Notes under the pieces: model-generated
The model's input: the letters and a program-made list of their open reading frames with translations, nothing else
What the model was told of the DNA's origin: nothing
Databases searched by the model: none
Made by a program: the position numbers and the translations under genes
In this document: piece by piece, positions 1-64,000 of the stretch
Layout of the letters: each line of letters begins with the position of its first letter
Position numbering within the stretch: position 1 is the stretch's first letter
Assembly (NCBI GenBank): GCA_028283855.1
Contig: JAPWJX010000009.1
Coordinates: 62,001-126,000 of the forward strand
Direction of reading: 5' to 3'
DNA length: 64,000 nucleotides
Source of the DNA: Verrucomicrobium sp.
GTDB taxonomy: Bacteria; Verrucomicrobiota; Verrucomicrobiia; Methylacidiphilales; GAS474

Positions 1-1
1 C

Positions 2-937
2 CGCCGGGAGGGGCTGGTTTCCCTCCTTTCCGTGCCCCTTATCTTCAGCGCCAAGCCGATCGGCGTCCTGAACGTCTACACGAAGGAGCCGCGCCGCTTC
101 TCCAACCAGGAGATCAAGATGTTCCAGACCCTGGCGGATCTCTCCGCCGTGGCGGTGGAGAAGACGCGCCTGCTCACCCGCGTGGTCGACACGGAGGAGA
201 ACCTCCGCCAGAGCGAGCGCCTCTCCGCCCTGGGCCTCCTGGCGGCCGAGGTGGCGCACGAGATCCGCAATCCGCTGACCGTGATGCAGATGCTCTTCCA
301 CAGCCTGGTCACCTCCACGCCGATGGACGCGGCCGCGCAGAAGGACGCCTCCATCATCGAGGACAAGATGCTCCACATGAACCGCATCGTGGACCAGATC
401 CTCTCCCTGGTCCGCTCCGCGGAACCGATCAAGGAGCCGCTGGTCGTCGGCCAGATGATCGACGACATCACCCTCCTCATCCGGCACAAGCTGACGCGGC
501 AGAACATCGAGATCCGCCGCGTCCTGGCCGATCCGCTCCCCCGCGTCCTGGCGGACCGGGCGCAGCTGGAGCAGGCGCTCCTGAACCTGATCCTCAACGC
601 CAGCGGCGCCATGCCGGAAGGCGGCGTCCTGACCCTGGGCGCGGCGGTGGAGAAGTACGAGGAGACGACCTACGTGGCCATTTCCGTCCGGGATAACGGT
701 GTGGGGATGACCCCGGCGCAGGTGGACAACCTCTTCGCCCCCTTTCTCACGACGAAGGTGCAGGGCACGGGCATCGGCCTGGCGCTGGTGAAGCGGATCA
801 TGGAGAACCACCACGGAAAGATCACCGTGGCGTCCCGCAAGGACAAGGGGACGAAGTTTTCCCTGCTCCTGCCCATCGCCGATTCCGTCTACGCCCACCC
901 GCAGCCGGCGGCGCGGCAGGGGCTGGCGCTGCGTTAG
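2..937 (+). CDS. Sensor histidine kinase, GAF-HisKA-HATPase (5' truncated)
   Basis: The reading frame is open from the first bases of the window, so the start lies upstream. The visible N-terminal part looks like the end of a GAF domain. A HisKA dimerisation segment follows with the H-box AAEVAHEIRNPL (phospho-acceptor His codon 257-259), then an HATPase_c domain with an N-box (LNLILNAS), a G1 box (RDNGVGM) and a G2 box (GTGIGLALV). The protein should autophosphorylate and pass phosphate to a response regulator. No regulator lies directly downstream. The next gene is convergent and only 12 bases away. The input signal cannot be read because the sensory N-terminus is missing. Confidence 0.9.
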   Translation, partial: RREGLVSLLSVPLIFSAKPIGVLNVYTKEPRRFSNQEIKMFQTLADLSAVAVEKTRLLTRVVDTEENLRQSERLSALGLLAAEVAHEIRNPLTVMQMLFHSLVTSTPMDAAAQKDASIIEDKMLHMNRIVDQILSLVRSAEPIKEPLVVGQMIDDITLLIRHKLTRQNIEIRRVLADPLPRVLADRAQLEQALLNLILNASGAMPEGGVLTLGAAVEKYEETTYVAISVRDNGVGMTPAQVDNLFAPFLTTKVQGTGIGLALVKRIMENHHGKITVASRKDKGTKFSLLLPIADSVYAHPQPAARQGLALR

Positions 938-949
938 CAGCCCGGGAAG

Positions 950-2776
950 TTAGCCCTTGGCCGGGGCGGTCGGAGCGGCGGCGGCGGCCGCGTCACCCAG
1001 GATCTTTTCCAGGCGCGGGTCCTTCGGGATGCCCAGGGAGAGGGCGGCCTGGTAGTGCTTCTTGGCCATTTCCTTGGCGGGCGGCTTCTGGGTGGCGTAG
1101 ATGACGGCCAGGTTGAAATGGGCGTCACCCAGGGAGGGGTCGAGCTCGATGGCCTTGCGCAGTTCCTTTTCCGCCGCTTCCTGCCAGCCCTTTTGGGAGT
1201 AGGCGATGCCCAGGTAGTTGTGGGTGCGGGGATCGTTGGGCAGGAGGGCGCTGGCCTTGGTGAGGGCGTCGATGGCGTCGTCATACCGGCCCTGCTGGTA
1301 GTAGACGATGCCCAGGATGGAGTAGGAGAAGGCGTCTTTCGGGTTGAGCTGGATGGCCTGTTTGAGGGCCTTTTCCGCCTCGGGGTAGTGCTGCTGCTGG
1401 AAGCGGACGACGCCGAGGTTGGACCAGGCGAAGAGGCTGTCCGGGTATTTTTCGATGATCTTGCTGTAGACGTCGGCGGCCTGGTCGTATTTCCCCTGGG
1501 CGAAGAAGTCGGAGGCCTGCTGGGCCAGGGGGCGGAGTTCCTCGGGGATCTTCGGCTTCTGGCTCAGGTCGTCGGCGGGGGCGTTGGCCGCGACGGGGGC
1601 GTTGTTGGCGGCCTGGGCGGCGGCGGACGGGGCGGCGGCGGACGGGGCGGCGGCGGACGGGGCGGTGATCTGGGCGGCGTTGATCCGGAGGAGGGCCTTT
1701 TCGTCCGCGGAGAGGGTGATGATGGGGGAGCCTAGGGCGTCGATCTGTTGCTGGAGGACCTTTGACTGGATGTGGAGATTCTCCATTTCCTCCAGGGCCA
1801 GGCGTTTGGCCTCGTCGCGGCGGGCTTGTTCCTGGAGCTGGCGGGTGAGGATGCCGCGCAGGACGTCGTTTTCCTGGTGGAAGGAGGCGGTGCCGTTCTG
1901 TTTGTCGACGGCGTTGAGCTTGGCCAGGGCGGCCTCCAGCTGCTGCTTGAGGTCGTTGGTGTTGATGCGGAAGGCCTGGTTTTCCGCTTCCAGGGTGGAG
2001 AGCTGGTCCTGGGCGTTTTTCAGCTGCTCTTTGAGCATGGGGACGGAATCGGGCTGGGCGCCGGCCTGGAAGTCTTTGACGCGCTGCTGGGCGTCGGTCA
2101 GCTGGGCTTTGAGGGAGGCGTTTTCCTGGAGAATGCCGGCGACGCGCTCTTCCAGGTTGGCGCCTTTCACGGAGCCGAGTTCCCGCTCTGCCGCGTCGAG
2201 GCGCTGGCGCAGCTGCCCGGCCAGGTCGAGGGCGTTGGCGAGCTGGGTCTTGGTGTTGGACAGTTCCTTCTCCAGGTCGTTGACGCGCTGTTGGAGGGAG
2301 GCCATGTCCGTTCCCGCCGGGGCGGTGGTGGAGGCGGAGGCCGCGGTGCTGCTACCGTTGGTCAGGCCTGCGATGGCGGAGGTCTGGGTGGAGGTGGAAG
2401 TCGTGGTGGCGGTCGTGGCGGGGGAAGGGGCCGGAGCCGGGGCGGACGGAGGCGTGGAGGGCTTGGCGGGGGTCTTGTCAGTCTTCGTGGCCAGCTCGGC
2501 GATTTTGTCCCGGGCGTATTTGATGCGGAAGTTGATGATGCTGGGTTCCCACTCCGGGTGGTTTTTCTTCAGGGCGTCGAGCTGGTCGGCGATCGACTTG
2601 TACTTGTCCCGGGCGCTGGCGTATTGCTCGTTGCGCTCCAGGCGGTCGGCTTCCTGGAGCTGGAAGTAGATCTGGAGGAACTGATCCTGGGGAGGGGCAT
2701 CCGCCAGGACGGTCATGGCCACGAAAAAGAGAGAAAAAAGGCCGACGATAAGAGACGCCCAGCGCTTCGGCACCAT
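950..2776 (-). CDS. Exported coiled-coil and TPR repeat protein
   Basis: About 608 residues from the second of two adjacent Met codons, chosen because a signal peptide (KRW, a hydrophobic stretch, then LADA) follows at once. The reading frame extends 13 codons further upstream without a better start. The middle is rich in Gln, Glu and Leu heptads typical of coiled coil, followed by a low-complexity Ala/Pro/Ser linker with a perfect DNA repeat. The C-terminal 200 residues contain at least four tetratricopeptide repeats (for example DSLFAWSNLGVVRFQQ). It is likely a periplasmic or envelope scaffold for protein-protein contacts. The specific partner is unknown. Confidence 0.85.
   Translation of the reverse strand: MVPKRWASLIVGLFSLFFVAMTVLADAPPQDQFLQIYFQLQEADRLERNEQYASARDKYKSIADQLDALKKNHPEWEPSIINFRIKYARDKIAELATKTDKTPAKPSTPPSAPAPAPSPATTATTTSTSTQTSAIAGLTNGSSTAASASTTAPAGTDMASLQQRVNDLEKELSNTKTQLANALDLAGQLRQRLDAAERELGSVKGANLEERVAGILQENASLKAQLTDAQQRVKDFQAGAQPDSVPMLKEQLKNAQDQLSTLEAENQAFRINTNDLKQQLEAALAKLNAVDKQNGTASFHQENDVLRGILTRQLQEQARRDEAKRLALEEMENLHIQSKVLQQQIDALGSPIITLSADEKALLRINAAQITAPSAAAPSAAAPSAAAQAANNAPVAANAPADDLSQKPKIPEELRPLAQQASDFFAQGKYDQAADVYSKIIEKYPDSLFAWSNLGVVRFQQQHYPEAEKALKQAIQLNPKDAFSYSILGIVYYQQGRYDDAIDALTKASALLPNDPRTHNYLGIAYSQKGWQEAAEKELRKAIELDPSLGDAHFNLAVIYATQKPPAKEMAKKHYQAALSLGIPKDPRLEKILGDAAAAAAPTAPAKG
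1618..1662. repeat. Three perfect 15-bp tandem repeats inside the TPR gene
   Basis: The unit CGGCGGCGGACGGGG occurs three times in a row and encodes the PSAAA steps of the Ala/Pro/Ser linker on the minus strand. The unit length is a multiple of three, so changes in copy number would lengthen or shorten the linker without breaking the frame. Confidence 0.85.
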
Positions 2777-2870
2777 CATCGCTGCTTTGTAACGTGCCCC
2801 CCCGTAATAAGTCAATCCACTTACCCCCGGTTTCTTTTTCCTCCTTATAGGTTATGGTAGGGAAATCTTC

Positions 2871-4019
2871 ATGAGTACCCTGCCTGCGGAAGCGGAGATC
2901 GTGATCGTCGGGGCTGGTCCCACGGGGCTGGCATTGGCCGCCGCTTTGAGGCATTTGGGGGTTTCCAGCGTCCTATTGCTCGACGCCCAGGGGGAGGGGG
3001 CCAATACCTCCCGGGCCGCCGTGGTCCATGCGCGGACGCTGGAGGTGCTGGAGCCGCTGGGGGTGACGCCCGCGCTGATCGCGGAGGGAATCCGGGCTTC
3101 TTCTTTTTTTGTCCGGGACCGGGACAAGGAACTGGTCCGCTTTGACTTCGACGGCCTGCCGACGCCTTATCCCTATGTCCTTTTGATCCCCCAGAACCGG
3201 ACGGAGGCGATTCTCCTGGACCGCCTGCGCGTCTTGGGCGGCGAGGTGAGCCGTCCGCGCAAGGTGGCGTCCCTGGACATTGGCACCGACGGGATCGACG
3301 TCCATTTGGAAGGGGGCGAAAAGGTCCGCGCGCAGTGGGTCGTCGGCTGCGACGGCATGCACAGCGTTGTCCGGGAGCAGGCGGGCATCCCGTTCACGGG
3401 GGCGGCCTATGAGGAATCGTTTGTCCTGGCGGACGCGGTTTTGGAGGGGGATTTCCCGCCTTCCTTGTTCCTGGCGCCTGAGGGAATGCTGCTCCTGGTG
3501 CCGTTGCCCGGCGGCCACCACCGGGTGGTGGCCACGCAGGAATCCGCGCCGCCCCAGCCGGACCTGGCCGATATCCAGGCTCTCCTCGACGCGCGCGGCC
3601 CGGCGGCCAAGCCTGTCCGCGTGCGGGAGATCCGGTGGAGTTCCCGGTTCCGCGTCCATCACCGGCTGGCGGGGGCGGTCCGCAGCGGGCGGGTCCTTTT
3701 GGCGGGGGACGCCGCCCATGTCCATAGCCCGGCGGGCGGGCAGGGGATGAACACCGGCCTGCAGGACGCTGTCAGCCTGGCGGAAGCCCTGCGCCGCGCC
3801 CTGCGGGAAGGGGACCGCGACGCGTTGGAGGATTGGGAAAAGGCGCGCCGGAAGGTGGCCCGCCGCGTCGTCCAGGAGACGGACCGGCTCACCCGCCTGG
3901 CCACCCTGCGCGGGCCGCTGGCGCGGCGGCTGCGCAACATGTTTCTGTCCCTGGTGGGGTATCTGGCGCCGGTGCGGCAGGCTCTTTCCTTCCGCATGGC
4001 GGAACTGAACAACCGATGA
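2871..4019 (+). CDS. FAD-dependent aromatic-type monooxygenase
   Basis: 382 residues. The N-terminus has the Rossmann dinucleotide motif GAGPTGLALAAAL (GxGxxG). A second FAD-binding block, GRVLLAGDAAHVHSP followed by GGQGMNTGLQDA, is the GD(A/S)AH signature of the PheA/UbiH/TetX flavoprotein hydroxylase class. Such enzymes use NAD(P)H and O2 to hydroxylate aromatic or polyketide-like substrates. The substrate cannot be read from the sequence. The start ATG is preceded by GGTAGGGA. The stop codon overlaps the start of the next gene (ATGA), so the two are probably translated together. Confidence 0.85.
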   Translation: MSTLPAEAEIVIVGAGPTGLALAAALRHLGVSSVLLLDAQGEGANTSRAAVVHARTLEVLEPLGVTPALIAEGIRASSFFVRDRDKELVRFDFDGLPTPYPYVLLIPQNRTEAILLDRLRVLGGEVSRPRKVASLDIGTDGIDVHLEGGEKVRAQWVVGCDGMHSVVREQAGIPFTGAAYEESFVLADAVLEGDFPPSLFLAPEGMLLLVPLPGGHHRVVATQESAPPQPDLADIQALLDARGPAAKPVRVREIRWSSRFRVHHRLAGAVRSGRVLLAGDAAHVHSPAGGQGMNTGLQDAVSLAEALRRALREGDRDALEDWEKARRKVARRVVQETDRLTRLATLRGPLARRLRNMFLSLVGYLAPVRQALSFRMAELNNR

Positions 4020-4447
4020 AACGGCGTCTCCAGCGCGTCGCCGTCATGTTGGCCATCCTGCTGGCGGTATGCGGCGCGGTCAGCCTGCTTCATTGGGGGC
4101 TCAGCATCGTTCGCTTCGGGGAAGTCCGGGGCGGCACCGTTTCCGTGGAGGGCGCCGCGCCCGCGCCTTTGACGCCCGCGCAGGCCGCCGATCTGACCGG
4201 CTGGCTGCGCCGGACCGGCGCGAAGTGGAACCGGGAACTGGGCAGCCGCCCGCCCGCGCCCGCCGCCGTGTTGGAGTTCGACGGGGCGCAGGGGAAGCAC
4301 TGGCGGGTACTCCTCTTTTCCCTGCCGGGATGGAGGAACACGGTGCTGGCGGCCGACGCCCAGCACCTGAAAGCCCCGCTGAACCGGCTCCTGACCGACC
4401 GGGAGCGCGAGGAACTGTGGGGGATCGTGGCGCCCCCGCCGCATTGA
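4016..4447 (+). CDS. Small membrane-anchored hypothetical protein
   Basis: 143 residues starting inside the stop region of the monooxygenase gene. One N-terminal hydrophobic segment (about residues 8-28) suggests a membrane anchor or uncleaved signal. The remainder is a soluble domain rich in Arg and Trp with no motif that I recognise. Translational coupling to the monooxygenase suggests a shared role, but nothing in the protein identifies it. Confidence 0.7.
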   Translation: MKRRLQRVAVMLAILLAVCGAVSLLHWGLSIVRFGEVRGGTVSVEGAAPAPLTPAQAADLTGWLRRTGAKWNRELGSRPPAPAAVLEFDGAQGKHWRVLLFSLPGWRNTVLAADAQHLKAPLNRLLTDREREELWGIVAPPPH

Positions 4448-4484
4448 CAAGAGAGGGGCAGGCCTGCTAAAGGAGATATCCGGA

Positions 4485-5096
4485 ATGGCCCATGGCATCC
4501 AGAGCAGCGTTCTGGTCCTGAACCGCTTGTGGCAAGCGGTCAATCTCTGCTCCGCGCGCCGCGCCTTCACCCTCCTCTATCAGGGCCACGCCCAGGTCGT
4601 CTCCGTGGGCGACCAGCCCTACCAGACTTTCAACTTTGACCAGTGGCTGGATGCGCCCGCCGAATCCTCCGTGGATGAGGAGCGGGTCCGCACGATCCGC
4701 TTCGACGTCCGGGTGCCTAAGATCATCCTGCTCCTCTTCTTCGACCGGCTGCCGAGCAAGGAGGTGAAATTTACCCGGCACAACGTCTTCGAGCGGGACG
4801 ACTACACCTGCCAATATTGCCGCCAGCGGTTTGAGACCTCCCGCCTGAACCTGGACCACGTGATCCCCCGGGAACGCGGCGGCGGGACGACGTGGGAGAA
4901 CATCGTCTGCTCCTGCATGCCGTGCAATAGCCGGAAGGGGAACCGCACGCCGTCCGAGGCGCACATGCCCCTCATGCGCCGCCCGCGCAAGCCGAAGTGG
5001 CGGCCCTTTCTCCACGTCAACCACACCCTGCGCACCCACGAGTCGTGGCGGCACTTCCTCGACCCGAATTCGTGGAAGGTGGAGTTGAGCGATTAG
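4485..5096 (+). CDS. HNH endonuclease family protein
   Basis: 203 residues preceded by a strong ribosome binding site (AAAGGAGAT). The C-terminal half holds an HNH nuclease fold: a zinc knuckle CQYC, the LDHVIPRERGGG core with its catalytic His, and a second knuckle CMPCNSRKGNRTP. The N-terminal half (VLNRLWQAVNLCSARRAF) is typical of a widespread chromosomal HNH family found outside mobile elements. It should cleave or nick DNA in a metal-dependent way. A housekeeping or repair role is more likely than restriction because no methylase is adjacent. Confidence 0.9.
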   Translation: MAHGIQSSVLVLNRLWQAVNLCSARRAFTLLYQGHAQVVSVGDQPYQTFNFDQWLDAPAESSVDEERVRTIRFDVRVPKIILLLFFDRLPSKEVKFTRHNVFERDDYTCQYCRQRFETSRLNLDHVIPRERGGGTTWENIVCSCMPCNSRKGNRTPSEAHMPLMRRPRKPKWRPFLHVNHTLRTHESWRHFLDPNSWKVELSD

Positions 5097-5119
5097 TTTT
5101 CCGGGCGCGCTTGGCAGCG

Positions 5120-5797
5120 CTACGGCCGCCCCGTCAAAAGGAATTCCAGCGGCTCCAGCATCTCGTGCCGCCGGCTTTCCTGCATTTCGCGGGCATAGAC
5201 GGCGGGGTAATCCTTTTGGGCCCATTCGGTGAGGGAGCTGGCGCCGCTTTGGCCGTAGAGCTCGACGAACTCGTCCATTTCAAAATAGGGGTAGAGGGCG
5301 AAGTGGCCGTAGTGCCAGGAAAGGCCCGTCTTGGCCTGCTGCCAGGGAAGATGCTGCTGGTCGATTTCAAAGAGGGCCACGGCCAGTCCCGTGCGGTCCG
5401 AGCCGGAACGGCAGTGTAAAAGGATGGGGCGCGGCGCGGTTTGGTAGAATTCCAGCAAGCGGAGGAGGTTTTTCGGATCGGGGAGGGAGCGCGCGCTCAG
5501 GGCGACGTCCAGATGGAGAACTCCCAGTCGTCGGCAGATTTCCACTTCCTGCCGGTACCAGGAAAGGCGGTCATTCTCTCCGCGCAGGTTGATGACGGTG
5601 CGGATGTGGCGCGCCTTGATTTCCTTTTCCAAGGCGGCTGATTTTAGCTGCGCGCTGCGGTAGAGCGCGCCGGGCTCCACGACGCCCTCGTTATGCACGG
5701 TCAGCCTCCACGCCGTGAAGGCCCCGGCCACGGCCACGAGGATGCCTGCCAAGCCGAGCATCCAGCGCCCCGCTTTGGATGATGGGAAAAGGCTCAT
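5120..5797 (-). CDS. Membrane-anchored tyrosine/dual-specificity phosphatase
   Basis: 225 residues. The N-terminal hydrophobic segment (about residues 13-30) suggests a membrane anchor with the catalytic domain outside the cytoplasm. The motif HCRSGSDRTG is the Cys-X5-Arg phosphatase loop, and an upstream INLRGEND segment matches the DSP-like family that precedes this loop. It hydrolyses phosphotyrosine, or possibly lipid or nucleotide phosphates. It is followed closely on the same strand by no clear partner. The convergent HNH gene lies 23 bases away. Confidence 0.85.
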   Translation of the reverse strand: MSLFPSSKAGRWMLGLAGILVAVAGAFTAWRLTVHNEGVVEPGALYRSAQLKSAALEKEIKARHIRTVINLRGENDRLSWYRQEVEICRRLGVLHLDVALSARSLPDPKNLLRLLEFYQTAPRPILLHCRSGSDRTGLAVALFEIDQQHLPWQQAKTGLSWHYGHFALYPYFEMDEFVELYGQSGASSLTEWAQKDYPAVYAREMQESRRHEMLEPLEFLLTGRP

Positions 5798-5813
5798 GGG
5801 AGGGCGGGTCGGC

Positions 5814-6500
5814 CTACGTCTTGCCGTGGTCGAGGCCGGGGGATTGGTCCTGGCCGGGGGCGGGGAGATGCTTGCGCTCGCCGAAGGTCCCTTCCAGGAC
5901 GGTCTTTTCCGCCTTGCGGACGGTTTGCTCCATGGCGGCGTCCAGCGCTTCGCGCCAGCTTTCCACTTCCCGTTCCTGGTCCAGGTAGGGGATTTGCAGG
6001 CGCGCCTGGCCCAGGTTGCGCATGTAGCGCCGGATGCCGTTGAAGTAGTCCGGCGCGCGGGTATCGAGTTCGGCGTCTCCGGCGGCGGGTTCTTCCGGGA
6101 TCTCGTAGCGGGCCGTTTCCAGCCGCCGTTTCATGTCCTGGTCCCGGGAGTAGAGGGGGAACTTGCCCGTTGCGAGGGTCTTGGCGAAGTCTTCCAGCTG
6201 GCCGTTGATGTAGAGGTCGGGGTTCTCGACGCGCAGGGAGGAGTAGCGGCGGGCGATGTGGGGGCGGAGGGCTTCCTGCAGGTCCGCGGTGGTCGCGCCC
6301 AGCGCCTTTTGGAGGCGGTCGGTTTGGGAGAAGATGGCGCCGTGGGAGCGGGAGGCGATGATGTTCTCTTCGGAGGGCTCCAATCCCTGCTCCATGTAAA
6401 AAGGATCGCACGGCTCGGCGATGCCGGCGCGGTGCAGGTATTCGTCGAAGATCTCGGCCCAGACGTTGACCAGATGTTGGGATTTTTCGGGGAGGGGCAT
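5814..6500 (-). CDS. Conserved hypothetical protein
   Basis: 228 residues with a clear ribosome binding site (AAAAGGAG) just upstream of the ATG. The protein is soluble, highly charged and largely predicted helical, with no signal peptide and no motif I recognise. The C-terminus is polar and likely disordered. It sits 17 bases downstream of purH on the same strand and 16 bases upstream of the phosphatase gene, so the three may share a transcript. No function can be assigned. Confidence 0.75.
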   Translation of the reverse strand: MPLPEKSQHLVNVWAEIFDEYLHRAGIAEPCDPFYMEQGLEPSEENIIASRSHGAIFSQTDRLQKALGATTADLQEALRPHIARRYSSLRVENPDLYINGQLEDFAKTLATGKFPLYSRDQDMKRRLETARYEIPEEPAAGDAELDTRAPDYFNGIRRYMRNLGQARLQIPYLDQEREVESWREALDAAMEQTVRKAEKTVLEGTFGERKHLPAPGQDQSPGLDHGKT

Positions 6501-6517
6501 GGGGTTCTCCTTTTAGG

Positions 6518-8053
<1,536 letters not shown>

Positions 8054-8139
8054 GGTGTCCCCCCATTTGCGGGCAAAGGGAGGAGTAGTTCAATCCTCTA
8101 ATGAATTCTACTCATATTCCCTTAAAATAAGACATTTGG

Positions 8140-8168
8140 TTGACTTTAGTATGATTCACGCTTACATT
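8140..8168 (+). promoter_or_regulatory. Sigma-70-like promoter giving a near-leaderless message
   Basis: TTGACT at 8140-8145, a 17-base spacer, and TACATT at 8163-8168. The ATG of the next gene starts only six bases after the -10 box, so transcription would begin at or next to the start codon. This is a sequence match only. Confidence 0.45.
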
Positions 8169-8173
8169 CACCT

Positions 8174-8653
8174 ATGAAAAGCACGGCGGCTCAAATCGCG
8201 GTGGTTTTGTTGGCGCTCCTTCCCCTGGTAAATGTTCAAGCGGACTCCGTGACCGATCTGGTTGACCGGATTGCCACGGTGGAAAAAGGGAGCATTTCCA
8301 AAGGGGACGAATACGCCCGGAAACTCTATCAGATCCTGACCCTGAACGGGGTGGAGGCGCACTGGATCGAATTCCGATGGGGGTATGCATCGACCCGGGA
8401 GTATCATGCCGACTTCGTGGTCTTTAAGGACAGCCAGGGCCGTTTCTGGGCCCGGCAAAGCACGTCCCTGCAATCGAAGTGGATCACCGGGCGCAATCCC
8501 CAGGAGTGGCTGGACGCTTATTGGGGGCCCTATATCGGCCTGACGGGAAAGCCGCTGGCGCTGCAAATTTCCAGCATGGTGGATAACCGGGCGGTGATTT
8601 CCAATCCCCTGCTGCGGCAGAATCTGGCGACCCTGATGGCGTCGGCGGAATAG
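8174..8653 (+). CDS. Small secreted hypothetical protein
   Basis: 159 residues with an N-terminal signal peptide (KSTAAQIAVVLLALLPLVNVQA) that would give a mature domain of about 135 residues. The mature part has a motif reminiscent of protein-folding or transglutaminase-like small domains only in its aromatic content, and I do not recognise a family. Codon use is less GC-biased than in the neighbouring genes. No ribosome binding site is evident, consistent with the near-leaderless promoter at 8140. Confidence 0.7.
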   Translation: MKSTAAQIAVVLLALLPLVNVQADSVTDLVDRIATVEKGSISKGDEYARKLYQILTLNGVEAHWIEFRWGYASTREYHADFVVFKDSQGRFWARQSTSLQSKWITGRNPQEWLDAYWGPYIGLTGKPLALQISSMVDNRAVISNPLLRQNLATLMASAE

Positions 8654-8681
8654 AGGGGGGAGGGGGAGCGTTTCGGAAGCG

Positions 8682-8754
8682 TGGAGGTAAGGGGATTCGA
8701 ACCCCTGACCTTCTCATTGCGAACGAGACGCTCTACCAACTGAGCTATACCCCC
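8682..8754 (-). tRNA. tRNA-Ala(CGC)
   Basis: The reverse strand folds into a complete cloverleaf: acceptor GGGGGTA/TACCTCC, D arm TAGCTCAGTTGGTAGAGC, anticodon stem TCTCG/TGAGA with loop TTCGCAA, and T arm AGGGGTTCGAATCCCCT. The anticodon CGC reads the Ala codon GCG. The 3' CCA is not encoded. Confidence 0.95.
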
Positions 8755-8882
8755 GTTCCGAAGGAGGAATCCTTTAGCAAAGGTCGCGGACAAAAGGAAT
8801 GAAAATGTCGATTCGGCCTAGGTAAAAATCGGCGCGCTTCGGTTTGCCAGAAGGGCGAAAGGGGTCGATAATTTTTCTGCGA

Positions 8883-10555
<1,673 letters not shown>

Positions 10556-10559
<4 letters not shown>

Positions 10560-11161
10560 TCCTTCAGCTCGAAGCGGACGGGGACGACGGCGTTGCACGC
10601 CACCGCCACGCCGCCCAGGCGGGCCGGGCTGAAACGCCAACGGGAGACGGTGCGCAGCGCGGCGGCGTCCAGCCGGGGGTATCCGGAGCTGCGGGAAACC
10701 GTGACGCGAACGGGAGAGCCCCGCTCGTCGATTTCCACGGAAAGGTAGACGGTCCCTTCCTCCCGCGCCCGCCGGGAGGCCGGGGGATATTCCGGGGCGG
10801 GATTGTGAAGGTAATCGGGCTGGGCGGAGAGGGTGCCTTGCGATGCGGCGGCGGCTTCCGCGCGGCGGGTGGTTTCCGGCGCGGGTTCGGCTTTTGCCAC
10901 CGGCTGGGAGGTGGGGGCCGTTTCCGGCAGAGGTTCCGGTTCCGGATCGGGCGTGGCATCCGGGGGAAGGGTTTCCGCGGGGGGAGCCGGAGCGGGCTCC
11001 GGACTGGCGACAAGCTGGACCTCCACGGAGGAGAGGCCGCTCCGGACGGCGGCCTCCGGCGGGTGGGCGAGCCAGTGCGCCGCTCCCACGGCCAGGAGGC
11101 CGTGAAGGGCCAGGGAAACGCACCAGCCGATGCGGCGGAGACGGCGGTCCTGGGGGCTCAT
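10556..11161 (-). CDS. TonB-like energy transducer
   Basis: 201 residues from the start MSPQDRR, chosen because it places the single N-terminal transmembrane segment ([17 protein letters not shown]) correctly. It is followed by a long Pro/Glu/Ala-rich spacer and a C-terminal TonB domain containing the family hallmark [24 protein letters not shown] and the closing SRWRFSPA. TonB spans the periplasm and passes proton-motive energy to outer-membrane receptors. No ExbB/ExbD genes lie next to it in this window. Confidence 0.85.
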
Positions 11162-11248
11162 CGCTAGGAAGGATCTTCTCAAAGAGGGCGGGGGCTTAGA
11201 AGCGTTTTTGCGCTGGCGTCCCGGCGCGGCCCCTCCATCCTGCGGGCG

Positions 11249-13825
11249 GTGCAACGGCGCGCAGCGGGCTCGACCCTCCTCATCACCCTTTTCTTCATCA
11301 GCCTTATTTCGGTGCTGGTCGTCGGCTTCCTCTCCAACATGGAGATGGAATTGGGCGCTTCCCACTCCCATTTGGACGGCGTTCTGGCGGAGGTCTATGC
11401 CGAGGCGGGATTGGACACCGGCTTAAGCGGAATGGCCGCGGCGCTGGGGACGACGAACACGGCCTGGATTTCCGGCCCAGGACGCCTGGCGGCCTTTCCC
11501 ACCCGGACGGAAAACGGGCTGGGGACGATGACGGGGACGAACGCGGTGGCCCTTTCCTCCGGCGCCGCGCCGGGGAACGCCGGTCCGGACGAGGCGGCGG
11601 AACTCAACCCCTCCTTCCTCCTGCGGCCACGGGTTGGCCTCGTTTCTCCCTCCGGCGGCTCGATGCGGGCGGGATGGATCTACGTCCTCAAACTGGGCGG
11701 AACGGCTGCGAATTTGCCCCCCTACGACCCGCAAAACCCCGTGGTGGGCCGCTACGCCTACTGGGTGGACGATGAGGGGGCGAAGATCGACCTGAACACG
11801 GCGGCCCGGCGGGAGAACGGCCTTTCCGCTTATCCGGCGCAGCCGGGGAACGTGGCCCTGATGGTCCTGCCCGGCCTGGGGCTGGAGCAGGTGGAGGCGG
11901 TGACGAATGCGCGGGCGGTCCGGCCCTTTGAGTCGGTCGCGGAAACGGCCCGCCTGCCGGGCATGGAGCGGGTGGTTGCCACGAACCGGTTTTCCCTAAC
12001 CGCCTTCAACCACGCGCCGGAGCGGAACATGTTCGGCGAGGCGCGCATCGTCCTGACCACGCGGGCGGGGATGACCAACGGGCTTTCGCCGCTGTTCCTG
12101 GATATCCTGCGCTCTCCGGACGCCGATCCGGGTTCCCTGCAGAACCTCTCCCCGGACGGGGTGAACCGGACGCTCTCCCTGCTTACCAATGAATTGGCGC
12201 GTCCGCAATGGCCGTTCCTGCCGCCGGACCGGCAGGCCTTCGGCGTAAAGTATCAACTGAGCGCGGCGGGACGGAGCGGTTCCGACGTGTTGCAGATGGC
12301 CGTCGACATCATCGACTACGTGCGGAGCGCGGAATCGGCCCTTCCGTCCATCGAGCCGCTCCGTCTGGATGACGAGACGCGCGGCCTGCCCTGGAGCGGC
12401 ACGGGCGGCAACCGGCTGGGCGTGGGCCGCGCCCCGCGCGTGGCGGAAATCGGGGCGGCCCGGGACGGCGCATCGCTGGTTTTCAAAATTCGGCTCTATT
12501 TGCCGCCGATTCCGCCGAACGGGGCGGGATGGAGCGGCATCGATTTGACGGCCTATCGCCTGGAGGTCGTTTCTTCCTCTCTGGACGCGGCGGCGCTCGC
12601 ACCGATCGCGGCGGGCGAGGTGAACGACGGGGCCGGGCCGTCCGTTCTGGCGCCCGGCCATTATGCCACGATCACGCGCCGCCTGAGCCTTGCCACCGTG
12701 CCGGGCTCCCTTAAGCAGCTGCGGGTGGTGCTCCTGGACGGTGCCGGCGGCGTGGTGGAGAGCGCGCCGTCGGTCGATCCCATCGACGCGCTGCCGGTGG
12801 CGGATTCCGCCGCGGCGATCGTTTCCGTTTCCGTCGACGATCCGATGGCCAATCGCCAAGCCGGGGATTTTCAACCCGGAACGGGAAACAGCTTTGGCCG
12901 GGACGGCGGCTCCTCCCGCGCCACGTTGGGAAGCGCGCCCGATCCCGCCTGCCGCCCGGCGCAGGACACCGGGCCGGACGGGAAGCTGGCCCTGGGCTAC
13001 GCGCTGCCCGCGCCGAAGGGCTCGGCCGCCAACCCTCTGGGCGTGGTCCGCTCCGTGGGGGAGCTGGGATATCTGCATACGGGCGTCTGTTCCGCCCATG
13101 GAGTGCGCGGGGCCCTTATTGGCACGCCGTGGCGCACGCTGCGCCTGCAGCCCCAAACGACTGACGACGGAGCCCGCTTTATCCCGGATTGGGCGGTGCT
13201 CGATCTCTTCGTCGCGCCCATGGGGGGAGAGGCGCCCTCGCCGCTGGTGCTGGTGACGAACGAGGTTTTCCACGGCACCAACGCCGTCGTCGCCGGGCGG
13301 GTGAACGTGAACGCCGACCTGGGGCTGAACGGGGCCGACGGAGCGTCCCTGACGCGGCCTTTGCCGGTGGCCGCGCTGATCGCGGGGGCGGTGGCGACCG
13401 CGCAGATCGCCGGAGGCGGCGAGCTGGGCATGCCGCTTTCCTCCAACGCGGCGCTTTCCCTGGCCGGCAACGTAGCCGGGCGGGTCCTGGCCTCCACCAA
13501 CCTGGGCGGCGTGGCGGAAGCGGGCGTGGCCTACCGGGTGGGTAACCTTGACCTCTACTCCTCGCCGGGACAGCTGGCGGAGATCAAGGGTATCGCCGAC
13601 GGCGGGGAATCTTCCGAGGAGCTGCTGCGGGAAATCCTTCCGCTGGCGACGGCGCGCGGCGACGTTTTCACCCTCTATGCCGTGGGCCAATCTCTTTCCC
13701 AGGATCGCCAGGGCCGGGTCCATGTCCAGGGGGAGCGGCGTCTCCGGCAAACGGTGGAGCGTTATCAGGACGGGGAGGGGAACAACCGCTTCCGGACGGT
13801 CGATTCGCGCATTTTGACGCCCTAG
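11249..13825 (+). CDS. GspK/PilX-like pseudopilin
   Basis: 858 residues from a GTG start. The N-terminus RRAAGSTLLITLFFISL is a prepilin-like leader followed by one hydrophobic helix. The segment ending VLPGLGLEQVEAVTNARAV is a helix-hairpin-helix region of the kind found in GspK, the minor pseudopilin at the tip of type II secretion pseudopili. The protein is much longer than Proteobacterial GspK (about 330), with a large extra C-terminal part. No other type II secretion gene is adjacent. Confidence 0.7.
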   Translation: MQRRAAGSTLLITLFFISLISVLVVGFLSNMEMELGASHSHLDGVLAEVYAEAGLDTGLSGMAAALGTTNTAWISGPGRLAAFPTRTENGLGTMTGTNAVALSSGAAPGNAGPDEAAELNPSFLLRPRVGLVSPSGGSMRAGWIYVLKLGGTAANLPPYDPQNPVVGRYAYWVDDEGAKIDLNTAARRENGLSAYPAQPGNVALMVLPGLGLEQVEAVTNARAVRPFESVAETARLPGMERVVATNRFSLTAFNHAPERNMFGEARIVLTTRAGMTNGLSPLFLDILRSPDADPGSLQNLSPDGVNRTLSLLTNELARPQWPFLPPDRQAFGVKYQLSAAGRSGSDVLQMAVDIIDYVRSAESALPSIEPLRLDDETRGLPWSGTGGNRLGVGRAPRVAEIGAARDGASLVFKIRLYLPPIPPNGAGWSGIDLTAYRLEVVSSSLDAAALAPIAAGEVNDGAGPSVLAPGHYATITRRLSLATVPGSLKQLRVVLLDGAGGVVESAPSVDPIDALPVADSAAAIVSVSVDDPMANRQAGDFQPGTGNSFGRDGGSSRATLGSAPDPACRPAQDTGPDGKLALGYALPAPKGSAANPLGVVRSVGELGYLHTGVCSAHGVRGALIGTPWRTLRLQPQTTDDGARFIPDWAVLDLFVAPMGGEAPSPLVLVTNEVFHGTNAVVAGRVNVNADLGLNGADGASLTRPLPVAALIAGAVATAQIAGGGELGMPLSSNAALSLAGNVAGRVLASTNLGGVAEAGVAYRVGNLDLYSSPGQLAEIKGIADGGESSEELLREILPLATARGDVFTLYAVGQSLSQDRQGRVHVQGERRLRQTVERYQDGEGNNRFRTVDSRILTP

Positions 13826-13934
13826 CAAACGGCGTACAGAGAGGCTGGGCGAAGTCCTCAATGCCAGAGAAACTGTTTAGGCCAAGTCGGTTGCGGACGT
13901 TGTGGCGACGCGGTAAGGATGGATTCCATCTTTC

Positions 13935-15167
13935 ATGAATGACTCGCTTTCGGCCCGCACGATGAATCCCGTCAACCGGGCCCGCTGGGCCGCTTCGACG
14001 CTTTTCCTCGTCGACGGCATGACCTTCGGCACCTGGGCGGCGCTTATTCCCGCGCTCCAGCACAAGCTCGATCTTTCCGTTAAGGAATTGAGCGGCGTCC
14101 TGGCGGGACTGGTAGTCGGCGCGCTGATCTCCATGCCGCTTGCCGGGCGGCTCATCGCGCGGAAAGGCAGCCATGCCGTCGCCGCCTTCGGCAGCTTCGC
14201 CTTTCCGGCCGGGCTTGTCCTCTTGGCGCTGGCGCCGAATTTCTACTGCCTAGTGGCCGCGGCGATCGTCTTCGGCGCGTGCAAGGGGATGCTGGACGTT
14301 TCCATCAACGCGCAGGGGATCACGGTGGAAAGGGCGGCGGGCAAGCCGATCTTTTCCTCCTTTCAGGCGTTCTGGAGCTTCGGCGGCCTGACTTCCGCCT
14401 TTCTCCTGAGCGTGGCGCTGCACCATGGAGCTTCCGCCACGATGCTGCTTGGAACCATGCCCGCCCTGCTCATGCTCATGGCTTTTTCGACGCGCGGCAA
14501 GCTGTTGGCCGATCCGCCGGCGCCCGTTGCGGCCAAGGCCAAGGAGAGCCGGACGCTCTCCCTGCCCAACAAGACGCTGCTGGAACTGGGGGGCCTGGCT
14601 TTTCTCGCCCTTTTCAGCGAAGGCGTGCTCCTGGATTGGAGCGCGGTCTACGCGCACAGCGTCGTCGGCGTCTCTTTGGTCGGCGCGCCGGTCGCCTTCG
14701 CCGTTTTTTCCCTCTCCATGGCGAGCGGACGCGGAGCGGGGGACTGGCTGCTGCATCGCTTCGGCGCGGTGCGGACGATGCGGTGGAGCGGCTGTGTCAT
14801 CGCCCTGGGAATGCTGCTGGCGGTGAGCTGGCACGCCTGGGCGGCCACGCTGGTGGGCTTCGCCTTGGTCGGCTGCGGCGTGGCGAACCTGGTCCCCATC
14901 ATTTTTGGCGCCGCGGCGCGGGCCCATGAGGAGGGGCCGGGCCCCGGCGTGGCCACGGTGACCACCATCGGCTATACCGGCTTTCTTTCCGGCCCGCCGC
15001 TCATCGGCATGCTGGCGGCCTGGGCGGGATTGCCCGCGGCGTTTTGCGTGGTGATCCTCTTTGGCCTGACATTGGCCACGGCGGGCGTCGCCACGATCCG
15101 GCCTGCCCGCCGGAAGGTGGCCTGTGCGCCTTCCCGCGAGGGAGCGGAGCCGCCCTGTCCGGTTTAA
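13935..15167 (+). CDS. MFS transporter
   Basis: 410 residues with about twelve hydrophobic segments. The loop between helices 2 and 3 carries GRLIARKGSHAV, a version of the MFS motif A. The overall layout resembles the sugar/drug exporter-like group (compare YbjJ-type carriers). The substrate cannot be read. The C-terminal tail is soluble and basic. It is monocistronic or coupled loosely to the anchored propeller gene that starts 68 bases downstream. Confidence 0.85.
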   Translation: MNDSLSARTMNPVNRARWAASTLFLVDGMTFGTWAALIPALQHKLDLSVKELSGVLAGLVVGALISMPLAGRLIARKGSHAVAAFGSFAFPAGLVLLALAPNFYCLVAAAIVFGACKGMLDVSINAQGITVERAAGKPIFSSFQAFWSFGGLTSAFLLSVALHHGASATMLLGTMPALLMLMAFSTRGKLLADPPAPVAAKAKESRTLSLPNKTLLELGGLAFLALFSEGVLLDWSAVYAHSVVGVSLVGAPVAFAVFSLSMASGRGAGDWLLHRFGAVRTMRWSGCVIALGMLLAVSWHAWAATLVGFALVGCGVANLVPIIFGAAARAHEEGPGPGVATVTTIGYTGFLSGPPLIGMLAAWAGLPAAFCVVILFGLTLATAGVATIRPARRKVACAPSREGAEPPCPV

Positions 15168-15235
15168 CGGCCGTTCCCGCCGGATTCCCTTTTCGACCTT
15201 GGCATTCAAGGCGCGGCTGCCTTTGCTACTTTGCC

Positions 15236-16336
15236 ATGGCCGCGGGGGTTGAAAAAACTGACAGGAAAGCAGGATGGATCGCGCTTTCCGTGTTCCTCGC
15301 CCTGGTGGCGGTCTTGTCGCTTTGGGGGCTGAGGGGGGTTTCGTCATCCCTTCGGCGCCTGCATTTGGCTCCCTTTCATCGTGAGGGAGTTGTCATTCCG
15401 CTGGGCCCGGAGGGAAGCGGCTATTCCGGGCGCATTTTGGAGCCGACGGTGGTGCGGGAAGGGGCGGATTTTTACGCCTGGTATTCCGGGCTTCCCTATA
15501 ACGGCGGCGGCTTGGACGAACATTGGAATGTCTATTATTCCTGGAGCCGCGATGGGAAAGTGTTCACGCCGGGTTCCCTGGCGCTGGCGGGAGCGTGGGA
15601 ACAATCCGTCGTTAAATCCGGGGCGATTTACTACATGGCCTATGTGCGGGCCAATGGATTCAATGTGCGCCTGGCCACCTCCGAGGATCGTCTGCATTGG
15701 GTCGACCGTGGGGAAATCGTCAATGCGAACGCTGCATGGACGAAGACCGGGCCGGGATTTGGCCCGCGGGAGCCGGATCTATTCAAGGACCCCGTCAGCG
15801 GGGATTGGTTTGTCTATTTCGGCGCGGCGGCAGCTGACGGAAAATATAAAATAGGCATGGCCCGGTGCCCGGCGGGAAAAAATCCGGCGCTTCCGGGGGA
15901 CTGGATCGTTCAAGCAACGCCTTTCTTTTCCCCGGACACCTCCCATGGCCGGTGGAACGACGGGGGGGACACGGAAAGCCCCTGCGTGGAATATTATCCC
16001 CGCCTGAAAAGGGGAGGGGTGTATCTGCTCTCCTTCATCGGTTACCGCCCGCTTCCGGCGGTTAACAAGAGTTGGCGCATCGGCTTGGCCGCCGCCTCTT
16101 CCCCGGAAGGTCCCTTTACCGAGATATGCTTCAATCCTATTTGCGAAGGAGGCCGTCCGGGGGCGTTCGATGAGAACATTGTAGGGGAGGTTTCCCACTT
16201 GGAGTATAAGGGCGTCTTTTACCTATATTATTCGGGGGGCAAAAAAAACGGAGCCAACCAAATCGGCCTTTTGACCATTCCTTCCCTGGACATGGCCGAA
16301 TGGATCGAACAGCCCTACGCCCTCAGGTCGAAATAG
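15236..16336 (+). CDS. Membrane-anchored five-bladed beta-propeller (GH43/GH130-like)
   Basis: 366 residues from the ATG at MAAGVEK, which puts one hydrophobic segment (about residues 13-32) at the N-terminus. The rest has the repeating blade pattern of glycosidase-like propellers (VREGADFYAWYSG, SGAIYYMAYV, REPDLFKDPVSGDWFVYFG, EVSHLEYKGVFYLYYSGG). Acidic residues sit at blade ends, as in GH43/GH130 clans. It may act on a glycan outside the membrane. Catalytic residues cannot be assigned with certainty. Its 3' end overlaps the convergent hydratase gene by 22 bases. Confidence 0.6.
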   Translation: MAAGVEKTDRKAGWIALSVFLALVAVLSLWGLRGVSSSLRRLHLAPFHREGVVIPLGPEGSGYSGRILEPTVVREGADFYAWYSGLPYNGGGLDEHWNVYYSWSRDGKVFTPGSLALAGAWEQSVVKSGAIYYMAYVRANGFNVRLATSEDRLHWVDRGEIVNANAAWTKTGPGFGPREPDLFKDPVSGDWFVYFGAAAADGKYKIGMARCPAGKNPALPGDWIVQATPFFSPDTSHGRWNDGGDTESPCVEYYPRLKRGGVYLLSFIGYRPLPAVNKSWRIGLAAASSPEGPFTEICFNPICEGGRPGAFDENIVGEVSHLEYKGVFYLYYSGGKKNGANQIGLLTIPSLDMAEWIEQPYALRSK

Positions 16337-17961
16337 GGGATCTGCTTTTTTCGGATCTCGTCGCGGGACTCTTCGTAGCCCGCGTCGGCGTAGCGCATGA
16401 CGCCCAGGGAGGTGTCATTGGTCAAACTGCGGCGAAGGCGCTCGTCGGCCTCTTCCGTGCCGTCGGCGACGAGGGTGACTCCCGCGCTGGTCATGTAGCC
16501 GCTGTATCCGCCGCCGCCTGAGTGGATCGCCACCAGGTCGGCCATGGAGGAGCAATGGAGCATGGCGTTGAGCAGCGGCCAATCGGCCACGGCGTCGCTG
16601 CCGTCCCGCAGATTCTCCGTCATGATGTGGGGATGGGCCATGGCGCCGGCGTCGAGATGGTCCCGGCTGAAGGCGACGGGGGCGCTCACGCGCCCCTCCC
16701 GCACCATCCGGTTGACTTCCAGGGCCAGATCGGTCCGCTCGCCGTGGCCGAACCAGCCGATGCGCGCGGGAAGGCCTTGGAAGGGGATGTGCTTTTTCGC
16801 CAATCCGATCCAGCGCACCGCCCCTTGGTTTTCCGCGAAGCGCTCCAGGATCATCTCATCGATGGCCGCGATGTCGGCGGGATCGCCGGAAAGGGCGATC
16901 CAGCGGAAGGGGCCGATGCCCCGGCAAAAGAGCGGGCGCAGGAAGGCTTCCGTGAAGATGGGGATGTCGAACGCCCGATGGACGCCTGCCCGTTGGGCCT
17001 GGCTGCGGATGTTGTTGCCGTTATCGAAGACGACGGAGCCCGCTTTTTGGAAAGCGAGCATCGCCTCGACGTGCAGGCGGATGGAGGCCAGCGCCTCCGC
17101 TTCCAGCCGCCGGGGATCGCTGCCGCGCAGGGCGGCGATGCTGGAGGGCGTGTGTCCGATGGGGATGTAGCCGTGGAGGAGGTCGTGGGCGGCGGTTTGG
17201 TCGGTCACCACGTCGGGGACGATGCCGCGCCGCAGGATCTCCGGGTAGACTTCGGCCGCGTTTCCCTGGAGGCCCACGGAGACCGGCTTGCGGTCCCGCA
17301 CCGCCTCCGCGATGAGGGAGAGGGCTTCGTCGAGCGTGTCGGCGCGGCGCTGGAGGTAGCCGATCTTTAGCCGCCGCTCGATCTTTTCCGGGTCGGCCTC
17401 AACGGCCAGGATGGCCGTCTCCGCCATGACGCCGGCCAGCGGCTGCGCGCCGCCCATGCCGCCCAGGCCGGCGGTCAGGACGAAGCGCCCGCGGAGGCTG
17501 CCCTGGAAATGCCGTTCGGCGATCCGCTGCAGGATTTCGTAGGTGCCCTGGATGACGCCCTGCGTGCCGATGTACTGCCAGGCTCCCGCGGTCAGGCCGC
17601 CCCAGCAAATCAGCCCCTTTTCCTCAAGGCGGTAGAAATGCTCCGGCGTGGCCCAGCGGCCCACCAGGTTGCAGTTGGCCATGACGACCAGCGGCGCCCG
17701 CGTATGCGTCTTGAGGACGCCGATCGGCTTGCCTGATTGGATGACCAGGGTTTCGTCTTCTTCCAGCGCCTGAAGCGCGGAGACGATTTGGTCGTGGGAT
17801 TTCCAATCGCGCGCGGCTTTGCCCAGGGAAGCGTAAACGACCAGGTCGCCGGGGCGCTCCCCGACGGCCAGGACGTTCTCAAGCAGCCTGAGCAACGCTT
17901 CCTGCCGCCAGCCTTTGCAGCGCAATTGGTTTCCCGAAGTGATCTGGAAGGTTCGATTCAT
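16315..17961 (-). CDS. Urocanase-family hydratase, probable thiourocanate hydratase
   Basis: 548 residues and clearly a urocanase-fold protein: NCKGW-like start (LRCKGWRQEALLRLL), the NAD+ site TAGLGGMGGAQPLAG (about 163-177) and FDNGNNIRSQA. The urocanase signature FQGLPARICW instead reads FQGLPARIGW, so residue 402 is Gly where canonical HutU has its hallmark Cys. The region HSGGGGYSGYM also differs from the canonical HHGGG form. With a non-MIO lyase and a DUF917 protein upstream, I infer that it hydrates thiourocanate, the ergothioneine-derived analogue of urocanate, using NAD+. It starts 83 bases inside the lyase gene. A divergent hutU is the alternative. Confidence 0.75.
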   Translation of the reverse strand: MNRTFQITSGNQLRCKGWRQEALLRLLENVLAVGERPGDLVVYASLGKAARDWKSHDQIVSALQALEEDETLVIQSGKPIGVLKTHTRAPLVVMANCNLVGRWATPEHFYRLEEKGLICWGGLTAGAWQYIGTQGVIQGTYEILQRIAERHFQGSLRGRFVLTAGLGGMGGAQPLAGVMAETAILAVEADPEKIERRLKIGYLQRRADTLDEALSLIAEAVRDRKPVSVGLQGNAAEVYPEILRRGIVPDVVTDQTAAHDLLHGYIPIGHTPSSIAALRGSDPRRLEAEALASIRLHVEAMLAFQKAGSVVFDNGNNIRSQAQRAGVHRAFDIPIFTEAFLRPLFCRGIGPFRWIALSGDPADIAAIDEMILERFAENQGAVRWIGLAKKHIPFQGLPARIGWFGHGERTDLALEVNRMVREGRVSAPVAFSRDHLDAGAMAHPHIMTENLRDGSDAVADWPLLNAMLHCSSMADLVAIHSGGGGYSGYMTSAGVTLVADGTEEADERLRRSLTNDTSLGVMRYADAGYEESRDEIRKKQIPYFDLRA

Positions 17962-19459
17962 AGGGAAAGGATGGGGAAAGATCGGAGGAGAGCTGCCGCA
18001 GCACGGCTCGGGCTTCCAGGATGTCGGGGGTAAGGGGGCGGTCATGGGCCAGCATCGGCACGCGGGCGCGGAGTGCGGCGTGTAGGCGGGCCGTTCCGGT
18101 GCCCAGGGCGAAGGGAGGCAGCAGGTCGACGGCCTGGGCGGCGTGGAGCAGCTCGATGGCGGCCAGCGACCAGAAGGAGTCGAGGATCGCCTCCAGCCGT
18201 TCCAGGACTAGGACGGAATTTGTGCCGATGTCCTCCATGTTCCCTGCCAGCGGGCTGAAGTCGGCGGAGACGGGCGCGGCCTGGCTGCGGATGTGGGCGT
18301 CGAGCGCGGCGAAGGTCTTTTGGATGGTGGCGAAGGCGAGCGTCTCCGGATTCGGCGCCAAAAAGCGGGGCAGGCCGTGCGGCCGGTCTTCCTCAAAGTG
18401 GCGCAGGCGGGCGGTGACCGCCCGCGAGGCGTGGGAAAGGGCCAGGCCCAGGCTTTCGACGGCCAGCGTCCCCGAGAGGTCGATCGAGGCGGCCGAGGCC
18501 ACGATCTCGCCGGTTTCCCAAAAGACGGCGGGGTTGTCGTCAGCCGTGTTGAGCCGGGAGGTGAGGGAGGCCTGGGCCCATTCCAAGGCGTCCCGGGCCG
18601 CGCCGTGGATGTGGAAGGCGGAGCGGAAGCTGAGGGGCTCGTGGATCCGGTCGGAGGCGGGGCGCCGTTCCAGCGCGCCGCCGCGGAGGAAGCTCCGGAC
18701 TCGCACCGCGCTGGCCCGGCTGCCGGGGGAAGCGTGGGACGCGTCGAAGCGGGCGTCGAGCGGGGAAAGCTCCGCCTGCCACGCTTCCAGGGAGAGGGCG
18801 TAAATCGCGTCGAGCGCCTCCAAGAGGCGCCCCGCCTCTTCCAGCCGTAAGGCGGCCAGGCCGACGGAAAGGGAATTGGAGCTGACGATGGCCAGGCCTT
18901 CCTTCGCGCCGAGGCGCAGCGGGGAGAGGCCCTTTTCCGCCAGGGCCTGCAGCGCCGGTTTTTCGACGCCTTCGACCCGCACGGTTCCTTCCCCCATCAT
19001 CGCCAGCCCGATGGAGGCCAGGCACCCGATGTCGCAGACGCCGACCGAGCCGCGCTTCGGCACCAAGGGGTGGATGCCGTGGTTCAAGAAGTCGCGGTAA
19101 AGGCGGACCGCCTGCACGCTTAAGCCCGCGCGGCCTAGAAGCGCCGTGTTCAGCCGCACCAGGAGGGCGGCGCGTGTCTCCTCGTCGGTCGCCCAGGGAG
19201 GAAGGCCCACGGCGTGGCTGTGTAGCAGCTTGCGGTTGAAGCCTTCGATTTCCCCCACCGGGATGCGGCGGTCGAAGTTGCGTCCCACACCGGTGTTGAT
19301 GCCGTAGTGGGGCTGCTCTCCCTGCGCCGCCTGCAGGACGACTTGGCGGGCCTGCTCGACCCGCTTCTCCGCCAAGGGAACGAACGAGACGGGCCGACGG
19401 TCCCGGGCCACCGCCACCACCTCTTCGATCGTCAGCGAGGAGCCGTCCAGGACGATCAT
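17879..19459 (-). CDS. MIO-less aromatic amino acid lyase family, probable ergothionase
   Basis: 526 residues with the histidine ammonia-lyase fold: HYGINTGVGRNF with the family Tyr (residue 52), LLHSHAVG, DDNPAVF and GNMEDIGT. The MIO-forming triad is absent. Where canonical HAL reads GSVGASGDLAP, this reads GSVGVCDIGCLA (Val-Cys-Asp at 141-143, codons 19031-19039). The canonical Asn of GLALINGTQ is Ser here (GLAIVSSNS). The MIO cofactor is needed to expel ammonia, whereas ergothionase expels trimethylamine from ergothioneine without it. That role fits the flanking DUF917 and urocanase-like genes. The start overlaps the DUF917 stop by four bases. Confidence 0.78.
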   Translation of the reverse strand: MIVLDGSSLTIEEVVAVARDRRPVSFVPLAEKRVEQARQVVLQAAQGEQPHYGINTGVGRNFDRRIPVGEIEGFNRKLLHSHAVGLPPWATDEETRAALLVRLNTALLGRAGLSVQAVRLYRDFLNHGIHPLVPKRGSVGVCDIGCLASIGLAMMGEGTVRVEGVEKPALQALAEKGLSPLRLGAKEGLAIVSSNSLSVGLAALRLEEAGRLLEALDAIYALSLEAWQAELSPLDARFDASHASPGSRASAVRVRSFLRGGALERRPASDRIHEPLSFRSAFHIHGAARDALEWAQASLTSRLNTADDNPAVFWETGEIVASAASIDLSGTLAVESLGLALSHASRAVTARLRHFEEDRPHGLPRFLAPNPETLAFATIQKTFAALDAHIRSQAAPVSADFSPLAGNMEDIGTNSVLVLERLEAILDSFWSLAAIELLHAAQAVDLLPPFALGTGTARLHAALRARVPMLAHDRPLTPDILEARAVLRQLSSDLSPSFPYESNLPDHFGKPIALQRLAAGSVAQAA

Positions 19460-20559
19460 GCGGCGCTTTGCCCGTCCAGGGCGTAGTCGGCCAGGTTGAT
19501 CCCCAGGGCCTTTTCGACCGGCGGATAGACCGTCGGGTCGGTCACGCTGGAGCTCATCGGCAGCAGCGATTTCTCGATGCGCAGCACCACGATTTCCGCT
19601 CCCACCTGGACTTGTCCGGCGCTGAGGGGGTGGCCCCCCAGGGTCAGGGTGGTGATCACGTCGGGATAGCTGGCGATCCGGCGCCCGTCGGCGTCGTCGA
19701 CCGCCATGTGCTCGTTCATCACGTGCAGGGTGACGCGCTCGCGGCCGGTCCCGACCTCGATGCGGCCGATGTCGAACGCCGCGTTCGTGTAGGCCACGTC
19801 CTTCGCGGTGACGGTGCCGCGGCCAATCAGGGTGCCGCCGGTATGGGAGAGGATCGCCTTCAACACGTCGGAGCCGCTTTCCTCCGCCTTCACGATCGCC
19901 TCGCCCAGGCGCAGGGCGGAGGTGATGCCGCCGATCGCGCCGTGCTGCTTCACGTAGGCGGCGTCGATCGGCAGGCGGGCGCTGGCGGCGAAGCCCCCCG
20001 CCTGGTCCGCCGCGGTCCGCAGGATCGCGGAGGTTTTCGCCACCGTGCCCCGGACGACGAGCTCCACGTAGGAGCCGGTCTCCCGCTTCCCGCCGACGAG
20101 CGTCTGCACCGTTTGCAGGTCCTTCCGGGAGGCCAGCCCCATCGCCCCCATGTCCCCGGTGGGGTGGGCGCGGATGTCGCCGGTGGCGTCGATGACTTTC
20201 AGGCCCAGAAGGGCGGCGGGAAGCCAGCCGTTGATCGAGCTGGACATGCCGTTTTGCGGGGTCATCACGCCGAAGATGGGGCGGTCGATCGCCTCCTGCA
20301 GCAGTTGCACCGCCTTGACGTAGTCGACGCCGAGCATCTGCCAGTCGGTCGTTCCGGCGGGAGCGCCGATAGCGGTCGTGGTCACAATGACGGCGTCGTT
20401 GGGGACTTCGCTCACGGGGACCAGCTCCGGCTGGCCGATGGCCACCGCCGCGCCGCCAATCTGCAGGCCGTGCTCCACCCATCCTCCGCCGCCGGAGGCG
20501 TAGATCGAGCCGCCTTTCACGGCCGCTTCGACGTCTTTCCGGGTCAAAATCCGACTCAT
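19456..20559 (-). CDS. DUF917 / S-methyl-thiohydantoin desulfurase family protein
   Basis: 367 residues. The N-terminus LTRKDVEAAVKGGSIYASGGGGWVE is characteristic of the DUF917 (S-Me-THD) family, which occurs beside hydantoinase-like and HutU-like genes. Family members include desulfurases of the thiohydantoin formed from thiourocanate. As first gene of the operon it would remove sulfur from 3-(5-oxo-2-thioxoimidazolidin-4-yl)propionate, leaving hydantoin-5-propionate on the way to glutamate. The role is inferred from family and context. There is no strong ribosome binding site. An AT-rich palindromic element lies about 50 bases upstream. Confidence 0.78.
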   Translation of the reverse strand: MSRILTRKDVEAAVKGGSIYASGGGGWVEHGLQIGGAAVAIGQPELVPVSEVPNDAVIVTTTAIGAPAGTTDWQMLGVDYVKAVQLLQEAIDRPIFGVMTPQNGMSSSINGWLPAALLGLKVIDATGDIRAHPTGDMGAMGLASRKDLQTVQTLVGGKRETGSYVELVVRGTVAKTSAILRTAADQAGGFAASARLPIDAAYVKQHGAIGGITSALRLGEAIVKAEESGSDVLKAILSHTGGTLIGRGTVTAKDVAYTNAAFDIGRIEVGTGRERVTLHVMNEHMAVDDADGRRIASYPDVITTLTLGGHPLSAGQVQVGAEIVVLRIEKSLLPMSSSVTDPTVYPPVEKALGINLADYALDGQSAA

Positions 20560-20610
20560 GGGAGGGGCAGCCTAACGAGAGAACGGAGTTGACGTCGAGT
20601 TATTTTCTAT

Positions 20611-20635
20611 ATAATCTATAGACTATAAATAGACT
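20611..20635. promoter_or_regulatory. Candidate operator upstream of the ergothioneine operon
   Basis: ATAATCTATAGACTAT at 20611-20626 contains the perfect palindrome TCTATAGA and matches the 18-bp palindrome at 21036 in 15 of 16 positions. ATAGACT occurs again 11 bases further on (20629-20635), one helical turn away. The element lies in an AT-rich pocket between the DUF917 gene and the rightward small genes, where promoters for both directions are expected. The regulator is unknown. Confidence 0.55.
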
Positions 20636-20741
20636 CTCTTCCTATTCGAAGCCGCAGGCCGCCGCTCCGTTTCCTTTGGAATCGTTCGTGCAGTGCCCGA
20701 GTGTCTTTCTTCAGTCCCTTTCTCCCGCCGAGCGGGATTCA

Positions 20742-20846
20742 ATGCGGGAGCTTTACTACGTGGCCTATCTTCAGGCCCTTAACGAGGTGAACCAAAACGG
20801 TTTGGATCACCTGGGACCGGAGGGTTTCCTTGGCCTCGACATCTGA
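20742..20846 (+). CDS. Possible small protein upstream of and overlapping yezD
   Basis: 34 residues from the ATG (MRELYYVAYLQALNEVNQNG then LDHLGPEGFLGLDI). The same frame is open upstream back to about 20622, so a TTG start at 20676 would give 56 residues including QCPSVFLQSLSPAERDS. Its 3' end overlaps the start of the YezD-like gene by 17 bases, suggesting translational coupling. I do not recognise the sequence. It is supported only by the open frame, its protein-like composition and its position. Confidence 0.35.
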   Translation: MRELYYVAYLQALNEVNQNGLDHLGPEGFLGLDI

Positions 20847-21036
20847 CTCCGCCACCACCAAGCCGGAGCGGACGGCCTCCCAGGCCGAGTTGGTCCGCCG
20901 GATCTTGCGCGCGCTTTCCGGCCTCGAATACGGCTCGGTGGAAATCGTCGTCCAAGACTCCAAGGTGGTCCAGATTGAGCGCAATCAGAAGTCCCGCTTT
21001 GCCCGTCCCCTGGAGATTCCCCCGCCGGGGATTTGA
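20830..21036 (+). CDS. YezD-family (DUF2292) small protein
   Basis: 68 residues from a TTG start with GGAGGG six bases upstream. The core LRALSGLEYGSVEIVVQDSK then VVQIERNQKSRF matches the YezD/DUF2292 family, small cytoplasmic proteins I know mainly from sulfur-assimilation and sulfonate operons. Their biochemical role is unsettled. Here the gene sits between two copies of a palindromic element, facing away from the ergothioneine operon. This supports sulfur-linked control of the locus. The nonpolar N-terminal 15 residues vary in the family, so the start is uncertain. Confidence 0.75.
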   Translation: MASTSDSATTKPERTASQAELVRRILRALSGLEYGSVEIVVQDSKVVQIERNQKSRFARPLEIPPPGI

Positions 21037-21053
21037 ATAGTCTATAGACTATT
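21036..21053. promoter_or_regulatory. Perfect 18-bp palindrome, candidate operator
   Basis: AATAGTCTATAGACTATT is identical to its own reverse complement. It begins on the last base of the YezD-like stop codon and lies 165 bases upstream of the Met/Cys-rich gene. It shares 15 of 16 central bases with the element at 20611. A dimeric repressor or activator, possibly of the Rrf2 type, is inferred from its symmetry. No regulator gene is next to it. Confidence 0.6.
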
Positions 21054-21107
21054 AATCCTTCGTGGAGAGGGATTTCCACTTGCGGATATCCGCTTCGAGG
21101 CTAAGTA

Positions 21108-21139
21108 AAGAGGACCTGTCAGCAGGGGCGTCCTTTATT
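21108..21139 (+). terminator. Weak hairpin with T-rich tail downstream of yezD
   Basis: AGGACCTG and CAGG...TCCT can pair around the loop TCAG with a four-base bulge, followed by TTTATT. It could end the YezD transcript or be part of the leader of the Met/Cys-rich gene. It is too irregular to be sure. The leader also contains the 12-bp palindrome GCGGATATCCGC at 21082-21093. Confidence 0.3.
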
Positions 21140-21218
21140 CCCGGGACGTATGGCAATCAAAGGACCGCCCGGATCCTTCGAAGGAACGGCGGCACGACAC
21201 AATCCAAGGAGAACAAAC

Positions 21219-21641
21219 ATGAATTCGATGATGACGATGGACCGCGCGATGGGCATGCCCATGCAGGGCGGAATGAACAACATGATGATGGTCCCCCGCT
21301 GCACGCTCAAGATGGAGAAGTGCGAGAACGGGATGAAGATGATGGCCTCCTGCAAGGACGCCGCCGCCATGGCCATGATGAAGAACCTCTGCACCATGCT
21401 GGACGGCGGCATGATGAGCTGCCACATGCTGATGAACGGCATGATGGTGATGGCCTGCAACATGACCATGGGCGTCTGCAAGTGCGAGATGACCGCCGAA
21501 GGCATGTGCTGCACCTGGACCAGCGAAGACGCGAAGTGCTGCCAGATGATCCAGGAGTGCTGCGACTGCATGACGGCGATGATGGCCTGCGGCTGCACCT
21601 GCTGCGTCTGCATGAACGGCACGCCCGTTTGCTGCTGCTAA
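21219..21641 (+). CDS. Met/Cys-rich protein, putative thiophilic-metal or sulfur-storage protein
   Basis: 140 residues from an ATG with a good ribosome binding site (CCAAGGAGAAC, seven bases away). The frame continues upstream, but only this start has a site. By my count 35 residues are Met and 23 are Cys, 41 percent of the protein. Met dominates the N-terminal half and Cys pairs or triplets dominate the C-terminal half, which ends in three Cys. Two halves look duplicated. There is no signal peptide, so it should be cytoplasmic. It could chelate Cu(I), Zn or similar metals, or serve as a reduced-sulfur store. A strong terminator follows. The frame is not a low-complexity accident, since codons vary normally. 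Confidence 0.85.
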   Translation: MNSMMTMDRAMGMPMQGGMNNMMMVPRCTLKMEKCENGMKMMASCKDAAAMAMMKNLCTMLDGGMMSCHMLMNGMMVMACNMTMGVCKCEMTAEGMCCTWTSEDAKCCQMIQECCDCMTAMMACGCTCCVCMNGTPVCCC

Positions 21642-21664
21642 GCTAGCCTTCGACCACGCAAAAA

Positions 21665-21702
21665 CGCCCGGCTCTCCGCGATGGAGGGCCGGGCGTTTTT
21701 TT
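21665..21702 (+). terminator. Intrinsic terminator of the Met/Cys-rich gene
   Basis: A GC-rich stem CGCCCGGC/GCCGGGCG is extended inward by CTCC/GGAG and followed by seven Ts. A run of four As on the left may let it also stop leftward transcription from the tRNA-Thr gene. Confidence 0.9.
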
Positions 21703-21735
21703 GCGTCCGTGGATTGCCGAAAGAAAAAGGGGGGG

Positions 21736-21807
21736 AGCCGCTTATCGGATTTGAACCGATGACCCACGCTTTACGAAAGCGTTGCTCTACCACTGAGCTA
21801 AAGCGGC
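21736..21807 (-). tRNA. tRNA-Thr(CGT)
   Basis: The reverse strand forms a full cloverleaf: acceptor GCCGCTT/AAGCGGC, D arm TAGCTCAGTGGTAGAGC, anticodon stem ACGCT/AGCGT with loop TTCGTAA, and T arm ATCGGTTCAAATCCGAT. The anticodon CGT reads the Thr codon ACG. The CCA end is not encoded. Confidence 0.95.
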
Positions 21808-21901
21808 GAAGGAAAGAGGACTCTAAAAGACCGATGCCCGGCTTGGCAAGTGCGGGCTATTGGCGCGCCGCTTCTTCACGGTCTAACTGGCAAGGGGGGA
21901 C

Positions 21902-22195
21902 CTAATCGGCCTTCTTCCGTTTTTTATAATGGGGGGAAGAGATGGAGTTCGTTTTCATTTTGATGGCGGGAAATTCCTGGGAAAATAGCTCCGAGGCCGT
22001 CAGGCCGTAGACTTTTGCAATCTGCCCAATGAGGCGGATGGAAACATTCGGGCGCCTGCCAAGCTCAATGTCTTGGTAGTGGGGATAGGATATGCCGGCC
22101 AATTCCGCAAAGTGCAATTGGGTCAACCCCGCCTTCCGTCGCAGCTCTTTCACTCGCATCCTGAAGAATCCCTCTATTTCTGTCTGGGTGGACAC
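21902..22195 (-). CDS. XRE-family helix-turn-helix regulator
   Basis: 97 residues. The segment VKELRRKAGLTQLHFAELAG then ISYPHYQDIELGRRPNVS is a classic Cro/C1-type helix-turn-helix. The C-terminal tail is short and basic. It is divergent from a small membrane protein, and a perfect 14-bp inverted repeat lies between the two, a probable site of autoregulation. Base composition is lower in GC than in the flanking chromosome, as in the next two genes, which suggests acquisition by transfer. It is too small to carry a ligand domain. Confidence 0.85.
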   Translation of the reverse strand: MSTQTEIEGFFRMRVKELRRKAGLTQLHFAELAGISYPHYQDIELGRRPNVSIRLIGQIAKVYGLTASELFSQEFPAIKMKTNSISSPHYKKRKKAD

Positions 22196-22226
22196 CCGCT
22201 GATCTTTAAGAGTGCATTACACAATT

Positions 22227-22274
22227 AACACAGGCTAAAGCCGGTTCTTATTGACGCGTACTTTAGCCTGTGTT
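22227..22274. promoter_or_regulatory. 14-bp inverted repeat between divergent genes
   Basis: AACACAGGCTAAAG (22227-22240) and its exact complement CTTTAGCCTGTGTT (22261-22274) are separated by 20 bases that include TTGACG. The element lies between the XRE gene and the membrane-peptide gene. It is a likely operator for the XRE protein, though a transcript hairpin is also possible. Confidence 0.6.
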
Positions 22275-22286
22275 TGTTGTTCTTGC

Positions 22287-22490
22287 ATGTCTCATATTGA
22301 GGAAAGGGAGCCGCGCCGGTTCCGGGACGGGGTCCTGGAATTTCTCATCAACTGGATCATTTGCCTTGTCTGCGGAGGCTTCTTGATGGCGTTGGGAGCC
22401 TTCCTTTACGGCTATTTCGGGATAGGTCACGCCTCCCTTTTGGCGCTGCTTTTGTCAGGGCTCTTTGCGGCGTTTATTTTGCCCCGCTGA
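22287..22490 (+). CDS. Small two-helix membrane protein
   Basis: 67 residues from ATG (MSHIEEREPRRFRDGVLEF). A charged N-terminus precedes two hydrophobic segments (about 23-44 and 48-63). No family is recognised. It overlaps nothing but ends 7 bases before the acyltransferase start, so the two are probably cotranscribed under the XRE-linked inverted repeat. Confidence 0.55.
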   Translation: MSHIEEREPRRFRDGVLEFLINWIICLVCGGFLMALGAFLYGYFGIGHASLLALLLSGLFAAFILPR

Positions 22491-22497
22491 TTTTCCC

Positions 22498-23424
22498 GTG
22501 CCTTATTTTTCCCAATTGGACGCGCTCCGCTTCGCGGCGGCGCTCCTGGTCGTATGGAGCCATGCCATTGGGAATAACGCCTTTCATCACGGGGAGCTGG
22601 GGCGCTTGGGGGTGCTCGTGTTTTTTCTCATTTCGGGGTTCGTGAATTATCAGTCTTTGCTTAAGGACGCTTCTCTTTCCCGGTTTGGCATAAAAAGGTT
22701 TTTCCGGCTTTATCCCGCTTTCATGGTGTCGCTTTTGGCCGCGGCTGCCTGCTGGGGGATTACGATTCCCCAGTTGCTTTGCAATGTGACGATGCTGCCT
22801 TCTTTATTGGGGCAAAGGGAAGCGATTGGGGTTTATTGGACGTTGGAGATAGAGGTGCTTTTCTATCTGTCGCTTTTGTTTTTTAGCCGGTTGGAATTGC
22901 TTCAGAGGCCCGTGTTTTTAGTTGCTGCTATATCGGCTTTTGTGACCTCCGGCCTATATTGGCAGCATCTTCGAAATATTGGAGCAATCCATCCTCCTGA
23001 CGCTTATCGTAAGTTTCTGCTCTTTTTTGCGGTCCTTTATTTGGGAGCCCTGTATGGATGGGCTTGGCAGCGGAGCGCATGGAAATACGCCTTATTTGGG
23101 ACCGTGCTCGCAATGGGGGCGCTGTCTATCCCTAGCCATGCCAGGCTGTGGGAATTGGCAACTTATTGGATGTCCCCTGTAATCTTCTGGGGCGTGTTGA
23201 AATGGGGTGCGAACATGCCTCAATGGATTTCGGGGCTGGGGAAGCTCGCTTACTCCATGTACTTATTTCATCCGTTTCTGGTTCAGTGGCTTCCGAGTAA
23301 TTGGGTGGCCAGATGCGTTGCTCTTCCCATTTTGACCATCCCGCTGGCTTTCCTGGTCTATTTCTTGGTGGAAGACCCGTTGAATCGGCTGGGCCATCAC
23401 CTTGCCAAGGCGGGGCGGGACTGA
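22498..23424 (+). CDS. Acyltransferase 3 family membrane protein
   Basis: 308 residues from a GTG start, chosen because MPYFSQLDALRFAAALLVVWSHA matches the typical start of this family. The His in VVWSHA and the Arg in FFRLYPAF correspond to the conserved first-helix His and the R-x10-F region of O-acyltransferases such as OafA. About ten membrane segments are present. It would transfer acetyl or another acyl group to a surface polysaccharide. It lies in a lower-GC patch. The stop is four bases from the convergent downstream gene. Confidence 0.85.
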   Translation: MPYFSQLDALRFAAALLVVWSHAIGNNAFHHGELGRLGVLVFFLISGFVNYQSLLKDASLSRFGIKRFFRLYPAFMVSLLAAAACWGITIPQLLCNVTMLPSLLGQREAIGVYWTLEIEVLFYLSLLFFSRLELLQRPVFLVAAISAFVTSGLYWQHLRNIGAIHPPDAYRKFLLFFAVLYLGALYGWAWQRSAWKYALFGTVLAMGALSIPSHARLWELATYWMSPVIFWGVLKWGANMPQWISGLGKLAYSMYLFHPFLVQWLPSNWVARCVALPILTIPLAFLVYFLVEDPLNRLGHHLAKAGRD

Positions 23425-23428
23425 CGGG

Positions 23429-23794
23429 CTATTGCGCGGAACCTTCGATCGCCCCGGAAGGGGTGACGGGGGCGATGTTCAGGATGACGCTGTGGTGGGC
23501 GGCGTCTTCCTCGATGACTAGGAGGACGGTGTAGGCGCCGTGCTGGCCCTTCGGCTTGGCGCGGAAGCCGTAGGGAAGGACGGGAACGCCCTGGCGGTTG
23601 GTGAAGGTGCGCCCGCCGTTGACGGCCCAGCCGACGTCCTCGACTTCCAGGGTCTTCCGCACGAAGTCGAGGAGGCCGGGGGCTTTCTTTAGTTGCGGCA
23701 CGGCGTCCTCCTGGAAGCCGACGCTGCCGCCCTCCGCGCGCAGGGGCGCGGCGGCGGCCAGGAGGACGGCGGCGAGAAGGATGAGGGCGCGCAC
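23429..23794 (-). CDS. Small secreted hypothetical protein
   Basis: 121 residues from a GTG start. The N-terminus RALILLAAVLLAAAAPLRAEGG is a signal peptide with an AEG cleavage region. The mature domain of about 100 residues is mixed alpha/beta in appearance with no motif I recognise. It follows aconitase by only 11 bases on the same strand and may be cotranscribed, though a functional tie is not evident. Confidence 0.65.
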   Translation of the reverse strand: MRALILLAAVLLAAAAPLRAEGGSVGFQEDAVPQLKKAPGLLDFVRKTLEVEDVGWAVNGGRTFTNRQGVPVLPYGFRAKPKGQHGAYTVLLVIEEDAAHHSVILNIAPVTPSGAIEGSAQ

Positions 23795-23805
23795 GGACTA
23801 TGCCC

Positions 23806-26529
23806 CTATCGCTTCAGGATCTGCCGCAGGACGTAGGGCAGGATGCCGCCGTGGCGGTAGTAGTCGACCTCGATGGCGGTGTCGATCCGGCAGACGATGG
23901 GGACGGTCTGCGTGGAGCCGTCGGCGCGGGTGATTTCCAGGGTGAGCTTCTGGCGGGGCTTCACGTCGTCGGTCAGGCCCAGGATGCTGAAGGTTTCCGT
24001 GCCGTCGAGGCCGAGGGTCTTGGCGTTGGTCTTTTCCTCGAAGCAGCAGGGCAGGACGCCCATGCCGACGAGGTTGCTGCGGTGGATGCGCTCGAAGCTT
24101 TCGGCGACGACGGCGCGGACGCCGAGGAGGCGGGTGCCCTTGGCGGCCCAGTCGCGGGAGCTGCCGGTGCCGTATTCCTGGCCGGCGAAGACGACGAGGG
24201 GGACGCTTTCCTTCTTATACTTCATGGCGGCGTCGTAGATGGGGAGGACTTCGCCGTCGGGCTGGTGCTTGGTGACGCCGCCTTCGACGCCGGGGACCAT
24301 GAGGTTCTTGATGCGGACGTTGGCGAAGGTGCCGCGGGTCATGACCTGGTCGTTGCCGCGGCGGGCGCCGTAGCTGTTGAAGTCTTCCCACTTCACGCCG
24401 TGTTCCAGGAGGTATTGGCCGGCGGGGGAGGTCTTCTTGATGCTGCCGGCGGGGGAGATGTGGTCGGTGGTGACGGAGTCGCCGAAGATGCCCATGGCGC
24501 GGGCGCCCTGGATGTCGGCGATGTGGCCGGCTTCCAGGCCGAAGCCGGCGAAGAAGGGCGGCTCCTGGATGTAGGTGCTCTCCGTGTTCCAGGCGTACGT
24601 CTCGCCGACGGAGCTGGGGATCTCGTTCCAGGCGGGGTTCTGCTCGGCGAAGTCCTTGTAGAGTTTCCGGTAGGATTCGGGCTGAAGGGAGGTTTGGATG
24701 GTGTCTTTGATCTGCTGGAGGGTGGGCCAGAGGTCGCGCAGGTAGACGGGCTGGCCGTCCTTGCCGGTGCCCAGGGGTTCTTTCGTCAGGTCGATGTCGA
24801 CGCGGCCCGCCAGGGCGAAGGCGACGACGAGCGGGGGCGACATGAGGAAGTTGGCGCGGATGTTCTGGTGGACGCGGGCTTCGAAGTTGCGGTTGCCGGA
24901 GAGGACGCTGGCGGCGACCAGGTCGTTTTTGACGATGGCGTCTTCCACCGGCCCGTCCAGGGGGCCGGAGTTGCCGATGCAGGTGGTGCACCCGTAGCCG
25001 ACGGTCTGGAAGCCGAGCTGGTCGAGGTAGGGGGTGAGGCCCGCCTTGTTAAGGTAGTCGGTGACGACGCGGGAGCCGGGGGCCAGGGAGGTTTTCACCG
25101 CCGGGTTGACGGTGAGGCCCGCTTCCACGGCTTTCTTGGCCAGGAGGCCCGCGGCGAGCATGACGGAGGGGTTGCTGGTGTTGGTGCAGCTGGTGATGGC
25201 GGCGATGAGGACGCTGCCGTTGCCGACCTGCGCCTCGACCGGCTGCGGGTGGGAGGGGCCGTTGAGGGTGACGGGGGTGCGGAAGGAGAGTTCCTCCGCC
25301 TTCTTGCCGAAGCCGTTTTCCGCGACGGGGCGGGCGAAGGAGGTGGTGAAGTTTTCCTTGAGCTGGGGCAGGGGGACGCGGTCCTGCGGGCGCTTGGGCC
25401 CGGCGACGCTGGGCTGCACGTCGGCCAGGTTCAGCTCCAGGCTGGCGCTGTAGACGATGCCGTCTTCCTTCGTGGGGATGCCGAAGAGGTTCTGCGCCTT
25501 GTAGTAGTTCTCGAAGAGGGCGACCTGCTCTTCCGTGCGGCCGGTGGCGCGCAGGTAGTTGACCGATTCCTGGTCGACGGGGAAGTAGCCCATGGTGGCG
25601 CCGTATTCCGGGGCCATGTTGGCGATGGTGGCGCGGTCCGGCAGGGGGAGGGAGGCAGCGCCGGGGCCGTAGAATTCGACGAATTTGCCGACGACCTTGA
25701 ACTTGCGCAGCATCTCGGTGACGTTCAGGGCCAGGTCGGTGGCGGTGACGCCCTCGCGGAGCGATCCGGTCAGGTGGACGCCGACGACTTCCGGGGTGAG
25801 GAAGTAGACGGGCTGGCCGAGCATGCCCGCCTCCGCCTCGATGCCGCCCACGCCCCAGCCGACGATGCCCAGGCCGTTGATCATGGTGGTGTGGGAGTCG
25901 GTGCCGACGAGGGTGTCCGGGTAGAACATGCTGCCCTGGGTGAAGACGCCCTTGGCCAGGTATTCGAGGTTCACCTGGTGGACGATGCCGATGCCGGGCG
26001 GGACGACTTTGAAGGTCTCGAAGGCCTGCTGGCCCCACTTGAGGAATTCGTAGCGCTCCCGGTTGCGAAGGAATTCGATCTGGAGGTTTTTGGCGAAGGC
26101 GTCGGCCGTGCCCGCCACGTCGACCTGGACGGAGTGGTCGACGACGAGGTCGACGGGGACGAGGGGCTCGATGAGTTTGGGATCGCGGTTGAGCTTGGCC
26201 ACCGCGCCGCGCATGGCGGCCAGGTCGACCAGGAGGGGGACGCCGGTGAAGTCCTGCAGGACGATGCGGGCGACGACGAAGGGGATCTCCTCCAGCACGG
26301 GGGCGGCGGCGTTCCAGTTGGCCAGGGTGCGGACGTCGTTCTCGCTCACTCGCTTGCCGTCGTAATTACGCAAAACGGATTCCAGGACGATCCGGATGCT
26401 CACGGGCAGCTTGCTGATAGGGCCCACCCCGGCTTTTTCCAGTGCAGGCAGGGAGTAGTAGTGGCCCTTGCCCCCCGTCGGAAGTTCTAGCGTCTGGAGA
26501 GTGTCGAAAAGGTTGTGGGGGGTGCTCAT
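23806..26529 (-). CDS. acnA: Aconitate hydratase A
   Basis: 907 residues, the normal length of AcnA/IRP-type aconitase. Recognisable blocks include [25 protein letters not shown], the [4Fe-4S] ligand regions [12 protein letters not shown] and [13 protein letters not shown], and the C-terminal [10 protein letters not shown] swivel motif. It isomerises citrate to isocitrate in the TCA cycle. The gene is monocistronic apart from the small secreted-protein gene downstream. A possible leftward promoter (TTGTCA, 16 bases, TACATT) lies at 26546-26573. Confidence 0.97.
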
Positions 26530-26626
26530 GAGATAAGTAAAACTTAATGTAATATCCCCTCCATTTTTGACAATCCTACGTTTGCCTAAAAAGGGATTTT
26601 ACGATAGCATTTGCCCTATCATCGGG

Positions 26627-26642
26627 GCCCGCCTTTGCGGGC
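26627..26642. repeat. Short GC-rich hairpin in the acnA-phrB interval
   Basis: GCCCGC and GCGGGC pair around the loop CTTT. It lies upstream of the small open frame at 26691. There is no following T run on either strand strong enough to call a terminator. The rest of 26530-26690 shows no gene. Confidence 0.4.
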
Positions 26643-26690
26643 AGGGCTGTTCAGAAAACACGAGAACCGCAAACAAACCAGAAAAGACGA

Positions 26691-26855
26691 ATGAAAAGTT
26701 CCAATGCCTGGAGTGAATCGAGCTCGAAGTTGAACAAAAACCCCTTCCGCGCCGCCGACTGCCGCGGGGAGAAACCCCAGCTTCATCGCTATGAGCGGCG
26801 GAAGGTCCGCCAGCTCATCCGAACCAGCGATTGGTCTCCCGAGGACGGGGGCTAG
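26691..26855 (+). CDS. Possible small basic hypothetical protein
   Basis: 54 residues: MKSSNAWSESSSKLNKNPFR at the start and QLIRTSDWSPEDGG at the end, with an Arg-rich middle (YERRKVRQL). A GAAAAGACGA sequence precedes the ATG. It fills most of the interval between aconitase and photolyase. No homologue is recognised, and support is limited to the open frame, the start context and protein-like composition. Confidence 0.4.
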   Translation: MKSSNAWSESSSKLNKNPFRAADCRGEKPQLHRYERRKVRQLIRTSDWSPEDGG

Positions 26856-26889
26856 CTTTCTCCTTCGTCCGGCTCCATGTTAGGGCCGG

Positions 26890-28242
26890 ATGAAGACCGC
26901 CCTCGTCTGGTTCCGGCGCGACCTGCGCGTCGCCGATAATACCGCCCTGCATGCCGCGGGGAGGGATTTCGACCGCGTCTACGGCCTCTACGTTTTCGAG
27001 GACCGGGAGCTGAAGGATTCCCGCGCGGGCGCGCCGCGCCTCCATTTTATCCTGGAATCGCTCGATTCGCTGGGCAAGAACCTGGCGGAGCGGGGCAGCC
27101 AGCTATTGTGGCGCCGGGGCGTGGCGGAGGAGGAGGTCCTCCAAGCCGTCCGGGAAACGGGCGCGGAGGCGGTCTATTACAACTTTGACGGGGAGCCGGG
27201 CGGTTGCGCCCGGGACAAGCGGGTCCGCGCCAAGCTGAGGGCGCAGGGCGTCCTGCCCCGCGCGTGGAAGGACGATGTCCTGCACGACGGCCGGGAGGTC
27301 CTGAAGGCCGACGGGAAGCCTTACGTGGTCTTCACGCCTTATTCCCGCGCCTGGCGGGCGTTGCCGAAGGAGGCGCCGCTCCCCGCGCCGCGTTTCCGCC
27401 AACCGGCCGGGCCTTTGCCGGAGGAGCCGCTGCCGACGCTGGCGGAGCTGGGCTTCACGCTGGAGGCCGATCCCGCGCGGCTCGCTTTCCAGGGCGGGGA
27501 GCGGGCGGGACGGGACCGGCTGAAGGCGTTCGCCGCCGGGCCGCTCCTGCGCTACGGCAGCCTGCGGGATTTCCCGGCCGCCGACGGCGCGTCCCGCCTT
27601 TCCGCGCACCTGACGGTCGGGACGCTCTCCCCGCGGACGGTTTACGCGAAGGCGATGGAGGCGCGCGCCGCCCATCCGCGCGCGGGGGAGGAGGTGGACA
27701 CCTTCGTCGGCGAGCTGATCTGGCGGGAATTTTACCGGCAGATCCTCTGGCATTTTCCGCAGGTGGAGACGGAGGCTTTCAAGCCCGCCTACAAGGACCT
27801 GCCGTGGCGGAACGACGCGAAGCAGTTCCAAGCCTGGTGCGAGGGGCGGACGGGCTACCCGATTGTGGACGCCGGGATGCGCCAGCTGAACCAAACGGGC
27901 TGGATGCACAACCGCCTGCGGATGATCGCGGCGATGTTTTTGACCAAGCACCTTTTGGTGAGCTGGCAGTGGGGGGAACGCTATTTCATGCAGCGGCTGG
28001 CGGACGGCGACCTGGCGAGCAACAACGGCAGCTGGCAGTGGAGCGCCAGCACGGGGACGGACGCGCAGCCTTACTTCCGCATTTTCAATCCGAACCGGCA
28101 GGCGGAGCGCTTTGACCCGGAAGGGGAGTTTATCCACCGCTATGTGCCGGAGGCGGACCGCCCCGGTTATCCGCGCCCGATCGTGGATCACGCGGCGCAG
28201 CGGCTGAAGACGCTGGCCTTGTTCAAGGGGCACGTGGGCTAG
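26890..28242 (+). CDS. phrB: Deoxyribodipyrimidine photolyase
   Basis: 450 residues. The N-terminal antenna domain starts TALVWFRRDLRVADNTAL. The C-terminal FAD domain contains the family signatures GLW-like WMHNRLRMI and the long YFRIFNPNRQAERFDPEG block, with NNGSWQWSASTGTDAQPYF. This is the class I CPD photolyase pattern. It repairs UV-made cyclobutane dimers with blue light and FADH-. The gene ends in a perfect palindrome shared with the convergent neighbour. Confidence 0.95.
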   Translation: MKTALVWFRRDLRVADNTALHAAGRDFDRVYGLYVFEDRELKDSRAGAPRLHFILESLDSLGKNLAERGSQLLWRRGVAEEEVLQAVRETGAEAVYYNFDGEPGGCARDKRVRAKLRAQGVLPRAWKDDVLHDGREVLKADGKPYVVFTPYSRAWRALPKEAPLPAPRFRQPAGPLPEEPLPTLAELGFTLEADPARLAFQGGERAGRDRLKAFAAGPLLRYGSLRDFPAADGASRLSAHLTVGTLSPRTVYAKAMEARAAHPRAGEEVDTFVGELIWREFYRQILWHFPQVETEAFKPAYKDLPWRNDAKQFQAWCEGRTGYPIVDAGMRQLNQTGWMHNRLRMIAAMFLTKHLLVSWQWGERYFMQRLADGDLASNNGSWQWSASTGTDAQPYFRIFNPNRQAERFDPEGEFIHRYVPEADRPGYPRPIVDHAAQRLKTLALFKGHVG

Positions 28243-28265
28243 GCTGAATGTCGATTCAGCCTAGC
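28238..28265. terminator. Palindromic bidirectional terminator containing both stop codons
   Basis: GCTAGGCTGAAT and ATTCAGCCTAGC form a perfect 12-bp stem with loop GTCG. The phrB stop TAG (28240-28242) is in the left arm, and the stop of the convergent gene (28261-28263) is in the right arm. The arms are not followed by long T runs, so termination may be partly factor-dependent. Confidence 0.65.
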
Positions 28266-29523
28266 GTTTCTTCGTCCAGGCGGCGATGAGGCCGCTGATG
28301 TCGAGGGGCTGGCCGGTGCTGTCGTGGGTCGGCAGCCGGTTTTTGTAGGAGGCGGTGAAGTCGACGTTCTCCAGCGTCAGACGGGAAAAGAGGCCCTCGA
28401 TCTGCGGGCCTTTCCTGTTCTTTTTGGGGCCGGTCAGGGCGTCCAGGACGTCTGTCCTTTTGTAATAGTCGGCCAGGGCCAGGAGGCGTTCCCGGGCCTC
28501 CGGCTCCGTGCGCCGGGCCGTGGCGGTCCACCGCTCCTTGGGCCAGGCGGGGCCGCCGGTTTCGATCTCCTCCGCAAAGATCTGCGCCGCCATGGCACGG
28601 GCGTGGACGGGATTGGGGGGGAAACCCATGCTGCGGCGGCCTTCGCTATCCCCGTAGAGTTCCAGCAGGGAGCCGTAGATGGAGGGAAGGGCGTCCCGGA
28701 AGAAGGCTTCCTGCTGTTTCGGGGAGAGGACGCCCAGGACATGCTCCCGCAGTTCGGATAGGGCGGCATGGGCGTCGGGATTGTTCTCGGTTTTCCAGGC
28801 GTTGCGGGAATCGTCGCCGCGAAGGGCGGGCTCCAGCGCGGTGCGCAGGGCCTCCCGGGTGCGGGGGAGTTCTTTCCACTCCCCGGCGGCGCAGGCGGCG
28901 ACGGCGAGCTGGTGGAGCCGGGCCTGGATTTCGATGTGGCTGAGGTAGTAGAGGCGGGGGACGGCGCCGATGTTGTGCTGGTTGTCCAGGAGGGTGGTTT
29001 CCCGCTCGGCGGTTTGGGAGTCGGTTTCTTCCGAGGCGAGGATGGCGTCCAATTCCGCCCCGTGGCCGTGTTGGACGCTTTGCCCGACGGTTTCCGCCTG
29101 CAGGTCCGGCTGGAGAAAGCGGTCCAGGCTGAAGGCGACCCATTGCAGGACGTGGACGGCTTCATGGCCTAGGACGGTCAGGTCGGTTTCCACGTTGCGG
29201 CGGTTTCGGGGCGGCAGCAGATTGCCGTCGACCTCGGCGTAGTCGGAGAAGGTTTCCTCCAGCACCACGACGTGTTCTTCCACTTCGTAATTGGCCAGGT
29301 CGCTGTAGCTGAGGCGGCAGAAGGAGGCCCCGGCGTCGATTTCGTCGCTGTTCTTGGCGCTCGTGCGGAGTTTTTTGAAGACGATGGGGATTTCCGGCAG
29401 GGAGGCCGCCCCCTGTGGGATGCCGGGCGGCGGCCATTGGCCGAAGTCCAGTTCCAGCAGCTCCTGCGCGCTGGCGTGGCCGCGGCTAAGGAGGGCTTTG
29501 AGTTGGGCCTGCCGGTCTTTCAT
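28261..29523 (-). CDS. Hypothetical protein with HExxH metalloprotease-like motif
   Basis: 420 residues with no signal peptide or membrane segment. The sequence TVLGHEAVHVLQW (about residues 116-128) is an HExxH zinc motif followed by a Gln, in the style of DUF4157-like domains (HExxHxxQ). A later ESHIEIQARLHQL stretch could supply a third ligand Glu. The rest is helical and charged. It may be a zinc protease or a degenerate relative, but I do not recognise the full family. It is flanked by convergent phrB and divergent alaS. Confidence 0.65.
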   Translation of the reverse strand: MKDRQAQLKALLSRGHASAQELLELDFGQWPPPGIPQGAASLPEIPIVFKKLRTSAKNSDEIDAGASFCRLSYSDLANYEVEEHVVVLEETFSDYAEVDGNLLPPRNRRNVETDLTVLGHEAVHVLQWVAFSLDRFLQPDLQAETVGQSVQHGHGAELDAILASEETDSQTAERETTLLDNQHNIGAVPRLYYLSHIEIQARLHQLAVAACAAGEWKELPRTREALRTALEPALRGDDSRNAWKTENNPDAHAALSELREHVLGVLSPKQQEAFFRDALPSIYGSLLELYGDSEGRRSMGFPPNPVHARAMAAQIFAEEIETGGPAWPKERWTATARRTEPEARERLLALADYYKRTDVLDALTGPKKNRKGPQIEGLFSRLTLENVDFTASYKNRLPTHDSTGQPLDISGLIAAWTKKR

Positions 29524-29608
29524 GCGGAAGCGGGGGCAGAAGCACGAAACATGCCCAGAAATTCATTTCCTTTGGCGGCGCGTTGGCTCTAGAAATATCC
29601 CTCCGCCC

Positions 29609-32371
29609 ATGACTTCCGCGCAGCTTCGCAACAGTTTCCTCGAGTTTTTCCGCGAAAAAGACCACGCCATCGTGGCGTCCTCCAGTCTGATGCCGGACGC
29701 GCCGAATCTTTTGTTCACCAACGCGGGGATGAACCAGTTCGTGCCCATCTTCCTGGGGCAGGCGGAATGTCCCTTCACGCCGCCCCGGGCGGCTGACACG
29801 CAAAAGTGCATCCGCGCGGGCGGCAAGCACAACGACTTGGAGGACGTGGGCCTGGACACCTACCACCACACGTTCTTTGAGATGCTGGGGAACTGGTCCT
29901 TCGGCAACTATTTCAAGGCGGAGGCGATCGCCTGGGCCTGGGAGCTGCTGGTGGACCGCTGGAAGTTTCCGCCTGAGCGGCTCTACGCCACGGTCTACAA
30001 GCCGGGGGAGGGGGATCCCGCCGAGTTCGACCAGGAGGCCTACCACCTCTGGAGCCGCATCTTCACGAAGCACGGCCTCGATCCGGCCGTCCACATCGTC
30101 TACGGCAACAAGAAGGACAATTTCTGGATGATGGGGGAGACCGGCCCCTGCGGTCCCTGTTCGGAAATCCACGTCGACCTGACGCCCGCCGGGGACACGA
30201 AGGGGAGCCTGGTCAACCAGGGCCACGCCAGCTGCATCGAGATCTGGAACCTCGTCTTCATCCAATACAACGCGACGGCCGACGGCGGCTTCGTGGAGCT
30301 GCCCGCCCGCCACGTGGACACGGGCATGGGCTTCGAGCGAGCCTGCTCCGTGGTCCAGTGCACGGATAATTTCCGCGTCTTCGACCCGAAGAAGATCTCC
30401 AATTACGCGACCGACGTCTTTCACCCCTACTTCGAGGCGCTCAAGGAGCTTTCCCGCCGCAGCTATCACGGCACCATGCCGAAGCCCGGCACCGCCGGGG
30501 AGACGGAGCAGGAGAAGATGGACGTGGCCTTCCGCGTCATCGCCGACCATATCCGCACCCTGAGCCTGGCGATCGCCGACGGTATCATCCCCAGCAACGA
30601 GGGGCGCGGCTACGTCCTGCGCCGCATCCTGCGCCGCGCCGTCCGCTACGGCCGCGTGCTGGGGTTGACGGAGCCCTTCCTGCACTCCCTGGTGCCGGTG
30701 GTGGCCCGTTCCCTGGGGGAGGTTTTCCCGGAGGTCGACCGGCAGATCGCCCTCGTCGCCCGCGTCATCCGCGGGGAGGAGGAGAGCTTCTTTAAGACTA
30801 TCGACCGCGGCCTGGGCACTTTCGAGCAGATGGCGGCCGCGACGCGCGCCGCCGGAAAGAGCGTCCTCTCCGGCCCCGACGCCTTCCAGCTTTACGACAC
30901 CTACGGCTTCCCCCTGGACCTCACGCAGCTGATGGCGCGGGAAAGCGGCCTGACCATCGACGAGGCGGGCTTCGAGTCCCTCATGGAGGCGCAGCGCAGC
31001 CGTTCCCAGGCGGCGCAGAAGAAGGAGGCCGTCGTCGTCCAGTCCGGCAGCGTCGCCAAGATTCCCGCCACCCTCTTCGTCGGCTACGACGCGCTGGAGG
31101 CCCAGGCCACCCTCCTGCACCGGGAGGGGACCGCCGTCATCGTCGACCAGACGCCGTTCTACGCGGAGATGGGCGGCCAGGTGGGCGACCAGGGCGAATT
31201 GATCCTGGGCGAGGAGACCTTCCGCGTGGAGGACACCGTCCGCACCCCGGCGGGCCATTACCTGCACAAGCTGGCGGCGGAGGAGGAAGCCCTGGGCGGC
31301 CTGCAGCCCGGCGCGGTCGTCACCCTGCGGGTGGACGAAACCCGGCGCACCCGCATTTCCCGGCACCACTCCGCCACCCACCTCCTGCACGAGGCGCTCC
31401 GCCACGTCCTGGGCGGCGGCGTGGGGCAAAAGGGTTCCCACGTGGGGCCCAACGGCCTGCGTTTCGACTTCTCCTTCCCCAAAGCCCTGACCAATGAGGA
31501 GCTGGCCGCGGTACAGGCCCGCCTCAACGAGCACATCGAGGGCGGCGCCCCGATCGCCACCACGGAGCGCCCCTACAAGGAGGTGAAGAACGATTCCTCC
31601 ATCCTCCAGTTCTTCAACGACAAGTACGGGGAGAAGGTCCGCGTCGTCGACATCGGCGGCTATTCCAAGGAGCTTTGCGGGGGCACCCACGCGCAGAGCG
31701 CGGGGGAGATCGGCTTCTGCAAGGTGATCCTGGAAAGCGGCATCGCGGCGGGCGTCCGCCGCATCGAGGCCGTCGCCGGCCAGGCCCTTACGGAGCATGT
31801 GGAGGCCGAGGCGCCGAAGCAGGACGAGCGCTGGAAGCAGCTCCGCGCGAAGAAGGCGAACATCGAGGCCCTGCCCGCTTTCAAGACCGTCGCCGATCCC
31901 CACGACAACTGGCGCCAGCTTCTGGCCCGCCAGGAGCAGCTGGCCATCCTGGAGGCCGACGTCCTGCGCTGGGAGAAGGAGGAGACCGCCCGCATTGCGG
32001 CCCATTATAAGAACGCCGCCGAGCGCCAGTCGGAAGAGCTCATCGCCCGCGCCCAGGACCGGCGGGGCATCCCCACCATCATCGAGGATTGCGGGGAGCA
32101 GCATCCCGACTACCTCATCCACCTGGTGGAGGCGGTAAAGAAGCGTTGGAATGGCGTGCTGATTATCGCCGCCCATTACCAGGGGAAGGCCAGCGTGGCG
32201 GTGAACGTCGCCGACAGCTATCGCCAATACATCAACGCCGCCACCCTCATCGAGGGGATCATGCCCATCGTCAATGGACGGGGAGGCGGGAAGCCCTCCT
32301 TCGCCCGCGGTTCCGGCTCCGCGCCGGAAAAGGTCCCCGACGCGCTCCGCAAGGCTTCCGAGCTGTTCTAA
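29609..32371 (+). CDS. alaS: Alanyl-tRNA synthetase
   Basis: 920 residues from the ATG at MTSAQLRNSFLEFF, the canonical AlaRS beginning. Key blocks are the class II catalytic core (GMNQFVPIFLG, RAADTQKCIRAGGKHNDLED), the editing-domain zinc motifs RISRHHSATHLLHEALR and ELCGGTHAQSAGEIG, and the C-terminal domain. It charges tRNA-Ala and edits Ser/Gly mischarging. It is somewhat longer than the E. coli enzyme (about 875). It is followed 18 bases later by ribBA. Confidence 0.97.
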   Translation: MTSAQLRNSFLEFFREKDHAIVASSSLMPDAPNLLFTNAGMNQFVPIFLGQAECPFTPPRAADTQKCIRAGGKHNDLEDVGLDTYHHTFFEMLGNWSFGNYFKAEAIAWAWELLVDRWKFPPERLYATVYKPGEGDPAEFDQEAYHLWSRIFTKHGLDPAVHIVYGNKKDNFWMMGETGPCGPCSEIHVDLTPAGDTKGSLVNQGHASCIEIWNLVFIQYNATADGGFVELPARHVDTGMGFERACSVVQCTDNFRVFDPKKISNYATDVFHPYFEALKELSRRSYHGTMPKPGTAGETEQEKMDVAFRVIADHIRTLSLAIADGIIPSNEGRGYVLRRILRRAVRYGRVLGLTEPFLHSLVPVVARSLGEVFPEVDRQIALVARVIRGEEESFFKTIDRGLGTFEQMAAATRAAGKSVLSGPDAFQLYDTYGFPLDLTQLMARESGLTIDEAGFESLMEAQRSRSQAAQKKEAVVVQSGSVAKIPATLFVGYDALEAQATLLHREGTAVIVDQTPFYAEMGGQVGDQGELILGEETFRVEDTVRTPAGHYLHKLAAEEEALGGLQPGAVVTLRVDETRRTRISRHHSATHLLHEALRHVLGGGVGQKGSHVGPNGLRFDFSFPKALTNEELAAVQARLNEHIEGGAPIATTERPYKEVKNDSSILQFFNDKYGEKVRVVDIGGYSKELCGGTHAQSAGEIGFCKVILESGIAAGVRRIEAVAGQALTEHVEAEAPKQDERWKQLRAKKANIEALPAFKTVADPHDNWRQLLARQEQLAILEADVLRWEKEETARIAAHYKNAAERQSEELIARAQDRRGIPTIIEDCGEQHPDYLIHLVEAVKKRWNGVLIIAAHYQGKASVAVNVADSYRQYINAATLIEGIMPIVNGRGGGKPSFARGSGSAPEKVPDALRKASELF

Positions 32372-32389
32372 CTTCAACCGAAGGCTCCC

Positions 32390-33091
32390 ATGCCGCCCAA
32401 GAAGAAAAAAAGCCCCGCCGGGGGCGCGCGTTTCGACTCCATTCCCTCCGTCCTGGCCGACTTGCGCCAGGGCAAGATGGTCATCGTCACCGATGACGAA
32501 GACCGGGAGAACGAGGGCGACCTGGTCATGGCCGCCTGCAAGGCGACGACCCATAGCGTCAACTTCATGGCCGTCCACGCCCGGGGCCTTATCTGCGCGC
32601 CGATCACCCCGGAGCGCGCCGCGCAGCTGGGCCTCCAGCGGATGGTGGCGGAAAACCAGGAAAGCTACCGGACCGACTTCACCGTCTCCGTTGACGCTGC
32701 CAAGGGGGTCACCACCGGGATCAGCGCCTCCGACCGCGCCGCCGCCATCCGCATCCTGTCCGATCCCAAGGCGAAGCCCGCCGCCCTGGTCCAGCCGGGC
32801 CACATCTTCCCCCTCCAGGCAAAGCCGGGCGGCGTCCTCCAGCGCGCCGGGCACACGGAGGCGGCCGTCGACCTCGTCCGCATGGCGGGGATGGACCCCT
32901 CCGCGGTGATCTGCGAGATCATGCGGGAGGACGGCGAGATGGCCCGCCTGCCGGAGCTGCTCAAGTTCCGCCGCCGCCACAAGCCTGAAGCTCTGTTCGA
33001 TCCAGTCTCTCATCGAATACCGCCGCTGTATCGAGAAGCTCGTCCGCGCGGAGCAGAAGATCCGCATGCCGACGGATTTTGGCGACTTTGA
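32390..33091 (+). CDS. ribB: RibB half of a frameshifted ribBA (DHBP synthase)
   Basis: The first about 200 residues are 3,4-dihydroxy-2-butanone-4-phosphate synthase: [19 protein letters not shown] (acidic Mg site) and [23 protein letters not shown]. The frame leaves the RibA frame at 32984-32985, where AAGCCTGAAG has one C more than the expected AAGCTGAAG. After that point the predicted tail ([10 protein letters not shown]...) is not family-like. The RibB domain is complete, so this half could function alone. It makes the four-carbon unit of riboflavin. Confidence 0.85.
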
Positions 33092-33620
33092 CCTGCACCT
33101 CTACCGCTCCCTGACGGACGGCCAGCACCACCTGGCCCTGGTGCGCGGCCCGATCGACGGGAAGAAGCCGATTCTGGTCCGCGTCCATAGCGAATGCCTG
33201 ACGGGCGACGTCTTCGGCTCCCGCCGCTGCGATTGCGGGGGCCAGCTCCATACCGCGCTGAAGCAGATCGACCAGGCCGGTTCCGGCGTCCTCCTCTACA
33301 TGCGGCAGGAGGGCCGGGGCATCGGCCTGGCGGCGAAGATCCACGCCTACAAGCTCCAGGAAGAGGGCCTCGACACCGTGCAGGCCAACCTGAAGCTGGG
33401 CTACGCCTCCGACCTGCGGGAATACGGCATCGGCGCGCAGATTCTTTCCGACCTGGGAGTGCGGAAGATCCGCCTCATGACGAACAATCCGAAGAAGGTC
33501 GTCGGCCTGGGCGGCTACGGCCTGGAAATCGTCGAGCAGGTGCCGGTCCGCATCCCGCCCAACCCGCACAACAAGCGCTACCTGGAAACCAAGCGCCGCA
33601 AGATGGGACACATTCTATGA
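33066..33620 (+). CDS. ribA: RibA half of a frameshifted ribBA (GTP cyclohydrolase II)
   Basis: 184 residues from the first ATG in this frame. The protein-like frame begins earlier ([13 protein letters not shown] from 32987), showing that it was joined to RibB. It contains the zinc-binding [30 protein letters not shown] and the closing [14 protein letters not shown]. It opens GTP to start riboflavin synthesis. Its stop overlaps ribH (ATGA). If the frameshift is real, initiation within the joining segment would be needed. Confidence 0.85.
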
Positions 33621-34030
33621 AATTCGCCGCCGTCGTCAGCACCTACCACCGGGAATACACGGAGTCTCTCTACCGCTCCGCCAAGAAGATCATCGAGGGG
33701 AAGGGGCACAGCCTGGACGTCGTCTGGGTTCCGGGCTCCTTTGAAATCCCCCTGGCCGTCCAGCGCCTGGCCCGCAAGAAGCCGCGCTACGCCGCCATCA
33801 TGGCCTTCGGCATCGTCTGGGAAGGGAAGACCCGGCACGCCGGGGAGATCATCCGGGCCTGCACCGATTCCCTCATGCGCATCATGCTGGAGAATGACAT
33901 CCCCATCCTGCACGAGGTCCTCTCCATCCACACCGAATCGGAGGTCCGCGCCCGGACCATGGGCCGCCTGAACCGGGGCGTGGAGGCGGCGGAAGCCGCC
34001 TTGGCCATGACTGGACAGCCGAAGAAATAG
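33617..34030 (+). CDS. ribH: 6,7-dimethyl-8-ribityllumazine synthase
   Basis: 137 residues, slightly short at the N-terminus for RibH (usually about 155) but with the core [15 protein letters not shown] and [14 protein letters not shown]. The family Lys/Arg and His positions near TRHAGE are retained. The enzyme joins the RibB and RibD products to make lumazine, the riboflavin precursor, usually as a 60-mer or pentamer. It overlaps ribA by four bases and is followed 21 bases later by nusB. Confidence 0.9.
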
Positions 34031-34051
34031 ACGTAGGATAGATCATTCCCT

Positions 34052-34489
34052 ATGTCGATGCGCCGAATCGCCCGTGAGACCGCCGTCCAGTTCCTCTACC
34101 AGGAACGCCCGGCGAACGGCCCGTCCCTGGACGAGGCCCTGGCCCTCTTTTGGCCGATGCGGGAGATCGCCGAGAACACCCGCGCCTTCGCCGAGGAACT
34201 GATCCGGGGGACTCTCTCCCGCCTCCCGCAGGTGGACGAGAAGATCAAGGCCTACGTGGAGAACTGGGACTTCGAGCGCGTCGCCTCCGTCGACCGCGCC
34301 ATCCTCCGCCTGGCCGTTTACGAGATGCTTTTCCGCGACGACATCCCCCCCGTCGTCTCCATCAACGAGGCGATCGAGGTGGCCAAGCGCTTCAGCTCGG
34401 AAGAATCGGGCCGCTTCGTCAACGGTATCCTGGACCGCGTCTGCAAGGACCTGCTCCGCCCCGCGCGTCAGGCGGCGGGAGGGCAGTAG
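34052..34489 (+). CDS. nusB: Transcription antitermination factor NusB
   Basis: 145 residues. RRIARETAVQFLYQ at the start and SVDRAILRLAVYEMLF then PPVVSINEAIEVAKRFSSEE are the NusB signature. It binds boxA RNA with NusE (S10) for rRNA antitermination. The ribH-nusB neighbourhood is common in bacteria. It may start at the first or second Met (two residues apart). Confidence 0.95.
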   Translation: MSMRRIARETAVQFLYQERPANGPSLDEALALFWPMREIAENTRAFAEELIRGTLSRLPQVDEKIKAYVENWDFERVASVDRAILRLAVYEMLFRDDIPPVVSINEAIEVAKRFSSEESGRFVNGILDRVCKDLLRPARQAAGGQ

Positions 34490-34491
34490 CC

Positions 34492-35385
34492 GTGGGTTTC
34501 TGGCGCCGCCTCGCCGACAAGATTTCCCCCGTCACCGCCGTGGCCCAGGCCGTCGGCGGGGCCAAGGACCTCCTCCAACGCTTCACCAACCGGGAGGAGC
34601 CGCCCGATTGGGAGGCCCTCTTCATCGAGTCCGACCTGGGCGTGGAGCTTTCCCAGCGCTGGCTGGACGGCCTGGAAAAGCAGCGCCTGACGCGGGACCT
34701 GCCCGGCGCGGAGGCGTGGCTCTCCGCCGAGATGCGCCGCCTGGTCGAGCCGCCCGCTCCCGTTCCCGTCACCGGCAAGCCGGAGGTCATCCTCCTCTTG
34801 GGCGTCAACGGCGGCGGCAAGACGACGACCGCCGCCAAGCTGGCCCACCAGGCCCATGCCGCGGGCCGGAAGGTGGTCCTGGGCGCGGCGGACACTTTCC
34901 GCGCCGCCGCCGTAGACCAGCTCCAGGTCTGGGGGGACCGGGTGGGCGTGCCGGTCGTCTCCGCGCCGCCGGGGACCGATCCGGCCAGCGTCGCCTTCCG
35001 TTCCTATGAGGCGGCGCAAGAGGCCGATCTCCTTATCGTCGACACGGCGGGCCGCCTGCCGAATAAGAACAACCTGATTCTGGAACTTCAGAAGATCGAG
35101 CGCACCCTGCGGAAGAAGGCGGCCGACGCGCCGCACCACCGCTGGCTGGTGGTGGACGGCACCTCCGGCGGCAACATCCTGGTCCAGGCCCGCGCCTTCC
35201 ACCAGGCCGTGGGGCTGACGGGGATGATCCTCAGCAAATACGACGCCTCCGCCAAGGGCGGCATGATCGCCGCCGTCCGGGCGGAACTGGGCATCCCCAC
35301 CCTTTACCTGGGCACCGGCGAAGGGCCGGACGACTTGCGGCCCTTTTCCGCAGAGGATTATGTCCGCGACTTTTTCGGCGACTGA
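34492..35385 (+). CDS. ftsY: Signal recognition particle receptor FtsY
   Basis: 297 residues from a GTG that follows nusB by two bases. It has an N-terminal helical domain (PDWEALFIESDLGV) and a GTPase domain with the P-loop GVNGGGKTTTAAKLA, DTAGRLPNKNNL, DGTSGGNILVQAR and the SKYD variant of the TKxD base-recognition motif. No acidic A domain is present, so it is a short FtsY. It docks SRP-ribosome complexes at the membrane. Its end overlaps ribD by 26 bases. Confidence 0.95.
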   Translation: MGFWRRLADKISPVTAVAQAVGGAKDLLQRFTNREEPPDWEALFIESDLGVELSQRWLDGLEKQRLTRDLPGAEAWLSAEMRRLVEPPAPVPVTGKPEVILLLGVNGGGKTTTAAKLAHQAHAAGRKVVLGAADTFRAAAVDQLQVWGDRVGVPVVSAPPGTDPASVAFRSYEAAQEADLLIVDTAGRLPNKNNLILELQKIERTLRKKAADAPHHRWLVVDGTSGGNILVQARAFHQAVGLTGMILSKYDASAKGGMIAAVRAELGIPTLYLGTGEGPDDLRPFSAEDYVRDFFGD

Positions 35386-36382
35386 CCGGCGCTGCATGCG
35401 CCGCGCGCTGGAGCTGGCGCGCACGGCCTTTGGCCGTACCAGCCCCAATCCCTGCGTGGGCGCCGTCCTGTGGAAGAAGGGGCGGGTCATCGGGGAGGGA
35501 TATCACCGGGGCGCCGGAAAGCCCCATGCGGAAGTCGAGGCGGTGCGCGACGCCAAGCGCCGGGGGCACGATCCGCGGGGCGCCACCATTTACGTCACCC
35601 TGGAGCCCTGCTCCACCGTGGGCCGGATGCCGGCCTGCACGGGCCTGATCGTCCGGGAGGGGATCGCCCGCGTCGTCGCGGCGGCGGTCGATCCCAATCC
35701 GCTCCACGCGGGCGGCGGCTACGCGGTGCTGCGGGCGGCGGGCGTGCGCGTGGCCACGGGGCTCATGGCGGAGGAGTCGAACCGGATGAACCGGGCCTTC
35801 AACCACTTCATCGTCACCCGCCGCCCATGGGTGACGGCAAAGATCGCCCTGAGCCTGGACGGGAAGATCGCCCCGCCGCCGGGACACAGCCCCTGGCTTA
35901 CTTCCGAGGCGGCGCGCCGGACGGCGCACCTCCTCCGCTGGGAGTGCGACGCGATCTTGGTCGGCGGGGAGACGGCGCGGGCCGACAATCCCCGGCTGAC
36001 CGTCCGCCTGCCGGGGAAGCGCAAGCCGCAGCCGTGGCGGATCGTCTGGAGCCGGAAGGGGCAGCTGCCGCGCTCCCTCCACCTTTTTTCCGACGCACAC
36101 CGGGAACGGACCCGCGTCGTCACGGCCCGCGCGTTTCCCTCCGTTTTGAAGGAGCTTGGCGGGATGGAGGTGACCCACCTTCTCTTGGAAGGGGGAGGGG
36201 GCGTGCTGACGGCGGCGCTGGCCTCCGGCTTGGTCAATGAGGTTGCCTTCTTCCTGGCGCCGCAGATTCAGGGAAGCCTTAAGGAAGCCCTTACCGCCGC
36301 GCTGTCCCACTCCCTTGAGCTGAAAGAGCCCGCCTTCGAGCGGTTGGGGCCGGACCTCTTTTGCCGGTGCTTATGCGGGTAG
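35360..36382 (+). CDS. ribD: Bifunctional pyrimidine deaminase/reductase
   Basis: 340 residues. The N-terminal deaminase has the zinc motif HAEVEA and EPCSTVGRMPACTG. The C-terminal reductase begins WVTAKIALSLDGKIA and contains the LLLEGGGGVLTAAL nucleotide-binding loop. It deaminates and then reduces the pyrimidine intermediate from the RibA product. Its start lies inside the ftsY gene, and the glycosyltransferase start lies 10 bases before its stop, so all are likely cotranscribed. Confidence 0.95.
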   Translation: MSATFSATDRRCMRRALELARTAFGRTSPNPCVGAVLWKKGRVIGEGYHRGAGKPHAEVEAVRDAKRRGHDPRGATIYVTLEPCSTVGRMPACTGLIVREGIARVVAAAVDPNPLHAGGGYAVLRAAGVRVATGLMAEESNRMNRAFNHFIVTRRPWVTAKIALSLDGKIAPPPGHSPWLTSEAARRTAHLLRWECDAILVGGETARADNPRLTVRLPGKRKPQPWRIVWSRKGQLPRSLHLFSDAHRERTRVVTARAFPSVLKELGGMEVTHLLLEGGGGVLTAALASGLVNEVAFFLAPQIQGSLKEALTAALSHSLELKEPAFERLGPDLFCRCLCG

Positions 36383-37692
36383 GGATTTTCTGGCCGCTCT
36401 TCGGCGCGGTGCTGGCGCTCATGGTGGCGGGCATCGTCCTGGGATTGGTGAGCGTGGGCCCGGCGGCCTGGCTGATCGGCTTTTCCTACATCGCTTACGA
36501 TTCCTGGATTTTGGGCCGGATGGTTTGGGGGAGCTGGCGGCTGCCCCGTCGGGAAGGCGTTCCTGCCGGTTCCCGCCTCACGGTGACCGTCGTCGTCTGC
36601 GCGCGGAATGAGAGGGTGATTCTCCCGTCCTGCTTGGAAAGCCTCGCGGCGCAGGACGAGCCGGCGGAGGAAATCATCGTCCTGGACGACGGCTCGACGG
36701 ACGGGACCGCCGCCTGGATGGCGGCGGCTTGGCCCGGGCTGCGGCTGGTCAGCCAGCCCCACTCCGGCAAGGCGGCGGCGCTCAATCGCGGCTGGCGGGC
36801 GGCGCGGGAAGAATTGGTCCTTACCCTGGACGCGGACACCCGGCCGGAACCGGGCGCGCTCCGCGCCGTGCGGGACGCCTTTGCCGCCGATCCCGCGCTG
36901 ACGGCGGCGGGCGGGGTGCTTTTTCCCCACTGCCGCCCCGCGCCCGGGGGGCAGCTCTTCGCCTTCTTTCAAAAGTTCGAGTATCTCCGCTCCTACCTGT
37001 GGCGCGCGGTCTGGGCGCGGGGGGAGATGCTGCTCCTGGTTTCCGGGGCCTTTGCCATCTATCGGCGGGAGGCGTTGGAGGCTCTGGGCGGCTTTGACGC
37101 GAAAAGCTGGGTGGAGGATTACGATCTGGTTTACCGCCTTTACCGCCACGCGGGGGACCGGGGATTGCCCTGGAAGGTCGGCGTGGTGGCCGGGGCGCGG
37201 GCGGTGACGGACGCGCCCGCCGCCTTCCGGCCTTTCCTGCACCAGCGGACGCGGTGGTTCGCCGGATTCCTCGACACCCTTTTCCAAGCGCGGGAAATGG
37301 TCGGCAACGGCCGCTACGGCGCCATGGGGCGGCGGATGCTGCCGATGAAGGTCGTCGACACGCTCCTGCCGCTCTATGCCCTGCTGGCCCTGCTGCTCCT
37401 GGCTTATCTTCTTCTTTCCGGGAGCGCCTGGAGCGGGCCGATCCTGGCCGTCCTTCTGGCGAAGTTTCTTTACGACATCCTCCTGCACGCCGCCGCCATC
37501 GGCCTTTTCCAGCGGTGGCAGGGCCTCCCGCAGAGCCCGGCGCTCTGGTTCCAGGCCCTTGCCGCCACGGTGACGGAGCCGTTCTTTTTCCAGATCCTGC
37601 GCCATCTGGGGGCTTTTCTGGGATGGATCGCCTTCCTGCGGCGGCGGGTCCATTGGACGCCCCAGCGGGAGGTCTCGACGGGGAATCCGTAG
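36373..37692 (+). CDS. Membrane glycosyltransferase family 2
   Basis: 439 residues from the ATG at MRVGIFW. N-terminal membrane segments are followed by a GT2 catalytic domain with VVVCARNE, VLDDGSTDGT, the metal site LDADTRP, the acceptor-site acids VEDYDL and the processive signature HQRTRW (QxxRW). C-terminal membrane segments follow. This layout resembles hyaluronan or poly-GlcNAc synthases, so it likely makes or exports a polysaccharide. It is translationally coupled to ribD, though functionally unrelated. Confidence 0.88.
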   Translation: MRVGIFWPLFGAVLALMVAGIVLGLVSVGPAAWLIGFSYIAYDSWILGRMVWGSWRLPRREGVPAGSRLTVTVVVCARNERVILPSCLESLAAQDEPAEEIIVLDDGSTDGTAAWMAAAWPGLRLVSQPHSGKAAALNRGWRAAREELVLTLDADTRPEPGALRAVRDAFAADPALTAAGGVLFPHCRPAPGGQLFAFFQKFEYLRSYLWRAVWARGEMLLLVSGAFAIYRREALEALGGFDAKSWVEDYDLVYRLYRHAGDRGLPWKVGVVAGARAVTDAPAAFRPFLHQRTRWFAGFLDTLFQAREMVGNGRYGAMGRRMLPMKVVDTLLPLYALLALLLLAYLLLSGSAWSGPILAVLLAKFLYDILLHAAAIGLFQRWQGLPQSPALWFQALAATVTEPFFFQILRHLGAFLGWIAFLRRRVHWTPQREVSTGNP

Positions 37693-37709
37693 GTTCTTAA
37701 TGTAAATTT

Positions 37710-38303
37710 ATGTTCACCGGTTTGATCGAGATGCGCGGCACCGTGATGGCCCGCGAGGTTGGCGCGGACGCCGTGAAGCTGACCCTGGAGGCGGGCCAAA
37801 TGGCCGCCGAGGCGGTGCTGGGAGAGAGCATCGCGGTCAACGGCTGCTGCCTGACCGTCGCCGCGATCGAGGAGGAGTGCCTCCGCTTCGACCTCCTGGC
37901 GGAGACGGAACGGCGGACCAATTTGAAGTCCCTGCTGCCCGGCGCCACGGTGAACCTGGAGAGGGCCCTCCGCGCCGACGCCCGGCTGGGCGGCCACTTC
38001 GTCAGCGGCCACGTCGACCAGACCGGGCGGATCGCCGTTTGGGAGCCGCGGGGGAAGGATTACCGGCTGGAGGTGGAATTCGACCCCGCCTACGGCCGTT
38101 ACCTGGTGCCGAAGGGGTGCATCGCCGTCGACGGGATCAGCCTGACCCTGGCGGAGGTGGAGAAGGACCGCTTCGGCGTCTGGATCATCCCCCATACCCG
38201 CTCCGTCACCGCGCTGGAGGAACGGAAGGCCGGGGATCTGGTAAATCTGGAATTCGACCTCCTGGCCAAATACGTCGAGAAAATGGTGAAACCGCAGGGC
38301 TGA
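37710..38303 (+). CDS. ribE: Riboflavin synthase alpha subunit
   Basis: 197 residues. MFTGLIEMRGTV and the second barrel repeat with SGHVDQTGRIA show the two-lumazine-domain architecture, and GESIAVNGCCLTV and KGCIAVDGISLTL are the paired repeat signatures. It dismutates two lumazine molecules into riboflavin and the pyrimidine precursor. It closes the riboflavin cluster in this window. No FMN riboswitch is visible upstream. Confidence 0.95.
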   Translation: MFTGLIEMRGTVMAREVGADAVKLTLEAGQMAAEAVLGESIAVNGCCLTVAAIEEECLRFDLLAETERRTNLKSLLPGATVNLERALRADARLGGHFVSGHVDQTGRIAVWEPRGKDYRLEVEFDPAYGRYLVPKGCIAVDGISLTLAEVEKDRFGVWIIPHTRSVTALEERKAGDLVNLEFDLLAKYVEKMVKPQG

Positions 38304-38344
38304 TCTTGCGTCTTGTCCGGTAACGAATAATTTTGCCTCTTAAC

Positions 38345-38920
38345 ATGAAGAAGACCTTTTTCGCCGCGTTGCTCCTCCTGGCGGGCTGCTCCCAGCCGAA
38401 CGTCCACTACGTCGACCCGAATGCCCAGGGCACCATCGCCGGCACGGGCATCGAGTCCCAGGACATCAACGCGGCGGCCGCCCAGGCCGCGCAGTCGATC
38501 GTCAACATTCCGCAGATCGCCGCCGCCTCCAAGGCGCCGATCATCATGATCACGCCGGTGGTGAACAAATCGAGCAGCCCGATCGACACCTCCCTCTACA
38601 CCAGCATCCTGCGCGATTCCCTGCTGAACAATAGCGGCGGGAAGGTCCGCTTCGTCGATCGCTCCAACATGGCGGTGAACGAGAAGGAAGACCAGATGGC
38701 CTCCAGCGGCGAGGTCCAGTCCCAGGGGAAGCGCTCCGCCAGCTCCTACGACTACGTGCTGACCGCCGAGCTGCAGGGCATCGGCATGGCTTCCAGCCAG
38801 GGCCAGAGCGACTACTTCCGCGTCGCCTTCAAGCTCATCGACCGCCGCAGCGACATTCTGCTTTGGACCAACGCCTACCAGATCAAGAAGGAAGGCAAGG
38901 AGAGCGCGGTCTACCGCTAA
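38345..38920 (+). CDS. LpoB-type lipoprotein (PBP activator-like)
   Basis: 191 residues from the ATG nearest a lipobox (FFAALLLLAGCS), so the mature protein is lipid-anchored. The domain after residue 40 has the pattern KAPIIMITPVVNKSSSPIDT, SLYTSILRDSLLNN and VRFVDRSNM, typical of the FlgO/LpoB superfamily. In Proteobacteria LpoB activates PBP1b from the outer membrane. It heads a three-lipoprotein group. Confidence 0.75.
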   Translation: MKKTFFAALLLLAGCSQPNVHYVDPNAQGTIAGTGIESQDINAAAAQAAQSIVNIPQIAAASKAPIIMITPVVNKSSSPIDTSLYTSILRDSLLNNSGGKVRFVDRSNMAVNEKEDQMASSGEVQSQGKRSASSYDYVLTAELQGIGMASSQGQSDYFRVAFKLIDRRSDILLWTNAYQIKKEGKESAVYR

Positions 38921-38924
38921 GCGG

Positions 38925-40124
38925 ATGAACGCCCTTGCGCGGCTCGCCTGTCTGGCCGCCCTTATCTGCCTGGCCGCCTGCTCCGGTTCCGGCACGCCGA
39001 AGGTGACGGCGGAACAGGCCGCCGCCGCCAACGCGCAGGCGGCCCGGGAGGCCCCGGCCGAATACCGCAGCCGCTACGCGGAGCTGCTCACCGGCGGGGA
39101 GCAGGACTATGTCCTGCGCGCCATGCGCCTGGGGCTGGACGCCATCCATTCCGGCGACCACGCCTTCGCCGCCAAGGTCTTCGACCAGGCCATCCGCCGG
39201 GTGGCCGCCCTCCAGGAAGGCTCCACCCAGGCGGACCGCGCCAAGAGCAAGTTCGTGGCGGAGCAGGAGAAATGGTTCAAGGGGGAGAATTACGAGCGGT
39301 CCTCCCTCTACCTCTACCGCGGCCTTCTTTATTTGGAAGCGGGCGACTACGGCAACGCCGCCGCCTGCGCGAAGCGGTGCGAGCTGGAAGACGTCACGAA
39401 CAACGAGCAGACCCAGGGCGATTGGTATAGCGCCGAGTGGCTCCTGGCCATGGCCTCCCTCCTGCAGGGCGATCCCGGCACCGCACGCGACGCCCTGGCC
39501 CGCGCGGCCAATTTCCCCAGCAAGCAGGGCCTGGTGCCGAAGCCCGACGCGGATTGGAACGTCATCATCATCGGCGAGGCGGGGCGGGGACCGATCAAGG
39601 TCCGCCGGGGCCGTTACGGAGAGCAGCTCTTCATCGAGGAGGGGAGCTGCAGGACGCTGCGCCTGACCGTCGGCGCGGGGGACGCCAAGCCGGTGGTGAC
39701 CGCCGCGGCGGAAAACCTCTACTACCAGGCCTCCACGCGCGGCGACCGGAAAGTGGACCACATTCTCCACGGCAAGGCCGTCTTTAAGGACGCCACGAAC
39801 ATGGCGGGCGACGCGGCCATCGTCGCCGGAGCGGGCACCGCGCTGACCAGCGACAACCAGACGCAGAGCCTGGTGGGCCTGGGCCTGATCGTCGGCGGCG
39901 TCATCAGCAAGGCGATTTCCGGCGCGGCCGAGCCCCAGGCCGACATCCGCGCGTGGGACAACCTGCCCCACTCCCTTTTCCTGACCGGCCTCCGCTGCCC
40001 GCCCGGCGCGGCGAAGATCCGGATCGAGGCGCGGGAGGGGAACGAGAGCGTCGTCTCCACCGTCACGAAGGACATCACCGTCTCCGGCAGCAACAAAACC
40101 TACATCTGGCTTAAATTCCCATGA
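38925..40124 (+). CDS. COG3014-like lipoprotein with TPR-type helices
   Basis: 399 residues with a lipobox (ICLAACSG). The first 200 residues are helical with TPR-like periodicity (YLYRGLLYLEAGDYGNAAACAK). A distinct later section contains a Gly/Ala-rich hydrophobic stretch (LVGLGLIVGGVIS). It follows the LpoB-like gene by four bases and overlaps the YcfL-like gene by four. The trio LpoB, COG3014 and YcfL occurs together in other bacteria, so an envelope role is inferred. Confidence 0.7.
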   Translation: MNALARLACLAALICLAACSGSGTPKVTAEQAAAANAQAAREAPAEYRSRYAELLTGGEQDYVLRAMRLGLDAIHSGDHAFAAKVFDQAIRRVAALQEGSTQADRAKSKFVAEQEKWFKGENYERSSLYLYRGLLYLEAGDYGNAAACAKRCELEDVTNNEQTQGDWYSAEWLLAMASLLQGDPGTARDALARAANFPSKQGLVPKPDADWNVIIIGEAGRGPIKVRRGRYGEQLFIEEGSCRTLRLTVGAGDAKPVVTAAAENLYYQASTRGDRKVDHILHGKAVFKDATNMAGDAAIVAGAGTALTSDNQTQSLVGLGLIVGGVISKAISGAAEPQADIRAWDNLPHSLFLTGLRCPPGAAKIRIEAREGNESVVSTVTKDITVSGSNKTYIWLKFP

Positions 40125-40555
40125 AGAAGATTGCCTCCCTCTGCCTCGCCCTCCTCCTCGCCGGCTGCGCCGAAGGGCCCAGCGTGCCCGTCTCCAATCC
40201 CAAGAGCCCGGAAACGGCGGGAGCGCCCATCGTCCTCTTTGACGGCGATTTGAAGGATGACCTGGCCGTCGACGTGGTCCGCATCGGGCCGAATGCGAAC
40301 AATTACCTGACCGTGCAGGCCAACCTGCGGAACCGGACCGATAGCGACCTGGAAATCCAGGTGCAGACCCTTTTCTACAACTCTTTTGGACGGGTGCTGA
40401 ACAACGAGCCGGGAAACCAGACGGCATGGACCAACGTGCAGCTGACGGCCAACGAGACGATGCCCTACGCCTCCCAGGCGATCGACGCCTCCGCCACGCG
40501 CGCCACGGTCCGCGTCCGCTACCTGCACCGCCCCCGGCACAGCGACTGGGATTAA
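40121..40555 (+). CDS. YcfL-like (DUF1425) lipoprotein
   Basis: 144 residues with a signal and lipobox (LCLALLLAGCAEG). The mature domain (VQANLRNRTDSDLEIQVQTL and FYNSFGRVLN) matches the DUF1425/YcfL family, beta-rich proteins found near LpoB-type genes. It is the third gene of the lipoprotein trio. The stop overlaps the stop of the convergent response regulator. Confidence 0.75.
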   Translation: MKKIASLCLALLLAGCAEGPSVPVSNPKSPETAGAPIVLFDGDLKDDLAVDVVRIGPNANNYLTVQANLRNRTDSDLEIQVQTLFYNSFGRVLNNEPGNQTAWTNVQLTANETMPYASQAIDASATRATVRVRYLHRPRHSDWD

Positions 40556-41133
40556 TCCTGCGGCGGCTCGGCGGCCAGCTGGGCCAGCTCCGGCTTGACC
40601 ACCTTCTCATAGCAGTCCGGGCAGATGCCGTGGGAGAAGTTGGAGCCGGTGGCTTCCCGGATGTAGCTCTCGATCTGCTGCCAGTAGTTCCCGTCGTCGC
40701 GGATCTTCCGGCAATACATGCAGATGGGGAGGAGGGACTTTAACTGCCGGATCTCCGTGGTGAACTGCATGATCCGCTCCGCCACGCGCAGCCGGTTGGA
40801 GATTTCGTCATGGTCGAAGGGCTTCATGAGGAAGTCGTCGATGCCCATGGAGACGGCTTCCGCGTAGCGGTCCGCCTTCGGCCGGGTGGAGCTGACCAGG
40901 ATGAAATAGACGTAGCCCGCCTTGCGGATGCTGCGGACGGCCTGGGAAAGTTCCATGCCGTCCATCTCCGGCATCCGCCAATCGCTGATGACCATCTGGA
41001 TGTCGGTGTCCTGGAAGATGCCCAGGGCTTCGCGGCCGTTTTTGGCCATCACCACCTGGTGGCCCAGGCTTTCCAGGCTCAGCTGCAGGACGCGCTGACA
41101 GATCATGTCATCGTCGACGACTAGGACTTTCAT
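40552..41133 (-). CDS. Response regulator with C-terminal Cys4 domain
   Basis: 193 residues. An N-terminal receiver has VVDDD and the phospho-acceptor ISDWRMPEMDG, with the K of MKPFD. The C-terminal part has two CxxC pairs (ICMYCRKIRDDGNYWQQIES and GICPDCYEK), a small zinc-binding output domain seen in GGDEF-less regulators. It has no DNA-binding domain. It overlaps the REC-Hpt gene by four bases and is translated with it. Confidence 0.88.
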   Translation of the reverse strand: MKVLVVDDDMICQRVLQLSLESLGHQVVMAKNGREALGIFQDTDIQMVISDWRMPEMDGMELSQAVRSIRKAGYVYFILVSSTRPKADRYAEAVSMGIDDFLMKPFDHDEISNRLRVAERIMQFTTEIRQLKSLLPICMYCRKIRDDGNYWQQIESYIREATGSNFSHGICPDCYEKVVKPELAQLAAEPPQD

Positions 41134-41864
41134 TCTTTGATGTGGGTGTGGACCAGTTCGGAGAGGGTTTTGAGTTCCTGGGCGGCCAGGCGGTGGCAGC
41201 CGTGGACCAGGGCGCCGTCGGCCCGCTCGGCGGCTTCTTCCGCCACGACGCAGATTTGGTGCAGCTCAGAGGCGCCCAGGTTCACCGCCCCGCCTTGGAG
41301 CTGGTGGAACAGGCGGCTTAACGTGGGGAAGTCCTGCGCCTTTTCCGCTACGGCGACTTCTTCCATGCGCATCTCCGCTTCCTGGAAGAAGAGGGTGGCC
41401 AGCTCCGTGACGAAGACGGGGCCGCCCATCTCCCGCAATTCGGCCAAGCGGCGGCGCAGGTTCAGCCGGGCCTCGTCCGCGTGGATGGAGGGGCGGCCTT
41501 GGAGGACGCGCTGGATGTCGGCGATCAGGATCGGCTTGCTCAGGAAGTCGTCCATGCCGTTGGCCAGGCAGGTGATCCGCATGCGGTCCTGGCGGGCGGC
41601 GGTGACGGCGACGATCCGCGGCGCGGCTTCCCGCCCCGGCGTGGAGCGGATGCGGCGGGTGGTTTCCAGGCCGTCGAGGCCGGGCATGGAAAGGTCGATG
41701 AAGAGGAGCTGGTAATTCTTGTTCCGCAGGGCGTCGAGGGCGTGGAGGCCGTCGTCCACCATGTCGTAGGTCTGGCCCAGGTTGTCCAGCATGCGGGCCA
41801 GCAGCTGGCGGGTCACCCGGTGATCCTCCGCGATGAGGATGTGGGGGGCGTCCGCAGGAGCCAT
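41130..41864 (-). CDS. Receiver-Hpt phosphotransfer protein
   Basis: 244 residues. The receiver (LIAEDHRVTRQLLARML, phospho-acceptor FIDLSMPGLDG, Lys of LSKPI) is followed by a C-terminal Hpt domain whose H-box is LFHQLQGGAVNLGA, with the phospho-accepting His. Such proteins pass phosphate from hybrid kinases to a final regulator. Its partner may be the Cys4 regulator immediately downstream, and a candidate donor is the GAF hybrid kinase at 8883. Confidence 0.85.
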   Translation of the reverse strand: MAPADAPHILIAEDHRVTRQLLARMLDNLGQTYDMVDDGLHALDALRNKNYQLLFIDLSMPGLDGLETTRRIRSTPGREAAPRIVAVTAARQDRMRITCLANGMDDFLSKPILIADIQRVLQGRPSIHADEARLNLRRRLAELREMGGPVFVTELATLFFQEAEMRMEEVAVAEKAQDFPTLSRLFHQLQGGAVNLGASELHQICVVAEEAAERADGALVHGCHRLAAQELKTLSELVHTHIKE

Positions 41865-41883
41865 ACTTCCTTACCTTAGCGCG

Positions 41884-42768
41884 TTATTCCAAAAATAGAA
41901 GCCCGGCTCGGCGGCGCAGGTGGCGGCCGCCTTTGAGGTTCAGCTTGGCGGGGCCTTTTTTTTCCAAAAGGGAGCGGGCCTCCTCGATTTTTTCAAAGGA
42001 AAGGCCGGTGACGCCCCGGTTTTCCAGCCACCGGCGGAGCAGCCGCCGCTGCCAGGCCACGGGCTCTCCCACCAAGGAGGAGAGGGGAAGCCGCTGGGAA
42101 GCGGCCTGGGCGGCCACTTGTTCTTCCAGCCAATCTTGTTCCGCCCGTTGGATTTCCGCCGTGCGGTGGAGGAGGCGGCGCAGGCCGGGCGCGTATTGCT
42201 TTTCCAGCAGGGGCAGGAGTTCCAGGCGGATCCGGTTGCGCAGGAATTTTGAATCGTGATTACTGGAATCGTTGCGGTGGGGGATTTCTCGTTCAGCCGC
42301 GTAGGAGGCGATTTCCGCCCGCCATACGCCGAGCCAGGGGCGGTGGATGGTGAGTCCGTCCCGGACGCTTAGAGGGGCCATGCCGGACCAGGAGGAGCCG
42401 GTGCCGCGCAGGAGTTGGAGGAGAAAAGTCTCCACCTGGTCGTCGGCGTGGTGGGCGAGGGCCAGGTCGTGAAGGCCGGTTTTCTTTGCCGCGCGGAGGA
42501 AGAAGGCCCAGCGGGCGCGGCGGGCCTCCGCCTCGCTTTTTTTGCCGGCGGCGGCGCGGGCGGTGTGGAAGGTGAGTTTGTGCCGCTTGGCCAGGGCGGC
42601 GGCCCAGCGGGCGTCTTCCCGGCTTTCCGGCCGCCAGCCGTGGTCGAAGTGGAGGAGGACGGGGCGGCGGCCGCTTTCCAGGAGGGCGTCTAGGAGCGCG
42701 CAGGAATCGAGCCCGCCGGAGAAGCCGAGCAGGAGCTTTTTCGGCAGCGCGTCCAGGGGGCCGGTCAT
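41884..42768 (-). CDS. tilS: tRNA(Ile)-lysidine synthase
   Basis: 294 residues, a short TilS that lacks the C-terminal extension of the E. coli protein. The P-loop SGGLDSCALLDAL, HFDHGWRPES, LALAHHADDQVETFLLQLLRG and DSSNHDSKFLRNRIR are all family hallmarks. It makes lysidine at C34 of the tRNA-Ile that reads AUA. The start overlaps the MFS stop by four bases. Confidence 0.93.
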   Translation of the reverse strand: MTGPLDALPKKLLLGFSGGLDSCALLDALLESGRRPVLLHFDHGWRPESREDARWAAALAKRHKLTFHTARAAAGKKSEAEARRARWAFFLRAAKKTGLHDLALAHHADDQVETFLLQLLRGTGSSWSGMAPLSVRDGLTIHRPWLGVWRAEIASYAAEREIPHRNDSSNHDSKFLRNRIRLELLPLLEKQYAPGLRRLLHRTAEIQRAEQDWLEEQVAAQAASQRLPLSSLVGEPVAWQRRLLRRWLENRGVTGLSFEKIEEARSLLEKKGPAKLNLKGGRHLRRRAGLLFLE

Positions 42769-44021
42769 GGGGCTTGGCGCGGGTCGAGCTTCACTTTCCC
42801 GACGAGCCAGCCGCCCAAGAGGAAGAAGGCGAGGGGGCCCATGAGCGCCAGCCGGGAGCTGTGGGTCAGGTAGGAGATGAGGCCGTAGACGAGGGGGCCG
42901 AAGCCCGCCGCCAGCTTGCCGAAGAGGCCCCAGAAGCCGAAGTATTCGGCGTGGCGGTCTTCCGGCGCCAGCAGGGCGACGACGGCGCGGCTGGCCGACT
43001 GGACGGAGCCGATGGCCAGCCCGGCCAGGTTCCCGACGACGTAGAACATCGTCACGGTGTGGGTCAGCGCCGCCCCGGCGACGACGACGATCCAAATGAC
43101 GAGGGTCAGGCGCAGCGTGGGAATGGAGCCCCAGCGGTCCTGAAGGATGCCGAAGAGGAAGGCCCCCGCGGAGGCGCTGATCTGGAGCAGGAGGAAGAAG
43201 AGGATCAGCTGCTGGCCGCCGAAGCCGATTTCCTTTTCCGCGTAGATGGCGGCGAAGGCGATGATGGTGGCCACGCCGCAGCTGTAGAGGAAGAAGGCGC
43301 TGAAGAAGGTGCGCAGCCGCCGGTCGCTGCCCAGGAGGCGGACGGTCTGGGCGATCCGCCCGGCGCCCGCGCGCCACAGCTCGCCGGGGGCCACGGGCTT
43401 CGGCACGGCGCGCTCCCGCAGGATGAGGAAGACGGGCCAGCCGGTGAAGAGGAAGAAGAGCGCGGTCAGGACGCTGGTGTGCTGGAGGTTGGCCTGGTTG
43501 GCCAGGGTGAAGCCGCCCTGGAGCAGGGGGAAGCAGAGGCCCAGGTTGGCCAGGCCGCCGACGTAGCCCATGCCCCAGCCGTAGCCGGAGATGCGGCCGA
43601 TCTCATGCGGCTTGGCCAGTTCCGGCAGGAAGCTGGAGTTGAAGTTTTCCCCCAGGGAGAAGGCGACGTTGGCGAAGATGAAGCAGATCATGGCCGCCGC
43701 GATGTCTCCCGGGCCGAAGCGGGAGAGGCAGAGGGTGAAGGCGACGCAGAGAAGGTAGCAGGCCAGGAGGGCCCGCTTCTTGCACGCGCGCAGGTCGGCC
43801 AGGACGCCCAGGAAAGGGGAGAGGAGGACGACGGCCATTTGGGAAAAGAACCCGGCCAGGCTCCAATACCAGTCCGCGTCGGCCCGCCCCCCGCAGATGA
43901 TCTTTGTGAAGTAGACGCTGAAGACGACCGTGACGATGACCACGGTGAAGGAGGCGTTGGCGAAATCGTAGGCGCACCAGGCGGCGATTTCCCGGCGTTT
44001 GACGGGGGGGAATTCAGGCAT
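42765..44021 (-). CDS. MFS transporter, UMF1/Atg22-like family
   Basis: 418 residues with twelve predicted membrane segments. REIAAWCAYDFANASFTVVI is the start motif of the bacterial UMF1 family related to Atg22. The pattern GYGWGMGYVGGL and the loop DRHAEYFGFWGLFGK support it. The substrate is unknown, though amino acid efflux is suggested for relatives. It overlaps tilS and the DUF971 gene by four and eight bases. Confidence 0.85.
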   Translation of the reverse strand: MPEFPPVKRREIAAWCAYDFANASFTVVIVTVVFSVYFTKIICGGRADADWYWSLAGFFSQMAVVLLSPFLGVLADLRACKKRALLACYLLCVAFTLCLSRFGPGDIAAAMICFIFANVAFSLGENFNSSFLPELAKPHEIGRISGYGWGMGYVGGLANLGLCFPLLQGGFTLANQANLQHTSVLTALFFLFTGWPVFLILRERAVPKPVAPGELWRAGAGRIAQTVRLLGSDRRLRTFFSAFFLYSCGVATIIAFAAIYAEKEIGFGGQQLILFFLLLQISASAGAFLFGILQDRWGSIPTLRLTLVIWIVVVAGAALTHTVTMFYVVGNLAGLAIGSVQSASRAVVALLAPEDRHAEYFGFWGLFGKLAAGFGPLVYGLISYLTHSSRLALMGPLAFFLLGGWLVGKVKLDPRQAP

Positions 44022-44328
44022 GGGAAAGCTCCCGCAGGAAGCGGTAGGTGAAGAGGCCGGTGTCGTGGCCGTCTTCCCAGGTGGGTTGGAAGGCGTAGCC
44101 GCCGACGACGCGCCAGGAGCGGAGGCGGTAGGCGGCGGGATTCTCCGGCGCGGGGGCGCGGCGGGGGGAGGGGGAGAGGAGGTCGGGCTCGCCGCCGCAG
44201 CGGGCGCAGGGGCAATGTTTGCGCAGGGCGTCCAGCTTGAGGTAGCTTTCCTTCCCGTCGCTCCAGGCGATCGCCAGTTCCTCGCCGATGAGGGCGACGT
44301 TCGCGGGGGCCACCCGTTCCTGAATCAT
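44014..44328 (-). CDS. DUF971 (GBBH-like N-terminal domain) protein
   Basis: 104 residues from the internal Met at MIQERVAP; a start 21 bases further out is possible. AIAWSDGKESYLKLDALRKH then CPCARC is the DUF971 signature, with a Cys motif that may bind zinc or an Fe-S cluster. DUF971 proteins are common in Fe-S carrier and Mrp-type contexts. The start codon overlaps the divergent hemW start by two bases. Confidence 0.8.
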   Translation of the reverse strand: MIQERVAPANVALIGEELAIAWSDGKESYLKLDALRKHCPCARCGGEPDLLSPSPRRAPAPENPAAYRLRSWRVVGGYAFQPTWEDGHDTGLFTYRFLRELSHA

Positions 44329-45475
44329 GCCGGATGCTACGTCAGCCACGCCCGCTTGGATAGGGCCAATCGCCGCCCAGGCCGGGACGGTGCGGCATCT
44401 CTATCTCCACGTCCCTTTTTGCGCGCGGGTCTGTCCCTACTGCGCCTTTTATGTGCATCAAGGGGGCGGGCAGGCGCAGCGGGCCTTTGCCTCCGCGCTG
44501 GCCCGGGAGATCGGGTGGGCGCGGCAGGCTTTCGACCTGCGGCCGGAAACGCTTTATCTGGGCGGCGGGACGCCCTCCCTTCTCCCGCCGGAGTCGGTGG
44601 AGGAGCTTTTCGCCGCGCTTCCGGCGATGGACGGGGAGGTGACGATGGAGGTGAACCCCGCCACGGTGACGGAGGCGAAGGCCCGCGCCTGGAAGGCGGC
44701 GGGGATCAACCGGATCAGCCTGGGGGCGCAGTCGTTCGACGCCGATTACCTGAAGCTTCTGGGACGCGACCACCGCCCGCAGGACATCGCGGAGACGGTG
44801 GCGCTCTTGCGCGCGCAGGGGTTCGACAACATCGGCATCGACCTCATGTTCGCCCTGCCGGGCCAGCCGGAGCGCGTCTGGCGGGAGACGCTGGAGCAGG
44901 CCATCGCGCTCCAGCCGGAGCACATCAGCTCCTATGCCCTGACCTATGAGGAGGACACGCCTTTCCTCTCCCGGCTGAAGAGCGGGGAGTGGAAGCAGGA
45001 CGAGCCGCGGGAGATCGCGATGTTCGAGGAGGCCTTTGCCAGGCTGGCCGGGGCGGGGCTGCCGTTTTACGAGGTTTCCAACTTTGCCCGGCCGGGGCGG
45101 GAGTCCCGGCATAACCGGGCCTACTGGCTGGGAGCGGGGTATCTGGGGCTGGGTCCCAGCGCCTACGCGACGGTGGGCGGCGCGCGCTGGCAGAATGTCC
45201 GGGACACGGCGCGCTACGTGGCGCAGGTGGAGGCCGGGCGGCTGCCGGTGGAGTTGGCGGAGCGGGAGGAATTCTCCCCGGAGATTCATTTGCGGGAGAA
45301 GATCCTCTTTGGCCTCCGCATGCGGGAAGGGGTCCCGGCGGCGCTTCTTCAGGGGTTTGAGAAACCCGCGCAGGAGGCGGTGGAGGAAGGCCTGGCGGTT
45401 TGGGAGGAGGAGCGCCTGAAGCTGACGCCGCGCGGGCGCCTGGTGGCGGACGGGGTGGCGGGTCTTTTCGTTTAG
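44327..45475 (+). CDS. hemW: HemW-like radical SAM protein
   Basis: 382 residues. The radical SAM motif CARVCPYCAF (CxxxCxxC), LYLGGGTPSLL, NIGIDLMFALPGQ and the C-terminal wing typical of HemW are present. HemW binds haem and was long misnamed as an oxygen-independent coproporphyrinogen oxidase. The core starts near residue 22, so a GTG at 44390 is an alternative start that would free space for a divergent promoter. Confidence 0.85.
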   Translation: MPDATSATPAWIGPIAAQAGTVRHLYLHVPFCARVCPYCAFYVHQGGGQAQRAFASALAREIGWARQAFDLRPETLYLGGGTPSLLPPESVEELFAALPAMDGEVTMEVNPATVTEAKARAWKAAGINRISLGAQSFDADYLKLLGRDHRPQDIAETVALLRAQGFDNIGIDLMFALPGQPERVWRETLEQAIALQPEHISSYALTYEEDTPFLSRLKSGEWKQDEPREIAMFEEAFARLAGAGLPFYEVSNFARPGRESRHNRAYWLGAGYLGLGPSAYATVGGARWQNVRDTARYVAQVEAGRLPVELAEREEFSPEIHLREKILFGLRMREGVPAALLQGFEKPAQEAVEEGLAVWEEERLKLTPRGRLVADGVAGLFV

Positions 45476-45479
45476 CCGA

Positions 45480-46481
45480 TCAGCCCGCGACGGTGATCTG
45501 CTGGCCGCCCGCGCCGGGGGGGGCGATGTTCCAGGACCGCTGCGCGTTCTGCCAGGGGCTGGCGTTCTGCTGCGGCGCGGCCTGGCGTTCCTGGGCGACG
45601 GTTTGGGCCGGGGCGGGAGCGGTTTCCTGCGCGGGCGCCTGCTGCTGGCGGCTTTCCGCGCGTGCGGCGGCGGGGGCCTGCTGCGGCGGTTGTTGCTGCG
45701 GCGCGGCGGCGGCCTTTTCCTGTTTGCCCAGGAAGCCTTCGACGAGGCTGAGGACGAATCCCAGGATCATTTTCAATTCCTGCTGGGTGTCGGAGTTGAA
45801 GAATTGGGAGAGGCCGGAGAGGGCTTGGCCGGGCTTTCCGCCGAGCCATTCTCCGGCGCGGCTGGCGGCGGAGGCCACGCGGTTTTGTTCCGGCATGGCG
45901 ACGTTCAGGCGGGCCGTCGGCTCCGCGTGGTCCTGGAGGCTGCCCATGGGGCGGCCGAAGCCGCAGAATTGCCCTTTCACGCGGCCCAGGCCGTTCTGGT
46001 AGCCGCCCTTGGTCTGGTTGGGGTCGAAGACGTAGATGTCCGGGCCGCTGCCCGCCGGATTGCAGGCGCCGTGGGACTGCTGGGAGCCCGACATGAGCAT
46101 CTGGCCTTTTTCGTTCTGGCCCAGGTAGATCATGACGTGGGTGACGTCCGATCCGCGGGAGGGGTCCGGGCGGTAGGTGTTGGAGAAGAAGATGAGGTCG
46201 CCCGGTTTCATCTCCCGGGCCAGTGCCTGGGAATTGACTTGGCCGGAGCCGTCCCGGGGCGGACCGGCGACTTTTCCCTGCCGGTAGAGGTTTACGAATT
46301 GGTCCGAGGCGGTCTGGCCGATGTTGATCCCGGCCACGCGCTCATAGAGGCGGCGGGTGGTGCCGGAGCAGTCCCAGTTGCCCCAGGTATATGGGAGTCC
46401 TTGGGCAGCAAGGGATTGCGTCTCCTTCAGGAAGCCCTGTTGGAGGTCGGCGGAGGAAAGAGAAGGGGCCGGATCTGCCAT
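45480..46481 (-). CDS. NlpC/P60 domain protein with Gln/Ala/Pro-rich tail
   Basis: 333 residues with no signal peptide. YTWGNWDCSGTTRRLY carries the catalytic Cys and VTHVMIYLG the catalytic His of the NlpC/P60 Cys peptidase fold. A central hydrophobic helix (about 230-245) is followed by a Gln/Ala/Pro-rich, likely disordered C-terminus. Substrates are usually cell-wall peptides, but a cytosolic or exported route other than Sec must apply here. A small hairpin (46486-46511) precedes it. Confidence 0.75.
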   Translation of the reverse strand: MADPAPSLSSADLQQGFLKETQSLAAQGLPYTWGNWDCSGTTRRLYERVAGINIGQTASDQFVNLYRQGKVAGPPRDGSGQVNSQALAREMKPGDLIFFSNTYRPDPSRGSDVTHVMIYLGQNEKGQMLMSGSQQSHGACNPAGSGPDIYVFDPNQTKGGYQNGLGRVKGQFCGFGRPMGSLQDHAEPTARLNVAMPEQNRVASAASRAGEWLGGKPGQALSGLSQFFNSDTQQELKMILGFVLSLVEGFLGKQEKAAAAPQQQPPQQAPAAARAESRQQQAPAQETAPAPAQTVAQERQAAPQQNASPWQNAQRSWNIAPPGAGGQQITVAG

Positions 46482-46549
46482 AACTGCTGCGTTAACAAGG
46501 TGTTAAGCAGCGGCCATGCCAGCCGGCCCCTCTCTTGTAGATCTTAGCC

Positions 46550-48382
46550 TTAGACGGCGGCTTTCTGCTCGGCGCGGCGGCGCTGGTTGGGGTCCAGGAT
46601 CTTCTTGCGCATGCGGAGCTTGGTCGGGGTCGCTTCGACGTATTCGTCGTTGGCGATGTACTCGAGGGACCGTTCCAGGGTCAGGATGCGGGGGCTGGCG
46701 AGCTGGATGCCCTTGCCGTCGCCCTGGGAGCGCATGTTGGTCAGCGCCTTGGCTTTGCAGGGGTTGACGCTCATGTCGTCCGGGCGGGCGTTCTCGCCCA
46801 CGATCATGCCTTCGTAGATATCCTCGCCGGGGCCGACGAAGAGGGTGCCGCGCTCCTGGATGTTGTTCAGGGCGAACGCGGTCGACTCGCCGCCTTCCAT
46901 GGAAACGAGGACGCCGTTCTGGCGGGTGCTGATTTCGCCGCGCTTCGGGCCGTATTCCTTGAAGATGTGGCTCATGATGCCGGTGCCGCGGGTGAGGTTC
47001 ACCAGGTCGGTCTCGAAGCCGATGAGGCCGCGCGTGGGGATGACGCCCTCGATGAGGACGGTCTTCGTGGCGTGCTTCATGTCGGTGATTTCCGCCTTGC
47101 GGGCGGAGAGGGCCTGGAGGATGTCGCCCAGGTTTTCCTGGGGGATGTCGACGTAGATGTTCTCGATCGGCTCCAGGACGTTGCCCTGCGCGTCCTTCTC
47201 AAAGATGACTTCCGGGCGGGAGACCATGAGCTCGAAGCCTTCGCGGCGCATCTGCTCGACGAGGACGGCGATCTGCATTTCGCCGCGGGCGCTCACCTCG
47301 AAGGCGGCGGCGCTGTCCGTGTCCTTCACGATGAGGCTGACGTTGGTCCGGGTCTCCTTGACGAGGCGGTCGCGGATGTGGCGGGCGGTGAGGAACTTGC
47401 CCTCGCGGCCGGCCAGGGGGGAGTCGTTGACCAGCAGCTGCATCTTGATGGTGGGCGGGTCGATGTCGACGAAGGGCAGGGGCTCGCGCTCCTCCTTGTC
47501 GGTCAGGGTCTCGCCGATGTAGACCTCTTCGATGCCGGCGATGCCGACGATGTTGCCGGCGTGGGCTTCGGGGATTTCGATCTTTTGCAGGCCGGCGTGG
47601 GACATGATCTGGGTGACCTTGCCCTTGCTCTTGCGGCCGTCCTTGTGGAGGCAGACGATGGGGTCGCCCACTTTGACGCTGCCGCCGTAGATTTTGCCCA
47701 GGGCGATGCGGCCGACGTATTCGCTGTAGTCCAGGTTGGCGACGAGCAGCTCGAAGTGCTTGCTGGAGTCGGCCTGCGGGGGCGGGATCTTTTCGATGAT
47801 GGTGTCGTAGAGGGCGGTCATGCCCGCGTTGCGGATCTCGTCGGTGAGCTGGCCGTCCCAGGTCTTGCTGGCGAAGCCGACTTTTCCGGAGGCGTAGACG
47901 ATGGGGAAGTCGAGCTGCTCGTCGGTGGCGTTGAGTTCCAGGAAGAGCTCGAAGACCATGTCGAGGACGATGTTGGGGCGGGCGTTCTCGCGGTCGACCT
48001 TGTTGAGGACGACGATGGGCTTGGCGCCGACGGCCAGGGCTTTCTTGAGCACGAATTTGGTCTGGGCCTGCGGGCCGTCGAGGGAGTCGACGACGAGGAG
48101 CACGCCGTCGACCATCTTCAGGCTGCGCTCCACTTCGCCGCCGAAGTCGGCGTGGCCCGGGGTGTCGACGATGTTGACGTGGTAGTCTTTGTACTGGAAG
48201 GCGGCGTTCTTGGCCCGGATGGTGATGCCCTTTTCCCGTTCCAGGTCCATGGAGTCCATGACGCGCTCGGCAACCTGCTGGTTGGAGCGGAAGGTGCCCG
48301 ACTGGCGGAGGAGCTGGTCGACCATGGTGGTTTTGCCGTGGTCGACGTGGGCGATGATGGCGATGTTGCGAATCTTTTCCAT
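46550..48382 (-). CDS. typA: GTP-binding protein TypA/BipA
   Basis: 610 residues. [21 protein letters not shown] (G1), [14 protein letters not shown] (G3) and [10 protein letters not shown] (G4) are classic. The C-terminal half has the EF-G-like and BipA-specific domains ([20 protein letters not shown]). It is a ribosome-associated GTPase involved in assembly of the large subunit under stress. It stands alone, 50 bases downstream of the carboxypeptidase gene on the same strand. Confidence 0.97.
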
Positions 48383-48432
48383 AAATTGAAGGGGTTTCTT
48401 TTAGACGGAAACCCCCGGCATGACAAAGGAAT

Positions 48433-49332
48433 TCAGCGCGCGGGCGCCGAAGGGGCCGCGGAGGCCGATTCCAGGACGGGCGGCGCGGGCAGGGGAGGCA
48501 GGTTGGCGAAGCCGTAGTTGAAGAGGAGGGAGGCGTCTTTCCACTTGTCCGGGCTGTTCAAGATGATGAGCTGCAGCTCGTGTCCGTCCCGGGTGGCGCT
48601 GGCGGCGTAGGTGTGGCGGGAGCGCTCCGTCCAGCCGGTCTTGGCCGGGCCCATGCCGGGGTATTTCCCCAGGAGCTTGTTGTGGTTCTTCAGGAGCTGG
48701 CCGCCGTGGGCGGTGACCATCCAGTAGGTTTTTGTCTGCATGATTTCCCGCAGTTCCGGAATGGCCAGGGTGCGCTGGAAGATGCGCAGGAGGTCCCGCG
48801 CGGTGGTGTATTCCCCGCGGGCGGGCAGGCCGTTGGGATTGACGAAGTGGGTGCGGGTGCAGCCTAGATCGGCCGCCCGCTTGTTCATGAGGGAGACGAA
48901 GGCGGGGACCGATCCGGAGACGTAGCGGGCCAGCGCCATGGCCGAATCGTTATCGGAGGCGATGAGGAGGGAGTGGGCAAGGACGTTGATGGAGACGGTC
49001 TCCCCCGGGATGAGGGGAACGTGGCTGGGCTCCACCCAGGTGTCCCCGGGCACGACGGTGACGGCGCCGCGCAAGCCCAGGTTGTGCTCGTAGAGGAGGA
49101 GGGCCGTCAGCAGCTTGGTGGTGCTGGCGGGCAGGAGCGGTTTGTCGATGTTGCGCGCGTAGAGAACCTGGCCGGTCGTCGCGTCGTAGAGGAGGGCGGA
49201 CTTGGCCAGCAGGCGGTTGTTCACCTCCTCGGCGGTGGAAGCCAGGTAGGCGAGAGCGGCGGCGTCCGCGGCCCATGATCGGCCCAAGGGGCAAATCAAT
49301 AGCAGGGCGAGGACGGCGATCAGACGCGGCAT
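48433..49332 (-). CDS. D-alanyl-D-alanine carboxypeptidase (PBP5-like)
   Basis: 299 residues with a signal peptide (LIAVLALLLICPLGRSWAAD). The three penicillin-binding motifs are present: PASTTKLLTAL (SxxK), IASDNDSAMA (SxN) and PAKTGWTERS (KTG). It lacks the C-terminal amphipathic anchor of E. coli PBP5. It would trim peptidoglycan stem peptides in the periplasm. Confidence 0.93.
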   Translation of the reverse strand: MPRLIAVLALLLICPLGRSWAADAAALAYLASTAEEVNNRLLAKSALLYDATTGQVLYARNIDKPLLPASTTKLLTALLLYEHNLGLRGAVTVVPGDTWVEPSHVPLIPGETVSINVLAHSLLIASDNDSAMALARYVSGSVPAFVSLMNKRAADLGCTRTHFVNPNGLPARGEYTTARDLLRIFQRTLAIPELREIMQTKTYWMVTAHGGQLLKNHNKLLGKYPGMGPAKTGWTERSRHTYAASATRDGHELQLIILNSPDKWKDASLLFNYGFANLPPLPAPPVLESASAAPSAPAR

Positions 49333-49442
49333 TTCGCGGGCGAAGGAGGCCTTCGCGGGCCGGGCGGGCCGGCTCCGCGCGGAGAGCTTCCGCCGGGAAA
49401 GGACGGAAGCCCCAGGAAGAAGGCGCCGGAGCGGGGGCCCGG

Positions 49443-49547
49443 TTAGGCCTTGTAACGCAGGCGCTTCTTGTGGCGGTTCTCCCGCCGGCGCTTGCGACGC
49501 TTGTGGTTGTTGATCTTGCTTTTGCGGCGCTTCTTTAACGAACCCAT
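49443..49547 (-). CDS. AURKAIP1/COX24-like small basic ribosome-associated protein
   Basis: 34 residues, MGSLKKRRKSKINNHKRRKR followed by RRENRHKKRLRYKA; it is nearly all Lys/Arg. The start MGSxxKKRR and the overall composition match the AURKAIP1/COX24 domain proteins of bacteria, which bind the ribosome. It is short enough to be missed by length cutoffs. The region to the next gene (49333-49442) holds a few GC-rich inverted repeats (such as GCGAAGG/CCTTCGC) and nothing else I can name. Confidence 0.75.
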   Translation of the reverse strand: MGSLKKRRKSKINNHKRRKRRRENRHKKRLRYKA

Positions 49548-49612
49548 AATATCTTTGTCTGTTTTCTAATTGGGAGGCGGCATCATACCGATCCCGGTCT
49601 TTCGGTCAATGG

Positions 49613-50506
49613 TCAATAGACCACTTTGCTCAAGGGATATTCGATGATCCCTTCCGCCCCCATTTCCTTCAGGGGCGGAATGAGGTCCCGGACGACTCGT
49701 TCGTCCAGGATGGTTTCCACGGCCACCCACTCCTGGTCGGAGAGGGGGGAAATCGTCGGGCGGCGCAGGGCGGGGAGCTTCTTCAGGATGAAGTCGAGCT
49801 TCCGGCGCGGCACGTTCATCTTCAGGCCTACCTTGTCCCGGGCCAGGAGGGCGGCGGAAAGGAGGAGGGCGATCGACTGGAGTTTTTTCCGCTTGGCGGG
49901 GTTGTTCCAGGCGGCCTTGCTGCAGATGAACTGGGGATAGCTCTCCATCACCGTGTCGAGGATGCGGAGCTTGTTGGCCCGGAGGGAGGAGCCCGTTTCG
50001 GTGATGTCGACGATGGCGTCGACCAGCTCCGGGACCTTCACTTCGGTGGCGCCCCAGGAGAACTCGACCTCGGCCTTCACGCCGTGGCGTTTCAGGTAGG
50101 ACTTCACCAGGTTGACCGGCTCGGTGGCGATCCGTTTGCCCTGGAGGTCCTTGACCGACTTGAAGGGGGAATTCTCCGGCACGGCCAGGACCCAGCGGGC
50201 GGGGAGGCTGGTGGCCTTGTTGTATTGGAGGTCGCAGAGGACGTGGACGTCGCTCTTGTTCTCGGCGATCCAGTCTTTGCCCGTGATGCCGGCGTCCAGG
50301 AAGCCCTGGTCGACGTAGCGGCTCAGTTCCTGCGGGCGGATGAGGCGGACTTCGAAATGCCCCCCTTCCACGTACGGGCGGTAGCCCCGGGCGGAACTGA
50401 CGACGGGGTAGCCGGCCTTCGCGAAGAGGTTGAACGTGCTCTGTTCCAGGCTCCCTTTCGGGAGGCCCAGGCGCAGGGGCGCGGAGGCGGTCTTTTTCGT
50501 GCTCAT
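49613..50506 (-). CDS. hisG: ATP phosphoribosyltransferase (long form)
   Basis: 297 residues, the long HisG with the C-terminal ACT-like regulatory domain. [14 protein letters not shown] begins the catalytic part; [15 protein letters not shown] and [16 protein letters not shown] follow. It commits PRPP and ATP to histidine synthesis and is inhibited by histidine. The long form works without HisZ. It stands apart from other his genes. Confidence 0.93.
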
Positions 50507-50560
50507 CTTTTCAAAAAAAGCGGAGGGCGAGCGTGCTTGCCTCGGCCAGCTTTGTAAAGG

Positions 50561-51043
50561 CTAGAGATGAGCCTTGAGCGCCGCGTAGACGGAGGGGAGG
50601 TCGGCGGGGTGGATACGGACGTCCCCGGTGGTGGTCATGAAATTGGCGTCGGCCCGCCAGCGGGGAACCAGGTGCCAGTGCAGGTGCTGCTCGATGCCCG
50701 CCCCGGCGGCGCTCCCCAGGTTCAGGCCGATGTTGAAGCCGTGCGGGGCGAAGGCGGCGGCCAGGGCGGCCTTCACCTTCTTGAGCGCGGAGAGGCTTTC
50801 GGCCAGCTCGTCGTCGGAGAGCTGTTCCAGCTCCGCCACTTCCCGGTAGGGGATGATAAGGGCGTGGCCGGTGTTGTAGGGATAGCGGTTAAGGACGGCG
50901 AAGGAGGCCTTTCCGCGCCAGAGGATGAAGTTGGCCGCGTCATCCGTGGCTGGGGCCTGGGCGAGGGAGGCGAAGACGCCGCCCTGGCGGACGCCGGGAT
51001 CTTCCACATAGGCCTTGCGCCAGGGAGCCCAAAGATGTTCCAT
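50561..51043 (-). CDS. HIT family hydrolase
   Basis: 160 residues from the ATG at MEHLWAPWRKAYVE, which is the normal start of this subfamily. HLHWHLVPRW is the histidine triad HxHxHxx. Members hydrolyse or transfer nucleoside phosphates, including Ap4A. It lies divergent to holA with only 23 bases between starts, so their promoters must overlap. Confidence 0.93.
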   Translation of the reverse strand: MEHLWAPWRKAYVEDPGVRQGGVFASLAQAPATDDAANFILWRGKASFAVLNRYPYNTGHALIIPYREVAELEQLSDDELAESLSALKKVKAALAAAFAPHGFNIGLNLGSAAGAGIEQHLHWHLVPRWRADANFMTTTGDVRIHPADLPSVYAALKAHL

Positions 51044-51066
51044 CGTCTGCTTTCTTAACACGCCTC

Positions 51067-52137
51067 ATGAAGCCCGTCACGCTCTACGCCGGTTCCGACG
51101 ACTTTGCCGTGCAGCAGGCGGCCACCGCCTTCACGCAAAAGCACATGCCGGAGGACCCCCTCAATTACGAGGTGGTCAACGCGCAGGTCGACGGCGTGGA
51201 CGCCGCCCTGGCTCAGATTGCCGCGCTGAAGGAGGCGATCCTGACCCTGCCCTTCCTGGGCGGGAGCAAGCTGGTCTGGTGGAAGAACGTCACCTTCCTG
51301 GCCGATTCGCCGCTGGGGCGGAATTCCTCTGTCCTGGAGGCGCTGGAGGGGCTCCTGCCCGTCCTGCAGCAGGTCGATGGGACCTCCGTGAGCCTGCTCG
51401 TCAGCGCCATCGGCGTCGACAAGCGCCGGGCCTTTTACAAGGCCCTGGGGAAGATCGCCGAGGTGAAGGCCTTCGACCTGCCCGACGTCCGCAAGATGGA
51501 CGCCGGGGAGATTATCGACCAGATCGAGTCCCAGCTCTCCCAGGCGAAGGTCGTGGCGGAGCCTGCCGTGGCGGAGCGGCTCTTCGCCGCCTGCGGGGCC
51601 GATCCCCGCGCCCTGGCCCAGGCGGTGGAGAAGCTCTCCCTCTACGCCGGGGAGGGGGGGAAGGTCACCGCGCAGGAGGCGCGGGCCCTTGTCGGCGGGA
51701 ACCGGGAGGCCGCCATCTGGGACTTTTGCGACGCTGTTCTGGCGGGCAAGCCGAAGGCCGCCCTGGCCGAGCTGGAACTCCTCCTGAAGCAGGGGGAATC
51801 GGAGATCGGCATTCTCATCCTCCTTTCCCAACAGGTGCGCCTGGCCGCGCTGGGCGGCGTCCTGCTGGAATATAAATTGATGCGCCTGGTGCCGAAGGGG
51901 GCCTTTACCAACGCGGAGGTTTCCCCGCAGGCGGAGCCCTGCCTGCCCCGGAAAAAGTCGGGCGAGGCGACGAGCACCTGGCAGCTAGGCCAGGTTTGCC
52001 AAAAGACCCGCGCCCGGCCGCCCGCCTTCTGGATCGGCGCGGTGGAAACCCTCCACCAGGCCAACAAGCAGATCGTCACCGGCGCGGCGGACAAGCGGCA
52101 GGTCCTGGAACGCGTCGTCTTGCAGCTGTCGGCCTAG
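51067..52137 (+). CDS. holA: DNA polymerase III delta subunit
   Basis: 356 residues. VTLYAGSDDFAVQQAATAF begins the HolA family and the LTLPFLGGSKLVWWKNV region is typical. The N-terminal two thirds form the clamp-loader AAA-like domains without a working P-loop. Delta opens the sliding clamp. It is followed by a glycosyltransferase 21 bases later. Confidence 0.88.
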   Translation: MKPVTLYAGSDDFAVQQAATAFTQKHMPEDPLNYEVVNAQVDGVDAALAQIAALKEAILTLPFLGGSKLVWWKNVTFLADSPLGRNSSVLEALEGLLPVLQQVDGTSVSLLVSAIGVDKRRAFYKALGKIAEVKAFDLPDVRKMDAGEIIDQIESQLSQAKVVAEPAVAERLFAACGADPRALAQAVEKLSLYAGEGGKVTAQEARALVGGNREAAIWDFCDAVLAGKPKAALAELELLLKQGESEIGILILLSQQVRLAALGGVLLEYKLMRLVPKGAFTNAEVSPQAEPCLPRKKSGEATSTWQLGQVCQKTRARPPAFWIGAVETLHQANKQIVTGAADKRQVLERVVLQLSA

Positions 52138-52158
52138 GCTGCTAAACGGTACGGTCCC

Positions 52159-52854
52159 ATGCCGCTCCTTTCCGTCGTCGTCCCCTTTTACAACGAGGCC
52201 GAGAACCTGCCCGCCCTGATTCGCGAGATTGACGCGGCGGTCGGCGACCTCGACGCGGAGCTGATCCTGGCCAACGACGGCAGCACCGATTCCTTTTCCC
52301 GGCCCGCCACCAGCCCCCGGCTGCCTATCCGCTGGCTGGACCTGACGGAGCGCTCCGGCCAGAGCGCGGCGATGTATTACGGCATGCAGGCCGCGCAGGG
52401 GGAATACGTCGGCCTCCTGGACGCCGACCTCCAGAACGATCCCGCCGACCTGCCGAAGCTCCTGGAAAAGGCCCGCGCGGAGAAGCTGGACCTGGTGACC
52501 GGCATCCGCCGCCGCCGCCACGACACCTGGATGCGCCGTACCACCTCCCGCATCGCCAACGCGGTCCGCTCCCGCGTGCTGGGCGACCACACCACCGACA
52601 CCGGCTGCTCCCTCAAGATCGTCCGCGCGGAGGCGGCCAAGCGCCTGCCCCCCTGGAACGGGATGCACCGTTTCATCCCCGCCCTCATCCTCTCCATGGG
52701 CTTTGCCACCGGGGAGATGCCGGTGAACCACCGCCCCCGCCACGCCGGGCAGAGCAAGGTCCTGCAGGGCAAGCGCGCCTGGCGCGCCACCGTCGACATG
52801 CTGGGCATGGTCTGGCTGGGCCGCCGCCAGTTCAAGGGGCGGCTGGCGCGGTGA
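52159..52854 (+). CDS. Glycosyltransferase family 2 (DPM1/ArnC-like)
   Basis: 231 residues. LLSVVVPFYNEAENL and ANDGSTD start the GT2 fold; LLDADLQNDP is the metal site. HAGQSKV matches the dolichol/undecaprenyl-phosphate mannose synthase type. There is no membrane domain, so it likely transfers a sugar to a polyprenyl phosphate at the membrane. The next gene starts within its stop codon. Confidence 0.85.
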   Translation: MPLLSVVVPFYNEAENLPALIREIDAAVGDLDAELILANDGSTDSFSRPATSPRLPIRWLDLTERSGQSAAMYYGMQAAQGEYVGLLDADLQNDPADLPKLLEKARAEKLDLVTGIRRRRHDTWMRRTTSRIANAVRSRVLGDHTTDTGCSLKIVRAEAAKRLPPWNGMHRFIPALILSMGFATGEMPVNHRPRHAGQSKVLQGKRAWRATVDMLGMVWLGRRQFKGRLAR

Positions 52855-53459
52855 GCGCCGAGCAGCTGCTGGGCTACGCCGCGTTCTCCCTCGTCGCCGG
52901 GATCACCCCGGGGCCGAACAACGCGATGCTCCTTTCCTCCGGCGTCCACTACGGCATCCGCCGCACCCTGCCCCACATGCTGGGGATCGTCTTCGGCTTT
53001 CCCGCCATGATCCTGGTCATCGGCCTGGGGCTGGTGACTCTCTTCGAGGCGCATCCGAACCTCTACGTGATCCTCCGCTACGCCAGCGCGGCTTACCTCC
53101 TCTACCTGGCCTGGAAGATCGCCCGGGCGGGGACGATCCACGGCGGCGTCTCCTCCGGCAAGCCGATGACCTTCGGCCAGGCGGCGGCCTTCCAGTGGAT
53201 CAATCCGAAGGGATGGGTCATGGCCCTGAGCATCGTCTCCCTCTACACGCCGCACGAGCACTTCGCGCGGAACGTCGCCCTGCTCTGCGCGCTCCAGGTG
53301 CTTCTCTGCCTGCCGTGCGTGCTGGTTTGGACCGCCTTCGGCCGCAGTCTGCGCGATTTTCTGCGCCATCCCCGCGCGGCGCGGGGGTTCAACGTCACCA
53401 TGGCGCTGCTCCTGGCCGCCTCCCTCATTCCGATTTTTAAGGAAACGGCGGGCAAATAG
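52851..53459 (+). CDS. LysE/RhtB family exporter
   Basis: 202 residues from a GTG overlapping the previous stop (GTGA). VAGITPGPNNAMLL is the LysE signature with the PGP motif, and six membrane segments are predicted. Such proteins export basic or neutral amino acids, or homoserine lactones. The substrate is not readable here. Confidence 0.88.
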   Translation: MSAEQLLGYAAFSLVAGITPGPNNAMLLSSGVHYGIRRTLPHMLGIVFGFPAMILVIGLGLVTLFEAHPNLYVILRYASAAYLLYLAWKIARAGTIHGGVSSGKPMTFGQAAAFQWINPKGWVMALSIVSLYTPHEHFARNVALLCALQVLLCLPCVLVWTAFGRSLRDFLRHPRAARGFNVTMALLLAASLIPIFKETAGK

Positions 53460-53479
53460 CCTTATACTTTCCCTTTCCC

Positions 53480-54602
53480 ATGGCCCTCGACACCAATATC
53501 GACCTTCCGGCCCTGCACAACCGCCTCGCGCAGTTGCGCAGGTTTCTTTGACCCTGCCTCCCTCCAGGCCCGCCTGGGCGAGATCGAGGCGCAGATGGCG
53601 GAGGCCGGGTTCTGGGACAACTCCCAGAAAGCCCAGGCCGTGATCGCGGAAGGCAACCAGATCAAGGCCCGGCTCAATCCCTTGAAGGAGCTGGAAACCC
53701 GCCTGGCCGACCTGAACGCCCTGGCCGAGCTGATCGCCGAGGCCCCCTCCGATAGCGACGAGAAGGAGCTGGCCGCCGAATACGCCGCCACGGAGACGGC
53801 CCTGGGCAACTTCGAGATCAAGATCCTCCTCTCCGACCCGATGGATGCGAAGAACGCGATCATCAGCCTCCACGCGGGCGCGGGCGGCACGGAGGCGTGC
53901 GACTGGGCGAACATGATGCTGCGCATGTACCAGCGCTACGCGGAGCGGGAGGGCTTCAAGGTCGAGATGCTCGACATCCTCCCCGGCGAAGAGGCCGGGG
54001 TGAAGGCCGTCACCCTCCTCATCAAGGGGGAATACGCCTACGGCTACCTTAAGGCGGAGCGCGGCGTCCACCGGCTGGTCCGCATCTCCCCCTTCAATTC
54101 CCAGGGGAAGCGGCAGACCTCCTTCGCCTCCCTGGACGTCATCGGCGAGGTCGACGACGAGGTGAAGATCGACATCCCGGAGACGGAGATCCGCGTCGAC
54201 GTCTTCCGCGCGGGCGGCCACGGCGGCCAGGGCGTGAACACGACCGACTCCGCCGTCCGCATCACCCACCTGCCCAGCGGCCTGGTCGTCACCTGCCAGA
54301 ACGAGCGCTCCCAGATCAAGAACCGCGCCTCCGCCATGAGCGTGCTCAAGTCCCGCCTCTACGAGCTGGAGAAGGACAAGAAGCGCGCCGAGATGGAGAA
54401 ATACTACGGGGAGAAGGGGGAGATCGGCTGGGGCCGCCAGATCCGCTCCTACGTCCTGCAGCCCTACCAGATGGTGAAGGACCTCCGCACCGGCGAGCAG
54501 ACCGGCGACGTCCAGGGCGTCCTGGACGGCAAGCTGGAAGCCTTCGTCGAGGCCTTCCTGCGCGGCAAGAAACGGACCGACGCCGACACCGACGACGAAT
54601 AA
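53480..54602 (+). CDS. prfB: Peptide chain release factor 2 with programmed +1 frameshift
   Basis: The first frame (ATG at 53480) runs to an in-frame TGA at 53549-53551, within AGGTTTCTTTGAC. Slipping forward one base at CTT-T gives the downstream frame (DPASLQARLGEIEAQMAEAG), which continues to 54602. This is the conserved RF2 autoregulatory frameshift: an internal AGG and a CUU UGA C slip site. The SPF motif (RISPFNSQ) and the GGQ motif (GGHGGQGVNT) are present. RF2 ends translation at UGA and UAA. Confidence 0.95.
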
Positions 54603-54616
54603 TAGAAAAATTTCCC

Positions 54617-55225
54617 ATGAAGCTAGACATCCCCTCCGGGCCCTTTGACGGCGCCCTTTTCGACTGTGACGGCACCCTGGCCGACACGATGCCCTTCCAC
54701 TACCAGGCGTGGCTCCACGCCTTCAAGCAGTTCCAGACTCCCTTCGAGTTCGACGAGGACTACTTCTATAGCCTGGGCGGCACCTCCACCGTGCACGTGC
54801 CGGAGATCTTCAACCAGAAATACGGCACGAATTTCGACGCGCTGGAAATCGCCCACGCCAAGGAGGAAATCTTCCTCAAGCTGGTGAACGAGGCGACCTC
54901 CATTCCGCCCATCGGAGAAGTCGTCGCCGTGGCGCAGGAATATAAGAAGGCGGGCAAGCCCGTCGGCGTCGTCTCCGGCGGCATGCGCTCCGTAGTCGAT
55001 CACATCGTGGACGCTATCGGCCTGGGCGGCGGGTTTTTCCCCGTCGTCGTCACGCCGGAGGACGTCCCCGCCGGCCGGGGCAAGCCGCAGCCGGACATGT
55101 TCCTTTTGGCCGCGCAGCGGCTGGGCCTCGATCCGAAGAAGACGGTCGTCTTTGAGGACGCGCCTCCGGGCATCGCCGCCGGAAAGGCGGCGGGGATGGC
55201 GGTCGTTTTTGTTCCCCGGCCCTAG
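54617..55225 (+). CDS. HAD family phosphatase (beta-phosphoglucomutase-like)
   Basis: 202 residues. GALFDCDGTLADT is HAD motif I with the nucleophile Asp; VVSGGMRS is motif II; KPQPDMFLLAAQRLGLDPKK and VFEDAPPGIAAGKAAGM are motifs III and IV. The cap domain between them suits a small sugar phosphate. It follows prfB by 14 bases. Its stop overlaps the convergent SNF2 stop. Confidence 0.9.
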   Translation: MKLDIPSGPFDGALFDCDGTLADTMPFHYQAWLHAFKQFQTPFEFDEDYFYSLGGTSTVHVPEIFNQKYGTNFDALEIAHAKEEIFLKLVNEATSIPPIGEVVAVAQEYKKAGKPVGVVSGGMRSVVDHIVDAIGLGGGFFPVVVTPEDVPAGRGKPQPDMFLLAAQRLGLDPKKTVVFEDAPPGIAAGKAAGMAVVFVPRP

Positions 55226-58200
55226 CTAAGGAGTTCTTCCCACTCCGTCTGGGTCAGGTTGGCCAGGAAGGCTTCCTCGCCCAGGAGGGTCTGGGCGACG
55301 AGTTCCTTCTTCCGCTCCTGGAGCTGGAGGATCTTTTCCTCCACCGTGCCGCGGGCGATGAGCTTGTAGGAGGTGACGACGCGCGTCTGTCCCATGCGGT
55401 GGGCGCGGGCGGTGGCCTGCTCCTCCACGGCGGGATTCCACCACGGATCGCAGTGGACCACGGTGTCGGCGGCGGTCAGGTTCAGGCCCGCGCCGCCCGC
55501 CTTCAGGCTGATGAGGAAGAGCGGCTCGCTTCCGCTCTGGAAGCGGTCGATCACCGCCTGGCGGTTTTCCGTCGCGCCGTCGAGGTAGGCGTAGGGGATC
55601 TCCTCCTTTTCCAGCCGCGCGCCGATCAGTTTCAGCAGCTTCACGAATTGGCTGAAGACGAGGAGCCGGTGGCCGCCCGCGCGGGCTTCTTCCAGAATCT
55701 CGAAAAGGGCGTCGACCTTCGCGGAGGGCTCCTTCCACGGCGCGTCGGGTTCCAGCGGCAGGAGCTGGAGGTGGCAGCAGGCCTGCCGCAGGCGGGTAAG
55801 GGCGGTGAGCATGGCCATGGTCCGCTTTCCGGGGCTGCCTTGCTTGCCCGATTGCTCGAAGACTTCCTTCCGCCCGGCTTCCAGGACCGATTGGTAGACC
55901 TGGCGCTGCTCGGCGCTTAGGTCGCAGTAGGTGACGCTTTCCAGCTTCGGCGGGATTTCCTGGGCCACGTCGGCCTTCGTGCGGCGGAGGAGGAAGGGGT
56001 GGATGCGCTGGCGCAGGCGCTTGAGGGCGGGGGCGTCCTGGTGCTTCACGATCGGCACCTCATACCTTTCCCGGAAGAGCGGCGCGGCGCCCAGGTAGCC
56101 GGGCATGAGGAAGTCGAACATCGACCAAAGGTCCAGGAGGCTGTTTTCCAACGGCGTGCCGGTGAGGATGAGCCGCTGGGCGGCCCGCGCGCCGACGGCC
56201 TTCACGGCCTGGGCGTTTTGGCTGAAGCGGTTCTTGATGGCCTGCGCCTCGTCCAGGATGACGGCGTCGAAGTCGAGCGCCTGGTGCTTTTCCACGTCCC
56301 GCCGCAGGAGGGCGTAGGAGGTGATGAGGAGGTCGCACTGGGCGGCGCGGGCCCAGGCCTCGTGCCGGTCGGCGCCGTGGAGGACCAGGGTCTTCAGCTC
56401 CGGGGCGAAGCGCTCCGCCTCCCGCTGCCAGTTGACCAGGAGGCTGGTCGGCGCGATGACCAGGGAGGGCCGCCCCCGTTTGCGGGAGGCCAGGTAGGCG
56501 AGGACCTGGACGGTTTTGCCCAGGCCCATTTCGTCGGCCAAAATGCCGGCCAGGCCGTTGGCCTCCAGCCGGTGGAACCAGGTGACGCCCTCCTTTTGGT
56601 AGGGGCGCAGGATTTTTTCCAAATGGGGAGGGCAGGGCGGCGGCGCGGCCTCCACCAGGCGGCTGGGCGCTTTCCAAGAAACGGGAAGCAGGCCGGTGTC
56701 CCGCAAGGCCGATTCGAGGTAGGAGGCGTCCCGCTTGGCGATCTTGGCCTCTCCCAGTCCGGCGGCGGGGTCGCAGTCGGCCAGTACCTCCCGCCAGTTT
56801 TCGATGGCGCCGGAGGGGAGGAGGGCGATCTGGCCGGAGGGGAGGCGGCGGTGGGTGCGGCCGGTTTGCAGGAGCTGCTGGACTTCGCCGGGGGTGAGCT
56901 GGACCGCGCCGTCCTGGCTGCGGAACTCGGTCGTGACTTGGAGCCAGTCGCCGCCGGATTGGAGGTGGACGCGGGGCTCGACGACGCGGCAGGAGCCGAG
57001 CAGCGCGGCCAGGCGGGGAGAGAGCTCGACCTGCCACTCCCGCTGCCAGCGGGGCAGGTGGTTGGCCAGGAAGGCGATGACGGCTTCCTCCCCGCCGAGG
57101 ATTTGGCGTTCGCCCGGCTTTGGGCCGAAGCCGGCCTCCGCCAGTGCGGCGCGGGCGCGGTTTTCCGCCGCCGGGGAGCGGCCTAGATAGCATAGAGGCC
57201 GGGCCGGATCGGGCAGCCAGCGGCCCGGCGCGTCGGCGGCGGGGGCGGAAAAGGAGGGGCTGCTCAGGAGGATGCGGTGGTCGCCGTAGCGGGCTTCCAG
57301 GCGGCAGGAGAGGCCTTTGAGGTCGCCGTCGATCTCCGCGGCGAGGGTGGGGACGGCTTCCTCCCAGGCGATTTCCTGGCCCAGGCGGATGTCGAGTCCC
57401 TGCGCCAGGGAGGGAAGCTGGAGGAGGTGGGGCAGTTCTTCACGGGAAAGGATGAGGGGCTGGTTTCCGAGCCGCTGAAGGGAAGGGGGCAGGGGCGGAT
57501 GCTCTTCCAGGGAGGAGCTGTCAAAGCGCCAGCGCCCGCCGGGAGAGGGGAGCCATTCGCCGGGGGCTTCGGCGTGGGGCGCTTCGGCGCGGAAGCGGCC
57601 GTCGGGCAGGGGGGTGACTTGGATGAAGGGGCGCTGGGTGGCGGCGCGGACGGCCAGGTTCGTTTTCTTTCCCAGCCATGCGCCGGAGACGCCGCGCAGC
57701 GCGCGGAAAAAGGCGTCGAAGGCGGCGGCGGACAGGATGGCCATGCCGGAGAGGCCGCCCTGCCGTTCCAGGACGCGGAGCGCGTCGAGCATCCCTTCCT
57801 GGACGGCGAGGGGGCCGTGAGGCTTTGCCCCGGCTTTCTTGAGCGCGGCTTCCCACGGGAGGGAAGGCTCTCCCGGGACGGAAGCGGCTTCCAGGATGAC
57901 CCGCATTTTTCCGGAGCGCCACGCTTCCGCAAAGGCGAGGGGCAGCAGCAGGGTGGCGTGCAGGACCGGCGTCCCGGCGGGAGCCTCCGCGCGGGAGAGG
58001 AGGCGGGAGGGGGTGGCGGGAGCGATGGGATCAGGAACGGAGGCGGAGGGGGGAGGCGAGGCCTTGCCGTTCTGCCGCTCGATCCATTCCAGCCCCAGGG
58101 CGACGACGTGCGGGCAGACGGTGCCCCGCTCCCGCGCCTGGCGGCAGGAGCAGAGGTTCTCCACCTCGGAGAGGCGGTCGGAGATTTTCAGCCGCGCGGT

Positions 58201-58353
58201 CAGGTTTCCCGTGGTCAGCCGCAGCTGGCCGGTGAGGAAGGCGCCGTCCAGGGAGACGGCGGCGACCCGGCCCGCTTTTTGCAGGGAGGATGCTTCGTTC
58301 AGGACCGGCCACCCGCCGACCTTTGCCAAGAAGTCCCGGGTGATGGCAGCCAT
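55222..58353 (-). CDS. SNF2-family helicase with SWIM zinc finger
   Basis: 1043 residues. A SWIM zinc finger (CSCRQARERGTVCPH, CxC...CxH) is near residue 70, followed by a central region and a C-terminal SNF2 ATPase (LADEMGLGKTVQVLAYL, VILDEAQAIKN, GTPLENSLLDLWSMFDFL) plus helicase C (FSQFVKLLKLIGARLEKE, HRMGQTR). It remodels DNA-protein complexes, as in HepA-like proteins. It is the last gene of a four-gene overlapping minus-strand operon. Confidence 0.93.
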   Translation of the reverse strand: MAAITRDFLAKVGGWPVLNEASSLQKAGRVAAVSLDGAFLTGQLRLTTGNLTARLKISDRLSEVENLCSCRQARERGTVCPHVVALGLEWIERQNGKASPPPSASVPDPIAPATPSRLLSRAEAPAGTPVLHATLLLPLAFAEAWRSGKMRVILEAASVPGEPSLPWEAALKKAGAKPHGPLAVQEGMLDALRVLERQGGLSGMAILSAAAFDAFFRALRGVSGAWLGKKTNLAVRAATQRPFIQVTPLPDGRFRAEAPHAEAPGEWLPSPGGRWRFDSSSLEEHPPLPPSLQRLGNQPLILSREELPHLLQLPSLAQGLDIRLGQEIAWEEAVPTLAAEIDGDLKGLSCRLEARYGDHRILLSSPSFSAPAADAPGRWLPDPARPLCYLGRSPAAENRARAALAEAGFGPKPGERQILGGEEAVIAFLANHLPRWQREWQVELSPRLAALLGSCRVVEPRVHLQSGGDWLQVTTEFRSQDGAVQLTPGEVQQLLQTGRTHRRLPSGQIALLPSGAIENWREVLADCDPAAGLGEAKIAKRDASYLESALRDTGLLPVSWKAPSRLVEAAPPPCPPHLEKILRPYQKEGVTWFHRLEANGLAGILADEMGLGKTVQVLAYLASRKRGRPSLVIAPTSLLVNWQREAERFAPELKTLVLHGADRHEAWARAAQCDLLITSYALLRRDVEKHQALDFDAVILDEAQAIKNRFSQNAQAVKAVGARAAQRLILTGTPLENSLLDLWSMFDFLMPGYLGAAPLFRERYEVPIVKHQDAPALKRLRQRIHPFLLRRTKADVAQEIPPKLESVTYCDLSAEQRQVYQSVLEAGRKEVFEQSGKQGSPGKRTMAMLTALTRLRQACCHLQLLPLEPDAPWKEPSAKVDALFEILEEARAGGHRLLVFSQFVKLLKLIGARLEKEEIPYAYLDGATENRQAVIDRFQSGSEPLFLISLKAGGAGLNLTAADTVVHCDPWWNPAVEEQATARAHRMGQTRVVTSYKLIARGTVEEKILQLQERKKELVAQTLLGEEAFLANLTQTEWEELLS

Positions 58354-59552
58354 TAAGTAAGGAAGCGGGAGCCCATTTGGCGGGCGAAGAGGGAGGGCTG
58401 AATGAGCCAGAGGGTGCTCTCCGGCTTCAGATGGGGGCGGATGACTTTCAGGCGGCTTTCCGTCAGCAGGATGCCGCGGCTGGCCACGGGGATGCGGTCC
58501 TTCGGGTCGGCCATGATATTCTCGTTCAGGATGTCGCCGGGCAGGGCGCTTTCCGAGGGCTGGATGCGGGCGACGGAGGGCGCGGCGTGGACGTCATAGG
58601 CCAGGGAGAATCCGGGGAAGCGGAAGATGTGGGAGGAAAGGGGATCTCCCGCCTCGGAAACGTCGAAAATCGGGCGCACGATGGGCGGGGAGAAAACCGG
58701 CGTCGATTTTTCCGCGCCGCGCATGAGCCGGTCGCGGCAGGCGGCCTCGACGGCTTCCAGGAGGATGGTCACGCCGCGCATGAGGTGCTCGTCGTCCCGG
58801 GGATCATGGGGAAGGACCAGCTTGGCCAGATGCTCGGCGGCGGGGCGGGTGAGGCGGAAGAGGATGTCATACCAGCGCCCCTCCTGCGGAAAGAACGCGC
58901 CTTGCCAGCCGAGGAAGTCTCCCTTGAAAAGTTCCTTTAGCTCCCCTTTGCGGAGGTCGTGCCGGTCGACCTCCAGGTCGGTGAAGGCTTTTTCCAAGGC
59001 GTCCTCGATCACCTTTACGACGAGAAGCCGCCCGTCCTCCGCGAGGACGAAGGGGCGCGGCGCGGGCATTTCCTCCCGCTTGGCGGGAGGGTGCGCGGCT
59101 TCGGATTTCTTTTCCTGGCCGGCGGCTTCGGCCGCGGCGGCGGCCTGCGCTTGGATGGCTTTCACCTGGCGGCCCAGGAGGGCCAGGCGCCGCCCCGTCA
59201 TGCAGGCGGCCAGGAAGGAGACCGGCTCCACGGGCTTTTTCAGCACCATGTCCGCTCCCGCGCCGAGGGCCAAAAAGGAAGTCACGGGGTTCTCTCCCTC
59301 CACGAGGGCCAGGAGGTAGGGGTCGCTCTTTTCCGCCGCCTTGCGCGCGCTGTGGGCGATCAGTTCCACGGAAAGGTCGGGCCAGCCGTCGTCGTAGATG
59401 ATGAGGTCCATCCCCTGCGGGGACTTGAGGTAGGTGAAGAAGGCGGCCCCGTCATCCGCCCAGGAAAGCTCCGCCGGGAAGGCTTTGAGAAGGGCGGAGA
59501 CGGCCTGCCGCGTCTTCTCCTCTCCGACGGCGATGAGGACGCGCGCGCTCAT
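58353..59552 (-). CDS. Receiver-like domain fused to CheX-like domain
   Basis: 399 residues. The N-terminal 120 residues have the receiver fold (IIYDDGWPDLSVELI, VLKKPVEPVSFL). After an Ala/Glu/Lys linker, residues 180-290 look like the CheX/CheC type (DFLGWQGAFFPQEGRWYDIL and TILLEAVEAACRDRL). The C-terminal 110 residues are unassigned. It may be a signalling phosphatase. It overlaps the SNF2 start by one base and the PHP stop by four. Confidence 0.6.
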   Translation of the reverse strand: MSARVLIAVGEEKTRQAVSALLKAFPAELSWADDGAAFFTYLKSPQGMDLIIYDDGWPDLSVELIAHSARKAAEKSDPYLLALVEGENPVTSFLALGAGADMVLKKPVEPVSFLAACMTGRRLALLGRQVKAIQAQAAAAAEAAGQEKKSEAAHPPAKREEMPAPRPFVLAEDGRLLVVKVIEDALEKAFTDLEVDRHDLRKGELKELFKGDFLGWQGAFFPQEGRWYDILFRLTRPAAEHLAKLVLPHDPRDDEHLMRGVTILLEAVEAACRDRLMRGAEKSTPVFSPPIVRPIFDVSEAGDPLSSHIFRFPGFSLAYDVHAAPSVARIQPSESALPGDILNENIMADPKDRIPVASRGILLTESRLKVIRPHLKPESTLWLIQPSLFARQMGSRFLT

Positions 59553-60331
59553 GCCAGGGGGACGATCGTGCGCCGGTGTTTTTCGTAGAGGGCGATTTCC
59601 CTGACTCCCGCCGCTTCCAGGACGGCGGGCAGGCGGTGGTAGTCTTCCGCCAGCTGGACGTGGGAATGGGCGTCGGAGGAAAGGGTGATGGGGATCTCCA
59701 GTTCCACGGCGCGGCGCAGGAGGGGAATCTCCGGATACTGTTCCCCGACCGGCTTGCGCCAGCCGGCGGTGTTGACTTCCATGGCCAGGCCGGCCTTTTT
59801 GATGCGTTGCAGGAGGGGGTCAAAGAACTCCAGGAGCGGCGCTTCCGGGCGGAAGCCGTGGATCTTCACCAGGTCCAGGTGGGCCAGGCAGTCGATATGG
59901 CCGCGGGCGATCATTCCTTCCACCTGGGCGATGTAGTCCCGGCAGATTTCCTCCAGCGGCCGCTCGGCGAATTGGGGGGTCTGGTCGGCGGAGTCGAGCA
60001 TGCGGTCTTTCCCCGCCAGGTAGTGGGCGGAGCCGAGGACGAAGTCGAGCCGGTCCCAGTTCTTTTCCACCCAGGCCAGCCCGGCGGCGCCGGTCTGCGG
60101 GTCGTTGTCCAGCTCGATGCCCGCGCGCAGCGCCACGTCCGGATTGGCCTGGCGGACTAGGTCGAGGACGTCGAGGTCGATCCCCTCATGGTAGCGGTCG
60201 TGGTCGGTGAAGGCGATTTCCCGCAGGCCTTTCTCCCGGGCGGAATCGACCCATGGCTGGAGCAGCTCCGGGGTGTAGGGCTGGATGCGGTGCCCCTGGG
60301 GGTGGCTGTGATAGTCGGAGAAAAGCTTCAT
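59549..60331 (-). CDS. PHP domain phosphoesterase (HisJ-like)
   Basis: 260 residues from the ATG at MKLFSDYHSHPQGH. DYHSHP, AFTDHD and AGIELD are PHP metal-ligand motifs; SAHYLAGKDRM and SSDAHSHVQ complete the set. The family includes histidinol phosphatase HisJ; hisG at 49613 fits, though no direct link exists. It overlaps the DUF192 stop by four bases. Confidence 0.85.
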   Translation of the reverse strand: MKLFSDYHSHPQGHRIQPYTPELLQPWVDSAREKGLREIAFTDHDRYHEGIDLDVLDLVRQANPDVALRAGIELDNDPQTGAAGLAWVEKNWDRLDFVLGSAHYLAGKDRMLDSADQTPQFAERPLEEICRDYIAQVEGMIARGHIDCLAHLDLVKIHGFRPEAPLLEFFDPLLQRIKKAGLAMEVNTAGWRKPVGEQYPEIPLLRRAVELEIPITLSSDAHSHVQLAEDYHRLPAVLEAAGVREIALYEKHRRTIVPLA

Positions 60332-60864
60332 GGGGCGGTCAGGGCCAAGGGAGGCTTGCCGAAGTAGGCGCCGACGGGCTTCACGTCGGTCCCCGGGACG
60401 ACGCCGTTGAGCTGGAACCAGCCCTGGTTCACCTCGATGGCGTAGGCGACCCGGTCGCTCTGGCTTTCCACCGTCTTTCGGTCGAAGGGGCGCATGTCGT
60501 AGATCTCCAGGATGCGGCCGCCCCGGTCCAGGAAGGCGATGGAAAGAGGGATGCTCGTGTTCTCCATCCAGAAGACGGCGTGCTTCGGCTTCCCCAGGAC
60601 GAAGATCATCCCGGCGTTGTCGGAAAGGGTGGGGCGGTACATGAGGCCGGCGGCCAGCTGCTGGGGGGTGTGGGCCACCTCCGCGTCGATGTGGGCCTTG
60701 CCCACGTTGAGGACGATCTTCGCCAGCTCCGGCTGCGCGGCGGCGGGGGTTTCCTGGGCGCAGCTCCAGTCCTTGAGGAAAAAGAGGGCGCAGAGGGCGG
60801 CCCAAAGGAGCGCTCCGCCGCCCAGCGTGGCGCCCAGGGAATACCAGAGGGAACGTTTTTGCAT
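60328..60864 (-). CDS. DUF192 family exported protein
   Basis: 178 residues with an N-terminal hydrophobic segment (LGATLGGGALLWAALCALFFL) that anchors or exports it. The domain HTPQQLAAGLMYRPTLSDNA, then FVLGKPKHAVFWMENTSIPL, is the DUF192 signature. Its role is unknown. It opens the minus-strand four-gene operon ending with the SNF2 helicase. Confidence 0.88.
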   Translation of the reverse strand: MQKRSLWYSLGATLGGGALLWAALCALFFLKDWSCAQETPAAAQPELAKIVLNVGKAHIDAEVAHTPQQLAAGLMYRPTLSDNAGMIFVLGKPKHAVFWMENTSIPLSIAFLDRGGRILEIYDMRPFDRKTVESQSDRVAYAIEVNQGWFQLNGVVPGTDVKPVGAYFGKPPLALTAP

Positions 60865-60956
60865 CGCCTGTTCCGGGAACGATAGGTTCGCCCGGGAAGG
60901 GCAGCAAATCGAATCTTGGCGGGAGTCCCTTTTCCCGATGTAATGAACTTCCCCCG

Positions 60957-61727
60957 ATGAAAAGCAAAACGCAGCGCTGGGTGGTCAAGCTGGGCACCGG
61001 CATCCTGACCACGCCCGAAGGCCGCCTCGACCTTCCCCAGATCGACCAGCTGGTGGGCCAGATCGCCGCCCTGAAAAAGAAGCGGATCGAGGTCATCCTG
61101 GTCACCTCCGGCGCGGTCGGCGGGGGCATGGGCCTTTTGGGCCTTTCCAAGCGGCCCAAGGCCATCGAGGAACTCCAGGCCTGCGCCGCCATCGGCCAGC
61201 CGCAGATCATGCACATCTACGAGGAGTTCTTCGCCAAGCGGGACCTCCACGTCGCGCAGATCCTCCTGACCTACTTCGACCTGGACAGCCGCACCCTCTA
61301 CGCCAACGCGCAGAAGACCATCTCCCACATCCTGGGCCTGGGCCGGTTCATCCCCGTCATCAATGAGAACGACGTCATTTCCTACCAGGAAATCAAGTTC
61401 GGCGACAACGACAAGCTCTCCGCCTACGTCGCCCTCATGATGGGGGCCGACCGGCTCATCATCCTTTCCAGCGTCGCGGGGCTGACCCGCAACCCGGAGG
61501 GAAAGGGGACTCCCATCGCCCACGTGAAGAAAATCGACGCCCGCGTCTCCGCCCTGGCCGGGCAGACCGCCAGCGAGCGCTCCGTGGGCGGCATGATCAC
61601 GAAGCTGGAGGCGGCCCGCCTGGTCAACGCCGCGGAAATCCCCATGCACATCGCCCACGGGCGGGAGGAGGGCGTCCTCCTGAAGATCGCCCGCGGGGCG
61701 CGCATCGGCACCCGCTTCGGCCCCTGA
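60957..61727 (+). CDS. proB: Glutamate 5-kinase, catalytic domain only
   Basis: 256 residues without the C-terminal PUA domain. VVKLGTGILT, VTSGAVGGGMGLLG and PVINENDVISYQEIKFGDND are the kinase signatures. It phosphorylates glutamate for proline synthesis. It is followed seven bases later by proA. Confidence 0.93.
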   Translation: MKSKTQRWVVKLGTGILTTPEGRLDLPQIDQLVGQIAALKKKRIEVILVTSGAVGGGMGLLGLSKRPKAIEELQACAAIGQPQIMHIYEEFFAKRDLHVAQILLTYFDLDSRTLYANAQKTISHILGLGRFIPVINENDVISYQEIKFGDNDKLSAYVALMMGADRLIILSSVAGLTRNPEGKGTPIAHVKKIDARVSALAGQTASERSVGGMITKLEAARLVNAAEIPMHIAHGREEGVLLKIARGARIGTRFGP

Positions 61728-61734
61728 TTTTCCA

Positions 61735-62994
61735 ATGAGCCTGGAAACCGCCATCGCCTCCCTCTGCCAGGCCACGCGCCGCGCCGCGCGGAAGCTGGCC
61801 CGCGCCTCCCTGCCGCAGATCGACGCGGCGCTGGAGGAAATCGCCTCGGAGCTGGACGCGCGCCGGGAGGAGATTTACACCGCCAACCGGGTCGACCTGG
61901 AGGAGGGGAGGAAAAAAGGCCTCTCCGCCGCCATGCTGGACCGGCTGGCCATCAAGCCGGAGACTTTGGACAAGATCATCTCCGGCGTGCGCCAGGTGAA
62001 GGGCCTTTCCAGCCCCCTGGGCGCCGTCATGCGGGAATGGACCCAGCGGGACGGGCTGCGCATCCGGCAGCTGCGCGTCCCCATCGGCGTCATCGGCATC
62101 ATTTACGAGTCCCGGCCCAACGTGACCATCGACGCCGCCGTGCTTTGCCTGAAGGCGGGCAACGGCGTCGTCCTGCGCGGCGGCAGCGAGGCCTTCAACT
62201 CCAACCGTGCCCTGGCCGCCTGCCTCCAGGCCGGGCTCTTCCGCGCCGGGCTGCCCCAGGAGGCCATCCAGATCCTGCCCACCACCGACCGGGAGGCCAT
62301 CGGCATCCTCTGCCGCCAGAGCGATTCCATCGACCTCCTCATTCCCCGGGGCGGGCAGGGTCTGATCGAAACGGTCGCCGCCCAGGCCCGCATGCCGGTC
62401 ATCAAGCATTACAACGGCATCTGCCACGTCTACGTCCATGCCCAGGCTGACCCGGACATGGCGGAAAAGATCGTCCTCAACGCCAAGGTGCAGCGCCCCG
62501 GCGTGTGCAACGCCGTGGAGACCCTCCTGGTCGACCGGGAGACGGCGGCGGAATTCGTGCCCCGCATCGTCGCTCGGCTGCGGGCGGAGGGCGTGGAGGT
62601 GCGGGGGGACGTGGAGACCCGCGCCTTCGGCGGGGAGGCGGTCTTGCCCGCCACGGAGGCCGATTGGTCGACCGAATACCTCGACCTGATCCTTTCCGTC
62701 CGCGTCGTCGGGGGGATCGAGGAGGCGGTCGACCACGTGGAACGCTACGGCTCCCACCATTCCGACACCATCGTGACCCGGAACGAGACCGCGGCGCGGC
62801 GTTTCCTGGCGGAGGTCGACTCCGCCACCGTCTATTGGAACGCCTCCACCCGCTTCACGGATGGGGAGCAATTCGGCTTCGGCGCGGAGATCGGCATCAG
62901 CACGGACAAGATCCACGCCCGCGGCCCCATGGGGCTGGAAGAGCTGACCTCCTACAAATACGTGATCGAGGGGACCGGACAGGTCCGGGAATGA
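61735..62994 (+). CDS. proA: Glutamate-5-semialdehyde dehydrogenase
   Basis: 419 residues. VPIGVIGIIYESRPNVTIDA, the catalytic Cys in PGVCNAVETLLVD, and HNATRYGSHHSDTI-like YGSHHSDTIVT are family markers. It reduces glutamyl phosphate with NADPH to the semialdehyde, the proline precursor. It overlaps the GNAT gene by three bases at its stop (ATGA). Confidence 0.96.
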   Translation: MSLETAIASLCQATRRAARKLARASLPQIDAALEEIASELDARREEIYTANRVDLEEGRKKGLSAAMLDRLAIKPETLDKIISGVRQVKGLSSPLGAVMREWTQRDGLRIRQLRVPIGVIGIIYESRPNVTIDAAVLCLKAGNGVVLRGGSEAFNSNRALAACLQAGLFRAGLPQEAIQILPTTDREAIGILCRQSDSIDLLIPRGGQGLIETVAAQARMPVIKHYNGICHVYVHAQADPDMAEKIVLNAKVQRPGVCNAVETLLVDRETAAEFVPRIVARLRAEGVEVRGDVETRAFGGEAVLPATEADWSTEYLDLILSVRVVGGIEEAVDHVERYGSHHSDTIVTRNETAARRFLAEVDSATVYWNASTRFTDGEQFGFGAEIGISTDKIHARGPMGLEELTSYKYVIEGTGQVRE

Positions 62995-63479
62995 TCCGCC
63001 GCGCCGCCGTTTCCGACGCGGCGGCCATCGCGCGGCTTCACGTCGCCAGCTGGCGGACGACTTACGCGGGCATCGTCGATGCCGCTTATCTCGATTCCCT
63101 GAACGAAACCGCCCGCGTTCCCGGCTGGGAGGAGCAGCTGAAAAATCCAGCGCTGGACTGCCTCGTCGCGGAGGATGCGGGGAAATTGCTCGGCTTTTCC
63201 GTGGGCGGCCCCATTCGGGAACCGCTGGCCGGTTACGGCGCGGAGCTCTACGCGATCTATCTTTTGCGGGAAGCCCAGGGGCGGGGCGTCGGCCGGGCGC
63301 TTTTTGGGGAAACGGTGGCGGCGCTCCGCGCGCGGGGCTTTCAGGGCGTCGCGGCGTGGGTGATGCGCCGCAATCCCGCCCGCGTGTTCTATGAGCGGAT
63401 GGGCGGCGTGCCGGCGGGCAGCACGGAGATGCTTCTGGCGGGCGAGACGTTTAAGCTGGCCGCCTACGGCTGGGCTTAA
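62991..63479 (+). CDS. GNAT family N-acetyltransferase
   Basis: 162 residues. LYAIYLLREAQGRGVGRALF holds the acetyl-CoA motif (QGRGVG), and AWVMRRNPARVFYERMGG follows the GNAT layout with the ribosomal or small-molecule acceptor unknown. It is coupled to proA. The stop overlaps the convergent DAHP synthase stop. Confidence 0.9.
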   Translation: MIRRAAVSDAAAIARLHVASWRTTYAGIVDAAYLDSLNETARVPGWEEQLKNPALDCLVAEDAGKLLGFSVGGPIREPLAGYGAELYAIYLLREAQGRGVGRALFGETVAALRARGFQGVAAWVMRRNPARVFYERMGGVPAGSTEMLLAGETFKLAAYGWA

Positions 63480-64000
63480 GCCGTCGCCATGGCGGCCTGG
63501 TGCGCCCGCAGGCGCTCCGCGCCGGTGCGCAGGAGCTTCTCCGTCGTCTCCCAGCTGATGCAGCTGTCGGTGATCGACTGGCCGGGGCGGATCGCGCCGC
63601 CGGGATTGGGGAAGGCCTGGCGGCCTTCTTCCAGGTTGCTCTCCAGCATCGCGCCCAGGAGGGCGGCGTTGCCGTCGGCCCGCTGGTCGAGGATCGACTG
63701 CCAGACGATTTCCTGCCGCTCCGGCTTTTTTTCCGAATTGGCGTGGCTGCAATCGACCAAGAGGGTGGCGGGCAGACCGGCGGCCTGCATGCGGGTGGCC
63801 GCCTCGGCCAGGCTCTTCGGGTCGTAATTGGTCCGCTTGTTGCCGCCGCGCAGGATGATGTGACCCCAGGGGTTGCCCTTCGTCAGCACGGTGGCGGTGC
63901 GCCCCTCGGCGTCGATGCCCAGGAAATTGTGGGAGTGGCGGGCGGCGTCCATGGCGTCGACGGCCACCTGGAGGCTGCCGTCGGTGCCGTTCTTGAAGCC
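63476..64000 (-). CDS. DAHP synthase, class I (5' end outside window)
   Basis: The frame remains open to the window end, so the start is not in view; about 175 C-terminal residues are seen. GFKNGTDGSLQVAVDAM and LVDCSHANSEKKPERQ are characteristic of AroF/AroG/AroH. It condenses PEP and erythrose-4-phosphate to start aromatic amino acid synthesis. The feedback type cannot be judged from this part. Confidence 0.95.
   Translation of the reverse strand, partial: GFKNGTDGSLQVAVDAMDAARHSHNFLGIDAEGRTATVLTKGNPWGHIILRGGNKRTNYDPKSLAEAATRMQAAGLPATLLVDCSHANSEKKPERQEIVWQSILDQRADGNAALLGAMLESNLEEGRQAFPNPGGAIRPGQSITDSCISWETTEKLLRTGAERLRAHQAAMATA

Follow-up and report, generated by a model that had tools for sequence, protein, structure and literature searches.

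A predicted ergothioneine catabolism operon with a candidate sulfur-linked operator in Verrucomicrobium sp.

The analyzed stretch of 64,000 nucleotides (the window) contains a three-gene operon that very likely encodes the first three steps of ergothioneine catabolism. The operon was probably acquired, and it is probably switched with sulfur supply and used mainly for sulfur scavenging. Ergothioneine is a widespread antioxidant of fungi and bacteria, and its bacterial catabolic pathway was reportedly reconstituted in 2021; the operon is another copy of this known pathway. Ergothionase would convert ergothioneine to thiourocanate and trimethylamine, thiourocanate hydratase would form thiohydantoin-5-propionate, and the DUF917 enzyme would remove the sulfur as sulfide. 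The remaining hydantoin-5-propionate might then be excreted or handled by the pyrimidine/purine amidohydrolases of the genome.

The three enzymes of the operon

All three open reading frames are located on the minus strand in the order desulfurase-lyase-hydratase:

19456..20559, minus strand: candidate thiohydantoin desulfurase (DUF917, now S-Me-THD fold), 367 aa, first gene of the operon
17879..19459, minus strand: predicted ergothionase (ergothioneine trimethylammonia-lyase), MIO-less HAL fold, 526 aa
16315..17961, minus strand: predicted thiourocanate hydratase, urocanase fold, 548 aa

The first two genes overlap by the four bases ATGA (19456-19459) and the second and third by 83 bases (17879-17961), in agreement with the original prediction of three genes on one strand with overlaps of this length. 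For the urocanase-fold gene a longer reading frame with an alternative start at 18045 was also observed. An uptake gene dedicated to ergothioneine was not found linked to the operon.

The DUF917 protein matches Pfam S-Me-THD_N and S-Me-THD_C and scored 575.9 bits with the NCBIfam equivalog model for thiohydantoin desulfurase (NF058529, cut-off 440). It is 57-68% identical to nearly all desulfurases adjoining hydratase, ErtD or ErtE genes in other bacteria and 45% identical to the Deinococcus counterpart. The sequence evidence supports its assignment as the putative thiohydantoin desulfurase of step three.

The assignment of the urocanase-fold protein as the likely thiourocanate hydratase of step two is supported in the same way, with 979.6 bits to the equivalog model NF058530 (cut-off 930). 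In the comparison with solved structures, by which all three proteins were placed, its best match was 7ned with 847 bits, and urocanase 1x87 followed with 634 bits. The urocanase Cys had been described as missing, and indeed the protein reads ARIGW at the position of ARICW in 1x87; including this exchange of Cys to Gly, 63 of the 66 positions diagnostic against urocanase are kept. The 7ned sequence has zero distance to the hydratase of Paenibacillus sp. Root444D2 (locus L023), whose cluster also encodes a lyase, a desulfurase, a hydantoinase and a carbamoylase.

The lyase matched best to the ergothionase structure 6s7j (316.7 bits), the next HAL reaching 190 bits; the nearest solved structures of this protein and of the hydratase are thus not those of HutH/HutU. 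The absence of the MIO triad was seen again: the loop reads GSVG-VC-D compared to GSVG-ASG-D in HutH and is one residue shorter, and the loop of the Treponema denticola ergothionase (SSIG-EG-D) shows the same shortening. Furthermore, Y52, K381 and E409 align with Y53, K383 and E411 of the T. denticola enzyme, which we take to be catalytic or active-site candidate positions. A phylogeny with the lyase among MIO enzymes, which would have spoken against the original prediction, was not obtained; the protein groups with cluster-linked ergothionases on the side of the tree that comprises 31 ergothionase rows (support 93/72) and is separated from the HALs. These comparisons support an ergothionase with a predicted trimethylamine-releasing activity.

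The three genes co-occur across Bacillota and Pseudomonadota, and because family models, nearest structures, diagnostic residues and gene clustering agree, we interpret the operon as a probable ergothioneine breakdown module. This supports the class of substrate predicted originally as well as steps one to three. A match to EgtD was not found in the genome.

Fate of the product and alternative substrates

The later hydantoin and carbamoyl steps had been placed outside the window, and in line with this no hydantoinase or carbamoylase match was found on the contig of the window. In the whole genome, which is 95.6% complete so that absence is not absolute, dedicated ErtD and ErtE were not found. 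A rather unlikely alternative is full catabolism to glutamate as a carbon and nitrogen source via the dihydropyrimidinase, allantoinase and Zn-dependent carbamoylases of the genome, as the genome indeed encodes three amidases of the hydantase family as well as a dihydropyrimidinase that matches TIGR02033 with 557 bits, and the late pathway enzymes in the 2021 reconstitution paper are said to resemble uracil-catabolic hydrolases. However, these candidates are encoded away from the operon on contigs C4 and C5 in what look like purine and pyrimidine clusters, together with ureide and deaminase genes on C4 and with NCS1-type permease and dehydrogenase genes on C5. With the ErtD models (cut-offs 600 and 650) they reached 202-263 bits and with the ErtE model (cut-off 520) 268-357 bits, and most clusters elsewhere keep ErtD/ErtE-type genes beside the operon. 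As the homologues are located elsewhere and far below these cut-offs, the claim that ergothioneine serves as a glutamate source finds no support. A further hydantoinase match, next to a carA-type gene, resembles a dihydroorotase.

It is improbable that the specificity of the lyase has shifted to a different 2-thioimidazole betaine, e.g., selenoneine, with unaltered roles of the other two enzymes. Such a shift would fit a Cys in the loop that replaces MIO, the long isolated branch of the lyase, whose placement within the ergothionase side is not resolved, and the departure from 15 of the 105 near-invariant positions of cluster-linked ergothionases, including R to H242, Q to H273 and D to E274. 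On the other hand, the remaining 90 of these positions and the presumed catalytic residues are retained, and hydratase and desulfurase are of the usual thiourocanate type. A scan of the genome collection with the single lyase sequence found no relative, and the isolated branch may only be due to missing close relatives.

An S-methyl version of the pathway, acting on S-methyl-ergothioneine and S-methyl-thiourocanate, is even less probable but has to be considered, since NCBIfam also provides closely related sister models for the S-methyl thiourocanate hydratase and the S-methyl thiohydantoin desulfurase. Both proteins stay below the cut-offs of these sister models (774.8 versus 880 bits for the hydratase, 286.2 versus 450 bits with NF058532 for the desulfurase), in contrast to the thiourocanate models. 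Moreover, 36 positions of the hydratase that are common to thiourocanate hydratases differ from urocanase and from 8q9u, which we take to be an S-methyl-type hydratase. The S-methyl pathway was therefore rejected on the basis of model scores and residues.

An ordinary histidine utilization (hut) cluster, which shares the folds of HutH and HutU, can be practically dismissed, as MIO triad and urocanase Cys are missing, the lyase scored 300 bits with the HutH model (cut-off 539), and the only PF00221 and PF01175 genes of the genome are those of the operon; neither an MIO-bearing HutH nor a Cys-bearing HutU was found, which excludes the hut pathway for this genome. Compared to hut, the predicted ergothioneine operon differs in catalytic cofactor, catalytic residues and substrate, and it has the DUF917 enzyme in addition. 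The expected misannotation as histidine utilization applies at most partly, as hydratase and desulfurase are correctly named by NCBIfam. As the lyase is below the cut-off of the HutH models, automatic annotation would probably give it a generic lyase name. Cluster-resident lyases resemble HutH closely enough for misnaming.

Upstream region and sulfur control

The divergent region upstream of the desulfurase gene and the sequence just beyond it contain two palindromes and two small reading frames:

20610..20627, no strand: palindrome TATAATCTATAGACTATA, inverted repeat, predicted operator site 1, in an AT-rich stretch preceding the desulfurase gene
20830..21036, plus strand: small DUF2292 (PF10055) gene, Pfam 60 bits versus cut-off 22, start codon uncertain
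21036..21053, no strand: perfect palindrome AATAGTCTATAGACTATT, predicted operator site 2
21219..21641, plus strand: Met/Cys-rich small open reading frame, 140 aa with 35 Met and 23 Cys

Both palindromes have the form TAGYC-N4-GRCTA, and they are the only sites with up to three mismatches to ATAGTCTATAGACTAT in the 2.56 Mb genome. The G+C content is 0.24 in 20601-20650 compared to 0.66 for the window. The cysH-cysD intergenic region of this genome (G000:C3:1312489) has a site of the same TAGYC-N4-GRCTA form, and a closely similar one was found between cysH and cysD in four relatives (G266, G421, G427 and G481). By sequence similarity, we propose a sulfur-assimilation regulon of the order, in which the palindrome is common to the operon and cysH-cysD. 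This points to a control of the operon together with sulfur assimilation via the predicted operator. Since the palindrome is shared with the cysH-cysD divergon of sulfate assimilation, the operon is probably switched with sulfur supply and used mainly for sulfur scavenging. The proposed use as a sulfur source thereby gains indirect support, in contrast to that as a glutamate source. Through the predicted operator, a connection of ergothioneine breakdown to sulfur nutrition can be tested directly.

The DUF2292 gene is divergent to the operon and lies between both palindromes; a literature search on DUF2292/YezD gave nothing usable. The Met/Cys-rich reading frame is located downstream of the second palindrome, has no Pfam match and is suggested to belong to the same regulon by its position only. 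No sigma-70-like promoter was found at the palindrome region and no Rfam riboswitch in the region. The genome encodes an Rrf2-family regulator, but at another location, which makes it no more than a tentative candidate for binding the palindrome. As a tentative extension, one could imagine a stand-alone module in which the acquired three-enzyme desulfuration came under the sulfate-assimilation operator of the host, together with DUF2292 and the Met/Cys-rich protein, so that sulfide is harvested and the carbon discarded.

Distribution and comparison with known clusters

Among 388 genomes sampled from the phylum, only one has the desulfurase. Horizontal transfer therefore probably brought the ergothioneine module into a lineage that is otherwise without it. 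In trees of the best 80 loci, which are nearly all titled Bacillota or Pseudomonadota, with a few plasmids and other phyla hardly represented, desulfurase and hydratase of the window take a basal position in the Pseudomonadota group and the donor is not nameable. By its base composition, the operon does not stand out as foreign. A tRNA-Thr gene adjoining the region was considered as integration site, but a repeat of its 3' end was not found within the window. A scan with the linked-desulfurase alignment yielded 508 candidate loci in species-representative genomes, which are relatives at E <= 1e-3 and not all necessarily pathway members; this number stands against the description of ergothionase as limited to few genera (PMC13405746, 2026).

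The five-step ergothioneine catabolism of Paenibacillus (Beliaeva, Leisinger and Seebeck, 2021, doi 10.1021/acschembio.0c00968, as cited in PMC9732360) likewise combines the genes of ergothionase, thiourocanate hydratase and thiohydantoin desulfurase in one cluster. The Paenibacillus L023 counterparts are 66% (desulfurase) and 68% (hydratase) identical, but their gene order is hydratase-desulfurase-lyase, and in contrast to the five-step pathway our cluster lacks ErtD/ErtE, with none recognized among the homologues of the genome. The T. denticola ergothionase (6s7j, 6s7q) shares the HAL fold, the shortened MIO-less loop and the aligned Y/K/E, whereas our lyase is divergent (the 316.7 bits are from phmmer), with VC instead of EG in the loop and the 15 unusual substitutions. 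Clusters with hydratase, desulfurase and lyase only, without ErtD/ErtE, also exist in Paenibacillaceae and Bacillaceae (L049, L064, L071, L072 and L076). Unlike our operon, these are linked to ABC-transporter genes with an OpuAC substrate-binding protein, most of them to a luciferase-like monooxygenase and an IclR-type regulator, and some to a DUF427 gene. With the operon, the pathway, very rare in this phylum, is extended to a genus that has methanotroph-like relatives in its order.

Enzymes of the operon

The three-gene layout is as first described, with all genes on the minus strand and overlaps of 4 and 83 bases.

Genes of the operon in order of transcription
20559-19456, minus strand: DUF917 protein gene, first
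19459-17879, minus strand: lyase gene, second
17961-16315, minus strand: urocanase-fold protein gene, third

All three enzymes belong to a pathway that is already known; ergothioneine catabolism has been published (cited in PMC9732360) and its enzymes are already curated in NCBIfam. Family models and solved structures support the original prediction: with the thiohydantoin desulfurase model the DUF917 protein reaches 575.9 bits, above the cut-off of 440, the urocanase-fold protein reaches 979.6 bits with the thiourocanate hydratase model of NCBIfam (cut-off 930), and the solved structure nearest to the lyase is Treponema denticola ergothionase 6s7j (316.7 bits; next HAL 190). The S-methyl variant hydratase model was rejected for the urocanase-fold protein (774.8 bits, below the cut-off of 880).

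The top solved structure for the hydratase is 7ned with 847 bits, compared to 634 bits for urocanase 1x87, and ARIGW stands at the place of the Cys-bearing ARICW of urocanase. It retains 63 of 66 diagnostic positions, which are near-invariant in 80 cluster-linked thiourocanate hydratases and different in urocanase. The tree distance between 7ned and the hydratase of Paenibacillus sp. Root444D2 is zero, and the cluster of this strain also contains lyase, desulfurase, hydantoinase and carbamoylase genes.

The lyase has no MIO triad and its loop is shorter by one residue, which it shares with 6s7j and with cluster-linked ergothionases. Y52, K381 and E409 align with Y53, K383 and E411 of the T. 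denticola enzyme, which we take to be its catalytic residues. The lyase keeps 90 of the 105 positions that 30 ergothionase rows have in common, and three HAL sequences lack 17 of them; the 15 changed positions make the catalytic efficiency uncertain. The lyase falls on the ergothionase side of the tree (support 93/72), a placement that holds at the level of side.

The genome (2.56 Mb, 95.6% complete) has a single gene each for PF00221 and PF01175, and these lie inside the operon; therefore it has no hut pathway. Standard ergothioneine synthesis is not evident: EgtD had no match in the genome, a weak negative as control genomes likewise lacked an over-cut-off match. Among 388 genomes sampled from the phylum, one has a match to the desulfurase model; the same-genus genome G078 has none. 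A same-order relative (L134) carries a PF02461 AMO/pMMO gene; together with genome sizes of 2.2-2.5 Mb, this would fit Methylacidiphilales of the Verrucomicrobiota.

Late steps

Known clusters usually include ErtD (hydantoin-5-propionate amidohydrolase) and ErtE (N-carbamoylglutamate amidohydrolase), both named in NCBIfam. In agreement with the claim that the later hydantoin and carbamoyl steps are not in the window, neither is near the operon, and candidates were found on two other contigs.

Candidate late-step loci
Contig C5: dihydropyrimidinase and amidase, with NCS1-type permease and dehydrogenase genes
Contig C4: allantoinase and two amidases

From a reading of the ORFs, the C5 locus belongs to reductive pyrimidine catabolism and the C4 locus to purine/ureide catabolism. 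The candidates score 202-263 bits against the ErtD models (cut-offs 600 and 650) and 268-357 bits against the ErtE model (cut-off 520). Missing a cut-off is by itself no proof of absence, since the in-cluster hydantoinase of another bacterial locus (L032, 487 bits) also stays under the strict ErtD cut-offs. Several Paenibacillaceae and Bacillaceae clusters also have no neighbouring ErtD and ErtE genes, which gives a precedent for three-enzyme modules. Such clusters (L049, L064, L071, L072, L076) differ in carrying ABC-transporter genes with an OpuAC binding protein, in most cases a luciferase-like monooxygenase and an IclR-type regulator, and in some a DUF427 gene, which suggests an alternative downstream route.

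Palindromes and physiological role

Palindromes upstream of the operon
20610-20627: site 1, TATAATCTATAGACTATA, flanked by the divergent desulfurase gene and an ORF on the plus strand
21036-21053: site 2, AATAGTCTATAGACTATT, after a DUF2292 gene and before a Met/Cys-rich ORF

These are the only sites genome-wide with up to three mismatches to ATAGTCTATAGACTAT. Three copies of the relaxed form TAGYC-N4-GRCTA exist in the genome: one at site 2, one on contig C7 (G000:C7:8958-8971, TAGCCTTCAGGCTA) and one on contig C3 between divergent cysH-type and cysD-type genes. Among the same-order genomes with the pattern TAGYCNATAGRCT, four (G266, G421, G427, G481) share this location between cysH and cysD. 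The order's other matches are at unrelated loci and a backward control pattern gave 14 matches in the Verrucomicrobium sp. genome, which makes the pattern unspecific by itself; it was also picked after the sites were seen, which weakens formal significance. The argument for a predicted operator is carried by the recurrence at cysH-cysD. Judged from sequence, sulfur scavenging is the candidate physiological role of the operon with the best support, given this putative operator and the absence of dedicated late steps. The proposed gain of glutamate from the ergothioneine carbon skeleton is not supported, as no dedicated ErtD or ErtE was found.

The ORF downstream of site 2 (21219-21641, plus strand) encodes 35 Met and 23 Cys in 140 residues and has no Pfam match; its product may function in metal binding or sulfur storage. 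A tRNA-Thr gene (21734-21807, minus strand) has its 3' end facing the operon region, and no repeat of this end was found within the window.

Lyases at other loci

In the Brevibacillus ert-cluster lyases (L033, 12487-13989; L047, 12504-14069) the MIO-less loop takes another form, GSLGVGDL, and both lyases lie outside the main ergothionase group. The Burkholderia arboris ergothionase (L013, ~13100-14761) appears to start with a signal-peptide-like stretch and may be exported. A Sinorhizobium meliloti pSymA lyase without the triad (L151, 5001-6551) clusters among the ergothionases, although several strains have it labelled as hutH or as histidine ammonia-lyase.
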